Below the pieces are notes generated by a model. That model was not told the origin of the DNA. It saw only the letters and a list, made by a program, of their open reading frames with translations, and did no database searches. The translations under genes and the position numbers were made by a program. A stretch of 44,369 nucleotides of DNA from Bacteroidales bacterium (lineage in GTDB: Bacteria; Bacteroidota; Bacteroidia; Bacteroidales; UBA932). Where the stretch lies: positions 1-44,369 of the forward strand of contig JAFQHE010000034.1 of NCBI GenBank assembly GCA_017398125.1. Reading direction: 5' to 3'. Position 1 is the stretch's first letter. Every line of letters starts with the position of its first letter. Of the stretch, positions 1 to 44,369 are shown piece by piece.

Positions 1-1
1 A

Positions 2-91
2 GAGTTATTTGAAAAGCATGAGGAATATAGTGTAACAAAACAAGTTAGCAATTTCTTATCCATTGCCCATTCTCATGCAAGTTCTTCTTAA
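2..91 (+). CDS. C-terminal end of an unidentified protein (partial)
   Basis: An open frame enters from the left edge of the window and runs 29 codons to a TAA at 89-91. The visible tail ends in SIAHSHASSS. It is on the same strand as iorA and stops about 150 bases before it. Twenty-nine codons without a stop in AT-rich DNA is only weak evidence, and no family can be recognised. It could also be chance. Confidence 0.35.
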   Translation, partial: ELFEKHEEYSVTKQVSNFLSIAHSHASSS

Positions 92-204
92 TGGTTTGAT
101 ACTCAAAGAATCTTAATCAAACTACATCAAATATACAAAAATGATAAAAAAGATGAATAAAATAATTTTCTAAATGTTTTTATAGGAAATTGATGATTAT
201 TGCT

Positions 205-212
205 TAAATTTG
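205..212 (+). promoter_or_regulatory. Possible -7 box upstream of iorA
   Basis: TAAATTTG matches the Bacteroidetes housekeeping -7 consensus TAnnTTTG and lies 29 bases before the ATG at 242. No convincing TTTG -33 box lies at the expected 19-21 base spacing, so this is tentative. Transcription starting just after the box would exclude the upstream in-frame TTG at 200 as the start codon. Confidence 0.35.
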
Positions 213-241
213 TAAGCAAAATTGAAAATATCTATAAAAAT

Positions 242-1864
242 ATGAAGCAGAAGAGATTGTTATTGGGCGATGAGGCTATTGCCTTGGGTGCAATAAATAA
301 TGGAATTCAAGGTGTGTATGCATATCCTGGAACTCCATCTACAGAGATAACAGAATTTATACAGATGCAGCCAATTGTAAAGGAGCGTGGAATCCACTGC
401 AGATGGTGTGTGAACGAAAAGACTGCAATGGAGGCAGCATTGGGTGTCTCATACGTCGGAAAGCGTTCAATTGTCTGTATGAAGCATGTCGGCTTGAATG
501 TGGCTGCTGACCCGTTTGTCAATTCTGCAATCTCGGGTTGTAATGGTGGTCTTATAGTTGTGGTGGCAGATGATCCGTCAATGCACTCTTCACAAGATGA
601 GCAGGATTCACGTTTTTATGGAAAGTTTGCACTTATACCAGTTCTTGAGCCGTCGTCGCAGCAGGAGGCTTATGATATGATGGAGTATGGCTTCAGACTT
701 TCAGAGGAGCGCAGAACTCCTGTACTTATGAGAGTTACAACACGTATGGCCCATTCAAGGGCTGTGGTTGAGGTTGATACAGAGGCAAAACCTATAGCTC
801 CAATCTCGTACCCTGAAGAGGCTTGGCGTTGGGTTCTTCTTCCTGCAAACTCAAAAAGAAGGTATCCGAAAGTAATAGAGAATTATGATGATTTGCAGGC
901 AAAATCTATGGAGAGTCCCTACAATACATACAAGGATGGGGCCGACAAGTCCATGGGTGTCATTGCTTGTGGTATAGCATACAATTATTTGAATGAGAAT
1001 GTGGGGGCTGATTTCAACCATCCGGTACTGAAAATATCGCAATATCCTATACCTGTTGATATGATCAACAGAATGGCTGCGGAGTGTGATTCCATTCTTG
1101 TAATGGAGGAGGGACAGCCAGTAGTTGAGGAGATGGTGAGAGGTATTCTTCCGGTCAATTGCAACATTATCGGACGCCTTAACGGCAAAGTGGCCGGAAC
1201 AGGAGTCCTTCCACGTACAGGAGAACTTACTCCCGACAGTGTAAGGGCAGCTTTGGGCCTTCCTGCTCATGAGGAGTATCCGGCATCCCAGGTTACAGTT
1301 CCACGTCCGCCTGCATTGTGCCAGGGTTGCGGACACAGGGATGTGTATACAGCACTTAACCAGACTTTGGCAGAATATCCCGACTATAAAGTATTCAGTG
1401 ATATCGGATGTTATACATTGGGCGCACTTCCTCCATTCAGGGCAATTCACTCTACTATAGATATGGGAGCTTCAATTACAATGGCCAAAGGTGCTGCAGA
1501 TGCAGGCCAGTTCCCATCAGTGGCAGTTATTGGAGATTCAACATTTACCCACTCGGGAATTACAGGTCTTCTCGATGCTGCCAATGCGAATGCAAATATG
1601 GTGGTGGTTATCTCTGATAATCTTACAACGGGAATGACAGGTGGTCAGGACTCTGCCGGTACAACCAAGCTGGAGGCTATATGCCAGGCTGTAGGAGTTG
1701 CCCCTGAGCATATCAGGGTGGTAGTTCCATTGGCAAAAAATATGGAAGAGATCAAGGCTATCCTTAAAGAGGAGATTGAGTACAAAGGGCTATCAGTTAT
1801 TATTCCACGCAGGGAGTGTATCCAGACATTCAAGCGTCACGCCAAAGAGAAAAAGAATGCATAA
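242..1864 (+). CDS. iorA: Indolepyruvate:ferredoxin oxidoreductase, alpha subunit
   Basis: Catalytic subunit that oxidatively decarboxylates indolepyruvate and other aryl-pyruvates to aryl-acetyl-CoA with ferredoxin as acceptor; cytoplasmic, in aromatic amino acid fermentation or its reverse. The N-terminal pyrimidine domain begins LLGDEAIALGAINNG and carries AYPGTPSTEI. A cysteine motif CQGCGHRD lies near residue 360, and the thiamine diphosphate site follows at GDSTFTHSG (about residue 430) with SDNLTTGMTGGQ. I chose the ATG at 242 because homology begins there; the in-frame TTG at 200 adds 14 unconvincing residues. The protein ends soon after RRECIQTFKRH and has no C-terminal CxxCxxC ferredoxin module, unlike archaeal IorA. 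It is followed by iorB after a 55-base gap holding a short inverted repeat. Confidence 0.93.
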   Translation: MKQKRLLLGDEAIALGAINNGIQGVYAYPGTPSTEITEFIQMQPIVKERGIHCRWCVNEKTAMEAALGVSYVGKRSIVCMKHVGLNVAADPFVNSAISGCNGGLIVVVADDPSMHSSQDEQDSRFYGKFALIPVLEPSSQQEAYDMMEYGFRLSEERRTPVLMRVTTRMAHSRAVVEVDTEAKPIAPISYPEEAWRWVLLPANSKRRYPKVIENYDDLQAKSMESPYNTYKDGADKSMGVIACGIAYNYLNENVGADFNHPVLKISQYPIPVDMINRMAAECDSILVMEEGQPVVEEMVRGILPVNCNIIGRLNGKVAGTGVLPRTGELTPDSVRAALGLPAHEEYPASQVTVPRPPALCQGCGHRDVYTALNQTLAEYPDYKVFSDIGCYTLGALPPFRAIHSTIDMGASITMAKGAADAGQFPSVAVIGDSTFTHSGITGLLDAANANANMVVVISDNLTTGMTGGQDSAGTTKLEAICQAVGVAPEHIRVVVPLAKNMEEIKAILKEEIEYKGLSVIIPRRECIQTFKRHAKEKKNA

Positions 1865-1870
1865 TGTACC

Positions 1871-1889
1871 TCCCGACAGGCTGTCGGGC
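1871..1889. repeat. Inverted pair of the TGTCGGG motif between iorA and iorB
   Basis: CCCGACAG at 1872-1879 and CTGTCGGG at 1881-1888 form a near-perfect 17-base palindrome, so RNA from either strand could fold a six-pair stem with a five-base loop. One arm is a full copy of the octamer TGTCGGGA that is greatly over-represented in this window. There is no T-run, so it is not a classical terminator. It may tune iorA/iorB stoichiometry or simply be a paired motif. Confidence 0.6.
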
Positions 1890-1919
1890 AAATATTAATA
1901 CCTATAAACAGAGAGAGAC

Positions 1920-2495
1920 ATGAAAAAAGATATAATTTTGGCCGGGGTAGGTGGCCAGGGAATCCTTTCAATTGCAACGGTTATTGGAGAGGCTGCCCTA
2001 AAGGAGAATCTTAACATCAAGCAGGCAGAGGTTCATGGCATGAGCCAGAGAGGCGGTGATGTTCAGTCAAATTTGAGAATATCATCTGATCCTATTGCAT
2101 CTGACCTTATTCCTAAGGGATGTGCTGACCTTATCATATCACTTGAGCCTATGGAGGCGTTGCGCTATCTGCCATATCTTTCAAAAGATGGCTGGATAGT
2201 TACAAATACAGAGCCTTTTGTAAATATTCCAAACTATCCGGCTATGGAAGATGTTAACGGAGAGCTTGCCCGGATAGCAAATGTTATAAAGGTGGATGTT
2301 GATGCAATTGCCAAAGAGGCTGGCAATCCGCGAGGTGCAAATATAGTCCTTCTTGGAGCTTGCAGTCATTTGTTGGGCATAGAACCTGAGAAGTTTGAGC
2401 AGGGTATTGAGCGCATCTTTTCACGTAAGGGACAGGATGTGGTAGATTCGAACCTCAAGGCCTTTAGAGCAGGTCAGAAGGCAGCCGGAAAATAG
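1920..2495 (+). CDS. iorB: Indolepyruvate:ferredoxin oxidoreductase, beta subunit
   Basis: Small gamma-type subunit that pairs with IorA; the family handles electron and CoA steps of 2-oxoacid oxidation. The glycine-rich start ILAGVGGQGILSIATVIGEA and the EVHGMSQRGGDVQSNLR motif are diagnostic of IorB-like 2-oxoacid oxidoreductase subunits. The length, 191 residues, is normal. The start ATG follows an AG-rich stretch. It is co-transcribed with iorA and the pair ends in the hairpin at 2527-2561. Confidence 0.93.
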   Translation: MKKDIILAGVGGQGILSIATVIGEAALKENLNIKQAEVHGMSQRGGDVQSNLRISSDPIASDLIPKGCADLIISLEPMEALRYLPYLSKDGWIVTNTEPFVNIPNYPAMEDVNGELARIANVIKVDVDAIAKEAGNPRGANIVLLGACSHLLGIEPEKFEQGIERIFSRKGQDVVDSNLKAFRAGQKAAGK

Positions 2496-2526
2496 TTCCC
2501 GACAAATATGAATTGGCTATTGGGAT

Positions 2527-2561
2527 AAAAGCTGGGGCAGGTGGATTTGGCCCCGGCTTTT
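2527..2561 (+). terminator. Rho-independent terminator after iorAB
   Basis: AAAAGCTGGGGC (2527-2538) pairs with GCCCCGGCTTTT (2550-2561): twelve pairs with one G-U, an 11-base loop and a T-rich tail. It separates iorAB from the sigma-factor promoter that starts 15 bases later. The A-rich left arm would let it also work on the opposite strand. Confidence 0.85.
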
Positions 2562-2575
2562 GATATTCTTGTTGT

Positions 2576-2607
2576 TTTGGATTTACAGTTAAAAATGTCT
2601 ATATTTG
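2576..2607 (+). promoter_or_regulatory. Bacteroidetes housekeeping promoter for the ECF sigma/FecR genes
   Basis: TTTG at 2576-2579 and TATATTTG at 2600-2607 are separated by exactly 20 bases. This matches the Bacteroides primary-sigma consensus TTTG-N19-21-TAnnTTTG. Transcription should begin near 2611-2614, which makes the ATG at 2647 the real start of the sigma gene and rules out the in-frame TTG at 2605. Confidence 0.75.
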
Positions 2608-2646
2608 AAAATTAATCACCTTACGTGCCATAGGCCGGTATACTTG

Positions 2647-3207
2647 ATGGATAATTTAGGAAGACTAAGGACGGAATGGGGTGACAGGCTCCGCTTATTT
2701 GCATGTTCATATGTGCACTCAATGGATGTGGCTGAAGATTTGGTACAGGATGTGTTCCTCAAGATTCTTGAGCAGAATGTCGATTTGAGTGAGTATAGGA
2801 GCTTGGAGTCTTTCATGTATACCATTTTGAGAAACAAGTGCCTGGATTATATCAAACATAAGGTGGTTGTGACTAACCATGTTCAGAATATTGCGGATTT
2901 GAATTATCTTAGGGCTAACCAGTATGCTTTGGAAGATGAGTCAATAAAGTTCATTGTGGATAATGAAAAGCGCAAGATTCTTAAAGATGCTATAAACTCT
3001 TTACCATCCGGTACAAGGGATATATTTGTTATGAACAAACTCAAGGGCAAGACTCACAAGGAGATTTCAGAAGCTACAGGCCTCACATCAAGACAAATTC
3101 AATATCAGATATATAAAGCGGTGTCCATGCTTAAAGAAAAAATGAAGGAGTTTTATATTTTACTTCTCTTTTATGGACTCTTTTTTAAAGATTTTTTCAT
3201 ATTTTAA
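2647..3207 (+). CDS. ECF-type RNA polymerase sigma factor (sigma-70 family)
   Basis: Alternative sigma factor expected to transcribe the downstream SusC/SusD locus when released by the FecR-type anti-sigma. Region 2 is visible in the N-terminal half (AEDLVQDVFLKILEQ, then LRNKCLDYIKH). Region 4 is near the C-terminus (INSLPSGTRDIFVMNKLKG, then HKEISEATGLTSRQIQYQIYKAV), a helix-turn-helix for -35 recognition. The protein is 186 residues from the ATG at 2647, normal for Bacteroidetes ECF factors tied to SusC/FecR. The C-terminus is hydrophobic (EFYILLLFYGLFFKDFFIF), as often seen in this subfamily. The anti-sigma gene follows after 32 bases. Confidence 0.93.
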   Translation: MDNLGRLRTEWGDRLRLFACSYVHSMDVAEDLVQDVFLKILEQNVDLSEYRSLESFMYTILRNKCLDYIKHKVVVTNHVQNIADLNYLRANQYALEDESIKFIVDNEKRKILKDAINSLPSGTRDIFVMNKLKGKTHKEISEATGLTSRQIQYQIYKAVSMLKEKMKEFYILLLFYGLFFKDFFIF

Positions 3208-3239
3208 GTGATTTTGCATTTCTTTATCGTCTATAAAGT

Positions 3240-4199
3240 ATGTTGACAAAGGAGACTATTATAAAATTCATTGAAAGAAAAACCTCAGAAAAGGAACAGA
3301 AGGAGGTTTTGGATTGGCTTGAGTCAAGCCATGAGAACCGTAAGGAGTTTGCCCGGCTCAAGAATATGAGTGTTGCTGTGGATATTATTGCTATGGAGAG
3401 TGGTAATAGTACGGGAAAATGCAAAACAAGACACTCCTTTACCTTTTACTCATTGAGGATTGCGGCTGTTCTGGTTGTTGCAGTGGCAATGTTCCTCTTT
3501 GGCCAACGGTTTCAGCAGCATAGGTGGGAAAAAATTGCAGCAACACAGTTTACAGAGATTACTGCCCCGAATGGGGAGCCATTGCATTTTGCTCTTCCCG
3601 ACGGATCAAAAGTGGTTTTGAATGGTGGATCCACATTGAAATTCTCCAAAATCTTCAATGAACAGTTCAGGGATGTATATTTGTCGGGAGAGGGGTATTT
3701 TGAGGTAAAGAAGGGTGAAAAACAATTTAATGTTGTCTATCCGATTGAATCTCCTGTTTTCAAATTGACGGTCAGAGGTACATGTTTCAACGTCTCTTCA
3801 TACGAGGATAATGAAGATATTGTTACAACATTGTATGAAGGAGCAATTGAAATTGAGAATTTGAATACAAAGAAGAGTTTCCAACTTGATACAAATTCAA
3901 GACATATATACAAAAAGCGCTCCGGTGTTTCTAAAATTGAGCCTTATACCGAGAGTTATAGATGGACTGACAAATATGTCAGTACAAACGGCGAGGATAT
4001 ATCTGTTTTGGCCAAGAGGCTTGAGCAGATTTTCGATGTGAAGATTTCTGTTGATGAAAGACTTGTCGGGAAATGCAGTTATACCGGAACATTGTATGGC
4101 GGTTCTCTACAACAGATTCTGGACAACATGACATACGTATCTTCAATCAAATATTCAATACAAGATAACGGCAAGAGAATAATTATCAAGCAGAAATAG
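3240..4199 (+). CDS. FecR-family anti-sigma factor
   Basis: Inner-membrane anti-sigma that relays the state of the SusC transporter to the ECF factor. Residues 1-60 form the cytoplasmic sigma-binding part (FIERKTSEKEQKEVLDWLESS). One membrane helix follows near residues 72-90 (IAAVLVVAVAMFLFG). The periplasmic FecR domain contains LPDGSKVVLNGGSTLKFSK and YLSGEGYFEVKKGEK, and the C-terminal region resembles the DUF4974/secretin-like module (ISVLAKRLEQIFDVKISVDE). The length, 319 residues, is typical. It lies between the sigma factor and susC, 24 bases before the latter. Confidence 0.93.
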   Translation: MLTKETIIKFIERKTSEKEQKEVLDWLESSHENRKEFARLKNMSVAVDIIAMESGNSTGKCKTRHSFTFYSLRIAAVLVVAVAMFLFGQRFQQHRWEKIAATQFTEITAPNGEPLHFALPDGSKVVLNGGSTLKFSKIFNEQFRDVYLSGEGYFEVKKGEKQFNVVYPIESPVFKLTVRGTCFNVSSYEDNEDIVTTLYEGAIEIENLNTKKSFQLDTNSRHIYKKRSGVSKIEPYTESYRWTDKYVSTNGEDISVLAKRLEQIFDVKISVDERLVGKCSYTGTLYGGSLQQILDNMTYVSSIKYSIQDNGKRIIIKQK

Positions 4200-4223
4200 A
4201 AATTTGGCGCAATTGGTTGTATT

Positions 4224-7200
4224 ATGGGTATGAATCTCTTAAAGACAATTGTTACAATAACTTTAACTTTGGTCTTGTCTGTTTTCTTCACTGAAGTTCA
4301 TGCGCAGGAGCTTGATAAAGTGAAAATCACGATTGATGTTGAGGATTTTTCTGTCAAGCAGATCCTGGATAAGGTTGAGTCGGACTATGGCTTAAGGTTT
4401 TTTTACAATGAGCGGAACCTCAATGTTGCCGGCTTGAAATCTTTGAAGCTCAAAAAAGTCTCCTTTGATTCATTTCTAGAGGCCCTTTTTGATGGGCGGG
4501 CAGAATACACCGTTTCAACCGGCGGAATTGTCTCCTTGAGATTGAAAGAGGTTGTTGAGCAAGAGGTCGGATCTGTTTATGGTACTGTAAGGGATGCAGA
4601 GGGTGAGCCTCTCGCCGGTGTGTATGTTTTGATTAAAGGGGCAGTGGCAGGTGGAACCTTTACAGATATTGACGGAAAATATAGAATAAATGCAAAAAGG
4701 GATGATATGCTTGCCTTTTCATTGATGGGAATGAAGAATCTGGTCTTTCCTGTCAATGGTAAGAGTTGCATTGATGTAACTATGGTGGAGGATATTGAGG
4801 TCTTGGATGACTTGATAGTAACTGCCTTTGGTGTGAAGAAGTACAGGAAGGCCCTTGGATTCTCCGTTACTGAGATGAAATCTGAGGAGTTTCTCAAGAA
4901 TAAGAATGTAAATATAGTAAATTCACTTGTCGGAAGGGTAGCGGGTGTAAATGTTACATTGACTGGTGGTGCTGCCGGTGCCGGTTCTTCAATAGTTATT
5001 CGTGGAGGAAATTCGGTCTCAGAGGGTAGAAATAACCAGCCTCTTTTTGTTGTGGATGGTGTGATATATGATAACTCGACCATCAATGGCGGTGGTTCGG
5101 GAACAGATGGAATCACTGCATCGGTAACTACATTTTCCAACCGCGTTATGGATATGAATCCCGAAGATGTGGAGAATATATCAATTCTTAAAGGTGCAGC
5201 AGCAGCAGCCCTCTATGGTTCTCGTGCGGCGGATGGTGTTGTTGTGATTACAACCAAAAAAGGCTCTTCTGATGGAAGCATAAAGTTGAATTTTTCATCC
5301 AAGTTCTCATATTCAGAGGTCTGCTCGGTTCCGGATATACAGTCAAAATATGGTAGGGGAGAGTATAACGAGGCTGGTCTGCTACTGACCGATAATGTTA
5401 CATCATCGTGGGGCGATATAAATGAGGGGCCCGTTTATGACAACGTAGGTGAATTTTATCGGGGAGGTACATCCTGGGACAATAATTTCAGTTTGGCCGG
5501 AGGTCACAAGAATGGCAATTTTTACTTCTCTGCATCGAAATTTGACCAAAAGGGTGTCATTCCGGAAACCGGATATGAAAAGTCAACTCTCCGGTTGAAT
5601 GGAGAGCAGAGGTACGGAAATTTAGAGCTTGATATTAATGTTGCATATTCTGTAGCAAAGACAAAAAAGACACTGACAACATCAGGCCTGTATAATGGTG
5701 GAGGAAATGGTATAATGACAGCTCTCTACGGATGGTCGAGAAGCGAGAATATGTCAAAGTGGCTAAATGATGATGGTACAAAGTATCTGATGTTTCCCCA
5801 CTTGCCGTTGGAGAGTCAGGTGGAAAATCCGTATTGGATTGTAAACATGGATGATATGACTGAACGAAATGAACGTATTACCGGCTCTGCCACATTGAGC
5901 TATAAGTTTGCCGAGTGGGTGGACCTGTCGTTCAGAATGGGCGTTGATTCATATATAAATGAGGCGAGAACATATATTGCTCCAGGTGCATCTGCAAAAA
6001 AGATCTATCAGAACGGAAGGTTGAGCATCTCTGATACAAAGTACAATTATATCAATACAAATTTTATGCTGAATCTCTTCAAGGTGTGGGGCGATTTTGA
6101 AGTAAGCGGTATCTTGGGATTTTCGACCGATGACTCCAAATATAAGTCACAGGCCCATTGGGGGTATAATTTTCAGGTGCCAGGTACAGTCTCGTTTGAC
6201 AATATAATTTTGGAAGAGAAGTTTTTTGACCACTCAGTGAACAACAAAAGGTTGGTTGGTGTGTACGGTGAAGCACGAGCTTCATGGAAAAATATGCTTT
6301 ATCTCACTGTTACAGGAAGAAATGACTGGACATCTACACTTCCTGTTGAAAACAGGTCTTATTTCTACCCGTCGGTGTCAGCATCATTTGTATTTACAGA
6401 ACTTTTTAAGGGGTCCAGCCTGCTTTCTTTCGGTAAAATCAGAGGATCCTGGGCTGAGGTGGGCAGGGACTCTGAGCCATATACAACAAATACCTATATG
6501 TGGGACAGTGAGAAGGTAAACGGCAATTATGTGGGTATAGGCAACAAGTGGAATGCCGGACACAAATATTTGAAACCCGAGAGACAGAGGGCCTGGGAGA
6601 TTGGTGCCGAACTCAAATTCTTTAATGGCAGATTGGCTTTGGACTATACATACTACCAGTCAGAAACATACAATCAGATTGCATCTCCACGCTTGTCTCA
6701 GGCTACCGGTTACATTCTTTTTGCCATGAATTCAGGTTCTGTCAGGAACAAAGGTATGGAACTAATGGTTTCGGGAGTGCCTGTGGAACGCAAGGACTTT
6801 TATTGGGATGTTGCGCTGAATATGTCGGGAAACAGAGGAACACTCGGAAATTTTGTTGACGGCATTGATTATTTCTATGTTACAGATGTCCAGATTGGTG
6901 CCATAAAGGCGGCTTCTATCCCTAATGCCGGGTATTTTTTGGGAATGACAGGTGATATATGGCTTAAGGAAAAGGATGAACACAATAAGGAGATTCCTGG
7001 AGGCAAATATCTCGTTGATCCGCATACCGGACTCTATAAATTGAGCGGTACGGAGAATAATGTCGTAGGCAACAGGGAACCAAAATTAATTGGAGGATTG
7101 ACAAATACTTTCCGCTATAAGGATCTGACACTCTCATTCCTCTTTGATTTCAGGATTGGTGGTGACATTTACAATGGTACACAATATTATCTGACATCGG

Positions 7201-7652
7201 AAGGACAGTCAGAGTTGACATTGGACAGGAATATGGTTAACGTATCGGGTATAAATGCGATTACTGGAGAACCTTTTGACCAAACCTACAGAAGAGGAGA
7301 ATACTATATGGTAGGGGGAATACTTAAATCCGGAGAGTATATGATCCAGCAGTATTGGAACAATTACTGCATGAATTCACACAACTTTATTCAGGATGTC
7401 AACTGGTTGAAACTTCGCTATCTGAATCTCTCCTACAGTTTCAATGATCTGATCAGGAGACAGAATTTTATCAAGGATATTGCAGTAAATGTAAGTGCAA
7501 ACAATATTTTTACTTTAACCAATTATAATGGAGGTATGGATCCGGAAGTGGCAGCTGTAAGTTCTGCTGGCGGTTCAGGTTCTGTTGGTATTGATTATTG
7601 TGGGGTGCCGTCCCAGAGAACATACACATTTGGTATAAACTTAGTATTCTGA
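4224..7652 (+). CDS. SusC/RagA-family TonB-linked outer membrane transporter with STN domain
   Basis: TonB-dependent outer-membrane channel that, with the SusD lipoprotein, imports oligomers or peptides. In order: signal peptide (about residues 1-28, ending EVHAQ); STN domain (KITIDVEDFSVKQILDKV, about 33-100), the part that signals to FecR; carboxypeptidase-like beta-sandwich (GSVYGTVRDAEGEPLAGVYV); TonB box-like LIVTAFG; plug (NIVNSLVGRVAGVNV, then LFVVDGVIYD and LKGAAAAALYGSRAADGVV); and a long beta-barrel ending in FGINLVF with the usual terminal Phe. The 1142 residues are normal for STN-bearing SusC. The STN domain and the adjacent sigma/anti-sigma genes indicate trans-envelope signalling. 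Substrate cannot be read from the sequence. Confidence 0.95.
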   Translation: MGMNLLKTIVTITLTLVLSVFFTEVHAQELDKVKITIDVEDFSVKQILDKVESDYGLRFFYNERNLNVAGLKSLKLKKVSFDSFLEALFDGRAEYTVSTGGIVSLRLKEVVEQEVGSVYGTVRDAEGEPLAGVYVLIKGAVAGGTFTDIDGKYRINAKRDDMLAFSLMGMKNLVFPVNGKSCIDVTMVEDIEVLDDLIVTAFGVKKYRKALGFSVTEMKSEEFLKNKNVNIVNSLVGRVAGVNVTLTGGAAGAGSSIVIRGGNSVSEGRNNQPLFVVDGVIYDNSTINGGGSGTDGITASVTTFSNRVMDMNPEDVENISILKGAAAAALYGSRAADGVVVITTKKGSSDGSIKLNFSSKFSYSEVCSVPDIQSKYGRGEYNEAGLLLTDNVTSSWGDINEGPVYDNVGEFYRGGTSWDNNFSLAGGHKNGNFYFSASKFDQKGVIPETGYEKSTLRLNGEQRYGNLELDINVAYSVAKTKKTLTTSGLYNGGGNGIMTALYGWSRSENMSKWLNDDGTKYLMFPHLPLESQVENPYWIVNMDDMTERNERITGSATLSYKFAEWVDLSFRMGVDSYINEARTYIAPGASAKKIYQNGRLSISDTKYNYINTNFMLNLFKVWGDFEVSGILGFSTDDSKYKSQAHWGYNFQVPGTVSFDNIILEEKFFDHSVNNKRLVGVYGEARASWKNMLYLTVTGRNDWTSTLPVENRSYFYPSVSASFVFTELFKGSSLLSFGKIRGSWAEVGRDSEPYTTNTYMWDSEKVNGNYVGIGNKWNAGHKYLKPERQRAWEIGAELKFFNGRLALDYTYYQSETYNQIASPRLSQATGYILFAMNSGSVRNKGMELMVSGVPVERKDFYWDVALNMSGNRGTLGNFVDGIDYFYVTDVQIGAIKAASIPNAGYFLGMTGDIWLKEKDEHNKEIPGGKYLVDPHTGLYKLSGTENNVVGNREPKLIGGLTNTFRYKDLTLSFLFDFRIGGDIYNGTQYYLTSEGQSELTLDRNMVNVSGINAITGEPFDQTYRRGEYYMVGGILKSGEYMIQQYWNNYCMNSHNFIQDVNWLKLRYLNLSYSFNDLIRRQNFIKDIAVNVSANNIFTLTNYNGGMDPEVAAVSSAGGSGSVGIDYCGVPSQRTYTFGINLVF

Positions 7653-7656
7653 TCTC

Positions 7657-9729
7657 ATGTTGCTGAAAATAAAAAAAATAGGATTTGCAGCTCTATTGCT
7701 CTCCATAATTATTGGGATGGTCTCATGCAGTGAGTGGCTTGATATTAATAATGATCCCAACAAACCGACCAGTGAGAGTGCGACGGTAGAGCTGAGATTG
7801 CCATGGATCCAATACTATTTTGCATATTCCTATGCGGTTGCAGGTGTAAGGACAAATGCAGTAACTCAAGTAATTACTGCAAATTCAGCACATGACCTGT
7901 GGAATGACTTTATAGGCAGATATGCAAACTGGAACCCCAATCAGGATGCAAGCATTACCCCTTTCCAGCACTGGTATGTGGGTGCTGCCAACAATATTCC
8001 GGATATTATTGCCAAGGCAAGGGAGATTGGTGCAAACCATTATGAAGCTGCTGCTCTAACGATCAAGTCCATGGGATATATAATGATGTGTGATCTGTTT
8101 GGTGAGGTGCAGTACACGCAAAGCATTACAGATGATTTTTCTCCGGGCTTTGATACGGGAGATGTGGTATATGAGGGTTGTCTTGCAGATTTGGAGAGAG
8201 CGATAGAACTCTTTTCACAACCTCAGCCAAGCGATGTGGTTGCCCTCTCCGAAGGTGATACCTGGTGTAATGGCGATGTCGGGGAGTGGATAAAATTTTG
8301 CTACGGTCTAAAGGCACGTTGGCTGAATACGCTCTCAAAAACCGACAGATATAATCCGGATGAGATCCTTGATGCTCTTGAAAAGGCCCTGAAATCAAAT
8401 GTTGATAATGTAAAGATGACACATTATAATGCTGAAACAGGGGCTAACAGTGTTTTGTCATCGGCCTTGTATGGCCCCAGTCTGGTCTGGAGAAATGCCG
8501 CTTTTACAGATGCCAACAGATTGAACAGATGGTATGTGAACCTTCTTACCAACTTCAAGGGTACCGGAGTAAGGGATCCGAGGGCTTCCAAACTTATACC
8601 TTCTGCCATGTATAATGTGAAATTGAGTTCTGACGGTAAATTTATTGTCAATTATGACTGGTTTGAGGATAAGGGCATATATGTGCAAGGGGTTGAAAGC
8701 GGGTGGAAAATAAACAGATATGCCGGTGGCCCTATAAAGGTTTTGTTCTCATTGGCAAAATCTGATGAGACCGTCAGCTATTTGAATGAGGATATTCTTA
8801 TCTACTATAAGTCGGTTGAAGACTTCGTAAATAGGGCAAAGGAGTATTATACAGAGTCAAGTGCTACAATTGTAAAGACAGACGACGCTGTACAGATCAC
8901 TTATCATCCTGGTGCGATGTTCCTTGATAATCCCAATCCCGCTTACGTGGAGGATATAAAGTTTGTGCAATTGAGTTCTGACGGCCTTAAGGAGTCCTAT
9001 GGTGTTGCCATGAATGATATGAATTGTTATTGTTCACTAAGTTACCAGACAACATCAATGGGGTATGTGCAAGGCACAGGTACGTTCTACACCCGTCCGG
9101 ATTCGGACACTGATATAATGACATACTCAGAAATGTGTTTCATAAAGGCGGAGGTGCTCTTCAGAAAGGGAGATAAGGCTGCGGCCTATTTGGCCTATAT
9201 AGAGGGTATAAAATCACATTTTATGCGCATGAACGACAAACTCAGGAGTTGGGAGATACAGGGTTGTTGCATAACCACCATGGGGGTTGACGTATCGTTT
9301 GCCTATGCCTCAATGCGTATTGAGGAGATTGAGGAGTATATGTCAAGTGCTGCTGTAAAGCAGAATCCCCAGGATCTTACAATGTCTGACATTATGATGC
9401 AGAAACTTATTGCAATGGGATACAACTACCAGAACTGGAATGATATGCGCAGATTCAACTACTACGCGGGGAATATAGAAGATTATGGAGTTGTATACAC
9501 AGAAATGGAGCCTCCTGTTTACAGAACCCAGGACAGGGCCATCTTCAGTCCGGATGAGTCTGATGATATGTTCTATGTGAGACGAATGGCGCAATGCTAC
9601 ACAGAAACAGATTATAACTCATCAGAAACCAACAGAACCGTCGTGGAACTTTATGGAAAATATGGTATTGAGAGCGCACTAGACTACAAGATCTATTCAA
9701 TACCGGTATGGTGGGACTGGACCAGGTAA
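7657..9729 (+). CDS. SusD/RagB-family surface lipoprotein
   Basis: Substrate-capturing lid of the SusC transporter, anchored in the outer membrane. The signal peptide ends in a lipobox MVSC with cysteine 24 as the lipidation site. Next comes SEWLDINNDPNKPTSE, characteristic of the SusD-like branch often annotated as SusD/RagB nutrient-binding lipoprotein. Helical repeats follow, with ending motifs MQKLIAMGYNYQNWNDMRRFNYY typical of the C-terminal SusD portion. The start codon is four bases after the susC stop, so the pair is translationally linked. At 690 residues it is longer than classic SusD (about 550). No glycoside hydrolase is nearby, so a peptide or other non-glycan substrate is possible; that is inference. 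Confidence 0.92.
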   Translation: MLLKIKKIGFAALLLSIIIGMVSCSEWLDINNDPNKPTSESATVELRLPWIQYYFAYSYAVAGVRTNAVTQVITANSAHDLWNDFIGRYANWNPNQDASITPFQHWYVGAANNIPDIIAKAREIGANHYEAAALTIKSMGYIMMCDLFGEVQYTQSITDDFSPGFDTGDVVYEGCLADLERAIELFSQPQPSDVVALSEGDTWCNGDVGEWIKFCYGLKARWLNTLSKTDRYNPDEILDALEKALKSNVDNVKMTHYNAETGANSVLSSALYGPSLVWRNAAFTDANRLNRWYVNLLTNFKGTGVRDPRASKLIPSAMYNVKLSSDGKFIVNYDWFEDKGIYVQGVESGWKINRYAGGPIKVLFSLAKSDETVSYLNEDILIYYKSVEDFVNRAKEYYTESSATIVKTDDAVQITYHPGAMFLDNPNPAYVEDIKFVQLSSDGLKESYGVAMNDMNCYCSLSYQTTSMGYVQGTGTFYTRPDSDTDIMTYSEMCFIKAEVLFRKGDKAAAYLAYIEGIKSHFMRMNDKLRSWEIQGCCITTMGVDVSFAYASMRIEEIEEYMSSAAVKQNPQDLTMSDIMMQKLIAMGYNYQNWNDMRRFNYYAGNIEDYGVVYTEMEPPVYRTQDRAIFSPDESDDMFYVRRMAQCYTETDYNSSETNRTVVELYGKYGIESALDYKIYSIPVWWDWTR

Positions 9730-9802
9730 TTTTAACCCCAAAAAGATAAATGGGCATTTTTCTTTATTATTTTGTGAGATAAACATCAAATACCGACCCG
9801 AT

Positions 9803-11338
9803 ATGAAAAGGATTATATTTTTTATAGCGTTTTGTTTGATCTGTACTGTTCTGCCTGCACAGACAAATGAGTTGCCGCGTTCAACACCGGAGGAGCAGGG
9901 TGTGCCATCAAAGGCTCTTGTTGAATTGTTTGATTCTCTGCATTACATGCCTCAGACTGATATTCACAGCATGATTGTTATGCGTCATGGAAAGGTTGTG
10001 GGTGAATTCTATCCTGCACCATTTGCTCCGGAGTATCAGCATACACAATATTCAAGTTCCAAGACTCTTGTCAGCATGGCTGTGGGAATTGCCATAGATG
10101 AGAACAGGTTGAGGCTGACTGATCGTGTTGCCACCTTCTTCCCCGAGTATCTTCCCGACAGCATATCACCGCGCCTTGCCGCAATGACAGTGCGTGACCT
10201 GCTTACAATGACATCCGGCATAAAACCCGATTGGGCAATGCGCAGCAAGGGAAGGGAGTGGATCAGGACCTTCCTCTCAAAAGAGGTCGTGAACAAACCA
10301 GGAGAGTTCTTTGCCTACGACTCTATGGTCACATATATGCTCTCTGCAATAGTGCAGAAAGTAACCGGAATGAAAACCCTTGATTATCTCAAAGAGAGAC
10401 TTTTCAATAAAATGAACATCTCTGTTGTAAATTGGGAGGAGAGCCCTGAGGGTGTGAACACAGGCGGATGGGGCCTTCATATCCAGAGCGAATCGCTTGC
10501 AAAGATTGGTCAGATGTGGCTTGACGGTGGAGTGTGGAACGGAGAACAGCTCATATCAAGAAAATGGATAACCCAAATGAGTACCAAGCAGGCCAATGGA
10601 GGAGATTTCGGTTACGGATTCCAGACATGGATGTGTGCATGGCCAGGTACTGTAAGGGCCGATGGCGCTCTTGGACAGTATGTTATAGTAGTTCCTGATA
10701 AAGATGTGGTAATTGTCCTTACCGAGGCCTCATTTACCAACGGAAAACCTCAGAGAGGTCTGATCTGGAACAGATTCCTTCCCGCACTTTCAGACAAACC
10801 GCTTCCACCAAGCAAGGATTATGATCTTTTGCAGGAGAAACAGCGTACCTACCAGTTGCCTGTAGCAGAGGGAAAATGGAACGGTTCAAGTGTGATGAAG
10901 AGATTGTCGGGAAGAAAAATTGAGGTGCCAAAAAACAGATACGGATTCAAGGAGATTGCTTTTGAAATGGCCCCTCAGGCTCCTGCGAATTCAGACAAAG
11001 TGAGTGGTAAACAGCTCCTTATGACTGTTGTGAAAGAGGATGGCTCTTCATACGTACAGCCTTTGGGCAACGGTTTCTGGGCAACAGATACAATTGCCGG
11101 TTTCCCTCCATACTCAATCAACCCTATTGATTGGCATAAGGGACTTGAAGGCCCTTTTTATGCTGCGGGAAGTTACGGATGGAAGAAAAACATCCTCAAT
11201 GTTACGCTGCACTATGTAAACTGGGTTACCTCGCTCAACCTCCAGTGGATCTTTGACGGCGATAAAATTACCCTCAAGATCTCAAACAACTACGCCAAGA
11301 ACAAGGTGGAGGAGTTTGGGTGCAATCTGGCACATTAG
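9803..11338 (+). CDS. Secreted serine hydrolase of the beta-lactamase class C / penicillin-binding family
   Basis: The signal peptide (MKRIIFFIAFCLICTVLPAQ) is followed by a serine-hydrolase domain. The nucleophile motif SxxK is at S84-K87 in QYSSSKTLVSMAVG, and TVRDLLTMTSGIKPDW and FAYDSMVTYMLSAIV are the usual family landmarks (the Tyr-Asp-Ser replaces the Tyr-x-Asn of classical enzymes). After about residue 330 comes a C-terminal beta-rich extension (LNLQWIFDGDKITLKISNN). It starts 73 bases after susD on the same strand and may be expressed with it. Such enzymes act as esterases, D-aminopeptidases or peptidases; the exact substrate is not evident. It is probably not a true antibiotic-resistance beta-lactamase. 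Confidence 0.85.
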   Translation: MKRIIFFIAFCLICTVLPAQTNELPRSTPEEQGVPSKALVELFDSLHYMPQTDIHSMIVMRHGKVVGEFYPAPFAPEYQHTQYSSSKTLVSMAVGIAIDENRLRLTDRVATFFPEYLPDSISPRLAAMTVRDLLTMTSGIKPDWAMRSKGREWIRTFLSKEVVNKPGEFFAYDSMVTYMLSAIVQKVTGMKTLDYLKERLFNKMNISVVNWEESPEGVNTGGWGLHIQSESLAKIGQMWLDGGVWNGEQLISRKWITQMSTKQANGGDFGYGFQTWMCAWPGTVRADGALGQYVIVVPDKDVVIVLTEASFTNGKPQRGLIWNRFLPALSDKPLPPSKDYDLLQEKQRTYQLPVAEGKWNGSSVMKRLSGRKIEVPKNRYGFKEIAFEMAPQAPANSDKVSGKQLLMTVVKEDGSSYVQPLGNGFWATDTIAGFPPYSINPIDWHKGLEGPFYAAGSYGWKKNILNVTLHYVNWVTSLNLQWIFDGDKITLKISNNYAKNKVEEFGCNLAH

Positions 11339-11356
11339 TGTATTGCGGGCCGTACT

Positions 11357-11434
11357 CTACCATTTGGTATCGTGTCCGGTCATCTCACCAAGAACATTGA
11401 CTGCCAATGCTATAAAAACAATTACTGCAAACAT
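11357..11434 (-). CDS. Candidate 25-residue single-pass membrane microprotein
   Basis: A 26-codon frame starting at ATG 11434-11432 encodes MFAVIVFIALAVNVLG, a clear hydrophobic span, followed by the polar tail EMTGHDTKW and TAG. It lies in the 269-base space between the serine hydrolase and the TauE/SafE gene, on the opposite strand to both. A perfect -7 promoter box (TACCTTTG, 11465-11458) lies 23 bases upstream of its ATG. I do not recognise the family. Hydrophobic start, polar end and a correctly oriented promoter support a real gene, but 25 codons could be chance. Ribosome profiling or conservation with synonymous substitutions would decide. Confidence 0.45.
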   Translation of the reverse strand: MFAVIVFIALAVNVLGEMTGHDTKW

Positions 11435-11457
11435 TTCAAGTGGTTTTTGATTTTATG

Positions 11458-11465
11458 CAAAGGTA
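11458..11465 (-). promoter_or_regulatory. -7 promoter box for the microprotein frame
   Basis: Read leftward the sequence is TACCTTTG, an exact TAnnTTTG match. A possible TTG lies 24 bases upstream, longer than the ideal spacing. The upstream DNA contains two copies of TTGTCAAAA (about 11474-11492), which may be an operator or coincidence. Confidence 0.4.
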
Positions 11466-11607
11466 TTCTACGGTTTTGACAACTTTTGACAATGATAAAT
11501 ATTCTTCTGAAAATTGAAAATTTTCAAGAATTAAATGCAGTATAAGGTTGTATGCAGGTAAGAAGAGGTGTTTATTTCGGGGAGACCTGAGCTACTGAGG
11601 TATAATT

Positions 11608-12354
11608 ATGTTTGCGCAATTGTTTACAGAAAATATTCTGGAGATATTCCTGCTGGCAACAGGTGCCAGTTTTATACAGCGGACCACAGGGTTCGGGTTC
11701 GGCATCTTTATAATGACGCTGCTCCCTTTCCTTATGCCTTCCTATGGCGAGGCAACAGCATTGTCGGGACTGTTGGCATTTACAACCTCCTTGATTGCTG
11801 CTGTAAAATATAGGAAATTCATTACATGGAAGAGGCTCATTCCCATTTTATCAATTTTTTTGATTACTTCGACAATCGCAATTTCTCTTCTCAAGGAAAT
11901 GCAGGATGGAACCATTCGCTTCATTCTCGGTTTTATACTCATTTTTGTAAGCATCTGGTTTGCATTCCTGAACAAGCGCATAAAATTTGGGACAACCCTG
12001 CCGTACCAGATAGGAGCAGGCTCTGTAAGTGGCCTGATGGGCGGTTTCTTTGGAATGCACGGCCCTCCGGCAGTACTATATTTTATCTCTGCAGAGGCCG
12101 ACAAAATGCACTACATGGGAATGATTCAGACCTATTTTGTAATAACAAATGCAATGATGACATTTGCCCGCGCCTACAACGGCTTTGTTACTCCGGCCGT
12201 AGGCAAATGTTACATTTTCTGTCTGGGAGCCGTTGCTATTGGCTCCGCATTGGGCTCCTGGGCCTTCAGCCGCATCCCCGGCAACAAATTCCCTTATGTC
12301 GTATACGGCTACATAGGAATCAGCGGCCTCATCATTCTGTGCAGTGCAATGTAA
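11608..12354 (+). CDS. TauE/SafE-family sulfite/organosulfonate exporter-like permease
   Basis: Inner-membrane permease of 248 residues with about eight hydrophobic helices. Family landmarks are SFIQRTTGFGFGIFIMTLLPFL near the N-terminus and, in the second repeat, GAGSVSGLMGGFFGMHGPPAV. The glycine-rich GxxxGxxGxxGG pattern occurs once in each half, as expected of this two-repeat fold. Members are proposed to export sulfur-containing anions, but specificity is uncertain. It stands alone: no cysteine or taurine genes are adjacent. The start ATG at 11608 is followed directly by the first helix. Confidence 0.85.
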   Translation: MFAQLFTENILEIFLLATGASFIQRTTGFGFGIFIMTLLPFLMPSYGEATALSGLLAFTTSLIAAVKYRKFITWKRLIPILSIFLITSTIAISLLKEMQDGTIRFILGFILIFVSIWFAFLNKRIKFGTTLPYQIGAGSVSGLMGGFFGMHGPPAVLYFISAEADKMHYMGMIQTYFVITNAMMTFARAYNGFVTPAVGKCYIFCLGAVAIGSALGSWAFSRIPGNKFPYVVYGYIGISGLIILCSAM

Positions 12355-12384
12355 CTTCGCCTCTTTATTGGGAGATTCCCTATC

Positions 12385-12412
12385 AGAAGACTTGCCCCAA
12401 TGGGCAGAGGAG
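12385..12412. repeat. Short imperfect hairpin repeat, copy 1
   Basis: The string tcagaagacttgccc followed by aatgggcagag is present here and again at about 13442-13469. Each copy can fold a TGCCC/GGGCA stem. The first copy leads straight into the DUF3784 remnant and could also serve as the end of the TauE/SafE transcript, because cctcttTATTGGG upstream can pair with CCCAATgggcagagg. Confidence 0.55.
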
Positions 12413-12480
12413 ATAACTTAATTGCCGGATATAGTACTTCAACCAATTTATCAAAAATATTGGCCAATAATTGCGCCTAA
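12400..12480 (+). pseudogene. Internally deleted remnant of a DUF3784-family gene
   Basis: The frame from ATG 12400 reads MGRGDNLIAGYSTSTNLSK and ends ILANNCA before TAA. Its first part matches GKGDNLIAGYNTST of the intact DUF3784 gene 1.5 kb downstream (about 36 of 42 bases identical). Its end matches that gene's C-terminus in the same frame (LSKILANNCA against LSVILTNTWAKK). The roughly 45 codons between, which hold the membrane helices, are missing, as is the N-terminal helix. It is therefore a decayed paralogue, not a functional gene. The next gene begins 59 bases later. Confidence 0.7.
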
Positions 12481-12538
12481 AAGAAAGAGTAATAAATATG
12501 GCCTTAAATTTGAAATGTTTTTTTGTAAAACTTTACTT

Positions 12539-13273
12539 ATGAAACGTTTTATTATAGTTCTGTCGGGAATATTAGTAATAGCCTCTTGTTTTCCTTTGTA
12601 TGCTCAAAAAATTAAGGAAAATGATGAGATTTTTGCATCAGTTGGTGTAAATGTCCCCATGTATAAAGGTGTTGAAAGTGATATGGTTGTGGGGCTCCAT
12701 TATGGGCATTGTCATTCGAATGGTATAGGTTACAGGGTCGGTTTCAATTATTCGCCGTCGGTTGCTGATGTGAGCAATTATTTTGGTATTCCTTTGGCGT
12801 TCACTTATAGGATGGGCTCCCGTTCCTTCTCCAGTAAAGTGCGGTCTGCTACAATTGGGGCATTCAATTCTGCGGCCGGGAGTGGGGATGAGGGATTGAA
12901 ATACGGATTTACTGCTTTTTTGATGAATATGTTTGACAGAATTGAGTTTTCTGCCGGATTGTCTCCAGGATATGTTTCAGGAGGAAGCAGCTCTCCAAGT
13001 GTGTCGCGATATGGATATGGATTGAGTCATTGGGAAAGAAGATGGACAGAGAAACTGTATGGATTTGCCTTATCCATTGATGCTGGAGTGAATATCAATT
13101 TTCGTATCTGGCGTTTTGACCTTAGGCTTATGCCGGCATTTCATTACAATATTACAAATAATTACAGGTATCATACTGAAAAGGGAGATGATTCTGTAGG
13201 GTTACTCTCAAGCAAAGATAGGCCTCTGAGATGGTTTTTTACTTTCAGCGGAGGATTGGCGTTCCGGTTCTAG
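12539..13273 (+). CDS. Predicted outer membrane beta-barrel protein of unknown function
   Basis: Starts MKRFIIVLSGILVIASCFPLYAQ, a signal peptide with likely cleavage after the Ala-Gln. The remaining 220 residues alternate hydrophobic and polar positions, are rich in Gly, Tyr, Phe and Arg, and end GGLAFRF, where the terminal Phe is typical of outer-membrane barrels. I do not recognise a specific family. The upstream in-frame ATG at 12422 is rejected because it would place 39 non-conserved residues, overlapping the DUF3784 remnant, before the signal peptide. A -7-like TAAATTTG at 12505-12512 lies 27 bases before the chosen start. Poorly conserved lineage-specific surface protein is the best description. 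Confidence 0.75.
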   Translation: MKRFIIVLSGILVIASCFPLYAQKIKENDEIFASVGVNVPMYKGVESDMVVGLHYGHCHSNGIGYRVGFNYSPSVADVSNYFGIPLAFTYRMGSRSFSSKVRSATIGAFNSAAGSGDEGLKYGFTAFLMNMFDRIEFSAGLSPGYVSGGSSSPSVSRYGYGLSHWERRWTEKLYGFALSIDAGVNINFRIWRFDLRLMPAFHYNITNNYRYHTEKGDDSVGLLSSKDRPLRWFFTFSGGLAFRF

Positions 13274-13281
13274 CTGGCCAC

Positions 13282-13313
13282 AGGCGACTGGTGCCCACGT
13301 GGGCACCGCAGAT
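13282..13313. repeat. Dispersed hairpin repeat, copy 1
   Basis: A 32-base unit whose core GGTGCCCACGTGGGCACC is a perfect palindrome. Thirty of 32 bases match a second copy at 15621-15652, beside the tmRNA gene. It begins nine bases after the stop codon of the outer-membrane gene. Its position just behind a gene and its palindromic core resemble REP-type elements. Confidence 0.7.
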
Positions 13314-13480
13314 GTGTAGTGTGTGAAACATAAAAAATGAAGAGCCGTCATCGCTCTTGATGGCAGCTTGGGAATGTAATGTCGAATATTAAAAATCTTA
13401 TTAAATAATGCGCCCGGTCAAGACTTCAGCCGGCATAGCAGTCAGAAGACTTGCCCTTAATGGGCAGAGAGGAATCAGAA

Positions 13481-13528
13481 GTGTGTTTTCAATCTGCAGG
13501 CAGGTTGTAAACACACCTCTTCTTTTTT
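13481..13528 (+). terminator. Terminator-like hairpin with T-run
   Basis: GTGTGTTT (13481-13488) pairs with AAACACAC (13509-13516), with extra inner pairing CTGC/GCAG, followed by TCTTTTTT at about 13521-13528. This is a good rightward terminator and could end read-through from the outer-membrane gene about 200 bases upstream. Confidence 0.6.
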
Positions 13529-13539
13529 ATAGCACCTTC

Positions 13540-13840
13540 GGTGTGGAGTAGCCTTGCACATTGAATACTCTGTTTGCGCCACAAGCTTACTGACATTTCG
13601 GAGGAATGCCACCCGGTATGCACATAATGTTGGCGTGGAGACTTAACCTGTTCTCCTGCATAAAAATGCGGCCACCGCATACTTTTGCCCTATGAATGGG
13701 GCACAAGTCCTCCGTTCTGCTCCGCATTTTTACTCCGTCAAATCAGTTTAAGACTCCACCTTGTGTTCAGAGCGCTTTGCGCACATAAACGTCTTTGCTG
13801 GACTTTGTATACTGCTGGTTAGCAGACAGTGTCATATCTA
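13540..13840 (-). other. Structured non-coding stretch of unknown function
   Basis: About 300 bases with no credible gene, more GC-rich than the genes around it and full of inverted repeats. AAAAATGCGG (near 13663) and CCGCATTTTT (near 13722) form a ten-pair stem enclosing about 50 bases that hold another hairpin (GCCC/GGGC). GCGC-AAA-GCGC lies near 13780. Its leftward strand contains a 63-codon frame with phrases such as SLWRKQSIQCARLLHTEG. From memory, similar short hypothetical proteins are annotated in other Bacteroidales, suggesting a dispersed element mis-called as coding. It may be a structured RNA or the relic of a mobile element. Confidence 0.4.
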
Positions 13841-13869
13841 TGCTAAGACCAATCTAATCAAATAATCAC

Positions 13870-13877
13870 TATCTTTG
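13870..13877 (+). promoter_or_regulatory. -7 box immediately before the DUF3784 start codon
   Basis: TATCTTTG is an exact TAnnTTTG match ending only three bases before ATG 13881. Transcription would start at or next to the ATG, giving a leaderless mRNA. There is no TTTG at the ideal -33 position. Confidence 0.5.
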
Positions 13878-13880
13878 TGT

Positions 13881-14171
13881 ATGACTGCACAATTTATATT
13901 ACTACTGATAATCTCACTAATAGTTCTCGTTTTATCTGTTATTATCTTATCGGGCAAAGGTGATAACTTAATTGCTGGATATAACACATCAACTGAAGAG
14001 GAGAAAGAGAAATATAACATAAAAAGAGTCCGTATCTGCATAGGAGGAATGTTGTTGATTTTGTCTCCTATTATGCTGATGTTTGCTGATAATTTTATTA
14101 TCCTGATAGCAATTGTTCCACCTTTATCAATTTTATCAGTCATATTGACCAATACTTGGGCCAAGAAATAA
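13881..14171 (+). CDS. Small DUF3784-family membrane protein
   Basis: A 96-residue protein with three hydrophobic spans: near the N-terminus (FILLLIISLIVLVLSVIIL), centrally (GGMLLILSPIMLMFA) and C-terminally (FIILIAIVPPLSILSVIL). The soluble segment GKGDNLIAGYNTSTEEEKEKYN between helices one and two is the hallmark of DUF3784. Function is unknown for the family. I start at ATG 13881 rather than the in-frame TTG two codons earlier. It stands alone on its strand, with a decayed paralogue at 12400-12480. Confidence 0.75.
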   Translation: MTAQFILLLIISLIVLVLSVIILSGKGDNLIAGYNTSTEEEKEKYNIKRVRICIGGMLLILSPIMLMFADNFIILIAIVPPLSILSVILTNTWAKK

Positions 14172-14230
14172 TGCAACCAAAATAAACAGCCAGGTCAATG
14201 CTTCAGCCGTCAGGAGACATGCTTTAATAT

Positions 14231-14293
14231 AATTCCGCAAAAATTATAATATTTAAGGAGTTGATTCCGTAAATATTTTAAGATTTGTGGAAT
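14231..14293. repeat. Inverted repeat flanking the -33 region of the ATPase gene
   Basis: ATTCCGCAAA (14231-14240) and TTTGTGGAAT (14284-14293) are inverted copies with one G-U type mismatch, separated by 43 bases. They lie just upstream of the -7 box at 14299. They could be an operator, or arms of a hairpin in a longer transcript. Confidence 0.4.
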
Positions 14294-14306
14294 TTATATA
14301 TATTTG
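14276..14306 (+). promoter_or_regulatory. Promoter for the AAA/DUF4143 gene
   Basis: TATATTTG at 14299-14306 is an exact -7 match, 22 bases before ATG 14329. TTTT at 14276-14279 is a three-of-four match to the -33 box at a spacing of 19. Confidence 0.5.
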
Positions 14307-14328
14307 CATAGAATAAAATAATGATGCT

Positions 14329-15459
14329 ATGATTACAAGAGCAATAGAGGAGAGGATAAAAAATGCCCTCGCAAAGAGAAAGGCAGTGACCATAATGGGG
14401 CCACGCCAAGTCGGAAAATCAACTCTTGCAGATGCCATAATTCCGAAGGATGCAAAAGTTCTTGAAATCAACGGTGACAACACCGACGTGCAGACCATGT
14501 TTGTAAATATTGATGAAGCCAAGATGAAGGTCCTCATCGGAAACAAGAACTTTCTCTTTGTTGACGAGGCTCAGAAGATCGAGAATGTCGGCAATATGCT
14601 CAAAATCGCAGCCGAGAAATTCAAAGATGTAAAAATCATTGTAACCGGCAGCTCGGCTTTCAAATTAGCGGAGGCCGTAAATGAATCCTTGACAGGGAGG
14701 AAGCGTGAATTCAGACTTTATCCTTTCTCGTTCAGGGAGATGGCAGATGAAACCAGTGCGCTTGAAGAGTCCCGTATGATTGACCATCGACTTATCTATG
14801 GCTACTATCCTGAAGTGGTGACATCTCCTGGTGATGAAAAGGAAGTCCTCAAAGAACTTATTGATAGTTACCTCTACAAAGATGTCATGGAGGAAAACAA
14901 TATCGCCAAGCCGGACAAACTCGTCAAACTGGTGCAGGCTCTTGCTTTTCAAATAGGTTCAACAGTATCAGCCAATGAACTTGCAGGCCTTGTCGGCATT
15001 GATGCCAAGACTGTAGAACGCTACATCGAGATTCTGGAGAAGAGTTACATTATCTTCACGCTCCCGTCATACGCGAAGAACCAGCGAAACGAACTCAAAT
15101 TTGCTCGTAAACTCTACTTTTGGGATATGGGAATCCGCAATGGAGTGATCGGGAATATGGCTCCCGTATCCCTCAGATCTCCAGAAGAACTCGGACATAT
15201 GTGGGAAAACTTTGTGGTTGCAGAGCGTCTGAAAAGAAATGAATATGCTGGACGGACATTTGTACAGCACTATTTCTGGAGAACCCAGCAAAAGAAAGAA
15301 GTTGACCTGATTGAGATTGAGGATGGTGTAATGACCGGCTTTGAAGTAAAGAGAAAGGCAGGTAAACGAGTGGGAGCACCGTCGCAGTTCAAAGCTGCAT
15401 ATCCGGATGCCAGGTTTGAATGCATTACACCAAGCGAATTGATGGAGTTCCTGATGTAA
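14329..15459 (+). CDS. AAA-family ATPase with DUF4143 domain
   Basis: 376 residues. The Walker A motif GPRQVGKST is at residues 24-32 and Walker B FLFVDEAQK near 75-83, with a sensor-like IVTGSSAF after it: the AAA_14 arrangement. The second half is DUF4143, with a winged-helix-like part (VSANELAGLVGIDAKTVERYIEILE) and a nuclease-like end (EVDLIEIEDGVMTGFEVKRK) resembling the PD-(D/E)xK fold. These proteins are abundant in Bacteroidales and archaea, often patchily distributed; roles in mobile-element or toxin-like functions have been suggested but none is settled. It stands alone between repeat-rich segments, consistent with a transferred gene. Confidence 0.9.
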   Translation: MITRAIEERIKNALAKRKAVTIMGPRQVGKSTLADAIIPKDAKVLEINGDNTDVQTMFVNIDEAKMKVLIGNKNFLFVDEAQKIENVGNMLKIAAEKFKDVKIIVTGSSAFKLAEAVNESLTGRKREFRLYPFSFREMADETSALEESRMIDHRLIYGYYPEVVTSPGDEKEVLKELIDSYLYKDVMEENNIAKPDKLVKLVQALAFQIGSTVSANELAGLVGIDAKTVERYIEILEKSYIIFTLPSYAKNQRNELKFARKLYFWDMGIRNGVIGNMAPVSLRSPEELGHMWENFVVAERLKRNEYAGRTFVQHYFWRTQQKKEVDLIEIEDGVMTGFEVKRKAGKRVGAPSQFKAAYPDARFECITPSELMEFLM

Positions 15460-15462
15460 TTG

Positions 15463-15722
15463 ACTCCACGAAACATAAATAGCCGGCAAATCTGCCGGCT
15501 AAAAGACGTCATCAGACGTCCCGCGGAGCCCGTGTCTTTGCTTACAAAGACGGCAAGGGCGGGAGCGGCTGGTCTGGCGAGAGCCAGTAAAAACAAATCC
15601 CGCTTTTAACAAGTCGCCGTAGGCGACCGGTGCCCACGAGGGCACCGCAGATCCCCCTTGAGGGGGTGCAGGGGGTGAAACTTTCTCCACGAAATACAAA
15701 TAGCCGGCAAACCTGCCAGCTA
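15463..15722. repeat. Cluster of hairpins bounded by a 39-base direct repeat next to tmRNA
   Basis: The direct repeats are 15463-15501 and 15684-15722 (34 of 39 identical), each containing a GCCGGC-type hairpin. Between them lie, in order, GACGTC-atca-GACGTC (15505-15520), GTCTTTG-ctta-CAAAGAC (15534-15551), CTGGC-gaga-GCCAG (15574-15587), GTCGCC-gta-GGCGAC (15613-15627), GGTGCCC-acga-GGGCACC (15629-15646) and CCCCC-ttga-GGGGG (15653-15666). Six perfect small hairpins in 190 bases is far from random. No gene is present. It begins three bases after the ATPase stop and runs to the end of tmRNA. Confidence 0.75.
15621..15652. repeat. Dispersed hairpin repeat, copy 2
   Basis: Same unit as 13282-13313 with two differences, one of them in the loop, so the GGTGCCC/GGGCACC stem is preserved. 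Change in the loop while the stem is kept suggests selection on, or copying of, a folded structure. Confidence 0.7.
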
Positions 15723-15731
15723 TTTGTTTCG

Positions 15732-16129
15732 TGGAGATGGGCGGACTCGAACCGCCGTCCAAGCAAACCACCAAAAAGCTTTCTACATGCTTATTCTGCC
15801 TTTGGTTGTCGGGAACAGGCTGCCGGCAGACGGGCTACCTGAAACTTATCCTCTGAGTCTTAAGGCGCGTTAGAGGAGTCTACGCCAGCATCCGGCTTGG
15901 ATGATACCCCGTATGCCTGTTCATAGCCGGCTTAAAGCACAGGCGGGATACTTGTCGGCCCGGCAGCCTTGGCCGGGCGGATTAAGCGTATCAACTTGGT
16001 TGACTACGCAGCAAGTGCATAAGAATTGTTGCCAGTTATAGGCTTGAGAGTTGGGATTTACGGGCCATACCCACAACGCCCGGCATGCTTACTTTCCAGT
16101 TAATCTGATGTCAAAACCAAAACATCCCC
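15732..16129 (-). ncRNA. ssrA: Transfer-messenger RNA (tmRNA)
   Basis: Rescues stalled ribosomes by acting as alanyl-tRNA and then mRNA. The 5' end GGGGATG (16129-16123) pairs with CATCTCC (15739-15733) to form the acceptor stem, including the G-U wobble at the third pair that alanyl-tRNA synthetase needs. The T arm is GGCGGTTCGAGTCCGCC. The discriminator A is at 15732 and CCA is not encoded (CGA follows). The tag frame is 16033-16004: GGC AAC AAT TCT TAT GCA CTT GCT GCG TAG, i.e. GNNSYALAA after the charged alanine. This is close to the GETNYALAA and GENNYALAA tags of other Bacteroidales. The length, about 398 nt, is normal. A -7 box lies 14 bases upstream. Confidence 0.93.
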
Positions 16130-16142
16130 AAAAAGTAACGCG

Positions 16143-16150
16143 CAAAGATA
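16143..16150 (-). promoter_or_regulatory. -7 promoter box for ssrA
   Basis: Read leftward it is TATCTTTG, an exact TAnnTTTG match. Transcription would begin a few bases before the mature 5' end at 16129, leaving a short 5' trailer for RNase P to remove. No clear -33 TTTG is seen. Confidence 0.55.
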
Positions 16151-16276
16151 GTGAAAAGATCACCACTTTTCCATTATTATTTCTGATTATTTATTCAATT
16201 GCCATCGGGACACCCTTTTTCCTCTCCTTGCAACAGCCACATCTTTTCAGTGGGTGGAAGAGATTGTGGCCAATTA

Positions 16277-16654
16277 TTAATCCTTTGTTGTGGCAAGTTG
16301 TCCGAATGGCAGTACTGCAAGTTTTGCAAGTTTGAAGTGCTGCATGCCAAAAGGAATGCCGATGATTGTTATACAGAATATTGCTCCAATTATCAGGTGC
16401 ATTATGGCAAGTTCAATACCTCCGCAGAGAATCCATATTATATTGAGCACCAGGCTTAGACAACCCATTTCGCCCTCGCCGAGCACAACCTTGCTGCCAA
16501 AGGGCATCATTGAGAGCAGACCTATTTTCATAAGCTGAATACCAAACGGTATTCCAATTATTGTTATACAGAAGAGCAGGCCTGCAATAATGTAAAGGGC
16601 GCCCATAATGAATCCGCCAAAGATAAACCAGATGATGTTTCCTAAAATAGACAT
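16277..16654 (-). CDS. YccF-domain inner membrane protein
   Basis: 125 residues made of two similar halves, each with the YccF signature: NIIWFIFGGFIMGALYIIAG then CITIIGIPFGIQLMKIG in the first, and LNIIWILCGGIELAIMHLII then CITIIGIPFGMQHFKLA in the second. The repeated IPFG motif is diagnostic. Function is unknown for the family. It starts at ATG 16654 and stands alone, divergent from ugd. Confidence 0.88.
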   Translation of the reverse strand: MSILGNIIWFIFGGFIMGALYIIAGLLFCITIIGIPFGIQLMKIGLLSMMPFGSKVVLGEGEMGCLSLVLNIIWILCGGIELAIMHLIIGAIFCITIIGIPFGMQHFKLAKLAVLPFGQLATTKD

Positions 16655-16733
16655 AGCTGTATAAATGTTAAAACTTCTGTAAAAATAACATTTTTTGTCA
16701 CTCTTTGTACCGTGCCGTATTTCAAAATTTGCT

Positions 16734-16741
16734 TATTTTTG
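16734..16741 (+). promoter_or_regulatory. -7 promoter box for ugd
   Basis: TATTTTTG is an exact -7 match 20 bases before ATG 16762. The nearest upstream TTTG (16704-16707) is 26 bases away, longer than usual. A start here excludes the in-frame upstream start at 16705. Confidence 0.5.
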
Positions 16742-16761
16742 CAAAAATATTATTTCGTGAT

Positions 16762-18078
16762 ATGAATATAGCAATAGTTGGTACAGGATACGTAGGTTTG
16801 GTTTCAGGTTCATGCTTTTCGGAGATGGGAATGAATGTAACATGTGTCGATGTCAATGAGAGCAAGATAAATAGTCTAAGAAATGGAATCATTCCAATAT
16901 ACGAACCTGGGCTTGATGCAATAGTCCATAAGAACAGATCAGACGGACGTCTTCATTTCAGCACATCGCTTGAAAGTTGTATAGATGATTGTGAGGCTGT
17001 ATTCATTGCTGTAGGAACCCCTCCCGGTGAGGATGGCAGTGCAGATCTGAAATATGTTCTTGAGGTAGCCCGTACATTTGGGCGCACCATCAAAAAGTAT
17101 ACTCTTCTGGTTACAAAAAGTACAGTTCCAATTGGAACAGCCAATAAGGTAAGGAAAACTGTTGAGGAGGAGCTTGCAAAGAGAGGTGCAGATATTCCTT
17201 TTGATGTGGCTTCAAATCCTGAATTTCTTAAGGAGGGTTCTGCCATAAAAGATTTCATGAGTCCCGACAGAGTGGTCGTTGGTGTTGACTCTGAGCGTGC
17301 AAAAGAGCTTATGGAGCGCATTTACCGTCCTTTCCAGCTCAATAACTACAGAGTTATTATAATGGATATTCTCTCTGCAGAGATGACAAAATATGCAGCC
17401 AATGCAATGTTGGCAACACGTATCAGCTTTATGAATGAGATGGCCCGTCTTTGTGAGGCTACAGGTGCCAATATTGATAAGGTTAGAGCAGGAATTGCTT
17501 CTGATACAAGAATAGGCAGCAAATTCCTCTATCCGGGATGCGGCTACGGCGGCTCATGTTTCCCTAAGGATGTAAAGGCTCTGATAAGAACCGGTGAGGA
17601 GAATGGTATAAAAATGGAGGTTATAAGTGCTGTTGAAAGCGTCAACAATTCACAGAAAAGGGTTCTCTTTGAGAAACTGAATAAGGCTTTTGACGGCAAT
17701 TTGGAGGGCAAGACAATAGCTGTATGGGGACTTTCATTCAAACCTGAGACTGATGATATGCGTGAGGCACCATCGGTCGTTGTCATAAAAGCTCTGCTTG
17801 AGGCAGGGGCAACTGTAAGGGCTTTTGATCCAATTGCTGTTGAAGAGGCTAAAAAGCACTATCTGGGAGATACAATTTATTATGCGCAGAATATATATGA
17901 TGCATCTCAAGGGGCCGATGCCATTGCTCTTGTAACAGAGTGGAAGCAGTTCAGATTGCCTAACTGGAAGAGGATTAAGGAGGGTATGAGAGGCGATGTT
18001 GTTGTTGACGGCAGAAACATTTATACCCAGTCAGAGATGACAGAACTGGGGTTCCGTTACTATTCAATAGGCAAATAG
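16762..18078 (+). CDS. ugd: UDP-glucose 6-dehydrogenase
   Basis: Oxidises UDP-glucose to UDP-glucuronate with two NAD+, supplying uronic acid for capsule or lipopolysaccharide; cytoplasmic. MNIAIVGTGYVGLVSGSCFSE contains the Rossmann GxGxxG. The catalytic cysteine is near residue 266 in CGYGGSCFPKDV. The C-terminal UDP-binding domain contains WGLSFKPETDDMREAPS. 438 residues is normal. The ATG at 16762 is chosen because it precedes the Rossmann strand directly. No polysaccharide cluster is adjacent; the gene ends in its own hairpin, so it is monocistronic. Confidence 0.95.
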   Translation: MNIAIVGTGYVGLVSGSCFSEMGMNVTCVDVNESKINSLRNGIIPIYEPGLDAIVHKNRSDGRLHFSTSLESCIDDCEAVFIAVGTPPGEDGSADLKYVLEVARTFGRTIKKYTLLVTKSTVPIGTANKVRKTVEEELAKRGADIPFDVASNPEFLKEGSAIKDFMSPDRVVVGVDSERAKELMERIYRPFQLNNYRVIIMDILSAEMTKYAANAMLATRISFMNEMARLCEATGANIDKVRAGIASDTRIGSKFLYPGCGYGGSCFPKDVKALIRTGEENGIKMEVISAVESVNNSQKRVLFEKLNKAFDGNLEGKTIAVWGLSFKPETDDMREAPSVVVIKALLEAGATVRAFDPIAVEEAKKHYLGDTIYYAQNIYDASQGADAIALVTEWKQFRLPNWKRIKEGMRGDVVVDGRNIYTQSEMTELGFRYYSIGK

Positions 18079-18130
18079 GTCGCATGACATGACTCATATA
18101 GGGGCTCATGGTTGCGGCCTCTACAATATT

Positions 18131-18154
18131 TAGGGCAGTGATGCCCTATTTTTT
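18131..18154 (+). terminator. Rho-independent terminator of ugd
   Basis: TAGGGCA (18131-18137), loop gtga, TGCCCTA (18142-18148), then TTTTTT. The right arm overlaps the stop codon of the convergent LysE-type gene. Confidence 0.8.
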
Positions 18155-18796
18155 CAGTTGGAGGATAAGTTTTATAAGACCGTCAAATGTGGAGATGACG
18201 CCAAGGGCCATGATTATCACACCTGCGATACGGTTTATCATAATCAGCTGTTTGAGCCTGAATTTTTTTCTGAATACATTGATTGTTGTGGTAAGTGTAA
18301 ACCACCATGTCACTGTGCCAAGGAACACTCCCCAGAGTGTGGTAATTATGGATACGCTTCCTGCACTGTCAGAATCATAGGAATTTATTCCAACTGCAGC
18401 AAACAATCCAAGAATAAGGAAGAGGGCTCCAGGATTTGTAATGGTCATTACAAGAGCCTCAACAAAATCTTCAAGATGCCTTTTGTGGGAACTCTTCTGC
18501 CGTATCTGCTTGATGGGGTTTGTACGGTATACCTTGAGTCCTATAAGGGCAATGATTATACCTCCAACCAGCATTACAATGGCCCTGTTCTCATTTATGA
18601 TGTTTTCAACAAATGCCAATCCCAAAAGGGCGAGACCTGCGTAGAATGTGTCAGAAACAGAGGCACCAAGCCCTGTAAAGAGTCCTGAATTCCTTCCCTT
18701 GCTCAAAGTCTTCTGAACGCATAACACGCCTAAAGGGCCCAATGGAATTGAAGCACCTAAACCTACAATAAACCCTTTCAGAAGCGTTGTCAGCAT
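18146..18796 (-). CDS. LysE-family amino acid/metabolite exporter
   Basis: Inner-membrane exporter of 216 residues with about six helices. The first helix region GLGASIPLGPLGVLCVQKTLSKGRNSG carries the conserved proline/glycine signature of the LysE/RhtB superfamily, followed by GASVSDTFYAGLALLGLAF. A second characteristic segment is VMTITNPGALFLILGLFAAVG. Substrate cannot be told. It is divergent from lnt, with back-to-back promoter boxes in the 79-base gap, and convergent with ugd. Confidence 0.87.
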   Translation of the reverse strand: MLTTLLKGFIVGLGASIPLGPLGVLCVQKTLSKGRNSGLFTGLGASVSDTFYAGLALLGLAFVENIINENRAIVMLVGGIIIALIGLKVYRTNPIKQIRQKSSHKRHLEDFVEALVMTITNPGALFLILGLFAAVGINSYDSDSAGSVSIITTLWGVFLGTVTWWFTLTTTINVFRKKFRLKQLIMINRIAGVIIMALGVISTFDGLIKLILQLKK

Positions 18797-18817
18797 AACT
18801 CTTTTTGAGAAATTTCC

Positions 18818-18825
18818 TATATTTG
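18818..18825 (+). promoter_or_regulatory. -7 promoter box for lnt
   Basis: TATATTTG is an exact match, 50 bases before ATG 18876. The spacing to possible -33 boxes is poor. Confidence 0.45.
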
Positions 18826-18835
18826 TACAAAATCA

Positions 18836-18865
18836 CAAATGTAGTAAAAATAGACGTTTTTCAAA
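18836..18865 (-). promoter_or_regulatory. Promoter for the LysE-type gene
   Basis: Read leftward, TTTG (18865-18862), 18 bases, then TACATTTG (18843-18836), 39 bases before the start at 18796. The lnt -7 box lies inside the transcribed leader of this promoter, so the two divergent promoters may interfere. Confidence 0.5.
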
Positions 18866-18875
18866 ATATTATATA

Positions 18876-20651
18876 ATGTCTGCAAAAGTAAAAAAAGAAC
18901 AACCAGCTGCCTTAAAAAGTTCCGCAAAAGGCCAGTTTAAAAGAAATTTGATGTTATGGATACTGGTTATTTCATCGGCATTGATGCTGTCCATACCATT
19001 TCTTGTGCCTCATACCGGACTTGTAATGCTCTTTGCATTCATACCTCTTTTTGCAGCTGAATATATTGCCGCAGAGTCTCAAAAGAGACATTTCTGGATA
19101 TACTATTATGTCTGTTTCCTTATTTGGAATCTCTGCACAACATATTGGATCTATAATGCTACCTTGCCGGGAATGATAGCGGCAGTGGTGCTCAATGCCT
19201 TGCAGATGGCTGTAATTTTCAGACTCTTCAGATGGGTCAAAGGTCTTGCATCAGGCTTCCTTCCATATCTCTTTTTCATTGTTGCGTGGATTGCATGGGA
19301 GCATGCATATTTCAATTGGGAGGTGTCATGGCCATGGCTTGTGCTTGGAAATGGCTTTGCCACATCAATTAAATCCATCCAATGGTATGAATATACCGGA
19401 ACTTTGGGAGGATCATTGTGGGTATTGCTGACAAATGCTCTCATTTTCAGAATAGTGATCGGCAAAATAAAGGGTGGGAGAATGATGCTCTCTTCAATAT
19501 CTGCCGTATGTGTAGCGTTGCTTCCTATCATTGTTTCACATATAATCTTCTACACATACAGCCAACCCTATTTTGAACCCTCATCAGGCTCTGGCTCCCG
19601 ACAGTTTACCGTACTGCAACCCAATATTGACCCTTATACCGACAAGTTCTCAGGCATGACGCAATTACAGCAGAACAATCTGCTTATCGGCCTTGCAAAG
19701 AATGCTTTGCAGGAGAGCTGTCGGGAGAAGGTAGAGAATGGCGGGGCTATTGCTGAAGGCTCTCCGACTCCATCTCAATTCCTGGTTGCACCCGAGACAT
19801 TTATTTCAAGGTCTCCACTTATTGTAGAAAATATGCCAAGTCAGAACCGCTCCTTCAATACCTTCAGGTCATTCATAGATGAGCAGAATTCAATACCAGA
19901 CAGGAACCTCAATATGATCATCGGTGCTGTTACAGACAAGTTCCACTACAATCATCCCTATTCAGATACCAATGGCAAACCTATGCCACCAACTCCAACT
20001 GCCCGTTACCTTAAGAGTGGCAATTTGTGGTACGACAGGGCAAACAGTGCAATTTTCCTAAGTTCGGATGGTGAGTATGAATTCTATACCAAGTCAAAAC
20101 TTGTTGTGCTAGTTGAGACGATTCCATATAAAAAACTCTTTAATCTGATGAGCAGGTTTGAGATTGATCTCGGAGGTTCAATGGGAAGTTTTGCAACCCA
20201 GCCGGAGAGGGAGATTTTTGTTGCTCCTGACAGTGTCAAGGTTGGAACAGCTATCTGCTATGAGTCTGTTTATGGAGATTACTATAGGGAGTATGTCCTT
20301 AATGGGGCGCAAGTAATGAGCATAATAACCAATGACGGATGGTGGGGAGATACTCCGGGTTACCGTCAGCACCTCTCTTATGCAAGTCTGAGGGCAATTG
20401 AGACCCGCCGGTCAATAGCAAGAAGTGCAAATACCGGAATTTCGGCCTTCATAAACCAGCGTGGTGAGGTAATTGCCTCAACTGAGTGGTGGAAACCGGC
20501 CAGCCTTACCGAATCATTGCCATTGAATAATGAACTTACAATTTTTGTAAGGCACGGGGACATCATAGGACGTGTTGCCCAATTCCTTTTTGTGTTGCTT
20601 GTTTTGATGTCCCTGGCCAGAACTTTGGGTAGGAGAGGGGCTATATCATAG
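18876..20651 (+). CDS. lnt: Apolipoprotein N-acyltransferase
   Basis: Adds the third acyl chain to the N-terminal cysteine of lipoproteins in the inner membrane, a step before export of proteins such as the SusD lipoprotein in this window. The N-terminal half has about six membrane helices. The C-terminal nitrilase-like domain starts at FTVLQPNIDPYTDKFSG. Candidate triad: Glu near 306 in VAPETFISRSP, Lys near 406 in YTKSKLVVL, Cys near 461 in GTAICYESVYG. A last helix (VAQFLFVLLVLMSLA) closes the protein. At 591 residues it is somewhat longer than E. coli Lnt. Its last 11 bases overlap the convergent AraC gene. Confidence 0.94.
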   Translation: MSAKVKKEQPAALKSSAKGQFKRNLMLWILVISSALMLSIPFLVPHTGLVMLFAFIPLFAAEYIAAESQKRHFWIYYYVCFLIWNLCTTYWIYNATLPGMIAAVVLNALQMAVIFRLFRWVKGLASGFLPYLFFIVAWIAWEHAYFNWEVSWPWLVLGNGFATSIKSIQWYEYTGTLGGSLWVLLTNALIFRIVIGKIKGGRMMLSSISAVCVALLPIIVSHIIFYTYSQPYFEPSSGSGSRQFTVLQPNIDPYTDKFSGMTQLQQNNLLIGLAKNALQESCREKVENGGAIAEGSPTPSQFLVAPETFISRSPLIVENMPSQNRSFNTFRSFIDEQNSIPDRNLNMIIGAVTDKFHYNHPYSDTNGKPMPPTPTARYLKSGNLWYDRANSAIFLSSDGEYEFYTKSKLVVLVETIPYKKLFNLMSRFEIDLGGSMGSFATQPEREIFVAPDSVKVGTAICYESVYGDYYREYVLNGAQVMSIITNDGWWGDTPGYRQHLSYASLRAIETRRSIARSANTGISAFINQRGEVIASTEWWKPASLTESLPLNNELTIFVRHGDIIGRVAQFLFVLLVLMSLARTLGRRGAIS

Positions 20652-21516
20652 TCTTTATCCTTTTCCTGTACTCTTTTGGAGAGTAGCCAAGGTGCGCTTT
20701 CACATACTTGCCGAAGAATGAGAGGTTCGGGAATTCCAGATAGTCACAAATCTCCTTGATGGATTTGTCAGAGTATTTGAGGAGTCTGTGTATATCTCTA
20801 ACTACGAATTCGTTGATCCAACTATTTGCGCTTTTGCCGCTCACATTCTTGCATGTGGTTGAGAGATATTTGGGAGTGACGCACAGCTCTTGAGCATACC
20901 ATGAGACCATACGCGGTTTTATTTCAGTTTTGGCGAGCAGTGTAATGAATCTCTTGAAGAGTATGTCTCCTTGGCGGATGAGTGATTTGCCTGGGGTCTC
21001 AATGTGCTTGTCAATGCTTTTGATTTCATGCATCAGTTCAAGAATCATGGCCTTGAGAAGTGATGAGATTACTTCATTTCTGTACATTCTGTCATTGAGT
21101 GCCAACCTCAGCTGGAAGAGTTTGCCGTAATATTTGTAAAGTCTTTCTGTATTCTCATTTACAGTTATTACCGGATGCTGCCCAATGGTAAATGCATTTT
21201 CCCAAATAATATTGTCAATATTGTCAAACAGGGTACGTTCACTTATAAAGAGACCTATTCCCTTGAAATCTTCACTTTTGCTGAATTTCTCTATAACCGT
21301 GTGTGGACCAAGTATCAGAATTTGTCTTCTTCCAATTATATTCTCTTTGCCATTAATGATAAAACTGATCTCACCTTCCGAACACATAAAGATGGCCATT
21401 GGTGTATTTTTGTCTTTTCCTGAGAATATTTTGCCCAAGTCATCGATATTGTCAGATGCATATACATCCTCATTTATAATGTTATATTTTTCCATAACCC
21501 GTATTTTCCGTATCAT
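20641..21516 (-). CDS. AraC-family transcriptional regulator
   Basis: The C-terminal 100 residues carry the double helix-turn-helix: VSWYAQELCVTPKYLSTTCKN with the first recognition helix, and SIKEICDYLEFPNLSFFGKYVKAHLGYSPKEYRK, the family's second HTH and signature. The N-terminal 180 residues look like a cupin-type sensor (EGEISFIINGKENIIGRRQILILGP). Start uncertain: 21516, or 21495 (MEKYNIINED), both ATG. It reads leftward away from lnt's end, directly behind a strong terminator. The target genes are not evident; it may regulate distant genes. Confidence 0.88.
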   Translation of the reverse strand: MIRKIRVMEKYNIINEDVYASDNIDDLGKIFSGKDKNTPMAIFMCSEGEISFIINGKENIIGRRQILILGPHTVIEKFSKSEDFKGIGLFISERTLFDNIDNIIWENAFTIGQHPVITVNENTERLYKYYGKLFQLRLALNDRMYRNEVISSLLKAMILELMHEIKSIDKHIETPGKSLIRQGDILFKRFITLLAKTEIKPRMVSWYAQELCVTPKYLSTTCKNVSGKSANSWINEFVVRDIHRLLKYSDKSIKEICDYLEFPNLSFFGKYVKAHLGYSPKEYRKRIKTMI

Positions 21517-21520
21517 TAAT

Positions 21521-21556
21521 AAAAAAAAGGAACAGGCTGCAAATGTAGCCTGTTCC
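21521..21556 (-). terminator. Terminator of the lon-to-dehydrogenase run, with a -7 box in its loop
   Basis: Leftward, GGAACAGGCT (21556-21547), eight-base loop, AGCCTGTTCC (21538-21529), then eight T (21528-21521): a perfect ten-pair stem. The loop and flanks read TACATTTG (21547-21540), an exact -7 consensus pointing at the AraC gene 24 bases on. The same DNA may therefore both end the upstream operon and start AraC. Confidence 0.85.
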
Positions 21557-21617
21557 CGGAATAAAGCTTGAGTTTTGAAAAATATAAAAGTGGTCCAAAA
21601 CTCTTCTTGTACAGATG

Positions 21618-24476
21618 CTATTGTCCAATAGGTTCACTAACCTTGTCCAAAAGGTACAATATTGATTTGAATGTTATTCCACTATGTTTAGACAATCCTA
21701 TCTCGCAGGTTCTGCTGCTTGAGTAGCCACTTGTGCATGGCTTTCCTGTGCCGTCTGCCAAACCGCTTGTCTGCTCTTTCAGTGCCCTTAATCCGTGACT
21801 GTTCAGCTGTGGTAATGTAAAGCCTCTGTCGCCGGCAAATCCACAGCAGTTGCTCTCTATTACAACCACATTGTTCGAGCACAATTTTGCGACATCATAC
21901 AGCATATTGTCTGTTCCCATCTTCTTTGTCGAGCATACGGCAAATACTGCAATCTTCTCGTCAGTAGGAGTAATCTTCAATCTCTTTATTAGATGCTCCA
22001 TTATGAAAGCCGACGGATCATACAGTTTCAATGGACCACCATCCATGTTTGAACGCATTGTGTAGAGGCATGGTGACATATCGCACAATATCGGATATTC
22101 ACCGCCGTTTGATGTCTTCATAAGTGCTGCTTCAAGCTGGTCTGAAGCTTTTTTGCCTGCCTCTACATAGCCTTTGCTTGAGAATGCCATGCCGCAGCAC
22201 AACTTGTTCAGATTATCGGGATATATAATCTCATAACCTGCCTTCTTGAGCAGTTTTTCTGTCTGACGGGTAATTTCAAGCTCCTTGGAGTAGCTTTTTG
22301 TTACACCCATACTTCTGGTTATACATGAAGGGAAATAGACCACCTTCGGTTTATTTGAATCAGAAATATTTGTTTCAGAAACCTTTATCTTATGTGCTCC
22401 CTTAGGGAAATATTCATTCCAAAGCGGTATCATGTTGCAACTCACCGCTCTTGCTCCTCTGGCCATAGCTCCAAACAACTGCTTGCCAAACAGAAGTCTG
22501 ACCCCATACGCAAGGTTAAGTCCCGCTCTCATTCCAGATGTAACCTTGTCCATATTTTTGGCAAGTTTTACAGCATTTGCTTCAGCTTTTGGCGAGTGGT
22601 TTGCGTGTCTGATTGTCTTGATAAGTTTTCCGGTATCAACTTTGACAGGGCATTTCATGGCACAAAGGCTGTCTGTAGCACATGTCTCTTCTCCCCAGTA
22701 ACTGTATTGCTTCTGCATCTCGGCTGCAATATGAGGAGCCTCTCCGCTTTTGCGCAATCTCTCCATCTCCCTGAAAGAAGCAACCCTCTGCCTTGGTGAC
22801 AGTGTAAGACCCTCAGCAACGCATGTTCCCTCACAGAAGCCGCACTCCATACATTTGTCAACTATATCATTGGTAGACGGACATGGCTTGAGATTTTCAA
22901 TATGGGCATTCTTGTTTGGATTGATTATTACTCCAGGATTAAGAATCTCTTTAGGATCAAACAGGTGTTTTACCTCCTTCATAAGTTCATAGGCCTGCTG
23001 ACCCCATTCAAGTTCTACAAATGGAGCCATATTGCGGCCGGTGCCATGTTCAGCCTTGAGAGAACCGTCATATTTTGACACAACCATGTTGGCAACGTCA
23101 TCCATGAATTTTTTGTAGCGTTCTATCTCAGCCTCTGTAGAGAAATCCTGGTTGAACATGAAGTGGAGGTTACCGGCGAGTGCATGGCCAAAGATTACTG
23201 CATCATCATATCCGTTCTCATGGAAAATTCTGCGCAGATCCATAGTGGCATCTGCAAGCTGTGGTACCGGGAAGCATACATCTTCAATGATTGCTGTAGT
23301 ACCTGTTTTCCTCATACCGGCAACGGTAGGAAGACACTCTTTCCTGATCTTCCACAATGTGGCCTGTTCCTTGGCATCTTTTGTAAATGCAAAAGGCAAC
23401 TCGGTGGCAATAGATGCAATGTTGGCAGTAATTGTGGCGATTTTTTGGTCAAGTTTCTCCTGATCCTCTGCATTGGCCTCAATAAGCAGACCACAGGCAT
23501 CTTCAGATACACTCTTCAAAAACTCAGGAACACCAGGGGCATTTTCTACCGATCTTATACTGGCTCTGTCTATAAGCTCTACGGCAGAAACAGGTTGTTG
23601 TTTAAGGATCTGTACTGCTTCGCATGCTGCCCTGATGGTCGGATACACAGCAAGGGCGAGAGCCTTGTTCCTGTTGTCCACAACAGTATTGTAGGTTACA
23701 TCCGCAATGAATGCAAGAGTGCCCTCAGAGCCAATTATAATGTGTTTGAGAATATCAAATCCCTCAGAATAGTCTACAAATGCATTCAGACTATATCCTG
23801 TGGTATTCTTGATTTTATATTTTTTTTCAATCCTCGCTTTAAGCTGTGGGTCTGCCGAAATCCTTTTGGAAATCTCCTCCAGTTTGTCAAGAAGGTTTTT
23901 ATGTGTATTCTTAAAACTCTCCCTTGACTCTTCACTGGCAGTATCAAGAACAGTTCCGTCTGCAAGGATCACTTTTATATCTGCAATTGTCTTGTATGAG
24001 TTTTCACTTGTACCGCAGCACATACCACTTGCATTGTTGGCTGCAATACCTCCAATCATGGCAGAGTCTATTGAAGCAGGGTCAGGACCGATTTTCCTGC
24101 CGTATGGAACAAGGAATCTGTTTGCATGACCACCTCTGATGCCGGGCTGAAGCCTTATCTTCAGTCCATTGTCAAGAATTTCATGCTCTTTGAAGCCGTG
24201 TGTCGCAATTACAAGTACCGAATCAGACAGAGCCTGTCCGCTTAGTGACGTTCCTGCAGCCCTGAAAGTTACCGGAATGTCCATCTCCCAGGCTGTTTTC
24301 ATTATGAACTCTATCTCTTTCTGGTTATTGGCTCTTATCACAATTTTTGGTACGAGTCTGTAAAATGATGCATCTGTACCAAATGCCAGAGTGCTTAGTG
24401 CATCATGCAACAATCTCTGTTTGGGTACAAGAGTACATATCTTTTCATAGAATATTTTGTATTTGCCGTGTAACAT
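21618..24476 (-). CDS. FAD-linked oxidase fused to Fe-S/CCG subunit (D-lactate dehydrogenase-like)
   Basis: 952-residue fusion of a GlcD-like flavoprotein with a GlcF-like iron-sulfur subunit, the layout of membrane-associated D-lactate/2-hydroxyacid dehydrogenases. The FAD domain has VTFRAAGTSLSGQALSDSV and GPDPASIDSAMIGGIAANNASG. The FAD-oxidase C-terminal domain includes HALAGNLHFMFN and EHGTGRNMAPFVELEWG. The 4Fe-4S motif CMECGFCEGTC is near residue 540, followed by CATDSLCAMKCPV. Two CCG motifs, CCGMAFSSKG (about 760) and CCGFAGDRG (about 876), end the chain. I start at ATG 24476, not 24551, because the longer form would overlap the upstream gene by 53 bases. Last gene of the leftward run. 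D-lactate is the likeliest substrate but not proven. Confidence 0.9.
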   Translation of the reverse strand: MLHGKYKIFYEKICTLVPKQRLLHDALSTLAFGTDASFYRLVPKIVIRANNQKEIEFIMKTAWEMDIPVTFRAAGTSLSGQALSDSVLVIATHGFKEHEILDNGLKIRLQPGIRGGHANRFLVPYGRKIGPDPASIDSAMIGGIAANNASGMCCGTSENSYKTIADIKVILADGTVLDTASEESRESFKNTHKNLLDKLEEISKRISADPQLKARIEKKYKIKNTTGYSLNAFVDYSEGFDILKHIIIGSEGTLAFIADVTYNTVVDNRNKALALAVYPTIRAACEAVQILKQQPVSAVELIDRASIRSVENAPGVPEFLKSVSEDACGLLIEANAEDQEKLDQKIATITANIASIATELPFAFTKDAKEQATLWKIRKECLPTVAGMRKTGTTAIIEDVCFPVPQLADATMDLRRIFHENGYDDAVIFGHALAGNLHFMFNQDFSTEAEIERYKKFMDDVANMVVSKYDGSLKAEHGTGRNMAPFVELEWGQQAYELMKEVKHLFDPKEILNPGVIINPNKNAHIENLKPCPSTNDIVDKCMECGFCEGTCVAEGLTLSPRQRVASFREMERLRKSGEAPHIAAEMQKQYSYWGEETCATDSLCAMKCPVKVDTGKLIKTIRHANHSPKAEANAVKLAKNMDKVTSGMRAGLNLAYGVRLLFGKQLFGAMARGARAVSCNMIPLWNEYFPKGAHKIKVSETNISDSNKPKVVYFPSCITRSMGVTKSYSKELEITRQTEKLLKKAGYEIIYPDNLNKLCCGMAFSSKGYVEAGKKASDQLEAALMKTSNGGEYPILCDMSPCLYTMRSNMDGGPLKLYDPSAFIMEHLIKRLKITPTDEKIAVFAVCSTKKMGTDNMLYDVAKLCSNNVVVIESNCCGFAGDRGFTLPQLNSHGLRALKEQTSGLADGTGKPCTSGYSSSRTCEIGLSKHSGITFKSILYLLDKVSEPIGQ

Positions 24477-24498
24477 AGCTGTAAAATTTAAGGCATCA

Positions 24499-26487
24499 TT
24501 ATAAATCTGCAACGATCTTCCTGAATGACTCCGGGGTGAGATTTCTTGCAATTACCCTGTTGTCGCTGTCAAGAAGATATATGACAGGAAGATTGCCCAG
24601 ATAATATTTGCTGTGCATATCTTCATTTCCAACCCACAAATTTACCCATTCAAAATGATTATCGGTAATAAATTTGCTCCAAACTTCCCTATTTTTGCAT
24701 ATATCTGCAGATATGAATTCAATTTCTTTCCCGGAGAACTCTTTTTGTATAGCATCAAGTTCTTCTGTGTCAGGCAGACATGAGTTGCATCCTGAATTGA
24801 AGAAACAGATGGCCTTATAGCTCTTTTTGAATGAATCCAAAGAGTACTGCCTTCTCTGGGAATCTTCAAATGTGATCTCCGCAGCAATATTTCCGGGCAA
24901 GTTCATTGAAAGTCTGCATAAATCATCTGCAATCCTCTCCAGATATGCTTTACTCCATAGCTCCCCTTTAGAAAGTATATGCTTTCTGGCCAAATGAATG
25001 GCTCCCTCAATATGCAGATAATTGTCGGAATACTTCAAGAAATTATACAGTTCTGAGACTATCTCTTTGAAGAGTTCAGGGCTTGTGGCACTGTTTGCCG
25101 CAAATTTTTCAATTGTGGCAGATATTTCATCGGCAGTACTTTTCTGACCGAAAATGTTTTTGAAAAATAGATGCAGGTCATCCTGATTCTGTTTGAGCTT
25201 GGATATGAGTTCTTTAAGAGCATTAACGCTCAAATCGCGTCCTATAATTGTTCCCTGATTGTCTATAAGGTATATCTGAGGTGTTGATATTACATTGTAG
25301 AGGAGATGAAAACCGCTTTCAAACTGCGGGTCTGCTACATTTAGCCAGTTTACAAACGGATTGTAAATGTTGAATTTTTCGTTTATGTATGATTTCCAAC
25401 GTTCAATGTAATCTTGTGTGTAAACGGCATAAACGTTTATTACACCTTGGTTGTAGCCATTTACAAACTCCACAAGTTTTGGAGTCTCAATGCGGCATGT
25501 AATACAGTCATCGGTATAGAAGTAGAGAATTGTATACTCACCCTGTGCTATGAGCTCCTTTAGTGAGACCTCTATTCCGCAAGTGTCTTGCATAATCAGC
25601 TCCTGAGCCTCCATTCCTACAAGAGATTTGCCGTTAAGCATTGTAAAAGTCTTCATTTCAAAGTCAAGACCGCTATATGGCACATTAAGTTTTCCATTGT
25701 TGAAGTACTCTTGTGCAATGTGGTATGCAACACTCTCCTGACCCATTACCGCAGGTTTGCTGAAGTATTTGAATGCTTCTGCAGCAATATATGGTTTTGC
25801 CTCTTCGCACGAAATGTCCAGTAACCGTTCAACTCCTGCTGTAACGGAGTCTGTGTGGTTATATTCTATTGATTTGAAGTATTGGATGATGAAAATCTGT
25901 CCAAAACGGGTTGACAATATTCGGGGATCAGAAAAGATTGAGCCGTAATCCGGTTTGTTGGAGTATCCCTCCATCATCCTGACAAACAAGGAACCCGGTA
26001 GTGATTCCACCGCCTCGGCACAAATCGAATCTACCATTCCTGTAACTTTGGCTGCATCTCCAATCTTATTCCATTGGTAGTTTACAATATTCTGGAATTC
26101 AATAAAAAGGGCATTTTCATGCGTGCCTTTGGTCTGTTTGCATCCATTGTTGCCAATCACTATATGCTCTTTGAAGTATCCCTCCTGTGAAACCAGAAAT
26201 TCAACATCTTTTGAACCATACTGAATGGTATATTCTCCGGGGGTAAGGTTACTTTTGCCAGAAAACCTGTAAATGCCCTTTCTGTCCGCTACAGCTGAGC
26301 CAACTGAAATCTTTTTCTCCCAGCTGTTAAGAAAGAGCACAGCGGTATCCGCCACGGCCTCGGTTCCAGTCGTAGCAACTCCCGCTGATTGTTCCTTTTT
26401 GACGGTAATTCTGTATCCATCCCTGGCGTATCCAAGAGTACAGATGAATACTAAAACCAATGTCGCCCACAACTGTTTCAGTGTCAT
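24499..26487 (-). CDS. Secreted protein with two thioredoxin-like domains, each with a CxxC
   Basis: Signal peptide MTLKQLWATLVLVFICTLGYA. Residues about 25-110 look like the beta-sandwich found before Bacteroidetes TlpA-like proteins (GIYRFSGKSNLTPGEYTIQYG). A helical segment follows. The first thioredoxin-like domain has YFYTDDCITCRIETPKLVEF (CITC, near residue 327) and the second FNSGCNSCLPDTEELDAI (CNSC, near 564). Most relatives I know have one redox domain; two with intact CxxC is unusual. Probably periplasmic thiol-disulfide exchange. The start at 26487 is chosen for the signal peptide; it begins one base after coaD ends. Confidence 0.82.
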   Translation of the reverse strand: MTLKQLWATLVLVFICTLGYARDGYRITVKKEQSAGVATTGTEAVADTAVLFLNSWEKKISVGSAVADRKGIYRFSGKSNLTPGEYTIQYGSKDVEFLVSQEGYFKEHIVIGNNGCKQTKGTHENALFIEFQNIVNYQWNKIGDAAKVTGMVDSICAEAVESLPGSLFVRMMEGYSNKPDYGSIFSDPRILSTRFGQIFIIQYFKSIEYNHTDSVTAGVERLLDISCEEAKPYIAAEAFKYFSKPAVMGQESVAYHIAQEYFNNGKLNVPYSGLDFEMKTFTMLNGKSLVGMEAQELIMQDTCGIEVSLKELIAQGEYTILYFYTDDCITCRIETPKLVEFVNGYNQGVINVYAVYTQDYIERWKSYINEKFNIYNPFVNWLNVADPQFESGFHLLYNVISTPQIYLIDNQGTIIGRDLSVNALKELISKLKQNQDDLHLFFKNIFGQKSTADEISATIEKFAANSATSPELFKEIVSELYNFLKYSDNYLHIEGAIHLARKHILSKGELWSKAYLERIADDLCRLSMNLPGNIAAEITFEDSQRRQYSLDSFKKSYKAICFFNSGCNSCLPDTEELDAIQKEFSGKEIEFISADICKNREVWSKFITDNHFEWVNLWVGNEDMHSKYYLGNLPVIYLLDSDNRVIARNLTPESFRKIVADL

Positions 26488-26488
26488 G

Positions 26489-26965
26489 TCAGATCTTCTT
26501 GTATTTATTGATATCCACTCCATTCGGGATAAATAGCGATGCATCTCCACCATGAATCAGAACATCCCTTACCACTGTTGATGAGACAAATGAGTACTCC
26601 TGGCTTGCCGGAATGAATACTGAGTTGATGTTCGGATCCATCTTTTTGTTAGCTTGTGAGATGACACTCTCAAGTTCAAAATCTGTTGTGGTCCTTAATC
26701 CTCTTATTATATAATTCACACCAAGTTTCTGGCATAATTTGATTGTCAGGCCGGTGTAGGTGCATACCTCCACATTCTCAAGATGGGCAGTAGCCTCCTT
26801 TATTATCTCAACTCTGGTGTCGGGATCAAAGAACCCTCCCTTCTTGGATGCATTGTATCCTACCGCAACAATCACTTTATCAAAGAGTTTCAATGCTTGC
26901 TCAAGAACATCATAGTGTCCTACTGTAAAGGGATCAAAAGATCCCGGAAAAATGGCTGTACGCAT
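26489..26965 (-). CDS. coaD: Phosphopantetheine adenylyltransferase
   Basis: Transfers AMP from ATP to 4'-phosphopantetheine to give dephospho-CoA, the penultimate step of CoA synthesis; cytoplasmic hexamer. MRTAIFPGSFDPFTVGHYDVL contains the nucleotidyl-transferase TxGH motif, and SFVSSTVVRDV is the second ATP signature. NYIIRGLRTTTDFELE is the conserved phosphopantetheine-side loop. 158 residues is standard. The start at ATG 26965 is set by homology; longer in-frame starts would run into the preceding gene. Confidence 0.96.
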   Translation of the reverse strand: MRTAIFPGSFDPFTVGHYDVLEQALKLFDKVIVAVGYNASKKGGFFDPDTRVEIIKEATAHLENVEVCTYTGLTIKLCQKLGVNYIIRGLRTTTDFELESVISQANKKMDPNINSVFIPASQEYSFVSSTVVRDVLIHGGDASLFIPNGVDINKYKKI

Positions 26966-26972
26966 AGTTTTA

Positions 26973-27437
26973 TTATTTCTGGCCAAAGACCATAAGATTA
27001 TTTCCGTTGCTGTCCTTGAATGTAAGAACACTGTCTTTAAGAGTGTATGACTTTACTTTCTCAAGTGAAGGAAGAAAGGCATTCTCAATGTGGAGATTCT
27101 TGCCACTCATTCTGGTTGAACCTTGAGGAATCAACTCAAGAGTGCAGTCATCATTCATGTTGTAGACTCCAAAATAGTAGTTGCATCCGGCAAAGCCGTT
27201 AAATTGGGTGCTGTCGGCAAAAGTGATGAACACAGGTTCTCCATTTTGTTCTGCCTCTGGTGCCGGAACCTCTGTAGAGTCAATGGTTATTGATATAAGA
27301 TTCCACCTGGTTCCCAATGTAATCTGCTCCATAACTTCTGTTGTATCGATTGCTCCGCTATTTTTTGTATTGTTTGCACATTGTGTAAAGGCAAATGTGC
27401 CAAATAGAGCGACTGCAAATAAAAGTAATTTTTTCAT
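26973..27437 (-). CDS. META-domain (DUF306) lipoprotein
   Basis: A short signal peptide MKKLLLFAVALFGTFAFTQC offers a lipobox-like end with Cys 20 as the probable anchor. One META domain follows: WNLISITIDSTEVPAPE, FITFADSTQFNGFAGCNYYFG, the STRMSG region and a closing TFKDSNGNNLMVF. The G-F-x-G-C-N-x-Y-x-G pattern is diagnostic. E. coli HslJ shares the domain and is linked to heat shock and novobiocin resistance; here the gene follows lon and ung in the same run, so a stress link is plausible but inferred. Start at ATG 27437. Confidence 0.87.
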   Translation of the reverse strand: MKKLLLFAVALFGTFAFTQCANNTKNSGAIDTTEVMEQITLGTRWNLISITIDSTEVPAPEAEQNGEPVFITFADSTQFNGFAGCNYYFGVYNMNDDCTLELIPQGSTRMSGKNLHIENAFLPSLEKVKSYTLKDSVLTFKDSNGNNLMVFGQK

Positions 27438-27456
27438 TATTATAATGTTGTTGAAT

Positions 27457-28125
27457 TTATAAACTCCAGTCAATTGGCTGTAAGCTTCTGGAAATGAGAT
27501 ATTCGTTGCATTTGGAGAAGTGTCGGCAACCGAAAAAGGCCCCCCTTGCCAGTGGTGACGGATGGGCCGCCTCAAGCACCAGATGCCGGTTGTGGTCTAT
27601 AAGATCCCTTTTGCTCCTTGCAAAGTTTCCCCACAGCATAAATACAACTCCCTCTTTTTGATCTGAAATTGCCTTTATTACGCTGTCTGTAAAGAGATTC
27701 CATCCGATATTGCTATGTGATGCAGCCTGTGCTGCCCTCACAGTAAGTACCGCATTGAGCAGAAATACTCCCTGATTGGCCCATGCTTCAAGATTTCCGT
27801 TCTTTTTTATGGTTATTCCTAAATCAGACTCTATCTCTTTGTAGATGTTTTTTAGTGATGGGGGAGGGGTGACTCCGTCGGGTACTGAAAAAGAGAGGCC
27901 ATGAGCCTGACCGGGACCATGGTATGGATCCTGTCCCAAAATCACCACTTTCACTTTGCTGAATGGTGTAAGCCTGAAGGCATTGAAAATAAGGGAGCCT
28001 GGCGGATAAATTGTCCGGCCATCTCCCTTTTCTTTATGCAGGAAATTCACAATTTTGGAAAAATACTCCTTTTCAAATTCTCCTTTGAGTACCTGTTTCC
28101 ACTCCTGTTCAATTTTTACATCCAT
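27457..28125 (-). CDS. ung: Uracil-DNA glycosylase
   Basis: Removes uracil from DNA in base-excision repair. Family 1 motifs are intact: VILGQDPYHGPGQAHGLSFSV (water-activating Asp in GQDPYHG), GVFLLNAVLTVRAAQAASH and the leucine/histidine loop AAHPSPLARGAFFGCRHFSK. 222 residues is normal. It starts nine bases after lon ends, so the two are probably cotranscribed. Confidence 0.96.
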   Translation of the reverse strand: MDVKIEQEWKQVLKGEFEKEYFSKIVNFLHKEKGDGRTIYPPGSLIFNAFRLTPFSKVKVVILGQDPYHGPGQAHGLSFSVPDGVTPPPSLKNIYKEIESDLGITIKKNGNLEAWANQGVFLLNAVLTVRAAQAASHSNIGWNLFTDSVIKAISDQKEGVVFMLWGNFARSKRDLIDHNRHLVLEAAHPSPLARGAFFGCRHFSKCNEYLISRSLQPIDWSL

Positions 28126-28134
28126 TTCTGTATG

Positions 28135-30540
28135 TTAAAAAATGTAGTCAAGTACATCTGCCATTGTGTTTACATATTTGAATGACAGACCTTTGATATA
28201 AATATCCTTTATATCTTTTATATCTTTTTCATTTTCTCCCGACAGCACAATGGTTTTGATGCCGGCACGTTTGGCTGCAAGAATCTTCTCCTTTATACCA
28301 CCAACTGGGAGCACTTTACCCCTTAGCGTCATCTCGCCAGTCATGGCAAGAGCCGATTTTACCATCTTGTTCTTGAATGCACTTGCCATTGCGCTCACCA
28401 TTGTTATACCAGCACTCGGGCCATCTTTTGGAATTGCACCCTCAGGAACATGTATATGCACATCCTTTTTCTGGAACTCCTCAGGATCAATACCAAGCAA
28501 CTCTGCGTGGGATTTTATATATTGGTACGCAATCATAGCAGACTCTTTCATTACATCACCAAGGTTTCCTGTGGTGGTAAGAGCACCTTTTCCCTCGCTC
28601 AAACTGCACTCTACAAAGAGAATCTCACCGCCCATTTCAGTCCACGCAAGACCGGTAACAACTCCTGGAGCTTCGTTACCCTTCTGGATGTCATGCATAT
28701 TTGTTGGCAGACCAAGTATCTCTTTGGCCTCCTTAGGGGTAATTGTTGCAGGAAGCTCCTCTTCCATTGCAATCCTTTTGGCAGTCGTGCGAGCAATTTT
28801 TGCTATCTGCTTGTCAAGTGTCCTGACTCCTGATTCACGGGTGTATTCATTTATAATGGTATCGATGGCAGCCTTGTTTATCTTCATCTGTCCAGCTTTA
28901 AGACCATGAAGTTCAAGCTGTTTGGGGATAAGATAATCTTTTGCAATATGATACTTCTCCTCAGCAAGATAACCGCTTACCGGAATCATCTCCATTCTGT
29001 CTTTCAGTGCCGGATGGATTGTGCTTATGTTATTTGCAGTTGTTATGAAAAGCACCTTTGAAAGGTCATAGTCAACATCGAGGTAGTTGTCATGGAAAGC
29101 TGTATTTTGCTCAGGATCAAGCACCTCTAAAAGAGCAGACGCAGGGTCGCCTTTGAAGCTGCTACTTACCTTGTCAATCTCATCAAGCACAATCACGGGA
29201 TTGGAATTTCCGCACTTTTTGATTGTGTCAATAATTCTGCCAGGCATGGCACCTATGTAGGTCTTTCTATGTCCTCTGATCTCCGATTCATCATGGAGAC
29301 CACCCAATGATATTCTGCCATAGCTTCTGCCAAGAGCTTTTGCGATGGATTTGCCCAATGATGTCTTTCCTACGCCCGGAGGACCGTAAAGACATATTAT
29401 CGGAGACTTCATGTCGCCTCGGAGTTTGAGCACTGCAAGATATTCAATTATTCTCTCTTTTACGCTCTCAAGTCCAAAATGATCTTTGTCCAGAATCTTC
29501 TGGGCATGTTTAAGATCCAGATTATCCTTTGAGATTGTGTCCCATGGAAGATCTACCAGAAAGTCAAGGTAATTAAGTTGTATGCTGTACTCCGGAGAGT
29601 TCGGGTTGCTGCGTTCAACACGCTGAATCTCCTTCTCAAAGGCTTTTGCAGCCTCTTTTGGCCATTTCTTATTGGCAGCTCTCTTTTTCAGTTCAATGAG
29701 ATCCTCATTGTTGCCGCTCATTCCAAGCTCTTCCTGAATTGTTTTAAGCTGGTTGTTGAGGTAGTACTCACGCTGCTGCTGGTCAATCTCACTCTTTACC
29801 TTCTGCTGTATATCATCCTTTATTTTAAGGATACTGATCTGTCTGTTTAGGACTTCAAGTAGTTTGTATGCACGCTTCTTGATATTGCCCTCTGACAACA
29901 AATCCATCTTCTCTGCCGGATCTTCTGTGTCAAGCCCTGAGGCAATAAAGTTTGTGAGGAACTCACAACCTTCAATATTCTTGATGGCAAAACCTGCCTC
30001 CTGAGGCATGTGGGGTGATAACTTCAGGATGGAGAGCGAAGCATCTTTGATGGCATCTGTTATTGCTTCCACATCAGAGTCATTTTTACTTGGATGTTTC
30101 TCTGTAAGGTACTCTACTGTGCCCAACAGATATGGCTCAGTCGCAATTATCTCTTTGAGCTGGAATCTCCTTATACCCTGCAGTATCACGGTTATGCCAC
30201 CGTCGGGCATCTCAATGATCTTCAGAATTTTTGCAGCTGTACCAACCTTGTACAGATCATTTATCTGCGGATCTTCTGTCTTGATGTCAATCTGTGTTAC
30301 AGTGCCAATTATCTTTGTTGACTTATAAAGGGCTTTGGTCAGCTTCAGTGACTTTTCCCTGCTTACAGTAATTGGAAGCACTGTTCCAGGAAAAATCACG
30401 GCATTTCTCAAAGCCAATATAGGTAATGTCTGCGGCAAATCTATCTCATCTAAATTTGAACTGCCATCAATATTCATCACAGGTAAAATATTTACTTCTC
30501 CACCTTCAATGGCATTCAGAAAAATCTTGGGAATCTTCAT
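28135..30540 (-). CDS. lon: ATP-dependent protease Lon
   Basis: Cytoplasmic AAA+ protease that degrades damaged and regulatory proteins. The LON substrate-binding domain begins LPQTLPILALRNAVIFPGTVLPI. A coiled-coil segment follows (QQREYYLNNQLKTIQEELG). Walker A is GPPGVGKTS near residue 385, Walker B VIVLDEIDKVS. The catalytic dyad Ser is near 708 (PKDGPSAGITMV) and Lys near 749 (GGIKEKILAAKRAG). 801 residues is typical. It leads the leftward run lon-ung-META-coaD-thioredoxin-dehydrogenase. No convincing heat-shock promoter is visible in the 95-base upstream gap. Confidence 0.97.
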   Translation of the reverse strand: MKIPKIFLNAIEGGEVNILPVMNIDGSSNLDEIDLPQTLPILALRNAVIFPGTVLPITVSREKSLKLTKALYKSTKIIGTVTQIDIKTEDPQINDLYKVGTAAKILKIIEMPDGGITVILQGIRRFQLKEIIATEPYLLGTVEYLTEKHPSKNDSDVEAITDAIKDASLSILKLSPHMPQEAGFAIKNIEGCEFLTNFIASGLDTEDPAEKMDLLSEGNIKKRAYKLLEVLNRQISILKIKDDIQQKVKSEIDQQQREYYLNNQLKTIQEELGMSGNNEDLIELKKRAANKKWPKEAAKAFEKEIQRVERSNPNSPEYSIQLNYLDFLVDLPWDTISKDNLDLKHAQKILDKDHFGLESVKERIIEYLAVLKLRGDMKSPIICLYGPPGVGKTSLGKSIAKALGRSYGRISLGGLHDESEIRGHRKTYIGAMPGRIIDTIKKCGNSNPVIVLDEIDKVSSSFKGDPASALLEVLDPEQNTAFHDNYLDVDYDLSKVLFITTANNISTIHPALKDRMEMIPVSGYLAEEKYHIAKDYLIPKQLELHGLKAGQMKINKAAIDTIINEYTRESGVRTLDKQIAKIARTTAKRIAMEEELPATITPKEAKEILGLPTNMHDIQKGNEAPGVVTGLAWTEMGGEILFVECSLSEGKGALTTTGNLGDVMKESAMIAYQYIKSHAELLGIDPEEFQKKDVHIHVPEGAIPKDGPSAGITMVSAMASAFKNKMVKSALAMTGEMTLRGKVLPVGGIKEKILAAKRAGIKTIVLSGENEKDIKDIKDIYIKGLSFKYVNTMADVLDYIF

Positions 30541-30635
30541 TCTTCTCTACTTTTAATGTCAATTTGTCAGTTTAACACTGGAAATATACCAATATTAACC
30601 GATACACAGATAAGTCAATCTCTATGCCAAAAAAA

Positions 30636-32102
30636 TCAGAAGATAGGTGTTTTCAATCCAAAGAAGAATCCACCTTCGTTCATTCTTGTGTATGCGTACG
30701 AGATATTGAAAATAATATCGTAATAAGTAAGTATATCAATTCCAATGGCTGCTCCAAGCAGGTAGGAGTTCTGTAGGGTGTTTGTACCTGCCGGGTATCT
30801 GTTGTGTACATAGCCCATGTCAGCACTGGCAGAGATATAGATTGTAAACGGTATCTTGTAGAATTTAGACAGTGCTCTCAGAAAGTTGAGGGTGATTGTC
30901 TTTTGAGGCAGAAGAAGGAACCTGAAACTATTGTTGAAAGTACAGAAATGCTGTCCGTCAATAACATAAAGGTCATATCCGCAAACATTTGCCATATCAT
31001 AACCAATAGCCCTGTCATATATGTATGCATTACTATTCTTAAAGGATGTTGACAATTTTATGGCAGTCTTCCAGAACCATCTGTTTCCTATCTTTTTGTA
31101 ATACTGCAGGTCTGCCATTATCCTGCCATACCAGAAATTGAAATTGTCTGAAGTTGTGCCTTTTGCATTCACACCTATATAGTATCCTGTGGTTGGAAAA
31201 TATGAGTAGTCCCTCTGGTCAAAAGAGAACTTGTACTGTAGGGAGTACTCATGGTTCTTCAGGTTTTGAGTACCATAATAGTCTTTTTTAAGTATAAGCA
31301 CGGAGTCATTGATTCTCCTGTAATTATAGTCAAATGTAATTCTGTGGTGTACACGTATTTCCGGTCTATAGATATAGGTGATGTAGCCTCCAGCGTTCTT
31401 CTCAAGATACTCATCACTCTTGACGTATACAGGCTTGTTGTCTACGCATCCTGCATTGATGGTCTTGTTGAACTTGGAGTAGGCTCCAATTGAGAATGAG
31501 TTGATGCCTTTTGGATCAAGTGAAATGTCTTCATAAGAGAATTTGACACCCTTTTCATATCCAAACCGTCCCGACAGCGAAAGCGTGTGGTTCAATCCCC
31601 ATACATTATCTATCTTTATACCGGCGTCAAATGTTATTTTATTGAAATCCATGTCTTTAAGCCAAGAACTCAGATTGCGGTCCTCAAGCTTGAGTCCAAT
31701 AAGAGGCCAATAATACCATCTTTCAGTCACATTTACCTTCAAATTGCAAAAAATGATCTGCTCTCCGGTGTTATGGCGTGGCATCTTTTTAATCTCTTCT
31801 TCAAAGAGACAAAAAGTTGCCATATCTGAAAGAGTATCAGGCTCATAAGTGATTGTTACCTCATTGAACAGAGAGGTGTTGCGCAGATTGATTTCAGAAT
31901 CGGTTATCTTCTCCTCAAGCCCCTCAATTGATAAATAAGAGCCTGTTTTTATAGATATTTCCCTAAGAATTACAGAGTTCTTGGTTGTCTTGTTTCCACT
32001 GATTGAAATTCTTGATATGCAGATCTTTGCATCTGCCTTACCCACAAATGCCATAACCAGTAGAGATACCAGCAATATAATTTTCACTGCAATTTTTTTC
32101 AT
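30636..32102 (-). CDS. BamA/TamA-like outer membrane protein with one POTRA domain
   Basis: Signal peptide MKKIAVKIILLVSLLVMAFVGKADA. Residues about 28-115 form one POTRA-like domain (ISRISISGNKTTKNSVILREISIKTG, then NLRNTSLFNEVTITYE). The rest is a beta-barrel with repeated aromatic strands (YSLQYKFSFDQRDYSYFPTTGYYIGV) ending GGFFFGLKTPIF with terminal Phe. The 488 residues are far shorter than BamA, so it is not the essential assembly factor; it belongs to the wider Omp85/bacterial surface antigen group. Substrate unknown. The promoter box lies four bases upstream of the ATG. Confidence 0.8.
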   Translation of the reverse strand: MKKIAVKIILLVSLLVMAFVGKADAKICISRISISGNKTTKNSVILREISIKTGSYLSIEGLEEKITDSEINLRNTSLFNEVTITYEPDTLSDMATFCLFEEEIKKMPRHNTGEQIIFCNLKVNVTERWYYWPLIGLKLEDRNLSSWLKDMDFNKITFDAGIKIDNVWGLNHTLSLSGRFGYEKGVKFSYEDISLDPKGINSFSIGAYSKFNKTINAGCVDNKPVYVKSDEYLEKNAGGYITYIYRPEIRVHHRITFDYNYRRINDSVLILKKDYYGTQNLKNHEYSLQYKFSFDQRDYSYFPTTGYYIGVNAKGTTSDNFNFWYGRIMADLQYYKKIGNRWFWKTAIKLSTSFKNSNAYIYDRAIGYDMANVCGYDLYVIDGQHFCTFNNSFRFLLLPQKTITLNFLRALSKFYKIPFTIYISASADMGYVHNRYPAGTNTLQNSYLLGAAIGIDILTYYDIIFNISYAYTRMNEGGFFFGLKTPIF

Positions 32103-32106
32103 CCTC

Positions 32107-32139
32107 CAAATGTAATGAATATTATCTTAATAGAGCAAA
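32107..32139 (-). promoter_or_regulatory. Promoter for the BamA-like gene
   Basis: Read leftward, TTTG (32139-32136), 21 bases, TACATTTG (32114-32107). The ATG begins at 32102, four bases beyond, so transcription should start at or beside the start codon and give a leaderless mRNA. Confidence 0.65.
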
Positions 32140-32196
32140 TCTTTACTTTTTTTGAGAATTTTTTGATAATCATTATGATAATTGAGAAAAATGCCG

Positions 32197-32204
32197 TACT
32201 TTTG
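32197..32204 (+). promoter_or_regulatory. -7 promoter box for the HU gene
   Basis: TACTTTTG is an exact TAnnTTTG match, 49 bases before ATG 32254. No good -33 TTTG is present in the AT-rich upstream DNA. The leader between is A/T-rich with an A-run, favourable for translation in this phylum. Confidence 0.5.
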
Positions 32205-32253
32205 CTTCCCTTAAAAAAATAACCAACATTAATTTTATTAATTTAAATATATT

Positions 32254-32538
32254 ATGACTAAAGCAGATATCGTTAATGAGGTTGCGAAAGCGACCGGTAT
32301 GGAGAAAATTGCCGTGCAGAACGTTGTAGAGTCTTTTATGGAGAGTGTTAAGGATTCTTTGGCAAAAAATAAAAATGTATATCTTCGTGGTTTCGGTAGC
32401 TTTGTAGTTAAAAAACGTGCTAAAAAGACTGCAAGAAACATTTCAAAAAATACTACTCTTATTATTCCTGAGCATAACATACCTTCATTCAAACCAGCTA
32501 AGGTTTTCATGAGCAAAGTTAAAGCAGGCGTGAAATAG
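32254..32538 (+). CDS. hup: HU-family DNA-binding protein
   Basis: Nucleoid protein that bends DNA as a dimer. 94 residues: the helical base MTKADIVNEVAKATGMEKIAVQ and the hallmark NVYLRGFGSFVVKKRAKKTAR, then the DNA-gripping arm with the proline turn (IIPEHNIPSFKPAKVF). The arm sequence differs from the classic RNPxTGE, with KNTTLIIPEHNIP instead, as in other Bacteroidetes HU paralogues. The 30-codon basic gene follows after 46 bases. Confidence 0.95.
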   Translation: MTKADIVNEVAKATGMEKIAVQNVVESFMESVKDSLAKNKNVYLRGFGSFVVKKRAKKTARNISKNTTLIIPEHNIPSFKPAKVFMSKVKAGVK

Positions 32539-32584
32539 TATATAAACAGATAATATTCAAACAAACTTTTAAACACATACAATT

Positions 32585-32677
32585 ATGCCAAGCGGAAAGA
32601 AAAGAAAGAGACATAAAATGGCTACGCATAAACGTAAAAAACGTCTTCGCAAGAACAGACATAAAAAACGTAAGTAG
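32585..32677 (+). CDS. 30-residue AURKAIP1/COX24-domain ribosomal-type protein
   Basis: ATG CCA AGC ... to TAG 32675-32677 encodes MPSGKKRKRHKMATHKRKKR and then LRKNRHKKRK. It is almost entirely Lys, Arg and His. The sequence is typical of the tiny AURKAIP1/COX24 (mitochondrial mS38-like) proteins annotated in Bacteroidetes next to HU or RNase G, which are thought to bind rRNA. It lies between HU and RNase G/E and ends in a perfect terminator. It is easily missed because of its size. Confidence 0.85.
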   Translation: MPSGKKRKRHKMATHKRKKRLRKNRHKKRK

Positions 32678-32695
32678 TTATTGTCTATGTAATCT

Positions 32696-32736
32696 AATCT
32701 AAAGCAGAGGAATTCTGCTTTAGATTATTTATTTTT
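32696..32736 (+). terminator. Terminator after the basic small gene
   Basis: AATCTAAAGCAG (32696-32707), seven-base loop, CTGCTTTAGATT (32715-32726): a perfect twelve-pair stem followed by ATTTATTTTT. It ends just seven bases before the RNase G/E start, so it either insulates that gene or controls its read-through expression. Confidence 0.85.
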
Positions 32737-32742
32737 AGATAG

Positions 32743-34299
32743 ATGGAGAAAGATCTTATCATTGATGTGAACTCAACTGAGATTTCCATTGCTCTGTTGG
32801 AAAATCACAGGTTGGCCGAACTCAATAAGGAACAGAATGACGGTAAGCAGTTTTCTGTTGGAGATGTCTACCTCGGTAAGGTAAAAAAGGTAATGCCGGC
32901 TCTGAATGCTGCATTTGTTGATATAGGCGATGACAAGGATGCCTTTATCCACTACCTTGATCTCGGATTGAATTTCGGCGCCTTTAATGCTTTTGTAAAG
33001 CACATGAATCCCAATAGGGATTTGAGAACTTTCTACTCTAACATTGAAATTGGACCCATCCTCGAAAAAGAGGGTAAGATTGCAGATGTGCTTGAGCCGG
33101 GGCAACCCATTATAGTTCAAATAGTAAAAGAACCTATTTCTACAAAGGGTTCCAGACTCACAGCAGAGATATCAATAGCCGGAAGAAACATTGTGCTGCT
33201 TCCATTTGCAGACAAGGTTAATGTTTCGCAGAAGATATCATCAAAGGAGGAGAAGAGAAGGCTTGAACGTCTTGTCTACAGTATCCTTCCTAAGAATTAC
33301 GGAGTTATAATAAGGACAGCGGCAGAGGGAAAGAGGGCGGCAGTTCTTGATGCAGAACTCAAAATGCTTATAAGAAAGTGGGAAGAGGGATGCGCAAAAC
33401 TGATGCATTGCAAACCACCGCAAATGCTCTTTACAGAGAACAGCAGAACAACAACAATACTTAGGGATCTGTTGAATGACTCGTTCTCAAATATACATGT
33501 CAACGATGAAAATGTATATCACGAGGTTGTTGACTATATCTCTACAATAGCTCCGGAACAGGAAAAGATTGTCAAGCTTTACAAAGGGGATGTCCCTATT
33601 TTTGACCACTTTGATGTTACAAAACAGATTAAGGGCTCGTTCGGAAAGGTTGTGCCAATCAAGCAGGGTGCCTATATAGTCATAGAACACACCGAGGCAC
33701 TTCATGTAGTGGATGTGAACAGTGGAATTAGAGCTAAAAATGGTGTTGACCAGGAAGAGAACTCATATATTGTAAATGAGCATGCGGCAGATGAAATTGC
33801 CAGACAAATGCGTTTGAGAGATATGGGTGGCATCATTATAGTTGACTTTATTGATATGGAAACCAATGAGAATAAAGTCAAACTGTTCAAGCATATGCAG
33901 AGCCTTTTGGCAAATGATAGAGCCAAACATAATGTCCTTCCCCTTACAAAATTCGGCCTTATGCAAATTACAAGGCAGAGGGTAAGACCGGCTACAGAAA
34001 TTAAAGTTAACGAAAAATGCCCAATGTGCAACGGTACGGGTGAAATATCATCATCAATCCTTGTAGATGAGGCCCTCGAAAGGCAATTGGCATATTACGT
34101 AAAGGAGAAATTTATAAAATCCTTCATCCTGGAGGTGAATCCAGTATTGGATGGATATTTGAACAGAGGCCTGTTCTCAAGTGTAAAACGTAAGTGGTGC
34201 AGCAAGTACGGCTGCAAGATAAAGACTAAGGTCAATACAGAATTTACGCTATTGCAGGCAGTATGGTACAATTCTGATGGAGAGAGAATAGATGATTGA
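32743..34299 (+). CDS. rng: Ribonuclease G/E family endoribonuclease
   Basis: Processes rRNA and starts mRNA decay; cytoplasmic. An S1 RNA-binding domain lies near residues 38-125 (VGDVYLGKVKKVMPALNAAFVDIG). Catalytic metal-binding Asp residues are in VVDVNSG (near 323) and IIIVDFIDME (near 366). The zinc-link cysteines are in CPMCNGTG (near 426). 518 residues and no long C-terminal scaffold tail, so RNase G-like rather than full RNase E. No separate promoter is visible; the upstream hairpin is only seven bases away. Confidence 0.93.
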   Translation: MEKDLIIDVNSTEISIALLENHRLAELNKEQNDGKQFSVGDVYLGKVKKVMPALNAAFVDIGDDKDAFIHYLDLGLNFGAFNAFVKHMNPNRDLRTFYSNIEIGPILEKEGKIADVLEPGQPIIVQIVKEPISTKGSRLTAEISIAGRNIVLLPFADKVNVSQKISSKEEKRRLERLVYSILPKNYGVIIRTAAEGKRAAVLDAELKMLIRKWEEGCAKLMHCKPPQMLFTENSRTTTILRDLLNDSFSNIHVNDENVYHEVVDYISTIAPEQEKIVKLYKGDVPIFDHFDVTKQIKGSFGKVVPIKQGAYIVIEHTEALHVVDVNSGIRAKNGVDQEENSYIVNEHAADEIARQMRLRDMGGIIIVDFIDMETNENKVKLFKHMQSLLANDRAKHNVLPLTKFGLMQITRQRVRPATEIKVNEKCPMCNGTGEISSSILVDEALERQLAYYVKEKFIKSFILEVNPVLDGYLNRGLFSSVKRKWCSKYGCKIKTKVNTEFTLLQAVWYNSDGERIDD

Positions 34300-34331
34300 C
34301 AGTTTGCCAATGGCATCTGGCAAGTTTTAAG

Positions 34332-34363
34332 GACCCAGACCACGGAGGTTTGGGTCTTTTTTT
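34332..34363 (+). terminator. Rho-independent terminator of RNase G/E
   Basis: GACCCAGACC (34332-34341), loop acgga, GGTTTGGGTC (34347-34356) with one G-U pair, followed by seven T. A textbook terminator. Confidence 0.9.
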
Positions 34364-34437
34364 ATACCTGTTTGGGTGATTCCTCTTTTATAATTTAAAC
34401 TTTTTATCTAATTTGGCATCAGTTAAATTGAATTGCA

Positions 34438-35217
34438 ATGAAAAGGTTTCAGCTTATTCTCATACTTGTCTGTTTGGCGATAGTCTCTTCGCTAATAATC
34501 TATTTTGTCACCAAATACCCAAAAGCTCATGAGACGGAGGAGATGGTAGTACCATCAATGGTTATAGACGGACTTTTCTTTACTGAAAGGCCTGAACCGC
34601 TTCCAGAAAACTCACGGGCAGGATATTTTAAAGAACCCGACGGTAACAGAATCTCCGTTATAGAGACTGCCAATGGAAATGCCCTATCTGATTGGAGTAA
34701 AAAACTTGCAATACCAAAGGAGAGGGTAAGGAATGCAGATTCAATCCTGGCACTTCTGCCAACTTTAAAATATTATAGGACAAGCATGAAATTGGGAGAA
34801 ATTGGAGTGTCGGCAGGAGAGATGATGCCTGAGTTTTCTGAAAAGGATACAACTGGCAGAGTCTGGAGTTCCAAAGATATTGAGGGTAAAGTAGCACTCT
34901 TCAATTTCTGGAATCTGAGATGTGGCCCATGTATTGCTGAGATGCCTGAACTTGAGGAGTGGCGCAAGGAGTTTCCGCAAATTCTCTTCTTTTCTGTATC
35001 GACCCACCCAAAAGAAAAAATCCGCGGCATTGTAAAACGCCGGGATTTTAACTTTATTCACCTTGTGGATGCTGATTCCCTTGGAAAAATTACTTCACTC
35101 TATCCTGTTACCATACTTGTAGATGCTAATGGTATAATAGATATGGCAGAGATTGGAACTACACCAAGACAACGGTACCTGCTTCATCGGAGATTGTCTG
35201 AGCTCTCAAAGAGATAG
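34438..35217 (+). CDS. TlpA-like membrane-anchored thioredoxin
   Basis: 259 residues. One N-terminal membrane helix (LILILVCLAIVSSLIIYFV) anchors the protein, with the rest in the periplasm. A linker of about 100 residues precedes an AhpC/TSA-redoxin domain: GEMMPEFSEKDTTGRVWSS, then the redox motif CGPC (Cys 162 and Cys 165) in FNFWNLRCGPCIAEMPELEEW. The cis-proline loop is YPVTILVDANG. Likely reduces periplasmic disulfides or c-type cytochrome thiols. It stands alone and converges on argH with 50 bases between the stops. Confidence 0.9.
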   Translation: MKRFQLILILVCLAIVSSLIIYFVTKYPKAHETEEMVVPSMVIDGLFFTERPEPLPENSRAGYFKEPDGNRISVIETANGNALSDWSKKLAIPKERVRNADSILALLPTLKYYRTSMKLGEIGVSAGEMMPEFSEKDTTGRVWSSKDIEGKVALFNFWNLRCGPCIAEMPELEEWRKEFPQILFFSVSTHPKEKIRGIVKRRDFNFIHLVDADSLGKITSLYPVTILVDANGIIDMAEIGTTPRQRYLLHRRLSELSKR

Positions 35218-35267
35218 TTTTTACCTCATTAACGCACAGAACCTCTCGGCAACCATACTTTTTCAAA

Positions 35268-36581
35268 TCAGAACTTGGCCTGTTCCATCTTCCGGGCAAT
35301 TTCATCGTTGCATAAATTGCCTATGCTGCCCTTGTGGGTATGGTTAAGCTTTTCAACTGAAGGTGTGCCTCCCTCAAAACCTGAGTAGTGGAACTTGCCC
35401 TCGTTGGCCTCAATTCCAACACTCTTATAGGCCTCCCTGAAAGGCATTCCCTCGAGCACTCTCTTGTTTACCTCCTCTACTGTAAACATATACTCATATT
35501 TCTTGTCCTCTACTATGCCATCTTTAACTATGATATTTTCAAGCATATACTTAGCCATGAAGAGACATTTGTGCATTGTTTCAAGCCCTGGGAAAAGGAC
35601 ATCTTTTAGCAGCTGGTAATCTCTGTGGTATCCGTGTGCCATATTGGTTGTCATGAGGGCTATCTCATTCTGAAGGCTCTGTATCCTATTGCAGTTGCCC
35701 CTAAGAATCTCCCAAACATCTGGATTCTTTTTGTGCGGCATTATGCTTGAGCCTGTGGTGAGTTCATCAGGAAATGTGATAAAACCAAAGTTAGGGCACA
35801 TATACATGCAACAGTCTGCTGCAAATTTGTTGAGGGTAAGTGCTAGTTGGCCAAGGGCTGCTGCTACAGCCTTTTCGCTCTTTCCACGGCTTAGTTGGGC
35901 TGCAACGGAGTTGTAGTTCATGGCACTGAAGCCCAACAGTTCAGTTGTCATATCCCTGTTTAGCGGAAATGAGCTTCCATATCCTGCAGCTGAACCAAGC
36001 GGATTCTGGTTTACAACATTATAGGCCCCTTTGAGCATGTGCATATCATCAACCAAAGCCTCTGCATATGCGCCAAACCACATTCCAAAAGATGACGGCA
36101 TTGCTATTTGAGCATGAGTATAGCCTGGAAGAAGGATGTTTTTGTACTTCTCACTCAATCCCTGCAATACATCAAAGAGTTCAATAATCTCATCCCTGAA
36201 AATCTCCAGCTCCTCCCTGAGGAAAAGTTTCAAATCAACAAGGACCTGGTCATTCCTTGATCTTCCGGAGTGAATTTTCTTGCCAATTTCACCCAATCTG
36301 TTGGTCAAGAGGAATTCAACCTGAGAGTGTATATCCTCTACATCATCACCCAATTTGAATTCACCCCTCTCTATTTCACCCAAAATCACATCAAGCCCCT
36401 TCTGAAGCTCCTCCTCTTCACATTTTTCAAGCAAACCAATGCTACTTAACATCTTGATATGTGCTTTGGAACCAAGAACATCAAATTTGGCCAACCTCAT
36501 ATCAAGGATTCTGTCATTTCCAACTGTAAATGAATCAACTAATTGGGTAGACTGCACCCCTTTACTCCATAACTTGCTCAT
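35268..36581 (-). CDS. argH: Argininosuccinate lyase
   Basis: Final step of arginine synthesis: argininosuccinate to arginine and fumarate. The fumarase-superfamily signature TGSSIMPHKKNPDVWEILRG is intact with the catalytic Ser loop, and HSGRSRNDQVLVDLKLFLRE and GYTHAQIAMPSSF are conserved substrate-binding elements. 437 residues is close to normal. It is the last gene of the arginine operon, 12 bases after the argE-like gene. No clear terminator hairpin lies behind it. Confidence 0.96.
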   Translation of the reverse strand: MSKLWSKGVQSTQLVDSFTVGNDRILDMRLAKFDVLGSKAHIKMLSSIGLLEKCEEEELQKGLDVILGEIERGEFKLGDDVEDIHSQVEFLLTNRLGEIGKKIHSGRSRNDQVLVDLKLFLREELEIFRDEIIELFDVLQGLSEKYKNILLPGYTHAQIAMPSSFGMWFGAYAEALVDDMHMLKGAYNVVNQNPLGSAAGYGSSFPLNRDMTTELLGFSAMNYNSVAAQLSRGKSEKAVAAALGQLALTLNKFAADCCMYMCPNFGFITFPDELTTGSSIMPHKKNPDVWEILRGNCNRIQSLQNEIALMTTNMAHGYHRDYQLLKDVLFPGLETMHKCLFMAKYMLENIIVKDGIVEDKKYEYMFTVEEVNKRVLEGMPFREAYKSVGIEANEGKFHYSGFEGGTPSVEKLNHTHKGSIGNLCNDEIARKMEQAKF

Positions 36582-36593
36582 ATTCTATAATTT

Positions 36594-37796
36594 TCAATTT
36601 TCATTATTATCCCGACAGCTGCCCTTCATCATGGAACTGCAATTTTCCATGATAACATCTATCTTCTTGACAAGACTGATGTAAAGGGCAATACCTGCCT
36701 CTATCTCACTTATCTTTATATATTCATCGGCCTTATGGCTTCTGGATGAATCTCCCGGGCCTACCTTTATTGCAGGTATCTCCAGTTTCATCCAGTCTGA
36801 AGTGGTAGGAGATACAAACTTTTCAATTCCCAAAGCATCTGCAGCCTGCATCAGTATGTGTCTCTCTGGTGTTGCAGAGGATCTGTTCTTTAAATTCCTT
36901 GCTTTAAGGTCACTCTCAACAGAGGCCTGCAGTAACTCTACTATTTCGGGATTGGTATATTGTTCGGTAGGACGTATGTCAACAACGTAGCTGCATCTGT
37001 CGGGAACAACATTATGAACAGTCCCTGCATTGATTTGCGTAACTGTGAGTTTGACTTTTCCCATTATTGGTGAGACCTTGTCAAATGTGAAAATTCTCAG
37101 GATTTCAATATCCTCCAAGGCTTTGTATATGGCATTTACGCCCTCTTCCCTTGCCGCATGACCGCTTACTCCGTATGCAGTTGCATCCAACACGAGAAGA
37201 CCTCTCTCTGCGACCGCAACTTTAAGGGATGTCGGTTCACCCACAATTGCGAAATCTATCTTAAATCCCTCCGGCAAATCTGTGGCAGTATTCTTCTCGT
37301 CGCATACATTCCCATTAATGACATCCATAGCGTATGTGATTCCACCCGCACCTGACCTCTCTTCCTCTGCGCTTAATATAAGAATAAGGTTAATATTTGC
37401 CACTCTCTCATTCTTATGCCCAACGCATCCTGTAAAGTTCAGAAATGTATGAATCATGCAAACAACGCAACCACCATCATCATTACTGCCAAGACCATAT
37501 ATGACACCATCCTTTTCAGTTGCTCCAAATGGGTCAAGTGTATAGCTCTCCGCCGGTTTTACGGTATCAATATGGGCATTGAGCATAAGTGTAGGAAGAG
37601 AGCTGTCATAGCTTTCAGGTATTGCAACTATATTGTTCTTCAGGCGTATTACCTTGAATCCGGAGCCGGAAGAGCCGGGTTTGCAAGATTTCTCCATGAG
37701 CCACTGTTGCAGAAAATCAGCAACCCTCTCCTCCTCAAAAGAGCAGGAGGGGAGGGCTATCATCTTCTTAAGTATGTTTACAGCACTTTCAACCAT
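36594..37796 (-). CDS. argE: M20-family N-acyl deacylase (argE-type, probably N-succinylcitrulline)
   Basis: Zinc-dependent deacylase of the ArgE/DapE (M20) family, 400 residues. Metal-ligand landmarks: LMLNAHIDTV (His, Asp), GLGSNDDGGC (bridging Asp), ILSAEEERSGAGG (Glu pair) and a C-terminal His in DSSRSHKADEYI. In a pathway where the carbamoyltransferase acts on N-acylornithine, the substrate should be N-acylcitrulline, releasing citrulline for ArgG. Succinyl rather than acetyl is inferred from proline 90 of ArgF'. Its ATG touches the argB stop codon with no gap, indicating coupled translation. Confidence 0.88.
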   Translation of the reverse strand: MVESAVNILKKMIALPSCSFEEERVADFLQQWLMEKSCKPGSSGSGFKVIRLKNNIVAIPESYDSSLPTLMLNAHIDTVKPAESYTLDPFGATEKDGVIYGLGSNDDGGCVVCMIHTFLNFTGCVGHKNERVANINLILILSAEEERSGAGGITYAMDVINGNVCDEKNTATDLPEGFKIDFAIVGEPTSLKVAVAERGLLVLDATAYGVSGHAAREEGVNAIYKALEDIEILRIFTFDKVSPIMGKVKLTVTQINAGTVHNVVPDRCSYVVDIRPTEQYTNPEIVELLQASVESDLKARNLKNRSSATPERHILMQAADALGIEKFVSPTTSDWMKLEIPAIKVGPGDSSRSHKADEYIKISEIEAGIALYISLVKKIDVIMENCSSMMKGSCRDNNEN

Positions 37797-38576
37797 CTAT
37801 CCTAACCTTAGAACCGTCTCTTTTGGCAACAGCAGATTGTCGGCATGTTTTATGACTACCTCCCCAACACCGTTTTCAAGGGCAGCAAAGGCATTGTCAA
37901 GTTTGGGAATCATACCACCAACAACCTTCTTCTCCTCAAGAAGCTGTTTATAACTATTCTTTGTGATCAATGGAATTACTGAATTGTTGTCATCGGGATC
38001 TGCCAGCACTCCATCCTTTTCAAAGCAGTAAACCAATTTTGTAGAGTATTCTGCCGACAATGCTATGGCAATGCTTGATGCCATTGTATCTGCATTGGTA
38101 TTGAGCAACGATCCGTTGCCGTCATGGGTAATGGCGCAAAATACAGGAGTAATTCCCCTGCCAAGGAGTGATGTAAGCAATGAGGCGTTTATTTTGTGTG
38201 GGTCAACATCCCCCACAAATCCCCAATCAATCGGATTGGCAGGACGTTTGGTAGCTGGAACTGAATCACCATCGGCACCTGAAAGTCCAAGAGCGTTACA
38301 TCCAATTTTCTGAAGGGAGGCTACAATCTGTTTGTTGATCAAACCAGCATAAACCATTGTGACGAGTTTAAGTGTCTCCTCGTCTGTTATTCTTCTGCCG
38401 TTGTGCATCTTTACCTCCAACCCAAGTTTTGAAGAGAGCTGGGTTGCTATAGCTCCTCCTCCATGAATAAGTACCTTAGGTCCTTCAAACTTGTTTAGAT
38501 TGTTTAGAAAGTATTGTAGTGATTCCGGTTTGTCAACAATATTTCCGCCTATTTTAATAATGGTTACATTCTTCAT
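37797..38576 (-). CDS. argB: N-acylglutamate kinase
   Basis: Phosphorylates the gamma-carboxylate of N-acetyl- or N-succinyl-glutamate. MKNVTIIKIGGNIVDKPES and VLIHGGGAIATQLSSKLG carry the amino-acid-kinase glycine loops, NTNADTMASSIAIALS the central metal/nucleotide region, and GGMIPKLDNAFAALENGV the C-terminal substrate part. 259 residues from ATG 38576, normal for the family; the longer in-frame start at 38612 adds 12 unsupported residues. Position between argF' and argE-like is as expected for the pathway. Confidence 0.94.
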   Translation of the reverse strand: MKNVTIIKIGGNIVDKPESLQYFLNNLNKFEGPKVLIHGGGAIATQLSSKLGLEVKMHNGRRITDEETLKLVTMVYAGLINKQIVASLQKIGCNALGLSGADGDSVPATKRPANPIDWGFVGDVDPHKINASLLTSLLGRGITPVFCAITHDGNGSLLNTNADTMASSIAIALSAEYSTKLVYCFEKDGVLADPDDNNSVIPLITKNSYKQLLEEKKVVGGMIPKLDNAFAALENGVGEVVIKHADNLLLPKETVLRLG

Positions 38577-38623
38577 ATAATCTCTTTGCTTCATTTGTTT
38601 CAAGAAATGCATTGGTGCAAATT

Positions 38624-39580
38624 CTACTGTAGTCCCAGCAAAATCTCCTTAATCACAGTCTGTGCTGAAACCACCCGGTTTGCCGCCTCTGGAATTACAA
38701 GAGAATTGGCACTTTCAATAACTTCATCAGTTACAATCATATTTCTCCTTACAGGAAGACAGTGCATAAAGTATCCGTTGTCTGTAAGAGCCATCTTCTC
38801 TGAGTCAATTGTCCAGCTTCTGTCAGTAGAGAGAACCTTGCCATAATTAGGGTCATTGAATGCGCTCCAGTTCTTTCCGTAAATGAAATGCGCACCTTCA
38901 AACGCTCTTTTCTGGTCATACTCTATTTTGCAGCCTGCGGTAAAAGAAGGATCAAGCTCATATCCTTCAGGGTGTGTGATAACCAATTCATAATCTGCTG
39001 CTTTCATCCATTCTACAAAGGAGTTGGGAACAGCCTGTGGAAGTGCTTTAGGATGTGGAGCCCAACTCAATACAACCTTAGGTCGCTCCACTTTTTTGTA
39101 CTCTTCAATAGTAATGAGGTCGGCAAAGCTCTGAAGCGGATGACGTGTAGCTGCCTCCATGCTTATTACAGGTTTTCCCGACAGTTGGATGAACTGGTTA
39201 AGGATCTTCTCCGAATAATCGTCACTCTTGCTCTGGAACTGTGCAAAGGAGCGTACACCAATAATGTCGCAATAAGAACCCATTACAGGAATTGCCTCAA
39301 GAATATGCTCAGGCTTGTCGCTGTCCATAATGACACCTCTCTCTGTTTCAAGTTTCCAAGCACCCTGATTGACATCAAGCACAATCACATTCATACCTAA
39401 ATTCAGTGCAGCCTTTTGTGTACTCAATCTTGTACGAAGGCTCGAATTGAAGAATATGAGCAGCATTGTCTTGTTTTTGCCAAGGTGTGAATCTGCAAAT
39501 GGATTGGCCTTTACATATTGGGCTTTCCTGACAGCCTCTTTAATGTCTCCTATATCGTTTACTGTAATAAAATTTCTCAT
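38624..39580 (-). CDS. argF': N-succinyl-L-ornithine carbamoyltransferase
   Basis: Transfers the carbamoyl group to an N-acylornithine. FFNSSLRTRLSTQKAALNLG (residues 43-62) replaces the STRT carbamoyl-phosphate loop of ordinary ornithine carbamoyltransferase and marks the acylornithine branch. HCLPVRRN is near residue 275. Residue 90 is proline (codon CCT, 39313-39311, in SDKPEHILEAIPVMG). In published work the equivalent Pro in the Bacteroides fragilis enzyme selects the succinyl substrate, whereas Xanthomonas acetyl-specific enzyme has Glu. Succinylornithine is therefore the probable substrate. 318 residues. 36 bases after argD. Confidence 0.93.
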   Translation of the reverse strand: MRNFITVNDIGDIKEAVRKAQYVKANPFADSHLGKNKTMLLIFFNSSLRTRLSTQKAALNLGMNVIVLDVNQGAWKLETERGVIMDSDKPEHILEAIPVMGSYCDIIGVRSFAQFQSKSDDYSEKILNQFIQLSGKPVISMEAATRHPLQSFADLITIEEYKKVERPKVVLSWAPHPKALPQAVPNSFVEWMKAADYELVITHPEGYELDPSFTAGCKIEYDQKRAFEGAHFIYGKNWSAFNDPNYGKVLSTDRSWTIDSEKMALTDNGYFMHCLPVRRNMIVTDEVIESANSLVIPEAANRVVSAQTVIKEILLGLQ

Positions 39581-39616
39581 ATTGACTTTTACGTTGGTTT
39601 AATGGAGCCTTGCGGC

Positions 39617-40744
39617 CTATTGGTTTTCCAATTCAGTAAATGCGGTAATGAACTGGTCTGCAATCTCTTTTGTGATGCAAAGCGGTGGCAGCAGACGTAT
39701 GACATTTGCACCTGCACCTCCTGTAAAGATGTGTTTCTCAAACAGCAGGCGGTTTCTAAGTGTTGTGAAGCCTTCGTTCAGCTCAATTCCTATCATAAGC
39801 CCCTTGCCTCTGAGCTCCTTGATAGCCTTATGCCCCTTGAGCTGGTCCATAAGGTATTGGCCGACAATTGCTGCATTCTCTATAAGATTCTCTTCCTTCA
39901 TCACTTTAAGGACAGCGATTGCTGCTGTGCAGGCGAGATGGTTTCCACCGAATGTGGTACCCAACATACCATAAGATGCCTCTATTTTAGGAGATATTAT
40001 TACTCCCGACAATGGAAATCCGTTTCCAATACCTTTCGCAACAGTTATAATATCTGCCTTAACCCCGCTATACTGATGTGCGAAGAATTTGCCGGTACGG
40101 CCATATCCCGACTGGATCTCATCAAGGATAAGTAAAGTTCCGGTTTCATCACATATCTTCCTCAAAGAGTTGAGGTAGTTGCTGTCGGGAACAAAAATGC
40201 CTGCAACACCCTGGATACCTTCAATAATAAGTGCGGCATATTCTCTCTTCTCCAACTCCATGCGGGCTGCTTCAATATCATTTAGCGGAACAAATGTAAC
40301 ATTGTTGTTCTTGTTGAACTCAGCCTGAATCTTTGGATTGTCTGTAGCCTCCACAGCGCCAGATGTCCTGCCGTGAAAAGCTTTTTTTATGGCAAGGATT
40401 TTCTTCCTTCCTGTATTGAAAGAGGCAACCTTAAAGGCATTTTCATTTGCTTCTGCTCCGGAATTGCATAGGAACAGATTGTAGTCAGGATAGCCGCACA
40501 TCTCTCCAAGCTCCTCTGCTAACCTCTTCTGAAGTCCATTCTGGACTGCATTTGAGTAGAAACCCAAATTGTCAACCTGCTCCTTGAGCATTTTGTTATA
40601 TGTAGGATGGCAGTGTCCAATGCTGATTACAGCATGACCGCCATACAGATCAAGATACTCATTTCCCTCTTTATCCCATATATGGCATCCCTGACCCTTT
40701 ACAGGCTCAATGTTCCATAGCGGATATACATCAAATAATTTCAT
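39617..40744 (-). CDS. argD: N-acylornithine aminotransferase
   Basis: PLP enzyme converting N-acylglutamate semialdehyde to N-acylornithine with glutamate as donor. 375 residues. DLYGGHAVISIGHCHP is the typical N-terminal part, FLCNSGAEANENAFKVA binds phosphate, LLILDEIQSGYGRTGKFFA carries the PLP-ring Asp, and ITVAKGIGNGFPLSG holds the Schiff-base Lys. Acyl specificity is taken from the pathway context. It lies 42 bases after argC. Confidence 0.94.
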   Translation of the reverse strand: MKLFDVYPLWNIEPVKGQGCHIWDKEGNEYLDLYGGHAVISIGHCHPTYNKMLKEQVDNLGFYSNAVQNGLQKRLAEELGEMCGYPDYNLFLCNSGAEANENAFKVASFNTGRKKILAIKKAFHGRTSGAVEATDNPKIQAEFNKNNNVTFVPLNDIEAARMELEKREYAALIIEGIQGVAGIFVPDSNYLNSLRKICDETGTLLILDEIQSGYGRTGKFFAHQYSGVKADIITVAKGIGNGFPLSGVIISPKIEASYGMLGTTFGGNHLACTAAIAVLKVMKEENLIENAAIVGQYLMDQLKGHKAIKELRGKGLMIGIELNEGFTTLRNRLLFEKHIFTGGAGANVIRLLPPLCITKEIADQFITAFTELENQ

Positions 40745-40786
40745 GACAAACTCTTAATAAAACAAATACAAATTGTATCCGGACAA

Positions 40787-41785
40787 TTAAAATGCGCTCG
40801 GTTTCAATTTCAGTCCCATTGTCCGGTCAAGACCAAAAATCATATTCATATTCTCGACAGCCTGACCGCTTGCGCCTTTTACAAGATTGTCTATTATTGA
40901 AGAAATATGAATGTATCCATTATGTAACTCTATGTGCAGAAGTATTTTGTTGGTGTTTACAACCTCTTTAAGACTTATTCCTTTCTCTGAAACAAATACA
41001 AAAGGAGAATCCTTATAGTATTGGCTGTATAGCTCGACAGCATCTTCCAATGAACTCTTTACTGTTCCGTCCGCACTCTTGTATCCATCCCATTTTGTGT
41101 ACACACTGGCAAATATTCCTCTTGGAAAATCACCCCTTAATGGAACGAAATTAACTTGTGGGGCCTCTTTGCCCTGGAGTCTTGTCAATGTGCGTTTTAT
41201 CTCACCAAGGTGCTGGTGTGTAAAGAGTTTGTATATTGAAAGGTTATTGTCCCTGTAGCTGAAATGGGTGGTTTCACCAGGTTTTTTACCAGCTCCTGTA
41301 GAACCGGTAATGGCAGTTACATGAACTTCATCATTAAGGATACCGGCACTTGCCAATGGTACAATTGCTGTCTGTATTGCTGTTGCAAAGCATCCAGGGT
41401 TGGCAATATAATCCGCTTGAAGTATCTCTTCCTTGAATGTATCTGTAAGGCCGTACACAAAATGTTTTCCATTGTAGTCCGGATCAAGCCTGAAGTCATT
41501 TCCAAGATCTACAATCTTGCATTTGTCGGGAAGAGAGGTAGTGTCAAGAAATTCTCTTGAAAGTCCGTGACCGAGGCATAGAAAAACCACATCAGGATCG
41601 GTAGGCTTGTCAGTAAAGACAAGGTCAGTCTCTCCAATCAGATCCCTATGGACATCACACACCTTTTGTCCGACACTTGTGGTGCTAAGTACAGACTCAA
41701 TCTCAACCATTGGGTGGTTGAGCAGTATCCTGATCAGCTCTCCTGCTGTATATCCGGTAGCTCCGGCAATTGCAGCTTTTATCAT
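40787..41785 (-). CDS. argC: N-acyl-gamma-glutamyl-phosphate reductase
   Basis: NADPH-dependent reduction of N-acylglutamyl phosphate to the semialdehyde. MIKAAIAGATGYTAGELIRI is the Rossmann start; the active-site cysteine is in YIANPGCFATAIQTAIVPL. TGSTGAGKKPGETTHFSYR and FVPLRGDFPRGIF are conserved in the family. 332 residues. It follows argG by 28 bases. Confidence 0.95.
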   Translation of the reverse strand: MIKAAIAGATGYTAGELIRILLNHPMVEIESVLSTTSVGQKVCDVHRDLIGETDLVFTDKPTDPDVVFLCLGHGLSREFLDTTSLPDKCKIVDLGNDFRLDPDYNGKHFVYGLTDTFKEEILQADYIANPGCFATAIQTAIVPLASAGILNDEVHVTAITGSTGAGKKPGETTHFSYRDNNLSIYKLFTHQHLGEIKRTLTRLQGKEAPQVNFVPLRGDFPRGIFASVYTKWDGYKSADGTVKSSLEDAVELYSQYYKDSPFVFVSEKGISLKEVVNTNKILLHIELHNGYIHISSIIDNLVKGASGQAVENMNMIFGLDRTMGLKLKPSAF

Positions 41786-41813
41786 TATATTCTCCTTTTT
41801 CAGACTTTAGAAT

Positions 41814-43013
41814 TTATTCAACACTCTTCTCCTCATGCAATGAGTAGTAGATTTTCAATGGATTTGCAAGCACTTTTGTAAATCCGACAACATCCCTGCC
41901 GGTATATGATTTGTTAATCTCTCCGTATTCACCGAATTTTGAACTCATCATATCATATTTGCTCTTGCAACCAAGTACAAAGAAGTTATAAGGTCTTAGA
42001 AGAATGTCAACTGTTCCGCAAACGCTCTCCTGTGTGCTGTCCATAAAGGCCTCCATGTCTCTCATAATTGGTTCAAGATACTGTGCTTCATGCATCAGCT
42101 GACCATAGAAATTGCCAATCTGGTCTTTCCAGTTAAGCTGGTTCTTTGTAAGTACATGTTTCTCCAACAAGTGGTGTGCCTTTACTATAATAAGAGGTGC
42201 AGCAGCCTCAAATCCTACACGACCCTTGATTCCAATGATGGTATCTCCAATGTGTATATCTCTTCCCACACCATACTGGTTGGCAATATCTGCCAACTCC
42301 CTTATCAACTGTACAGGTGACATTTTTTTACCATTAAGGGCAACAGGCTCGCCTTTTTCAAACTCAATTGAAACCTTCTCTTCTCCACTTTTCTCTGCAT
42401 GGTGAATATAAGCCTCTTCTGGAAGGTATCCATCTGATGAAAGTGTTTCAACACCTCCAATACTTGTACCCCAGATTCCCTGGTTAATGGAGTATTTTGA
42501 TTTCTCCCAGCTGAAGTTGAAACCATGTTTTACAAGGTAATCTATCTCCTCCTTGCGGCTCAATGCAAGTTCGCGGATAGGTGCAAGAATCTCTACCTCT
42601 GGAGCCAGAACCTCAAATACAAGGTCAAAACGTACCTGGTCATTGCCCGCACCTGTACTTCCGTGTGCAACATAATCTGCACCAAGTTTCTTTACATGTT
42701 TCAACACCTCCAAAGCCTGGAATACTCTCTCAGAACTTACTGATAGCGGATATGTTGCATTTTTTAGGATATTTCCAAAGATAAGATATTTGATTCCCTT
42801 GTTGTAATATGTCTCAACCGCATCAATGTTAGTGTGTGATGCAGCGCCCAAGTGAAGGGCTCTCTCCTCAATCCTTTTGGCCTCTTCCTCAGTAAAACCA
42901 CCTGTGTTTACCATAACGGTATGAACTTCAAGACCTTTTTCATTCTTTAGATAGGGAACGCAGAAAGAGGTGTCCAAACCTCCACTGAATGCTAGAACAA
43001 CTTTTTGTTTCAT
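41814..43013 (-). CDS. argG: Argininosuccinate synthase
   Basis: Joins citrulline and aspartate with ATP. The PP-loop is VVLAFSGGLDTSFCVPYL at the N-terminus. YVAHGSTGAGNDQVRFDL and WGTSIGGVETLSSDGYLPEE are typical. 399 residues, normal. The gene follows the GNAT gene by 58 bases; the two precede the acyl-intermediate genes, an order recalled for Bacteroides arginine clusters. Confidence 0.95.
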   Translation of the reverse strand: MKQKVVLAFSGGLDTSFCVPYLKNEKGLEVHTVMVNTGGFTEEEAKRIEERALHLGAASHTNIDAVETYYNKGIKYLIFGNILKNATYPLSVSSERVFQALEVLKHVKKLGADYVAHGSTGAGNDQVRFDLVFEVLAPEVEILAPIRELALSRKEEIDYLVKHGFNFSWEKSKYSINQGIWGTSIGGVETLSSDGYLPEEAYIHHAEKSGEEKVSIEFEKGEPVALNGKKMSPVQLIRELADIANQYGVGRDIHIGDTIIGIKGRVGFEAAAPLIIVKAHHLLEKHVLTKNQLNWKDQIGNFYGQLMHEAQYLEPIMRDMEAFMDSTQESVCGTVDILLRPYNFFVLGCKSKYDMMSSKFGEYGEINKSYTGRDVVGFTKVLANPLKIYYSLHEEKSVE

Positions 43014-43071
43014 GATATATAATTTTTAAACTATTTTCGGTTATGTTGTATTTTCTTATTCTCGATGACTT

Positions 43072-43791
43072 CTATTTTTCATCCTCTTGCCTGTTGCCTT
43101 TGCTGTGCAAGCTCTTGTTTATTGTCTTGAACGGATATGCCACACCTTTACCGACCAAAGAGAGGATATTGGGAAAATGATGTCCTTTATTTTTCTCTGA
43201 ATCTTGGGATATTCCGTTTTTTTCAGATGCCTCAAGCTCCTTCAATCTCTCCTTATTCTCTTTTGTCGGGTCATATAAAAGGGCTGTACAAAGGCACATT
43301 TTATAATTGTTCCTTTGCAGAATGTCAAAATTTCTGCAACCTTCACACCCTTTCCAGAACTCTTCATCTGTAGTAAGTTCAGAGAATGGCACAGGTCTGT
43401 ATCCAAGATCTGAATTAATCTTCATGACAGCAAGACCGGTAGTTATGCTGAAAATTTTTGCAAATGGGAACATTGTTCTTGACAATTCAAAAATTTTCTT
43501 CTTGATAGCTCTTGCCAAACCTGTTTTTCTGAACTGATGTGCTATAATAAGACCTGAATTTGCAACAAATTTGGTGTGGCTCCAGGTTTCAATATACGCA
43601 TATCCTGCAAATGTACCATCTTCTGCAAGTGCAATTACAGCCTTGCCGTCTCTCATCTTCTCTTTTACATACTCCGGGCTACGTTTGGCAATACCTGTAC
43701 CACGCTCCTGGGCAGAAATATACACGAGCTCGCAAATCTCCTCAGCATATTTTACGTGGGACTCATCTGCCACATAAATATTGACTTTCAT
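43072..43791 (-). CDS. GNAT acyltransferase, candidate N-acylglutamate synthase
   Basis: First gene of the arginine operon. The GNAT core runs from about residue 40 to 125: GKAVIALAEDGTFAGYAYIE, then the acyl-CoA region LIIAHQFRKTGLARAIKKKIFEL. Next come conserved cysteines (CEGCRNFD, then MCLCTALLYDP) and a charged tail of about 65 residues with no clear fold. No argJ or classical argA is in the operon. In Bacteroides thetaiotaomicron, fitness data reported a GNAT gene at this position as the missing N-acylglutamate synthase; this protein fits that role. Succinyl- or acetyl-CoA use cannot be told from sequence. Confidence 0.8.
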   Translation of the reverse strand: MKVNIYVADESHVKYAEEICELVYISAQERGTGIAKRSPEYVKEKMRDGKAVIALAEDGTFAGYAYIETWSHTKFVANSGLIIAHQFRKTGLARAIKKKIFELSRTMFPFAKIFSITTGLAVMKINSDLGYRPVPFSELTTDEEFWKGCEGCRNFDILQRNNYKMCLCTALLYDPTKENKERLKELEASEKNGISQDSEKNKGHHFPNILSLVGKGVAYPFKTINKSLHSKGNRQEDEK

Positions 43792-43842
43792 CCTGATAAT
43801 TAATTAAATGGTTACAAAAAAAGGAAAACTCCAATTAAAATT

Positions 43843-43876
43843 GTCCAGACATAAAAATCTTGTGCACCATCTGGAC
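43843..43876 (-). promoter_or_regulatory. Leader hairpin 3 of the arginine operon
   Basis: GTCCAGA (43876-43870) pairs with TCTGGAC (43849-43843) around a 20-base loop. Downstream is AATTTTAATT, only a weak U-rich tail, and a run of seven T follows at about 43822-43816. It might be the terminator or sequestering hairpin of an attenuator, but it is not a textbook terminator. Confidence 0.35.
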
Positions 43877-43913
43877 CAAGGCATAATGATTATGGAAAAT
43901 CTTAAGAATTGCC

Positions 43914-44000
43914 TTATCGTCGGACTGAAACAACCACGCCGCATTGGCGTCGGACACGCCAATGACTATTTGACTGATATATGTGATTGCCTTTTTTCAT
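43914..44000 (-). CDS. Arginine-rich leader peptide of the arginine operon
   Basis: A 28-codon frame from ATG 44000-43998 to TAA 43916-43914, eight bases after a -7 promoter box and about 120 bases before the first biosynthetic gene. Its second half reads WRVRRQCGVVVSVRR then stop: five Arg (CGT, CGA, CGC, CGA, CGA) in the last 14 residues, two directly before the stop. The Arg codons lie inside alternative hairpins. This is the expected layout of a leader peptide that senses charged arginyl-tRNA by ribosome stalling. I do not know of a described arginine leader of this kind in Bacteroidetes. The frame could be chance; codon conservation across relatives would settle it. Confidence 0.5.
   Translation of the reverse strand: MKKGNHIYQSNSHWRVRRQCGVVVSVRR
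43936..43964 (-). promoter_or_regulatory. Mutually exclusive hairpins in the arginine leader
   Basis: Leftward, CATTGGCGT (43964-43956), loop GTCCG, ACGCCAATG (43950-43942) is a perfect nine-pair hairpin. The same ACGCC can instead pair with the next GGCGT (about 43940-43936) across AATGC. Segments 1:2 and 2:3 thus compete, and both overlap the Arg codons of the leader peptide. Confidence 0.55.
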
Positions 44001-44008
44001 ATTCCGCG

Positions 44009-44043
44009 CAAAGGTAAGATTTTTATTAAAAATAACCAACAAA
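44009..44043 (-). promoter_or_regulatory. Promoter of the arginine operon
   Basis: Read leftward, TACCTTTG (44016-44009) is an exact -7 match. A TTTG is present at 44043-44040 with 23 bases between, two longer than usual; a GTTG at spacing 20 is an alternative -33. The predicted start is about 44002-44005, right before the leader ATG. Confidence 0.6.
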
Positions 44044-44369
44044 ATAGCCCCAAAATCAAACTTTATACAAAAGACCTGATCAAAATACTCTTCCCTTATT
44101 ATATATAGGTATACTTGTATATATACTTTGACTTATATTTATCCCGACAGAATCTTTCCATTTTTACATCTTGTATGAGTATCCCTATTTTAAGTTGTTT
44201 GTTCATTTACCAACCAGCTGCAATTTTGCATTTTCCTCTTTTGGATATAACAGCATTTATTTGATTTCATGAGCCTGGCAGTGGAATTCTATTATCCCAG
44301 ATATGCCTTCAATTTATTTTGAAAAAAGTTTACAAAAAGTTACAGATTGTAATGTTTCTGTAATTTCCT
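44044..44369. other. AT-rich intergenic end of the window
   Basis: No gene found on either strand. It contains one TGTCGGGA octamer (44142-44149, leftward), an AT palindromic patch around 44100-44125 and a small inverted repeat ACAGA/TCTGT near 44343-44362. No argR or other regulator gene is visible here. Confidence 0.6.

Follow-up and report, generated by a model that had tools for sequence, protein, structure and literature searches.

How transcription of an arginine operon is controlled is usually answered with the repressor protein ArgR, for which arginine operons are the textbook case. The locus described here raises the question anew, as its arginine operon lies in a genome (95.55% complete) with no ArgR match and is preceded by a short, Arg-rich ORF. 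The window, that is, the whole stretch of 44,369 nucleotides that was analysed, carries this leader and the operon on its minus strand. The leader is probably a ribosome-mediated arginine attenuator that does the job of ArgR. The arginine-sensing part of this reading is well supported, and the output step is its least certain part.

The leader ORF and the operon downstream

The features of the locus, all on the minus strand, are as follows.

44016-44009, minus: -7 promoter box TACCTTTG, Bacteroidota type TAnnTTTG
44000-43914, minus: leader ORF of 28 codons, MKKGNHIYQSNSHWRVRRQCGVVVSVRR and stop, from ORF reading
43988-43983 / 43937-43932, minus: outer helix P1, AATCAC / GTGGTT, enclosing the first Arg cluster, from a stem scan
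43964-43956 / 43950-43942, minus: hairpin H0, perfect 9 bp, CATTGGCGT / ACGCCAATG, loop GTCCG, on the first Val-Arg-Arg
43955-43947, minus: putative sensing site GTC-CGA-CGC (Val-Arg-Arg), with CGA as codon 17, conserved in relatives
43925-43917, minus: second Arg cluster GTC-CGA-CGA, immediately 5' of the leader stop codon, from the sequence
43915-43910 / 43883-43878, minus: hairpin H1 over the leader stop, AAGGCA / TGCCTT, from the sequence
43876-43870 / 43849-43843, minus: third stem, GTCCAGA / TCTGGAC, followed by AATTTTAATT, from the sequence
43791-35268, minus: presumed controlled operon GNAT-argG-argC-argD-argF'-argB-argE/dapE-argH, from gene calls and annotation
43072-43791, minus: GNAT acetyltransferase gene, first of the operon, from gene calls

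TAnnTTTG is taken here to be the Bacteroidota -7 promoter consensus, and TACCTTTG is identified as a -7 box on this ground. A sequence-only reading of the same DNA had described an exact -7 box with an ATG eight bases further on and a 28-codon frame with an Arg-rich end. Both are present on the minus strand as it described them: the ATG, at 44000-43998, lies 8 nt 3' of the box, and the frame ends in VRRQCGVVVSVRR. Its designation of the genes downstream as an eight-gene operon is likewise a fair reading, since the intergenic gaps from GNAT through argH are 0-59 nt each; argF' is of the N-acyl-ornithine carbamoyltransferase type. The GNAT protein is 239 amino acids long, and in many relatives similarity to it stops at about residue 180-190. 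At the other end of the locus, the last 141 bases of the window (44229-44369) are identical to the first 141 of another contig of the same assembly, C62, on the opposite strand. Most same-genus contigs compared also end 1.0-1.4 kb upstream of argG, which points to a repeat upstream of the leader.

Leaders and their CGA codon in relatives

The genus sample consisted of 39 genomes, 35 with the GNAT gene and 4 without, and the leader ORF is found in 32 of the 35. These genus leaders start 12-18 nt after the first base of the -7 box, with ATG or, in part of the genus, GTG as start codon, and encode peptides of 19-30 residues, for example, MKKGNHIYLSNNHWRVRRQCGVVVIVRR, MKREKYILQFDTEYWHVRR, MKKSGHIFNRYFSFGVRRRR, MKGSKNRLQFVSNVRRVRS and VTEKIFIFHSVRNYLRVRS. 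The wider sample comprised 80 named loci, the best 80 of 536 relatives, among which the closest are Bacteroidales MAGs, several of them ruminant-gut by title. By the same rule a leader is present in 54 of the 80, including Proteiniphilum acetatigenes (MKIYFSHTHYPKATVLVRRCF), Petrimonas, Seramator thermalis and Bacteroidales bacterium CF; 7 of the 54 duplicate genus leaders. Overall, 86 of 115 loci have a leader, giving 77 distinct leaders, as counted by a finder that demanded TAnnTTTG and an in-frame VR or RR and is therefore biased toward this form; the box begins 12-23 nt before the leader start in all 86 loci by construction of the search. The 29 loci without a leader by the finder include L078, whose leader, MENKTRIIPCFMRSWRVRR and stop, was missed by it and recognised by eye, and L091 and L099, which are cut by contig ends. 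Three loci of the Dysgonomonadaceae type, L107, L109 and L125, have no leader despite argG lying next, and their genomes have no ArgR match.

The combination of features is specific to this place. Across the 80 named loci (908,512 strand-bases), 88 sites combine a -7 box with an ORF of 15-30 codons after it, and the strict motif, in which a CGA at codons 15-20 is preceded by a codon for Val, Ile, Leu, Phe or Ala, is present at 54 of them, all at the leader and one per locus. No strict motif was found away from the leader in the same strand-bases. In the window's own genome a loose pattern matches 18 places and a backwards control pattern 37; a box with a Val-Arg ORF is found at two of the 18, namely the window's leader and one other place, where the ORF sits out of frame within a long coding sequence.

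Length differences between leaders are whole codons. The residues 5' of the Arg site are variable and the codon-position bias is weak; this variability is as expected of a putative sensor ORF, although it does not prove translation of the leader. The alignment that had been proposed as a check shows that relatives retain start codon, frame and Arg codons and differ in the other codons. The original observation is real, and the comparison makes the case for it much stronger.

CGA is found at codons 15-20 in 76 of the 77 distinct leaders, at codon 18 in 50 of these, and at codons 16-19 in 73 of the 77; the sole exception, L046, has CAA in its place. This is the rarest Arg codon in the long ORFs of the window (12 of 472, 23 ORFs), and its share of Arg codons in three other sets is 9.7%, 5.4% and 10.5%. 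An Arg-Arg tandem is present in 68 of the 77 leaders and CGA-CGN in 53, so neither is universal among them. In most leaders the Arg cluster stands one to four codons before the stop. The long, window-type leaders have it about 12 codons before the stop, with a second Arg codon or cluster near the stop. Across the 77 leaders the final Arg codon occupies one of the three positions immediately preceding the stop. Among the tRNA genes of the window's own genome (27 tRNA places in an incomplete assembly), those identified for Arg have the anticodons CCT, ACG and CCG, and CGA should therefore be decoded by the ACG (inosine) tRNA.

The codon before CGA (window region 43955-43950) has C as its third base in 74 of 76 leaders and is GTC in 68. 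GTC is not a preferred Val codon, and the C ending is not explained by the peptide. GTCCGA is invariant in alignment A2.

Conservation of the site might also reflect the peptide itself. Fungal AAP and bacterial SpeFL are nascent peptides said to arrest the ribosome on their ligands, and the leader peptide (His-Ile ... Val-Arg-Arg) could similarly bind free arginine in the tunnel and arrest the ribosome. The narrow placing of CGA at codons 16-19 and the presence of His-Ile near codons 6-8 in several groups would suit such a sensor, but the residues leading up to the site are variable and their codon-position bias is small, some leaders have Ile, Leu, Phe or Ala in place of the Val before CGA, and what is conserved is a rare codon that the peptide does not need. 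A nascent-peptide sensor is accordingly considered improbable beside an attenuator in which the Arg codons themselves are sensed.

RNA helices and the output step

The nine-pair hairpin, the alternative ACGCC/GGCGT pairing, the H1 stem and the GTCCAGA/TCTGGAC stem named in the sequence-only reading are all present in the window. The competition between helices that it drew from them is not conserved, as other leaders have a shorter stem over the Arg codons and the third stem differs in L041, the nearest relative, in which CCCCA/TGGGG replaces GTCCAGA/TCTGGAC at the same place (two genomes, by eye). H1 retains 5 bp in L041, also by eye. The fold of the window leader, at -52.2 kcal/mol, has a z of -0.78 and is equalled by 38 of 200 shuffles; with a fold this ordinary in the single leader, the argument has to come from the comparison of relatives.

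RNAalifold, run unguided on 19 leaders of the Dysgonomonadaceae type (alignment A1), gave a start-codon stem, H0, H1 and H2, with H0 as a shorter stem around TCCGA that hardly varies. Over H0, H1 and H2 together 94.7% of cells are paired, against 29.8-45.1% when the helices are slid. Their covariation scores 0.220, compared with 0.140 in shuffles (reached by 0 of 500), and there are 15 double-change cells, falling in H1 and H2, against 6.6 (reached by 2 of 500). Two of the five covariation measures fail to exceed the shuffles, namely the count of pairs showing double changes (3 against 3.0) and that of additional pair types (13 against 13.5). On A2 RNAalifold returned no pairs, perhaps because H1 is gapped there. 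In A1 (19 sequences, L110-L140), TCCGACGATGCTTTT is the same in every sequence as far as the stop codon, beyond amino-acid need.

An exhaustive stem scan of 15 window-type leaders ranked P1 first, in which codons 5-6 pair with a segment past CGA. The 3' segment begins 15 nt past CGA in 9 of the 15, the same distance as in the window, and 16-18 nt past it in 3 of the 15; L046 and L058 are anchored to another place in this count. In P1 85.6% of cells are paired, double changes are found at 4 of 6 pairs against 1.8 in shuffles (reached by 25 of 500), and the covariation score is 0.410 against 0.263 (0 of 500), figures that are flattering because the helix was chosen on the same alignment that was used for counting. 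The compensatory changes looked for in the stems thus appear on some measures and fail on others. The 60 nt past the stop fold on the whole more stably than shuffles, with a mean z of -1.83 and 57 of the 77 leaders, which are related and not independent, below -1; the window's own 60 nt have a z of +0.70. No mutually exclusive, conserved antiterminator/terminator pair was found among these helices, and P1, H0 and H1 are largely compatible.

Helices that covary on part of the measures, together with nucleotides kept beyond the needs of the amino acids (the C before CGA in 74 of 76 leaders and the invariant GTCCGA of A2), are what might be seen in a structured RNA, riboswitch- or T-box-like, that binds arginine or tRNA and in which the ORF is incidental. 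However, the helices and their spacings differ among groups while the ORF is kept, and no family of Rfam 15 matches at gathering score in window 40000-44369 or in 14 loci, so that this explanation is very unlikely. A covariance model, R1, built on the Dysgonomonadaceae type and searched in 18 genomes for further regulated genes showed none. It matches at E < 0.04 in 6 genomes, each time at the arg leader, and weakly (E 0.7-0.9) in 3, with no match in 10, the window's genome included, so that the window's genus lies beyond its reach. That the leader ORF merely assists translation of the next gene by re-initiation, with no sensing of arginine, is hardly credible: leader genes adjacent to structural genes have been proposed as translation aids, with a Bacteroidetes peak at 11-14 bp (PMC4833913), but the leader stop lies 84-189 nt from the GNAT start in leader-bearing loci, and Arg codons are conserved ahead of arginine genes.

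For an arginine attenuator, the question is then how the position of the ribosome might be turned into output. The sequence-only reading had named the lack of a textbook terminator with a long U-run as its weak point, and on checking none is present in the window. An intrinsic terminator (GC-rich hairpin and U-run) between leader and first gene is not a general feature of the 77 leaders: hairpins past the stop with at least 5 T in an 8-nt tail occur in 28 of 77 (36%), against 25.8% of control windows. A terminator scan gave no site in any of four other leaders tried and a single site in the window, inside the ORF; sigma-70 and terminator scans were uninformative for the window leader, as was the terminator scan for the four others. 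The 10 nt after the hairpin contain a mean of 8.6 pyrimidines in leaders of the Dysgonomonadaceae type, 7.6 in those of the VRS type and 6.9 in a third group; the window's group, with 5.5, has no pyrimidine-rich tail, and two small groups have 5.7 and 4.5, against a background of 57%. The tails are not distinctly U-rich, and only for some members is intrinsic termination plausible. As a candidate terminator, the small hairpin H2 ahead of the GNAT start was rejected, since most groups show no U-rich tail there (by eye).

Spacing between the Arg codons and the first helix past the stop divides the leaders. Outside the Dysgonomonadaceae type this helix begins 13 nt or less from the last Arg codon in 41 of 46 leaders, and a stalled ribosome would therefore cover part of it. 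Such a spacing is found in 1 of 31 leaders of the Dysgonomonadaceae type; in the other 30, H1 starts 15-23 nt past the last Arg codon, beyond the footprint of a stalled ribosome, and one positioned at the stop codon would cover it instead, as is reported for the hairpin past the leader stop of Salmonella speF (PMC6386406). Occlusion of H1 by a stalled ribosome is thus ruled out as the sole general mechanism.

The attenuator is envisaged as follows. Transcription would start just before the almost leaderless ORF, and the ribosome that translates it would stall at the rare CGA and neighbouring Arg codons when Arg-tRNA is scarce. Its position (Arg codons or stop codon) would select among the helices, P1 and H0 at the Arg codons and H1 at or after the stop, and the choice of helix would decide whether RNA polymerase, or the message, proceeds to GNAT-argGCDF'BEH. 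Low arginine would presumably give higher expression. Premature transcription termination at or just past H1, intrinsic in some members and elsewhere possibly dependent on Rho, is ranked first as the output, and altered mRNA decay or downstream translation second. A switch by stalling at Arg codons or by termination at the leader stop had been proposed from the window alone; its Arg-codon leader proves conserved, while neither a textbook terminator nor the window's own helix competition stands behind it.

ArgR, known leader systems and spread in the phylum

That arginine operons are generally controlled by ArgR had been remarked, and this is answered by the absence of an ArgR match in 37 of the 39 genus genomes and in all 32 that bear the leader (0 of 32). 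In the two genus genomes with ArgR, argR precedes GNAT by about 0.2 kb (at most about 0.24 kb) and the leader is absent; genome G012 has the GNAT gene and neither leader nor ArgR. In several other families of the order, which are sister lineages, argR stands immediately upstream of the same GNAT gene. The exclusion of leader and ArgR is not absolute. Both are present in 13 of the 47 leader-bearing genomes searched outside the 32 of the genus (3 of 13 and 10 of 34), one of these 13 leaders, that of L078, having been read by eye, and all 13 are of the Dysgonomonadaceae type. In a sample of 148 genomes from the phylum, the GNAT gene is found in 61, an ArgR match in 55 and both in 2, with 33.4 bits in five copies in one and 26.9 bits in a 312-aa frame in the other; these two matches exceed the cut-off but are weak, and they were judged not to be ArgR. 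The exclusion of GNAT and ArgR in this sample is weak evidence because both follow phylogeny.

Classical attenuators (trp, his, leu) consist of a promoter-proximal short ORF with codons for the product amino acid near its stop, and of hairpins in the leader. The present leaders resemble them in the short ORF, the Arg codons near the stop, the hairpins and the operon for the same amino acid downstream. They differ in being specific to arginine, in an apparently almost leaderless start, judged from the box, and in having neither a consistent U-run terminator nor a conserved antiterminator/terminator pair.

Leader-peptide attenuation is old as a kind, and speF and rbf are already known to have Arg-codon leaders (PMC6386406, PMC13009471). 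In Salmonella, orf34 (speFL) precedes speF and has two consecutive Arg codons that are sensed by ribosome pausing, with a hairpin just past the leader stop, and low arginine favours expression (PMC6386406). The likeness lies in the Arg codons and the hairpin near the leader stop; speFL differs in its target, an ornithine decarboxylase, in its Arg pair at codons 12-13 of 34, and in its DUF2618 (PF10940) peptide (PMC6386406). Pfam, PF10940 included, gave no match for the two leader peptides tested here. In S. aureus, rare Arg codons in the rbfL leader gauge arginine supply, as is proposed here, but the paused ribosome blocks the ribosome-binding site of the next gene and lowers expression, and the target is a biofilm regulator (PMC13009471). 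The carA leader of Pseudomonas aeruginosa also encodes a peptide before a gene of the arginine/pyrimidine route; it belongs to a different phylum and a different gene, its attenuation is tied to pyrimidines, and arginine acts transcriptionally (PMC4997734). Within Bacteroidota, leader-type control is represented by Bacteroid-trp RNA, RF01692 (PMC2864571), for which there is no match in window 40000-44369 or in 14 loci. For F. psychrophilum there are clues to leader-peptide attenuation before amino-acid operons, no arginine operon being named in the accessible text (PMC9723704). No arginine-operon attenuator in Bacteroidota was found in the literature searched, a body that mostly excludes subscription papers, so that an earlier prediction is possible.

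Arg-rich ORFs ahead of GNAT extend beyond the order. Upstream of GNAT in 60 loci of the phylum sample, ORFs with Arg-Arg are present in 51 of 60 (control strand, 33 of 60) and ORFs with CGA-CGN in 15 of 60 (control strand, 8 of 60); with control counts this high, the phylum counts alone prove little, and in this survey CGA as sensor is not shown beyond Bacteroidales. By eye, 21-residue ORFs that start with MQ and end in PRRR-stop recur in 12 of the 60 loci (L183-L242), and a further Arg-rich family before GNAT ends in RRP[IY][LM]PRA-stop. Loci of Flavobacterium and Paenimyroides have ...LRRCV...RARA-stop.

These recurring families suggest a phylum-wide system. In this broader reading, which is held tentatively and seems somewhat more likely to fail than to hold, Bacteroidota would possess an arginine attenuator in place of ArgR, with near-leaderless leader peptides in many lineages and an Arg cluster adjacent to the stop, formed by the rare CGA in Bacteroidales and by Arg pairs or triplets elsewhere. 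Its peptide forms would include VRR-stop, VRRCF-stop, RRVRS-stop, LRRCV..RARA-stop, RRPIMPRA-stop and PRRR-stop, and its output would work without a U-run terminator, perhaps through Rho.

The missing U-run raises the question of how such leaders end transcription, if they do so at all. The near-fixed use of the rarest Arg codon leads to a sharp and testable claim, that the choice of codon acts as the sensor. If true, an arginine attenuator of this kind, conserved where ArgR is mostly lacking, would mean that the two modes of control are interchangeable, and it would account for the control of arginine synthesis in many Bacteroidota.
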